Positions 1 through 10,073 of a stretch of 10,073 nucleotides of DNA are shown in pieces (the stretch's first letter is position 1; every line of letters begins with the position of its first letter). The notes under the pieces were generated by a model. That model saw only the letters and a list, made by a program, of their open reading frames with translations, made no database searches and was not told the origin of the DNA. Source of the DNA: a bacterium (GTDB taxonomy: Bacteria; UBP7; UBA6624); contig JACNFQ010000073.1 in assembly GCA_014384545.1 (NCBI GenBank), positions 1 through 10,073 of the forward strand, in the 5' to 3' direction. Both the position numbers and the translations under genes were made by a program.

Positions 1-724
1 CTAATAATGTCTCATATTCGGCAGCCCCTTTCATCCCTCCTAGGAGCCCTACCATCTGATTGGTCTGGAGAAAGACATAATATTCCGGAGCAGAGACCGC
101 TGTAACTCCACCCCCAACGGGGATATCCATTTGGTCCCCCGCATACTGTATCCAAGTATCCATCACAGCACTCGCCTCAAGAGCGATAATCAGGGAAGCA
201 TCCGTCAGTTTCTCCATGCCCTCCATGACAGTTAAGTCTGTAATATCCCGTCCTGAATAATCCTTTGGGAACGCTTTCCCTATCCCCTGCCCCATCTGGA
301 GAATGACGGCACTGGTACCCGATTTATACCCTAGGTAGGTGTAGTCCACACCATCAACCATCCCCAATCCTCCCTCTTGAGGGGATGCTGTAACCCAAGG
401 AAGCAAACCTGAAACTAAGCCCGGAGCATCTGCAGACAAAGAGAGTGATACCACACGCAACCTCTTCTCCTTAGCATGGAGCAAGACCGCTTTCGCCATA
501 GGGGTCAATTCAGGTGCTGTAGACGGACCATAATCAAAAGCCAAGACGACGATGTCTCGGGGTGCCAAGCGATCCATTTCTTGGAAGAGAGAGTTGACTT
601 CTTTCGTAACGCGTATCGGCATCCCAATCGGTCTAATAATCGGAAACATCACAGCCAATGCCATCGCCAAGAAAATCCATCGGCGATCAATGGAGCGCAT
701 ACGACGCCAAAAGAGAGTGCTCAT
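1..724 (-). CDS. Membrane-anchored hypothetical protein, N-terminal 241 residues (3' end outside window)
   Basis: The frame is open from ATG at 724 to the left edge with no stop, giving 241 residues. A basic N-terminus is followed by one membrane helix (about residues 16-33), then a large domain. Within it are DIVVLAFDYGPSTAPELTPM (57-76), GVDYTYLGYKSGTSAVI (125-141), SLIIALEAS (177-185), VGGGVTAVSAPEYYVFLQT (203-221) and VGLLGGMKGAAEYETLL (225-241). I recall this pattern from hypothetical proteins beside DUF6754 genes, where it is co-conserved, but know no function. The start overlaps the upstream TGA as ATGA, with GGGGAG and a G-rich run just ahead. The predicted topology is one anchor with the bulk of the protein on one side of the membrane; which side is not evident. 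Confidence 0.87.
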   Translation of the reverse strand, partial: MSTLFWRRMRSIDRRWIFLAMALAVMFPIIRPIGMPIRVTKEVNSLFQEMDRLAPRDIVVLAFDYGPSTAPELTPMAKAVLLHAKEKRLRVVSLSLSADAPGLVSGLLPWVTASPQEGGLGMVDGVDYTYLGYKSGTSAVILQMGQGIGKAFPKDYSGRDITDLTVMEGMEKLTDASLIIALEASAVMDTWIQYAGDQMDIPVGGGVTAVSAPEYYVFLQTNQMVGLLGGMKGAAEYETLL

Positions 725-1377
725 TTCCCCCCGCTCCCCATATAGGTCCTCTCAATCCCAAAGACAATCTTGATCGCTGTTGCGGTCATCCCCAATCCCA
801 CACCCATCGTGATTGCCCTCTTTCCTGCCAAGTTAGGGATGTCCATAATCCAGTCGCCCCATTCGGGCAATGCTTCATGGATTGCCGCTCCTAAGGGCAC
901 CCTTGCCAACATGACCAACGCTGCAGCGACAAGCATCAGGGTCGCTTCAGGACTCCGAGCTCTGAAGGCTCGGTACGCTGCCGAAGCAACGAAGAAAGCC
1001 AACAGAGAGAACATCGTGGCAGAAAGGGGAACTTGGAGATAATCAAACGCCCATTGGAAACGAATGTTTTCACCCAACCCCGCATCACCAGTCATAAAGA
1101 GACCGATAGCGACCATTCCTAGGGCTGAAAGGATGACGACCAAAGAGAAAAACCGACCATCTCTCTTGTCCCTGATCTTCTTGGCATGGCGTAAGAGAAG
1201 CGTCATCACACCCAAGTAGAGTGTGAAGACAGCAATCACGATATTATTCTGGTTGAGTTCTTCATAGAAGACACGAACCCAAGTCACACCCGTTTCGGCA
1301 TCCTTATCTACAAAATAGGCCATCCACATAAAGAGCCCCAAGAGGAAAGCCGTAAGGACAGGGATCCGTGTCTTCAT
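721..1377 (-). CDS. Six-helix integral membrane protein
   Basis: This 218-residue protein is of unrecognised name. Hydrophobic segments predicted by eye lie at about 5-22, 45-63, 77-95, 113-137, 144-163 and 187-206, with a basic loop (63-75) after the second, fitting six helices with the N-terminus inside. The stretch FQWAFDYLQVPLSATMFSLL (108-127) looks like a conserved re-entrant or helix entry. No transporter, redox or protease motif is apparent. The start is ATG at 1377, which overlaps the DUF6754 stop as ATGA with a GGGGAT about six bases ahead. An in-frame GTG/TTG extension to 1446 would run deep into the DUF6754 gene and adds a non-membrane, Trp-rich leader that looks like shadow translation. 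It ends in an ATGA overlap with the next gene. Confidence 0.86.
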   Translation of the reverse strand: MKTRIPVLTAFLLGLFMWMAYFVDKDAETGVTWVRVFYEELNQNNIVIAVFTLYLGVMTLLLRHAKKIRDKRDGRFFSLVVILSALGMVAIGLFMTGDAGLGENIRFQWAFDYLQVPLSATMFSLLAFFVASAAYRAFRARSPEATLMLVAAALVMLARVPLGAAIHEALPEWGDWIMDIPNLAGKRAITMGVGLGMTATAIKIVFGIERTYMGSGGK

Positions 1378-2177
1378 CCGAATATCCCCACCATCAAGCC
1401 CGACCCACCCATTCCCAATCCAGCACCAACGACAATCATCAACCAAAGAACGCCTTTCACAAGGTCAGATGCTTTCAAGCTAGAGAGAAGCGCTGGGTCT
1501 TTGGACAGATACGCTCCAGCGGCATAAAGCTCTTCACCGATAAGCGTATAGTCACATGCTGCGATAAAGAAGGGAAGTTGGACAACGGCATCAGTCCCCG
1601 CAATCTGAATCGCACCGATCGCATTCCCCGTTTCAGCCAACAGAAGACTCTCTGCATAGAACATACCCTGAAGGAAAATCGTCGCTGGCTTTTCCCTGAC
1701 AATAATCCCATTGACAGCAGCCGTATACCCAAACTGATCTTCGGTAATAAAGAAGTTATCCTCGGTATTGAGCACTTCGGGCTTTCCAGCCTGAAGATAG
1801 GCATCTTTCAGCGTCTCTCTAGCAACGGTCATGACGATGGGATCGCGGTGAGGAACAATCAACCGACTTTCGTAACTGGCTACCTTTTGAGCAACCCGAC
1901 CCAAGATATTCAGAGAAGCCAAAGTCGCCACATCAGCGGCACTGGAAAGCCCGGGACAATAAAGAATCGCCTTCCCCATTTCGGTAGCTCGTCCAATCGC
2001 CTCCTCAACTGCATCCAACCCCGGAATATGCCGAATATAGAACTGTGCACCCTTCCGTGCCATAGTGAGGGCACCAAAAATAGCGACAGTAAAAAAGAGA
2101 GAAGCAACAAAGGCACCCAAACGATCACCCATAAACCAAGAAGGGGCAGCCAAGAGGAGAGGTATCAAAGGAATCAA
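1374..2177 (-). CDS. DUF6754 domain membrane protein
   Basis: The product has 267 residues and matches, from memory, the DUF6754 family, whose function is unknown. There is an N-terminal hydrophobic part (2-11 and 20-39) and a C-terminal hydrophobic helix (about 242-266). Between them is a long conserved cytoplasmic-type domain with ILYCPGLSSAADVATLASLN (71-90), LGRVAQKVA (92-100), IVPHRDPIVMTVARE (107-121), FITEDQFGYTAAVNGIIVRE (143-162), the highly conserved AESLLLAETGNAIGAIQIAG (175-194) and FFIAACDYTLIGEELYAA (203-220). The start is TTG at 2177 or 2168; the next ATG (2132) would remove much of the first hydrophobic part and has no ribosome-binding site. The stop TGA overlaps the next ATG as ATGA. 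The gene sits between a barrel-sandwich protein and a polytopic membrane protein, so a membrane complex is a fair guess. Confidence 0.87.
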   Translation of the reverse strand: MIPLIPLLLAAPSWFMGDRLGAFVASLFFTVAIFGALTMARKGAQFYIRHIPGLDAVEEAIGRATEMGKAILYCPGLSSAADVATLASLNILGRVAQKVASYESRLIVPHRDPIVMTVARETLKDAYLQAGKPEVLNTEDNFFITEDQFGYTAAVNGIIVREKPATIFLQGMFYAESLLLAETGNAIGAIQIAGTDAVVQLPFFIAACDYTLIGEELYAAGAYLSKDPALLSSLKASDLVKGVLWLMIVVGAGLGMGGSGLMVGIFG

Positions 2178-3295
2178 ACCTCCAATCTTTCCACATTCGC
2201 CCGAGGAACGATCGCTTCTTCTCCATCGTCAAATCGAACCCCCAAAACTCTTACTCTTGCTTCACTTTCCACTTGCTGGGGTTCTACCACAAGTTGGGTC
2301 ACGACGCCAGCCCGTCCAAAATAGGGGGTACGAATGACCACAATGCGGCTACCCACATCCAGCCCCATCCCCCCCTCGTCCGCGTGGAGGATACCCTTCA
2401 AATCAGGGGTAGGTACGAGAATCTCGGGTCTCAATACACCCGCACGAATCTGGGTCGCTCCGTTGATGCTCGCCAACCGTCCTGCACTCGCCACCAACAA
2501 CTTCCATGTCCCCCCATCCATCGGTAGCCGACCAAAACCTTCAGTGACAACGAGAGTAATGCCTAGGTCTTCATTTCCTGTAATCGCCACACCGATATCA
2601 ACGCCCAATAATGCCCTCAGATCTTTGTCGTGAATCGCTCCGCCCACCAAAGCAGCAACCCCCACTTCTTGAGCCCGCACTATCGTCTCTAACTCCAAAC
2701 CAGCGCCTACCACCACAACAGCACCCTCCATTTCTGCCGTTATCCCCTCTGCACCCAATGTCTCGCTAGGGGAATCTACCCCTATCATCAATGTGCCCCC
2801 TTCTTCTCCTCCCACTCCAAAGATACCTTGGACAACAGTCGCCGTCGTCTCAACGACCACACCTTCTTCTTCAATGATCTCAACAATCGTCCCGGCCACA
2901 TACGCTTCAACTTCTACAGGTGTCGGTTTCCCACGAAGGTAAACTTGTCCATTTACCCTAGAAATAGAGTCAACTTTTCCGGATGCAGTTGCTAAGTATT
3001 CGCTCTTGAAAAACCCCCAAAACCCTTTACTTTCTGCAATCTTCTCTCCCTTCTCTACCCAGTCACCCACCCCGACAGTCATTAGGTCTGGGAGTTCATC
3101 GGGTTGACAACCCAAACGATGAGAAATCTTGAGGACTTGAACCGGACCAGGCAACTCTGTTCTGGCAACGACATCACTCGCTTTCACCACATCCCCTTTC
3201 TCTACCAAGATTTCGCCCTTTAGTGGTAGTCGCCGTACCTTGCGTATGAGAATCCCTGATCCCCGCATCAATCCTGGTGTAAAAGCCTGTGCCAT
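2174..3295 (-). CDS. Barrel-sandwich and KOW-like domain protein of unknown function
   Basis: This 373-residue soluble-looking protein has no membrane helix. Residues about 20-150 are a chain of short strands with LKGEILVEKGDVV (25-37), VGVGDWVEKGEKI (74-86) and ASGKVDSISRVNGQVYLRG (104-122). This is the look of barrel-sandwich hybrid (lipoyl/RnfC-like) folds, but without a recognisable lipoyl or biotin lysine motif. A middle alpha/beta part (about 165-285) includes GVDIGVAITGNEDLGITLVV (231-250) and TEGFGRLPM. The C-terminus (314-373) is KOW-like: GSRIVVIRTPYFGRAGVV, then VRFDDGEEAIVPRANVE. I recall similar proteins beside GlmL-like genes but know no function. The start is ATG at 3295, sharing one base with the GlmL-like TAA (TAATG); a TTG at 3337 is in frame but would overlap by 43 bases and is less likely. 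It ends in a TTGA overlap with the next gene. Confidence 0.86.
   Translation of the reverse strand: MAQAFTPGLMRGSGILIRKVRRLPLKGEILVEKGDVVKASDVVARTELPGPVQVLKISHRLGCQPDELPDLMTVGVGDWVEKGEKIAESKGFWGFFKSEYLATASGKVDSISRVNGQVYLRGKPTPVEVEAYVAGTIVEIIEEEGVVVETTATVVQGIFGVGGEEGGTLMIGVDSPSETLGAEGITAEMEGAVVVVGAGLELETIVRAQEVGVAALVGGAIHDKDLRALLGVDIGVAITGNEDLGITLVVTEGFGRLPMDGGTWKLLVASAGRLASINGATQIRAGVLRPEILVPTPDLKGILHADEGGMGLDVGSRIVVIRTPYFGRAGVVTQLVVEPQQVESEARVRVLGVRFDDGEEAIVPRANVERLEV
2178..2183 (-). promoter_or_regulatory. Shine-Dalgarno GGAGGT placed one base before a TTG start
   Basis: The minus-strand GGAGG (2183-2179) is the strongest ribosome-binding site in the window, but it stands one base from TTG 2177, too close by the usual rule. 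A second in-frame TTG at 2168 is ten bases away. The site decides between the two starts of the DUF6754 gene and mildly favours 2168; the 4-base overlap pattern of the neighbours favours 2177. Confidence 0.6.
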
Positions 3296-5100
3296 TATGC
3301 CCGACACCCTGGATACAACGACATCGCATGATGCCAAGAAGTAATCATCTTTACCCTCTGAAGGTCATCTTCAGGAAAAAGGAGAGGTCGCCCCCTGCCA
3401 TCAAAAAGCAACCCAACCTGTCCCCCAGTCAGTTCACCCTCCCACCCTTCCCCTTTCCCCGCTCCTACATCGATCTTCTTGTCTGGTCTGAGGGTCGCTT
3501 TCACCGATTCGCCCACACCAAGGGGAATCAACTTCAAGTCACCCACATGTAAAGAGAAACTCTCCCCCACTTCAAGATCAACTTCTACCAACGGGCGTCC
3601 TTTTCTTACGGTTCCAGTGGGTGCAATCGTCGTTCCTAAGTGGATAAGGCAATCCGCTTCAAAGACCTCAACCGCCGCCTGAGCGTTTATCGTAGAGAGA
3701 ACACCCAAATGGGGCATCATAAAGATGCTGTCCACCGCTAATTGGGTAATGCCAACAGGCTGGAATGCATCGGTAAGCATAGCCATCGCTTGAGCCCGTC
3801 GGGGTGCATGGGAAAGGACTCCACCCGAACCAACCAACAGATCCAAGCCCTCCATGTGCACGAGCGAATCACCACTGGTGCTCTGCGCAAACGCTTCCGC
3901 AATCGTCCTTTGTTGTTGGATCCCTTTTAGCCCCACCGCCAAAGAACGATGGTGGTCAAACGAAAGGCGAAGGGCTTCTCGGGCGAGAGCTTGCTCCAAA
4001 ATGAGCTCTTCGAGTGATTGGGGAATCGTCGTAGGGCGAATCATCTTATTCTTGATGCGGTTCCTCAACTCCTGTTCATCCATCGAAAAGGGAACCCATC
4101 TCATCACATTCTCCCAGCCCGACTCTGCCATTACCTGTGAGATGGAATAAGACATTCCAAGATTGGCAGAGACTGTCCGATTGAAGGTCTCTTGGAAGAC
4201 CGAAAATATATCCGTAGTTGCACCCCCAATATCCACCCCAATAACCTGAATCTCTTCTTGTTCGGCGACCCGCTCTATAAGTGAGCCTACCGCCCCAGGG
4301 GTCGGCATGATGGGTGCGTCTGTCCAGTCAATCAACTTGGGGTATCCTGGTGCCTGTTGCATCACATGTTCCATAAAGAGATCATGGATCTTCTCTCTGG
4401 CTGGGAAGAGATTCTCTCTCTCTAGGGTGGGGCGAAGGTTATCAACGATAAAGAGATCACAGATTTCCCCCAAGATTCCCTCCACCCGAGGCGCTGCATC
4501 CTTATTGCCAGCAAAAATGACGGGGAGTTTTGCAGAGCCCAACCTAGAGGCAGGTTTCGCTTCTCGAATGACCTCAGCCATCTCAACGACATGGGACAGA
4601 TCTCCTCCATCCGTCCCCCCAGAAAGGAGAATCATGTCTGGACGCAAGGTTCGAATCAACTCAAACCTCTCCCAAGTCTGTCGTCCATCGTTTATAGCCA
4701 AAGTCTCCATCACAATCGCACCAGCACCCAAAGCGGCGCGATGGGCACTCTCTGCCGTCATCTCCTTCACGACCCCTGCCACGAGCATTTGGAGACCTCC
4801 TCCTGCAGATGAAGTAGAGATATAGGCATCAACCCCGCTCTTTTCTTTACAGGGGCGAAGAATACCCTTACCCTCTTCTTCTAAGAAAACCCGACCCGTC
4901 AGCTCCTCCAGTTCCTCGGTCGCATTGACAACCCCTCGAGTTACATCCTCAAAAGGAGACTCTACCGTGGTGGGAGCTTCACCCCGCATCACCAACCGGT
5001 ACCCTTCCTCTTTTTTCTCAATGTAGACAGCTTTGGTCGTCGTAGAGCCACAATCTGTCGCCAGAACATTCTTGAGATTCTTCTCGTGCACTTGGGTCAT
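3295..5100 (-). CDS. GlmL/MutL-type ASKHA ATPase (glutamate mutase accessory family)
   Basis: This 601-residue protein belongs to the GlmL ('MutL', PF13941) family, actin/Hsp70-like ATPases first seen beside coenzyme-B12 glutamate mutase genes and thought to act as maturation or reactivation factors; it is unrelated to mismatch-repair MutL. Both phosphate loops are visible: ATDCGSTTTKAV (14-25) and IGVDIGGATTDIFSV (287-301). The adenosine-binding glycine turn is LLVGSGGVLSHAP (421-433). Further conserved pieces are STSSAGGGLQML (95-106), LLSGGTDGGD (158-167) and VIFAGNKDA (194-202). After about residue 485 there is a C-terminal part ending in a GLLFDGRGRPLLFP strand pair (563-576), seen in the longer members. 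ATG at 5100 overlaps the previous stop as ATGA, with AAGGGGA six bases ahead. The stop TAA overlaps the next ATG by one base. No mutase subunit is in the window and the downstream genes are membrane proteins, so its client is probably something else. Confidence 0.9.
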   Translation of the reverse strand: MTQVHEKNLKNVLATDCGSTTTKAVYIEKKEEGYRLVMRGEAPTTVESPFEDVTRGVVNATEELEELTGRVFLEEEGKGILRPCKEKSGVDAYISTSSAGGGLQMLVAGVVKEMTAESAHRAALGAGAIVMETLAINDGRQTWERFELIRTLRPDMILLSGGTDGGDLSHVVEMAEVIREAKPASRLGSAKLPVIFAGNKDAAPRVEGILGEICDLFIVDNLRPTLERENLFPAREKIHDLFMEHVMQQAPGYPKLIDWTDAPIMPTPGAVGSLIERVAEQEEIQVIGVDIGGATTDIFSVFQETFNRTVSANLGMSYSISQVMAESGWENVMRWVPFSMDEQELRNRIKNKMIRPTTIPQSLEELILEQALAREALRLSFDHHRSLAVGLKGIQQQRTIAEAFAQSTSGDSLVHMEGLDLLVGSGGVLSHAPRRAQAMAMLTDAFQPVGITQLAVDSIFMMPHLGVLSTINAQAAVEVFEADCLIHLGTTIAPTGTVRKGRPLVEVDLEVGESFSLHVGDLKLIPLGVGESVKATLRPDKKIDVGAGKGEGWEGELTGGQVGLLFDGRGRPLLFPEDDLQRVKMITSWHHAMSLYPGCRA

Positions 5101-5378
5101 TCCTCGTCCCCTTCAAGTGCGTTCTCAATCAAACGTAGCATGCGACGCATCCTATCCCTATCTCCAAAGAACTCGGGGACCGAATCCCAAGCTTCAGCCC
5201 CAAAGAGAAGAGCCCCCACGGGAGCAAAAACGGTGGCTGCAGATGAGGCAACGACCGATAGGGGGCCCATTGATTCAAGGAGGAAAAGCGCTGGAACCCC
5301 TAATCCTCTACTAACTAGATTCGTCGCTTTCTCTTCGTCATCCCTCCCCAAATCCCAAGGACGGAACAACCCTTTCAC
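5097..5378 (-). CDS. Hypothetical 93-residue protein with one hydrophobic segment
   Basis: I do not recognise this protein. It has a charged N-terminus (residues 1-24), a hydrophobic and small-residue stretch at about 27-61 that could form one membrane helix or a buried hairpin, and a strongly charged C-terminal helix (72-93: RDRMRRMLRLIENA, then an acidic tail). It starts with GTG at 5378, overlapping the upstream TGA as GTGA, with AAGGA about ten bases ahead. It ends in an ATGA overlap with the GlmL-like gene. That overlap on both sides, with no other long frame in the stretch, is the main reason to call it real. Its position directly before the ATPase suggests a partner or adaptor, which is inference. 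Confidence 0.78.
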   Translation of the reverse strand: MKGLFRPWDLGRDDEEKATNLVSRGLGVPALFLLESMGPLSVVASSAATVFAPVGALLFGAEAWDSVPEFFGDRDRMRRMLRLIENALEGDEE

Positions 5379-5815
5379 GAAATCGCGTCCTTGAGCGCCA
5401 TAGAAATCGCTTCTCTATCACCATTGACGGGCAAATGAATCCACATTCCCTTCAATCTCCCCCACGGTGAAGGACGAGATGTAGGCGAAAGAAAAGCACC
5501 TTTGGGATGGAAGTCAATACGCCTAAATCTAGAGAGATCCCGTTCGCCCACAACCCCCAAGTGAGTCACCTTGAGTGCCTTTCCATCCAACGCATAGCCC
5601 ACAGGAAGAAGGTACGTTGAAAGGGAGCCCACCATCAGAAGAGCCCCAATCAACGCCCCCAATGGACCAAATCCCCACCAGCCAAATCCACCACCAAACA
5701 AGAGGGCAATCCCCAAAGGAACAGATGCTCGTCCTCCATCATTGCGAAACCGCCAAACCGACCAACACAAAAGGGAACACATAGAGGACGGGGCGATTAT
5801 ATGGGAAAACATCAT
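5375..5815 (-). CDS. Small membrane protein with possible PH-like domain
   Basis: This 146-residue protein is of unrecognised family. A Gly-rich hydrophobic hairpin (about residues 31-49 and 50-70) would give two membrane helices. The following 71-146 region has the strand pattern of the bacterial PH-like domain placed after such hairpins: PVGYALDGKALKV (71-83), RDLSRFRRIDFHP (92-104), MWIHLPV (124-130), then a terminal helix. The PH assignment rests on topology and strand pattern only and is tentative. The start is ATG-ATG at 5815, overlapping the upstream TGA as ATGA, with AGAGGA four bases ahead. The gene ends in a GTGA overlap with the next. The strict coupling to both neighbours suggests it belongs with them, perhaps as a membrane tether, but nothing in it shows a reaction. 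Confidence 0.85.
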   Translation of the reverse strand: MMFSHIIAPSSMCSLLCWSVWRFRNDGGRASVPLGIALLFGGGFGWWGFGPLGALIGALLMVGSLSTYLLPVGYALDGKALKVTHLGVVGERDLSRFRRIDFHPKGAFLSPTSRPSPWGRLKGMWIHLPVNGDREAISMALKDAIS

Positions 5816-8800
5816 CCCTTCCTCTCTGGTGCACCCAATCTCTTGATAACCTCAGGGGGCTCGTCCAGAATCCATCTCTCTGCGATCCGATTGAACGGTC
5901 CTCTTGCGGAGACAGGGAAGGGTCGTGGACTATGGGCACCGCCCCCCTTTTCTGGGCGCCATGATGGTCCCGCCAACGACCCAGAAACTAAGAAATCTAA
6001 GGGGTGAGCACCGTACCCAGACATCAACTCCTCTACCCGTGAAAAGGAGATGGTTGAAGGCAGAAAAAGATCTGTTCTCTCCCGTTCTGCGGGGTCCATT
6101 AGATTGGCGCGGGCATCTTCAACACGGCGGTATTCTTCTGGTTTTTTCTCGGGTCCAAAGTCTTTCAAGCGACGGAAATACGCCGCCTCAATCTCTTTAT
6201 CTGTAGCAGTCACTTCAACCCCTAAGTCTCTATACCCCCTAATCCGCATCCTGATACCCTCCAAACTATCCTCCCAAGTCGCCCTATCAATAAGCCGAAG
6301 ACGGGCAGGATCCTTGAACCTCTCTGCAATAGAGATGATCTCGGTCACCATCCCAAACCAGATCTTCCTCTGCCCATCTTCTCCTGATTGGGATCTCCAC
6401 ATCTGAAGCAATCGCTCCCAATGGGGTTGAGCCTTGTCCAAGCGATCTGCCAAGGTATGGAGAGTCGCTAGATTCTGTGTCGCCACCTCCTTTGAGAGAG
6501 GTTGAGAAAGTGCCTTCGTAAAGAGGGTCTCGGCCCGGCGATACCTTTTCGAATCCATCTCTTCAACACCCTTCGCTACTGCGACCGCTCCCCGGAGACC
6601 ATCCAATAAGAGTGCCCCGATACCCAAATGCCCCGCACGCTCCCACGCTTTTTCAGCACCTGCAAAATCACCCGTTTCAAGGAACCAATACCCCAAGACG
6701 GTATACCCCCTTGCTCTGCCGATTCCTGTGCCCAAATCTCTTGGAGAGCCTTCAAGAACTTTGTGTAATAGGACAATTGCCTCGTCCTTCTTGCCCCAAC
6801 GAATCAAAGCCCACGCCGCCAATATCGCTCTGATTCCAGACTTAGGCATCTTGAAATCAGCAGGTGGTGGAAGTCCCTGTGCAGCACGAACGGCTGCTGC
6901 AAGAGCGGGTCCGGCACTTTCAGAAATCAATCCAATCAGCGATACGAGGTCTGCCTCCGATCCTTCCTCATATCGGGAAGATAAGAGAATGCGACCCAGC
7001 CTTGACGCATCCAAAGGTTCAGTCGCTCCCGCTCTTATCCCATCTACCAGATGGGTCCTCCCCTTATCCTCGTCACCTGCACGCCACGCCAACCACCCTA
7101 GGTCTGACCGCAAGGAGGGAGGGAGTTCTCCCCGTCCTACCTTCTCCAATCGCTTCCATGCCCCCAGAGGGGGTGCAGCGCCCAACCATTGTTGGAGAAG
7201 ACGAGGGTCCTCTCCTATCATCAACGCTCGTTCCACAACTTCTCTTGCCTCTGATGCCTGCCCCGCTTCCAATAGATCTCCCACCCAGCGATGGGCAACT
7301 TCAACGATCCCTTGAAGACAACGAGGATCTTGCCGAACGCGCCATCCATCTCGATACTTCTTCTCTGCTTTCTCCCACTCCCCTTCTCTAGCAAGGGAAA
7401 AAGCTGTCGCAATCGCCATCTCTACCCGCAAACCATCTGCCAATCCTCCCGCCAAAGCGAGGTCTTCTTCACGCAATGCGGATTCGCCCCCCGCCGAGAG
7501 CATCAGTCGGGCAAATCGGGCTGCCCCCTTCGGACTTTCACCCGTACGATGGAACGCCTTTCTTGCTGCCCTATTATCCCCCAGCTCCTCCTCACAAAGC
7601 CCCTCTCTAACAGCCGACCACCCCTTGCCCAATGTGGCATAGGTGGACTGGGATTCTTTGAATTTTCCTCTTGCTTCGCCCACCCTTGCCTTCAGGTAGT
7701 CCCCCAATCTCCCCTCTACTTTTTCAACCCAGGACTCTGCCAAATCTGGTTGATTAGCGAGGAGTGCCATCCACACTCCCCACGCTCTGGCTTGGGGTGC
7801 CAACGGTTCAGGCAATGAAGAAAGGAAAGAAAAAGCACCAAGGCTATCCTCTCTTGCGGTGTTCGCTAAGAAACTCCCCAGGAGAGGGTGGTGCCCCACA
7901 GGGGGATTCTCCTGCCACCGCTCTCGTAGGGCGTCTCTCGCTTCTCTGGGCCAAGGAGAAGGCATAAGTCCTGACAAGAACGAGATATCCTCTGAAGATC
8001 TCATCAGAACCGCCAGACCTTCTGGAGAGCAACTCCTTTGTGAAGCTGCCCTACCCAAGACTTCTAGGATCTGAGGAGTAGGTGTGGAAGAGGAGAGGAG
8101 ACGGGCAGCGGGGCCAAGAAGAGAAGGCGTTGCTAAAGCTAAAGTAGCGACTTCTTTCTCTAAACCATCCACTTCTCCATCGCTCACAAGGAGATCTCTT
8201 GCCAAAGATGTTCTGATTTCCTCCCCCTCTTTTCCCCTTGCTCCCTCCACCAAGACCGCTTGGAAGGCCTCTCTCCACCCTGTTGAAAGTGGGGGGGAGA
8301 GATTCTTGGCAGCCCACGCTGCCATCACACTCTCGTCAGGGTGGTTAGCAAGGAACCATAAAACACCCTTTTTTCCTTTTTCGCTCCATTCATTTGCAGC
8401 ACAAAGACCTCTTACAAACGCCTCTCTCAGGTCCCCCTTCTTCTTCCTCTTTAGCAACTTCCTAGCACTTGGAAGCAAGGGGGCAGGAACGATTTCTAGG
8501 TTCTTGATATGGGCTACGAGAGAATCTTCCATACCTTGGGGATCTTCAACGATCCATTGCGCTCTGGTGTCGTCGTCTAGGTTGGGATTCCAAGCACCAA
8601 GCTTTCTAAAAACGCTCTCCCCATGACTCAAGGCTAGCTCCAGCCAAGGACCTGTGGTCGGCTTGGCTCCGCCCTCAACCATGGTCTCCAAAGCAGGGAG
8701 AATCTCGGAAAGAGAGCCTCCCTCTTCGGCAATCCACTCGGCTGCCCGTTCAAACCAATCCGCGGTCTGTTCCGCCTTGAGAGCCCAGACCGCCCAATCT

Positions 8801-9003
8801 GAAAGTGCTGCCGATTTCTCTTTGGGTTTCAGTTTTCCCCACCCTAGATGGATCGTCTTGCAGGCGAGGTCAAATCTCTTTTTCTGGGCTAGTTTCACAC
8901 TCTTGGCATGGGGGTTTCCGAAGGAGAAGAGCGACATGAGTAGGATTCTAGTTTGGAGTCTGGCTTTGAGCCCAAAGAAGGAGAGCGCGAGGAGCCCCAC
9001 CAT
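5812..9003 (-). CDS. Large membrane-anchored helical-repeat (TPR-like) protein with a degenerate J-like domain
   Basis: The product has 1063 residues from the ATG at 9003, and I do not recognise a named family. The N-terminus is a short hydrophobic anchor (residues 2-11, then a basic stretch, then 20-27), with no lipobox or cleavage motif. Most of the rest is Ala/Leu/Trp-rich paired helices like degenerate tetratricopeptide repeats, best seen at about 436-488, 528-593 and 763-863 (for example GDFAGAEKAWERA). Residues 922-978 resemble a DnaJ J domain: YRDLGVEVTATDKEIEAAYF, then a DARANLMDPAERERTD ending. The HPDK loop reads GPEK (950-953), so stimulation of DnaK-type ATPases is doubtful. Start choice is uncertain. 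A TGA at 9033-9031 limits the upstream side. TTG at 9024 directly abuts AAGGAG, ATG at 9003 is 21 bases from it, and ATG at 8937 lies just after the rsmG stop. The end overlaps the next start as ATGA. A scaffold or assembly role is inference. Confidence 0.88.
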   Translation of the reverse strand: MVGLLALSFFGLKARLQTRILLMSLFSFGNPHAKSVKLAQKKRFDLACKTIHLGWGKLKPKEKSAALSDWAVWALKAEQTADWFERAAEWIAEEGGSLSEILPALETMVEGGAKPTTGPWLELALSHGESVFRKLGAWNPNLDDDTRAQWIVEDPQGMEDSLVAHIKNLEIVPAPLLPSARKLLKRKKKGDLREAFVRGLCAANEWSEKGKKGVLWFLANHPDESVMAAWAAKNLSPPLSTGWREAFQAVLVEGARGKEGEEIRTSLARDLLVSDGEVDGLEKEVATLALATPSLLGPAARLLSSSTPTPQILEVLGRAASQRSCSPEGLAVLMRSSEDISFLSGLMPSPWPREARDALRERWQENPPVGHHPLLGSFLANTAREDSLGAFSFLSSLPEPLAPQARAWGVWMALLANQPDLAESWVEKVEGRLGDYLKARVGEARGKFKESQSTYATLGKGWSAVREGLCEEELGDNRAARKAFHRTGESPKGAARFARLMLSAGGESALREEDLALAGGLADGLRVEMAIATAFSLAREGEWEKAEKKYRDGWRVRQDPRCLQGIVEVAHRWVGDLLEAGQASEAREVVERALMIGEDPRLLQQWLGAAPPLGAWKRLEKVGRGELPPSLRSDLGWLAWRAGDEDKGRTHLVDGIRAGATEPLDASRLGRILLSSRYEEGSEADLVSLIGLISESAGPALAAAVRAAQGLPPPADFKMPKSGIRAILAAWALIRWGKKDEAIVLLHKVLEGSPRDLGTGIGRARGYTVLGYWFLETGDFAGAEKAWERAGHLGIGALLLDGLRGAVAVAKGVEEMDSKRYRRAETLFTKALSQPLSKEVATQNLATLHTLADRLDKAQPHWERLLQMWRSQSGEDGQRKIWFGMVTEIISIAERFKDPARLRLIDRATWEDSLEGIRMRIRGYRDLGVEVTATDKEIEAAYFRRLKDFGPEKKPEEYRRVEDARANLMDPAERERTDLFLPSTISFSRVEELMSGYGAHPLDFLVSGSLAGPSWRPEKGGGAHSPRPFPVSARGPFNRIAERWILDEPPEVIKRLGAPERKG
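6070..6240 (-). other. J-like domain lacking the HPD motif (inside the large TPR-like protein)
   Basis: These 57 codons align by eye with the J domain of DnaJ: the Y-x-x-LGV opening, the D-x-E-I-x-x-AY helix II, and the A-x-x-x-L-x-DP-x-x-R-x-x-D helix III/IV end. The invariant HPD between helices II and III is GPE (codons 6156-6148), followed by K as in HPDK. This fits a J-like or diverged J domain used for binding and not for Hsp70 activation; the loss of function is inferred from known HPD mutants. Confidence 0.65.
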
Positions 9004-9544
9004 TACAACTGTAAGGATAGGCAACTCCTTTCACGGGGAGAAGAGGGGGGGGGGATGATCCCCCCGCAAAGAGAATGAGGAACCCTCCTTTTCTGACAAA
9101 AGGCCATAACCACTTTGCGGCTTCAACAGGAGGAGCCAAAGCTCTCGCTGTCACCAAATCAAAACGCCCCTTTAGCCTCTTGGGCAAATTGCGAACATCT
9201 TCACAAACGACATCCCCTCGCAGGTCCATCTTTGAGACCGTTTCCCTTAGCCATTCTGCACGCTTTTTTCCCCTCTCTACAAATGTGGGCAATAGGTCAG
9301 GAAAGAGGCAAGACAACGGGATACCATTGAGACCATTCCCCGACCCCACATCTAGCCATGAACCCTGTGTGGGGAACAAGGTGGGATATCTCTCTGTGGC
9401 AATGACACTGTCCATCACCCCTTGATCCCATCGTGCTTCGTCGCTCTTCCATCCTGCTGCCCGAAAGGGAGCTTTCTGTAGGAGACGATCAAATCTCTCA
9501 AGTCTCACTTTTAGCGCTTCGTTCAACGAAGGGACCTCCTCCAT
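8948..9544 (-). CDS. rsmG: 16S rRNA (guanine527-N7)-methyltransferase RsmG (GidB)
   Basis: RsmG uses S-adenosylmethionine to methylate N7 of G527 in the 530 loop of 16S rRNA; in other bacteria its loss gives low-level streptomycin resistance. The 198-residue product has the family's Rossmann fold. The SAM-binding glycine motif DVGSGNGLNGIPL is at residues 65-77, followed by the acidic and basic stretch FVERGKKRAEWL (88-99) and the conserved VTARALAP (131-138). The C-terminal RALLLW strand (186-191) matches the family's last strand. The length is slightly short for the family (about 200-240). The usual NLT segment before the DSV motif (45-47) is not evident, so the N-terminal helical region is diverged. 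The ATG at 9544 overlaps the lpxB end; a GAGGT lies about ten bases upstream. Ten consecutive C on the coding strand (9054-9045) sit in codons 163-167. The stop is TAG at 8950-8948, inside the 5' end of the next gene. Confidence 0.93.
   Translation of the reverse strand: MEEVPSLNEALKVRLERFDRLLQKAPFRAAGWKSDEARWDQGVMDSVIATERYPTLFPTQGSWLDVGSGNGLNGIPLSCLFPDLLPTFVERGKKRAEWLRETVSKMDLRGDVVCEDVRNLPKRLKGRFDLVTARALAPPVEAAKWLWPFVRKGGFLILFAGGSSPPPLLPVKGVAYPYSCNGGAPRALLLWAQSQTPN
9045..9054. repeat. Run of ten G (C10 on the rsmG coding strand)
   Basis: Ten uninterrupted G bases on the plus strand are read as C in rsmG, encoding Ser-Pro-Pro-Pro near residue 165. The reading frame on both sides gives a sensible RsmG, including the final RALLLW strand, so the length as written is in frame. 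Such tracts are slippage-prone in replication and in sequencing. Confidence 0.95.
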
Positions 9545-10073
9545 CTTGAGACCTCAACCTCCCAATCAGACCCTTCACGATAAGCATGGGCTAGACTTTC
9601 TAGAATTCTCCTTTCTTTCTCGGTTTCGCTCCTCATTAGGGCTTCCGCGAGTGCATCTGCCGTTGCTCGCCCTTGGATAAACTCAGGGACGATTTCATCC
9701 CCCGCCATCAGATTGGGATGAGTCCAGTAAGGGGGAGCCTTTTGTCCTAGTTTTATCCATGCCCAAAGAAGGGGAGAACCCTTATAGGCTGCCACTGCAG
9801 GTGTTCCTCTAACGACCGCTTCTTGGAGTGCGGTGCCCGATGCGACCAACGCTTTTTGACACCGCTCCAAAAGGGCACCTCCTTCCTTACAATCTCGTTC
9901 TATCCCCGGAGGGAGTTTCCCCACAATCCCAAAGGGATCAGAGACAACGACCCGCTTAGCCCAATCCACTAGAGAAGCGGCTTTTATGAAAGTATTCTTG
10001 TGCCGAGTGATCTCATCGGCGCGGCTTCCTGGCAAGAGAGCCAAGAGTCCTTTTTCGCGTTTGACAGAAGGGG
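9523..10073 (-). CDS. lpxB: Lipid-A-disaccharide synthase LpxB, C-terminal part (5' end outside window)
   Basis: LpxB is a GT19 glycosyltransferase that joins UDP-2,3-diacylglucosamine and lipid X into the lipid A disaccharide at the inner face of the cytoplasmic membrane. The frame is open to the right edge (first full codon 10071-10069) and ends with TGA at 9525-9523, giving 182 visible residues, roughly half of the usual 380 or so. Family motifs seen in order are LALLPGSRADEI near the start, ASGTALQEAVVRGTP in the middle (the donor-binding region of the second Rossmann fold), AAYKGSPL, and HPNLMAGDEIVPEFIQG. The TTG at 10044 lies inside the LLPGSR motif and is not a real start. The stop overlaps the start of rsmG by 22 bases. 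An lpxB gene implies an LPS-bearing outer membrane. The match is clear; only the missing N-terminal half is unseen. Confidence 0.94.
   Translation of the reverse strand, partial: PSVKREKGLLALLPGSRADEITRHKNTFIKAASLVDWAKRVVVSDPFGIVGKLPPGIERDCKEGGALLERCQKALVASGTALQEAVVRGTPAVAAYKGSPLLWAWIKLGQKAPPYWTHPNLMAGDEIVPEFIQGRATADALAEALMRSETEKERRILESLAHAYREGSDWEVEVSRWRRSLR

Follow-up and report, generated by a model that had tools for sequence, protein, structure and literature searches.

A GlmL-branch ATPase co-inherited with DUF6754 membrane proteins across bacterial phyla, without a glutamate mutase

Results

Gene content of the locus

The stretch of DNA analysed, called the window throughout, is one whole contig of 10,073 bases from a bacterial genome of 1.39 Mb, estimated as 79% complete. 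All its genes reside on the minus strand (Table 1). A partial lpxB gene, rsmG and a gene for a TPR/DnaJ protein, called T, are followed by a tight run of overlapping genes, P-S-G-K-D-B-A. With the likely start codons, neighbouring genes overlap by 4 bases at the P/S, S/G, K/D, D/B and B/A junctions, and by 1 base at the G/K junction. The latter overlap results from starting K at the ATG in position 3295, a likely choice which fits the alignment of the family; the starts of B and T were taken from the ORF translation. The last ~50 amino acids of A, missing from the window, are found at the beginning of contig C50 of the same genome, and are followed there by the genes E-D-B-A-E. A sister genome features the unbroken order T-P-S-G-K-D-B-A-E-D-B-A-E, after which come genes for PhoH-like and HD-domain proteins. 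The unit D-B-A-E is denoted below as the quartet.

The original prediction, made from sequence alone, described five coupled genes within positions 1–5100, headed by a GlmL-like ATPase and joined by overlaps of 1 or 4 bases. All five genes were located as claimed, and the overlaps held with the likely starts. The set is wider than predicted, as the overlapping run extends upstream to S and P. S immediately precedes the GlmL gene in most phyla. Relatives of P were found in 13 loci, and a Pfam search with P gave no match. T is confined to the window lineage among the loci compared, and is unlikely to belong to the core set.

Table 1. Genes and motifs of the window
Feature	Position	Strand	Remarks
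lpxB (partial), flank	9523..10071	-	profile search
rsmG/gidB 16S rRNA methyltransferase, flank	8948..9544	-	profile search
T, TPR + DnaJ-like protein	5812..8937	-	ATG at 8937; ORF extends to 9024
P, small membrane protein, 146 aa	5375..5815	-	upstream of S
S, small protein, 93 aa	5097..5378	-	directly upstream of GlmL gene
G, GlmL/PF13941 ASKHA ATPase, 601 aa	3295..5100	-	profile, motifs, tree
PHOSPHATE-1 motif of G, DCGSTTTK	5032..5055	-	intact
PHOSPHATE-2 motif of G, VDIGGATTDIFS	4201..4236	-	intact
Adenosine motif of G, GSGGVLSHAP	3802..3831	-	intact
K, barrel-sandwich hybrid (RnfC_N-like) + alpha/beta + KOW/SH3-like	2174..3295	-	ORF extends to 3337
D, DUF6754 (PF20539)	1374..2177	-	profile search, AlphaFold2 model
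B, six-helix membrane protein	721..1377	-	likely ATG at 1377; ORF extends to 1446
A, TM - exoplasmic (predicted) Rossmann-like domain - TM	2..724	-	likely start 724; truncated by contig end

G belongs to a branch of the GlmL family not linked to glutamate mutase

G matches the PF13941 profile with 430.5 bits (cut-off 27). The two phosphate loops and the adenosine turn, predicted to be complete, are so, and alignment of the members showed that the three ASKHA motifs are conserved within the branch to which G belongs. Of the 601 positions, 199 are identical in all 39 sequences aligned. G shares its Pfam family and the ASKHA motifs with the GlmL (MutL) protein associated with the AdoCbl-dependent glutamate mutase, which has been called a reactivating chaperone (PMC4682846, citing diol dehydratase reactivase). 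In other respects G differs from these proteins. GlmL encoded next to glmES is 29–32% identical to G over 44–64% of the window protein, and aligns at most with its first four fifths; an extra C-terminal domain, spanning approximately residues 485–601 of G, is missing in glmES-linked GlmL, which measures 461–467 aa. The score of G against the NCBIfam GlmL model NF040745 (232.8 bits) is below the equivalog cut-off of 475. Or-4, a GlmL-related protein of ornithine degradation, is a member of the same family, but the cut-off of 600 of its equivalog model, NF040744, is not reached either (211.9 bits). In Acetoanaerobium, the related protein is encoded directly after the gene for a 740-aa protein carrying the DxHxxG motif.

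Gene context differs as well. In Peptoclostridium, Rhizobium, Ensifer and Prevotella, the loci used for comparison read glmS-glmL-glmE-methylaspartate ammonia-lyase. The true GlmL gene thus sits between glmS and glmE, whereas G has no mutase nearby, and is co-inherited with K and DUF6754. In the tree, true GlmL sequences are split from the DUF6754-linked branch with 100/100 support, and the separating branches measure ~5 changes per site. As the tree contained no more than two true GlmL sequences, the exact topology outside the DUF6754-linked branch is uncertain. Searches of PDB sequences with GlmL, K and A found nothing above chance level.

The absence of a mutase subunit and of DxHxxG cobalamin motifs from the proteins of the window, both noted in the original prediction, was confirmed. 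Hits to GlmE (PF06368) above the cut-off were found in none of the 52 DUF6754 genomes tested, nor did a PF06368 search of the window genome, within the limits of its completeness, reveal any. The prediction would have been refuted by the finding of glmES, or another B12 mutase, immediately to the left of the window; glmES genes are absent both from the part of the left-hand neighbour contig C50 that was examined and from the corresponding locus of the sister genome. A glutamate mutase context of G was accordingly rejected. DxHxxG was not found in K (0/31), G (0/45), B (0/97), E (0/93) or S (0/34) proteins. Matches are sporadic in D (3/99), A (1/100) and P (2/13), and the hypothesis that partner proteins feature a B12 motif was rejected on these grounds. 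That the GlmL branch including G has no link to glutamate mutase is shown by sequence.

G might serve a B12 enzyme encoded elsewhere, its position in the operon being incidental. Contig C12 of the window genome does encode B12-binding proteins, beside a P-loop protein which we take to be MeaB. This possibility is all but excluded. Co-inheritance of G tracks DUF6754 and K in many phyla, GlmE is absent, the NCBIfam GlmL and Or-4 scores are far below the cut-offs, and the B12-binding proteins on C12 seem to own a MeaB-like chaperone, as judged by sequence recognition only.

The D-B-A-E quartet is widespread and often duplicated

Scanning genome contigs with D revealed 379 related stretches. In nearly all of the 78 loci retrieved, the genes for B, A and the membrane protein E come after that for D. 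Hosts belong to about nine phyla, and include Poribacteria, WOR-3/Stahlbacteria, TA06, Coatesbacteria, Mcinerneyibacteriota, Fermentibacter/Aegiribacteria, Methylomirabilota, Zixibacteria and Nitrospirota. Tandem quartets are frequent, two to four sets being found in several hosts. WOR-3-like genomes may contain up to seven DUF6754 genes, and normally one gene for a 600-aa GlmL. According to the D tree, the two copies of the window lineage arose inside that lineage, and the same holds for the copies found in Mcinerneyibacteriota; the quartet has therefore been duplicated independently more than once.

DUF6754 was not found in the plasmid collection searched. None of eight window proteins matched PADLOC profiles at E<=0.01, and a known anti-phage defence system was rejected on this basis. 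Apparent B-A fusions of 640 aa were discarded too, as they correspond to A reading frames extended upstream, with an insert.

Predicted structure of the membrane proteins and of K

D matches PF20539 (DUF6754) with 367.5 bits (cut-off 27). Confident AlphaFold2 models were obtained for D (window copy, pLDDT 88.1) and A (full-length copy of the sister genome, pLDDT 95.4). Both show the same architecture, in which a first helix leads into the Rossmann-like domain and a membrane helix forms the C terminus. Counts of Lys/Arg residues flanking the helices, read by the positive-inside rule, place the domain of D in the cytoplasm, that of A on the exoplasmic side. Models and charge bias thus predict a Rossmann-like domain on each face of the membrane, D inside and A outside. 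Relatives of D carry an exoplasmic N-terminal fibronectin type III (FN3) domain, missing in the window lineage; matches obtained by searching PDB sequences with D were limited to the FN3 part of these relatives. No Pfam family was detected in any of 48 A proteins. B and E feature about six helices each. Conserved charged residues are H58, R131, R134, R183 and E205 in B (numbering of the second-set B of the sister genome), D34, E42, H43, R236 and R243 in E (numbering of the first-set E of the same genome). Profile-profile comparison of D, A, B, E and K detected no homology among them.

In VIA-align searches, D and A both matched RCK/TrkA domains (MthK, TrkA, KtrA; Z about 9–10), CODH epsilon and domain III of transhydrogenases (Z 8–10). 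The best fold match of D is Sir2 (Z 12.1); for A, CODH epsilon scores as high as RCK. D and A have in common with all these proteins a general Rossmann/DHS-like fold, without detectable sequence similarity, and the fold is too common to infer function.

The leading rival explanation, which we consider unlikely, is that the quartet is an ion-transport or gating complex, in which D and A are nucleotide sensors of the RCK/TrkA type, B and E make up the membrane part, and GlmL-K is an ATP-dependent regulator. RCK domains of MthK, TrkA and KtrA rank among the better matches of D and A. TrkH-TrkA genes lie just downstream of the quartet, in the same direction, in two lineages, and TrkA alone is found near two more loci. 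The conserved charged residues of B and E are located in or near helices. Against this stand several observations: Z values of about 9–10 are common for any Rossmann fold, as VIA-align itself notes, and Sir2 scores higher for D, CODH epsilon equally for A; Foldseek searches with A and D returned nothing at E<=0.001; neither a selectivity filter nor a pore motif was recognized; Trk neighbours were seen in few lineages. Both hints, Trk neighbours and RCK-like folds, are weak.

The N-terminal region of K is similar to the barrel-sandwich domain found at the N terminus of RnfC/NqrA. The similarity was detected in 4 of 7 K members (best E 5e-5), but the window protein scores below the RnfC_N gathering score (23.7 versus 25.6 bits), and no further RnfC/NqrA domain was matched in K. 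The quartet could accordingly be imagined as a redox, transhydrogenase-like, energy-converting membrane complex having K as its RnfC/NqrA-like part. Besides the RnfC_N-like matches, the resemblance of D and A to transhydrogenase domain III is in favour of this hypothesis, which is nonetheless very unlikely, as barrel-sandwich domains are widespread, the RnfC_N match is sub-threshold, and a Pfam search of the set revealed no redox-cofactor domain.

G and K are co-inherited with the quartet

PF13941 matches were found in 42 of 44 DUF6754 genomes, and exceed the cut-off in 41; the misses are two genomes with no match and one with a weak match. K is present in all 45 DUF6754 genomes tested, including the three GlmL misses. 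Lack of conservation of the set in other genomes, which would also have refuted the original prediction, was thus not observed. The GlmL gene is distant from the quartet in Poribacteria and in most WOR-3 loci, so that the association of G with the quartet is not mere linkage.

Two phyla were surveyed in larger numbers. Among 245 genomes of a Nitrospirota-like phylum, the same 61 contain both DUF6754 and GlmL above the cut-off, and 184 contain neither above the cut-off (Fisher p about 3e-59). The p-value is overstated, because genomes are not independent and the two genes are neighbours there. In the 147 genomes of a WOR-3-like phylum, 135 carry both, 3 neither, 5 only DUF6754 and 4 only GlmL (p 0.003). 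The latter counts derive from comparison of the DUF6754 and GlmL lists, and many of the genomes are incomplete MAGs.

Some genomes encode a second PF13941 protein of about 950–1045 aa, in which GlmL is fused with K. These fusions are a separate line of evidence for G and K being one unit. In the loci examined they lie away from any D-B-A-E set, and it is possible that G-K has an additional job.

G, K and the quartet might be merely conserved core genes of related phyla, devoid of functional link. Several of the phyla are possibly related, and the Nitrospirota-like pattern may correspond to one clade. The hypothesis is all but ruled out by the fact that in several phyla the genes overlap within a single operon, by the G-K fusion, and by the joint absence of GlmL and DUF6754 from 184 relatives. 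Co-inheritance of G, K and the quartet across phyla is shown by sequence, and their linkage is strongly supported.

Discussion

We favour, by a modest margin, the view that one of the loci for a conserved bacterial membrane system, as yet undescribed, lies in the window. In this system G-K would be an ATP-driven activator or an assembly ATPase; the function is inferred. The inner-membrane part would be the quartet, with the D domain in the cytoplasm, the A domain outside, and B and E supplying helices. The soluble part would comprise three proteins: the ASKHA ATPase G, which is of the GlmL branch, K, and the small S. By analogy with what is thought for other GlmL-type and reactivase ASKHA proteins, G, with K, may undergo ATP-driven opening and closing. 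The putative client is the membrane complex, which would be activated, assembled or reset through the cytoplasmic domain of D. One G-K pair would serve one to seven quartets, and for this reason a shared activator or assembly factor fits better than a fixed subunit.

The original prediction that this GlmL branch serves a different, undescribed membrane-associated machine is supported by co-inheritance and by the absence of GlmE. The proposal that the ATPase is an energiser or assembly factor remains unproven, being an inference, as no computation shows its role. The quartet as client, the direction of energy flow, ATP-dependent remodelling by G-K and any physical interaction between the parts are likewise inferred. 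We are more confident of the linkage itself than of the activator/assembly reading as a whole, and less confident of the mode of activation.

Some observations speak against this reading. Among WOR-3-like genomes, 5 of the 140 featuring DUF6754 are devoid of GlmL, and 4 others encode GlmL but not DUF6754. As to the Nitrospirota-like phylum, the perfect pattern perhaps reflects a single clade in which the genes adjoin.

A bolder reading, to which we would not commit, is that the system is a new ATP-activated membrane machine found in about nine phyla, for example an ion or metabolite translocator. Its repeating unit would expose Rossmann-like domains, acting as sensors or enzymes, on either face of the membrane, and an ASKHA ATPase of the GlmL type would drive or gate it.

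DUF6754 (PF20539) is known in Pfam as a domain; its partners and the link with GlmL are apparently undescribed in the open-access literature searched, which did not cover subscription journals and in which no mention of DUF6754, PF20539 or PF13941 was found. We regard the system as new: of its components, the ATPase alone comes from a family for which a function has been proposed, and this function does not suit the present context. Remote membership of the complex in a known family of transporters or redox proteins, if it came to light, would weaken this judgement.

Annotation may call proteins such as G GlmL or MutL, implying a glutamate mutase in organisms which have none; roughly one in four of the sampled Nitrospirota-like genomes would be concerned. 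If the activator/assembly reading is correct, the GlmL family would not act solely as helper of B12 enzymes, and a multi-component membrane system, co-inherited over many little-known phyla, would have escaped description in the open literature that was searched. As the set comprises few and clearly delimited genes, its function is directly testable.

Genes and domains accompanying GlmL and the membrane proteins

A gene resembling glycine dehydrogenase P2 immediately precedes, or overlaps, GlmL and its small upstream partner S in several lineages (WOR-3, TA06, S5B7, Fermentibacter, Aegiribacteria). In the window, the lineage-specific protein T is translationally coupled to the operon, overlapping the small membrane protein P by 4 bases.

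GlmL and the barrel-sandwich/KOW protein K are naturally joined in single proteins of 950–1036 aa at two loci, and the L133 fusion has a helix-turn-helix-like N-terminal extension. No D-B-A-E membrane quartet was found near the fusion genes at either locus. Elsewhere, A proteins of the quartet in Stahlbacteria/WOR-3 carry an insert of ~115–140 aa within the Rossmann-like domain. TrkH-TrkA-like potassium-uptake genes lie just downstream of the quartet, on the same strand, at five loci, the gap measuring 81 bases in Mcinerneyibacteriota and ~1.1–1.3 kb in WOR-3/Stahlbacteria.

On another contig (C12) of the window genome, two B12-binding proteins, one short with DGHDRG, the other of 1054 aa, adjoin a P-loop protein resembling MeaB.

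Coordinates of the features (L, a fetched locus)
Feature	Locus	Positions
Glycine dehydrogenase P2-like gene adjoining S-GlmL	L102, L123, L125-L127, L130, L131, L135, L136, L078	
TPR protein T (~1040 aa, DnaJ-like domain at end)	window	5812-8937
GlmL-K fusion	L132	4923-7775
GlmL-K fusion	L133	5300-8410
A protein with insert	L059	3678-5606
A protein with insert	L062	1144-3066
A protein with insert	L073	2025-3728
TrkH-TrkA-like genes	L058	10861-13250
TrkH-TrkA-like genes	L069	10864-13253
TrkH-TrkA-like genes	L059	7559-9664
TrkH-TrkA-like genes	L062	4871-6976
TrkH-TrkA-like genes	L073	5476-7683
B12-binding and MeaB-like proteins	G000:C12 (L179)	1905-7745
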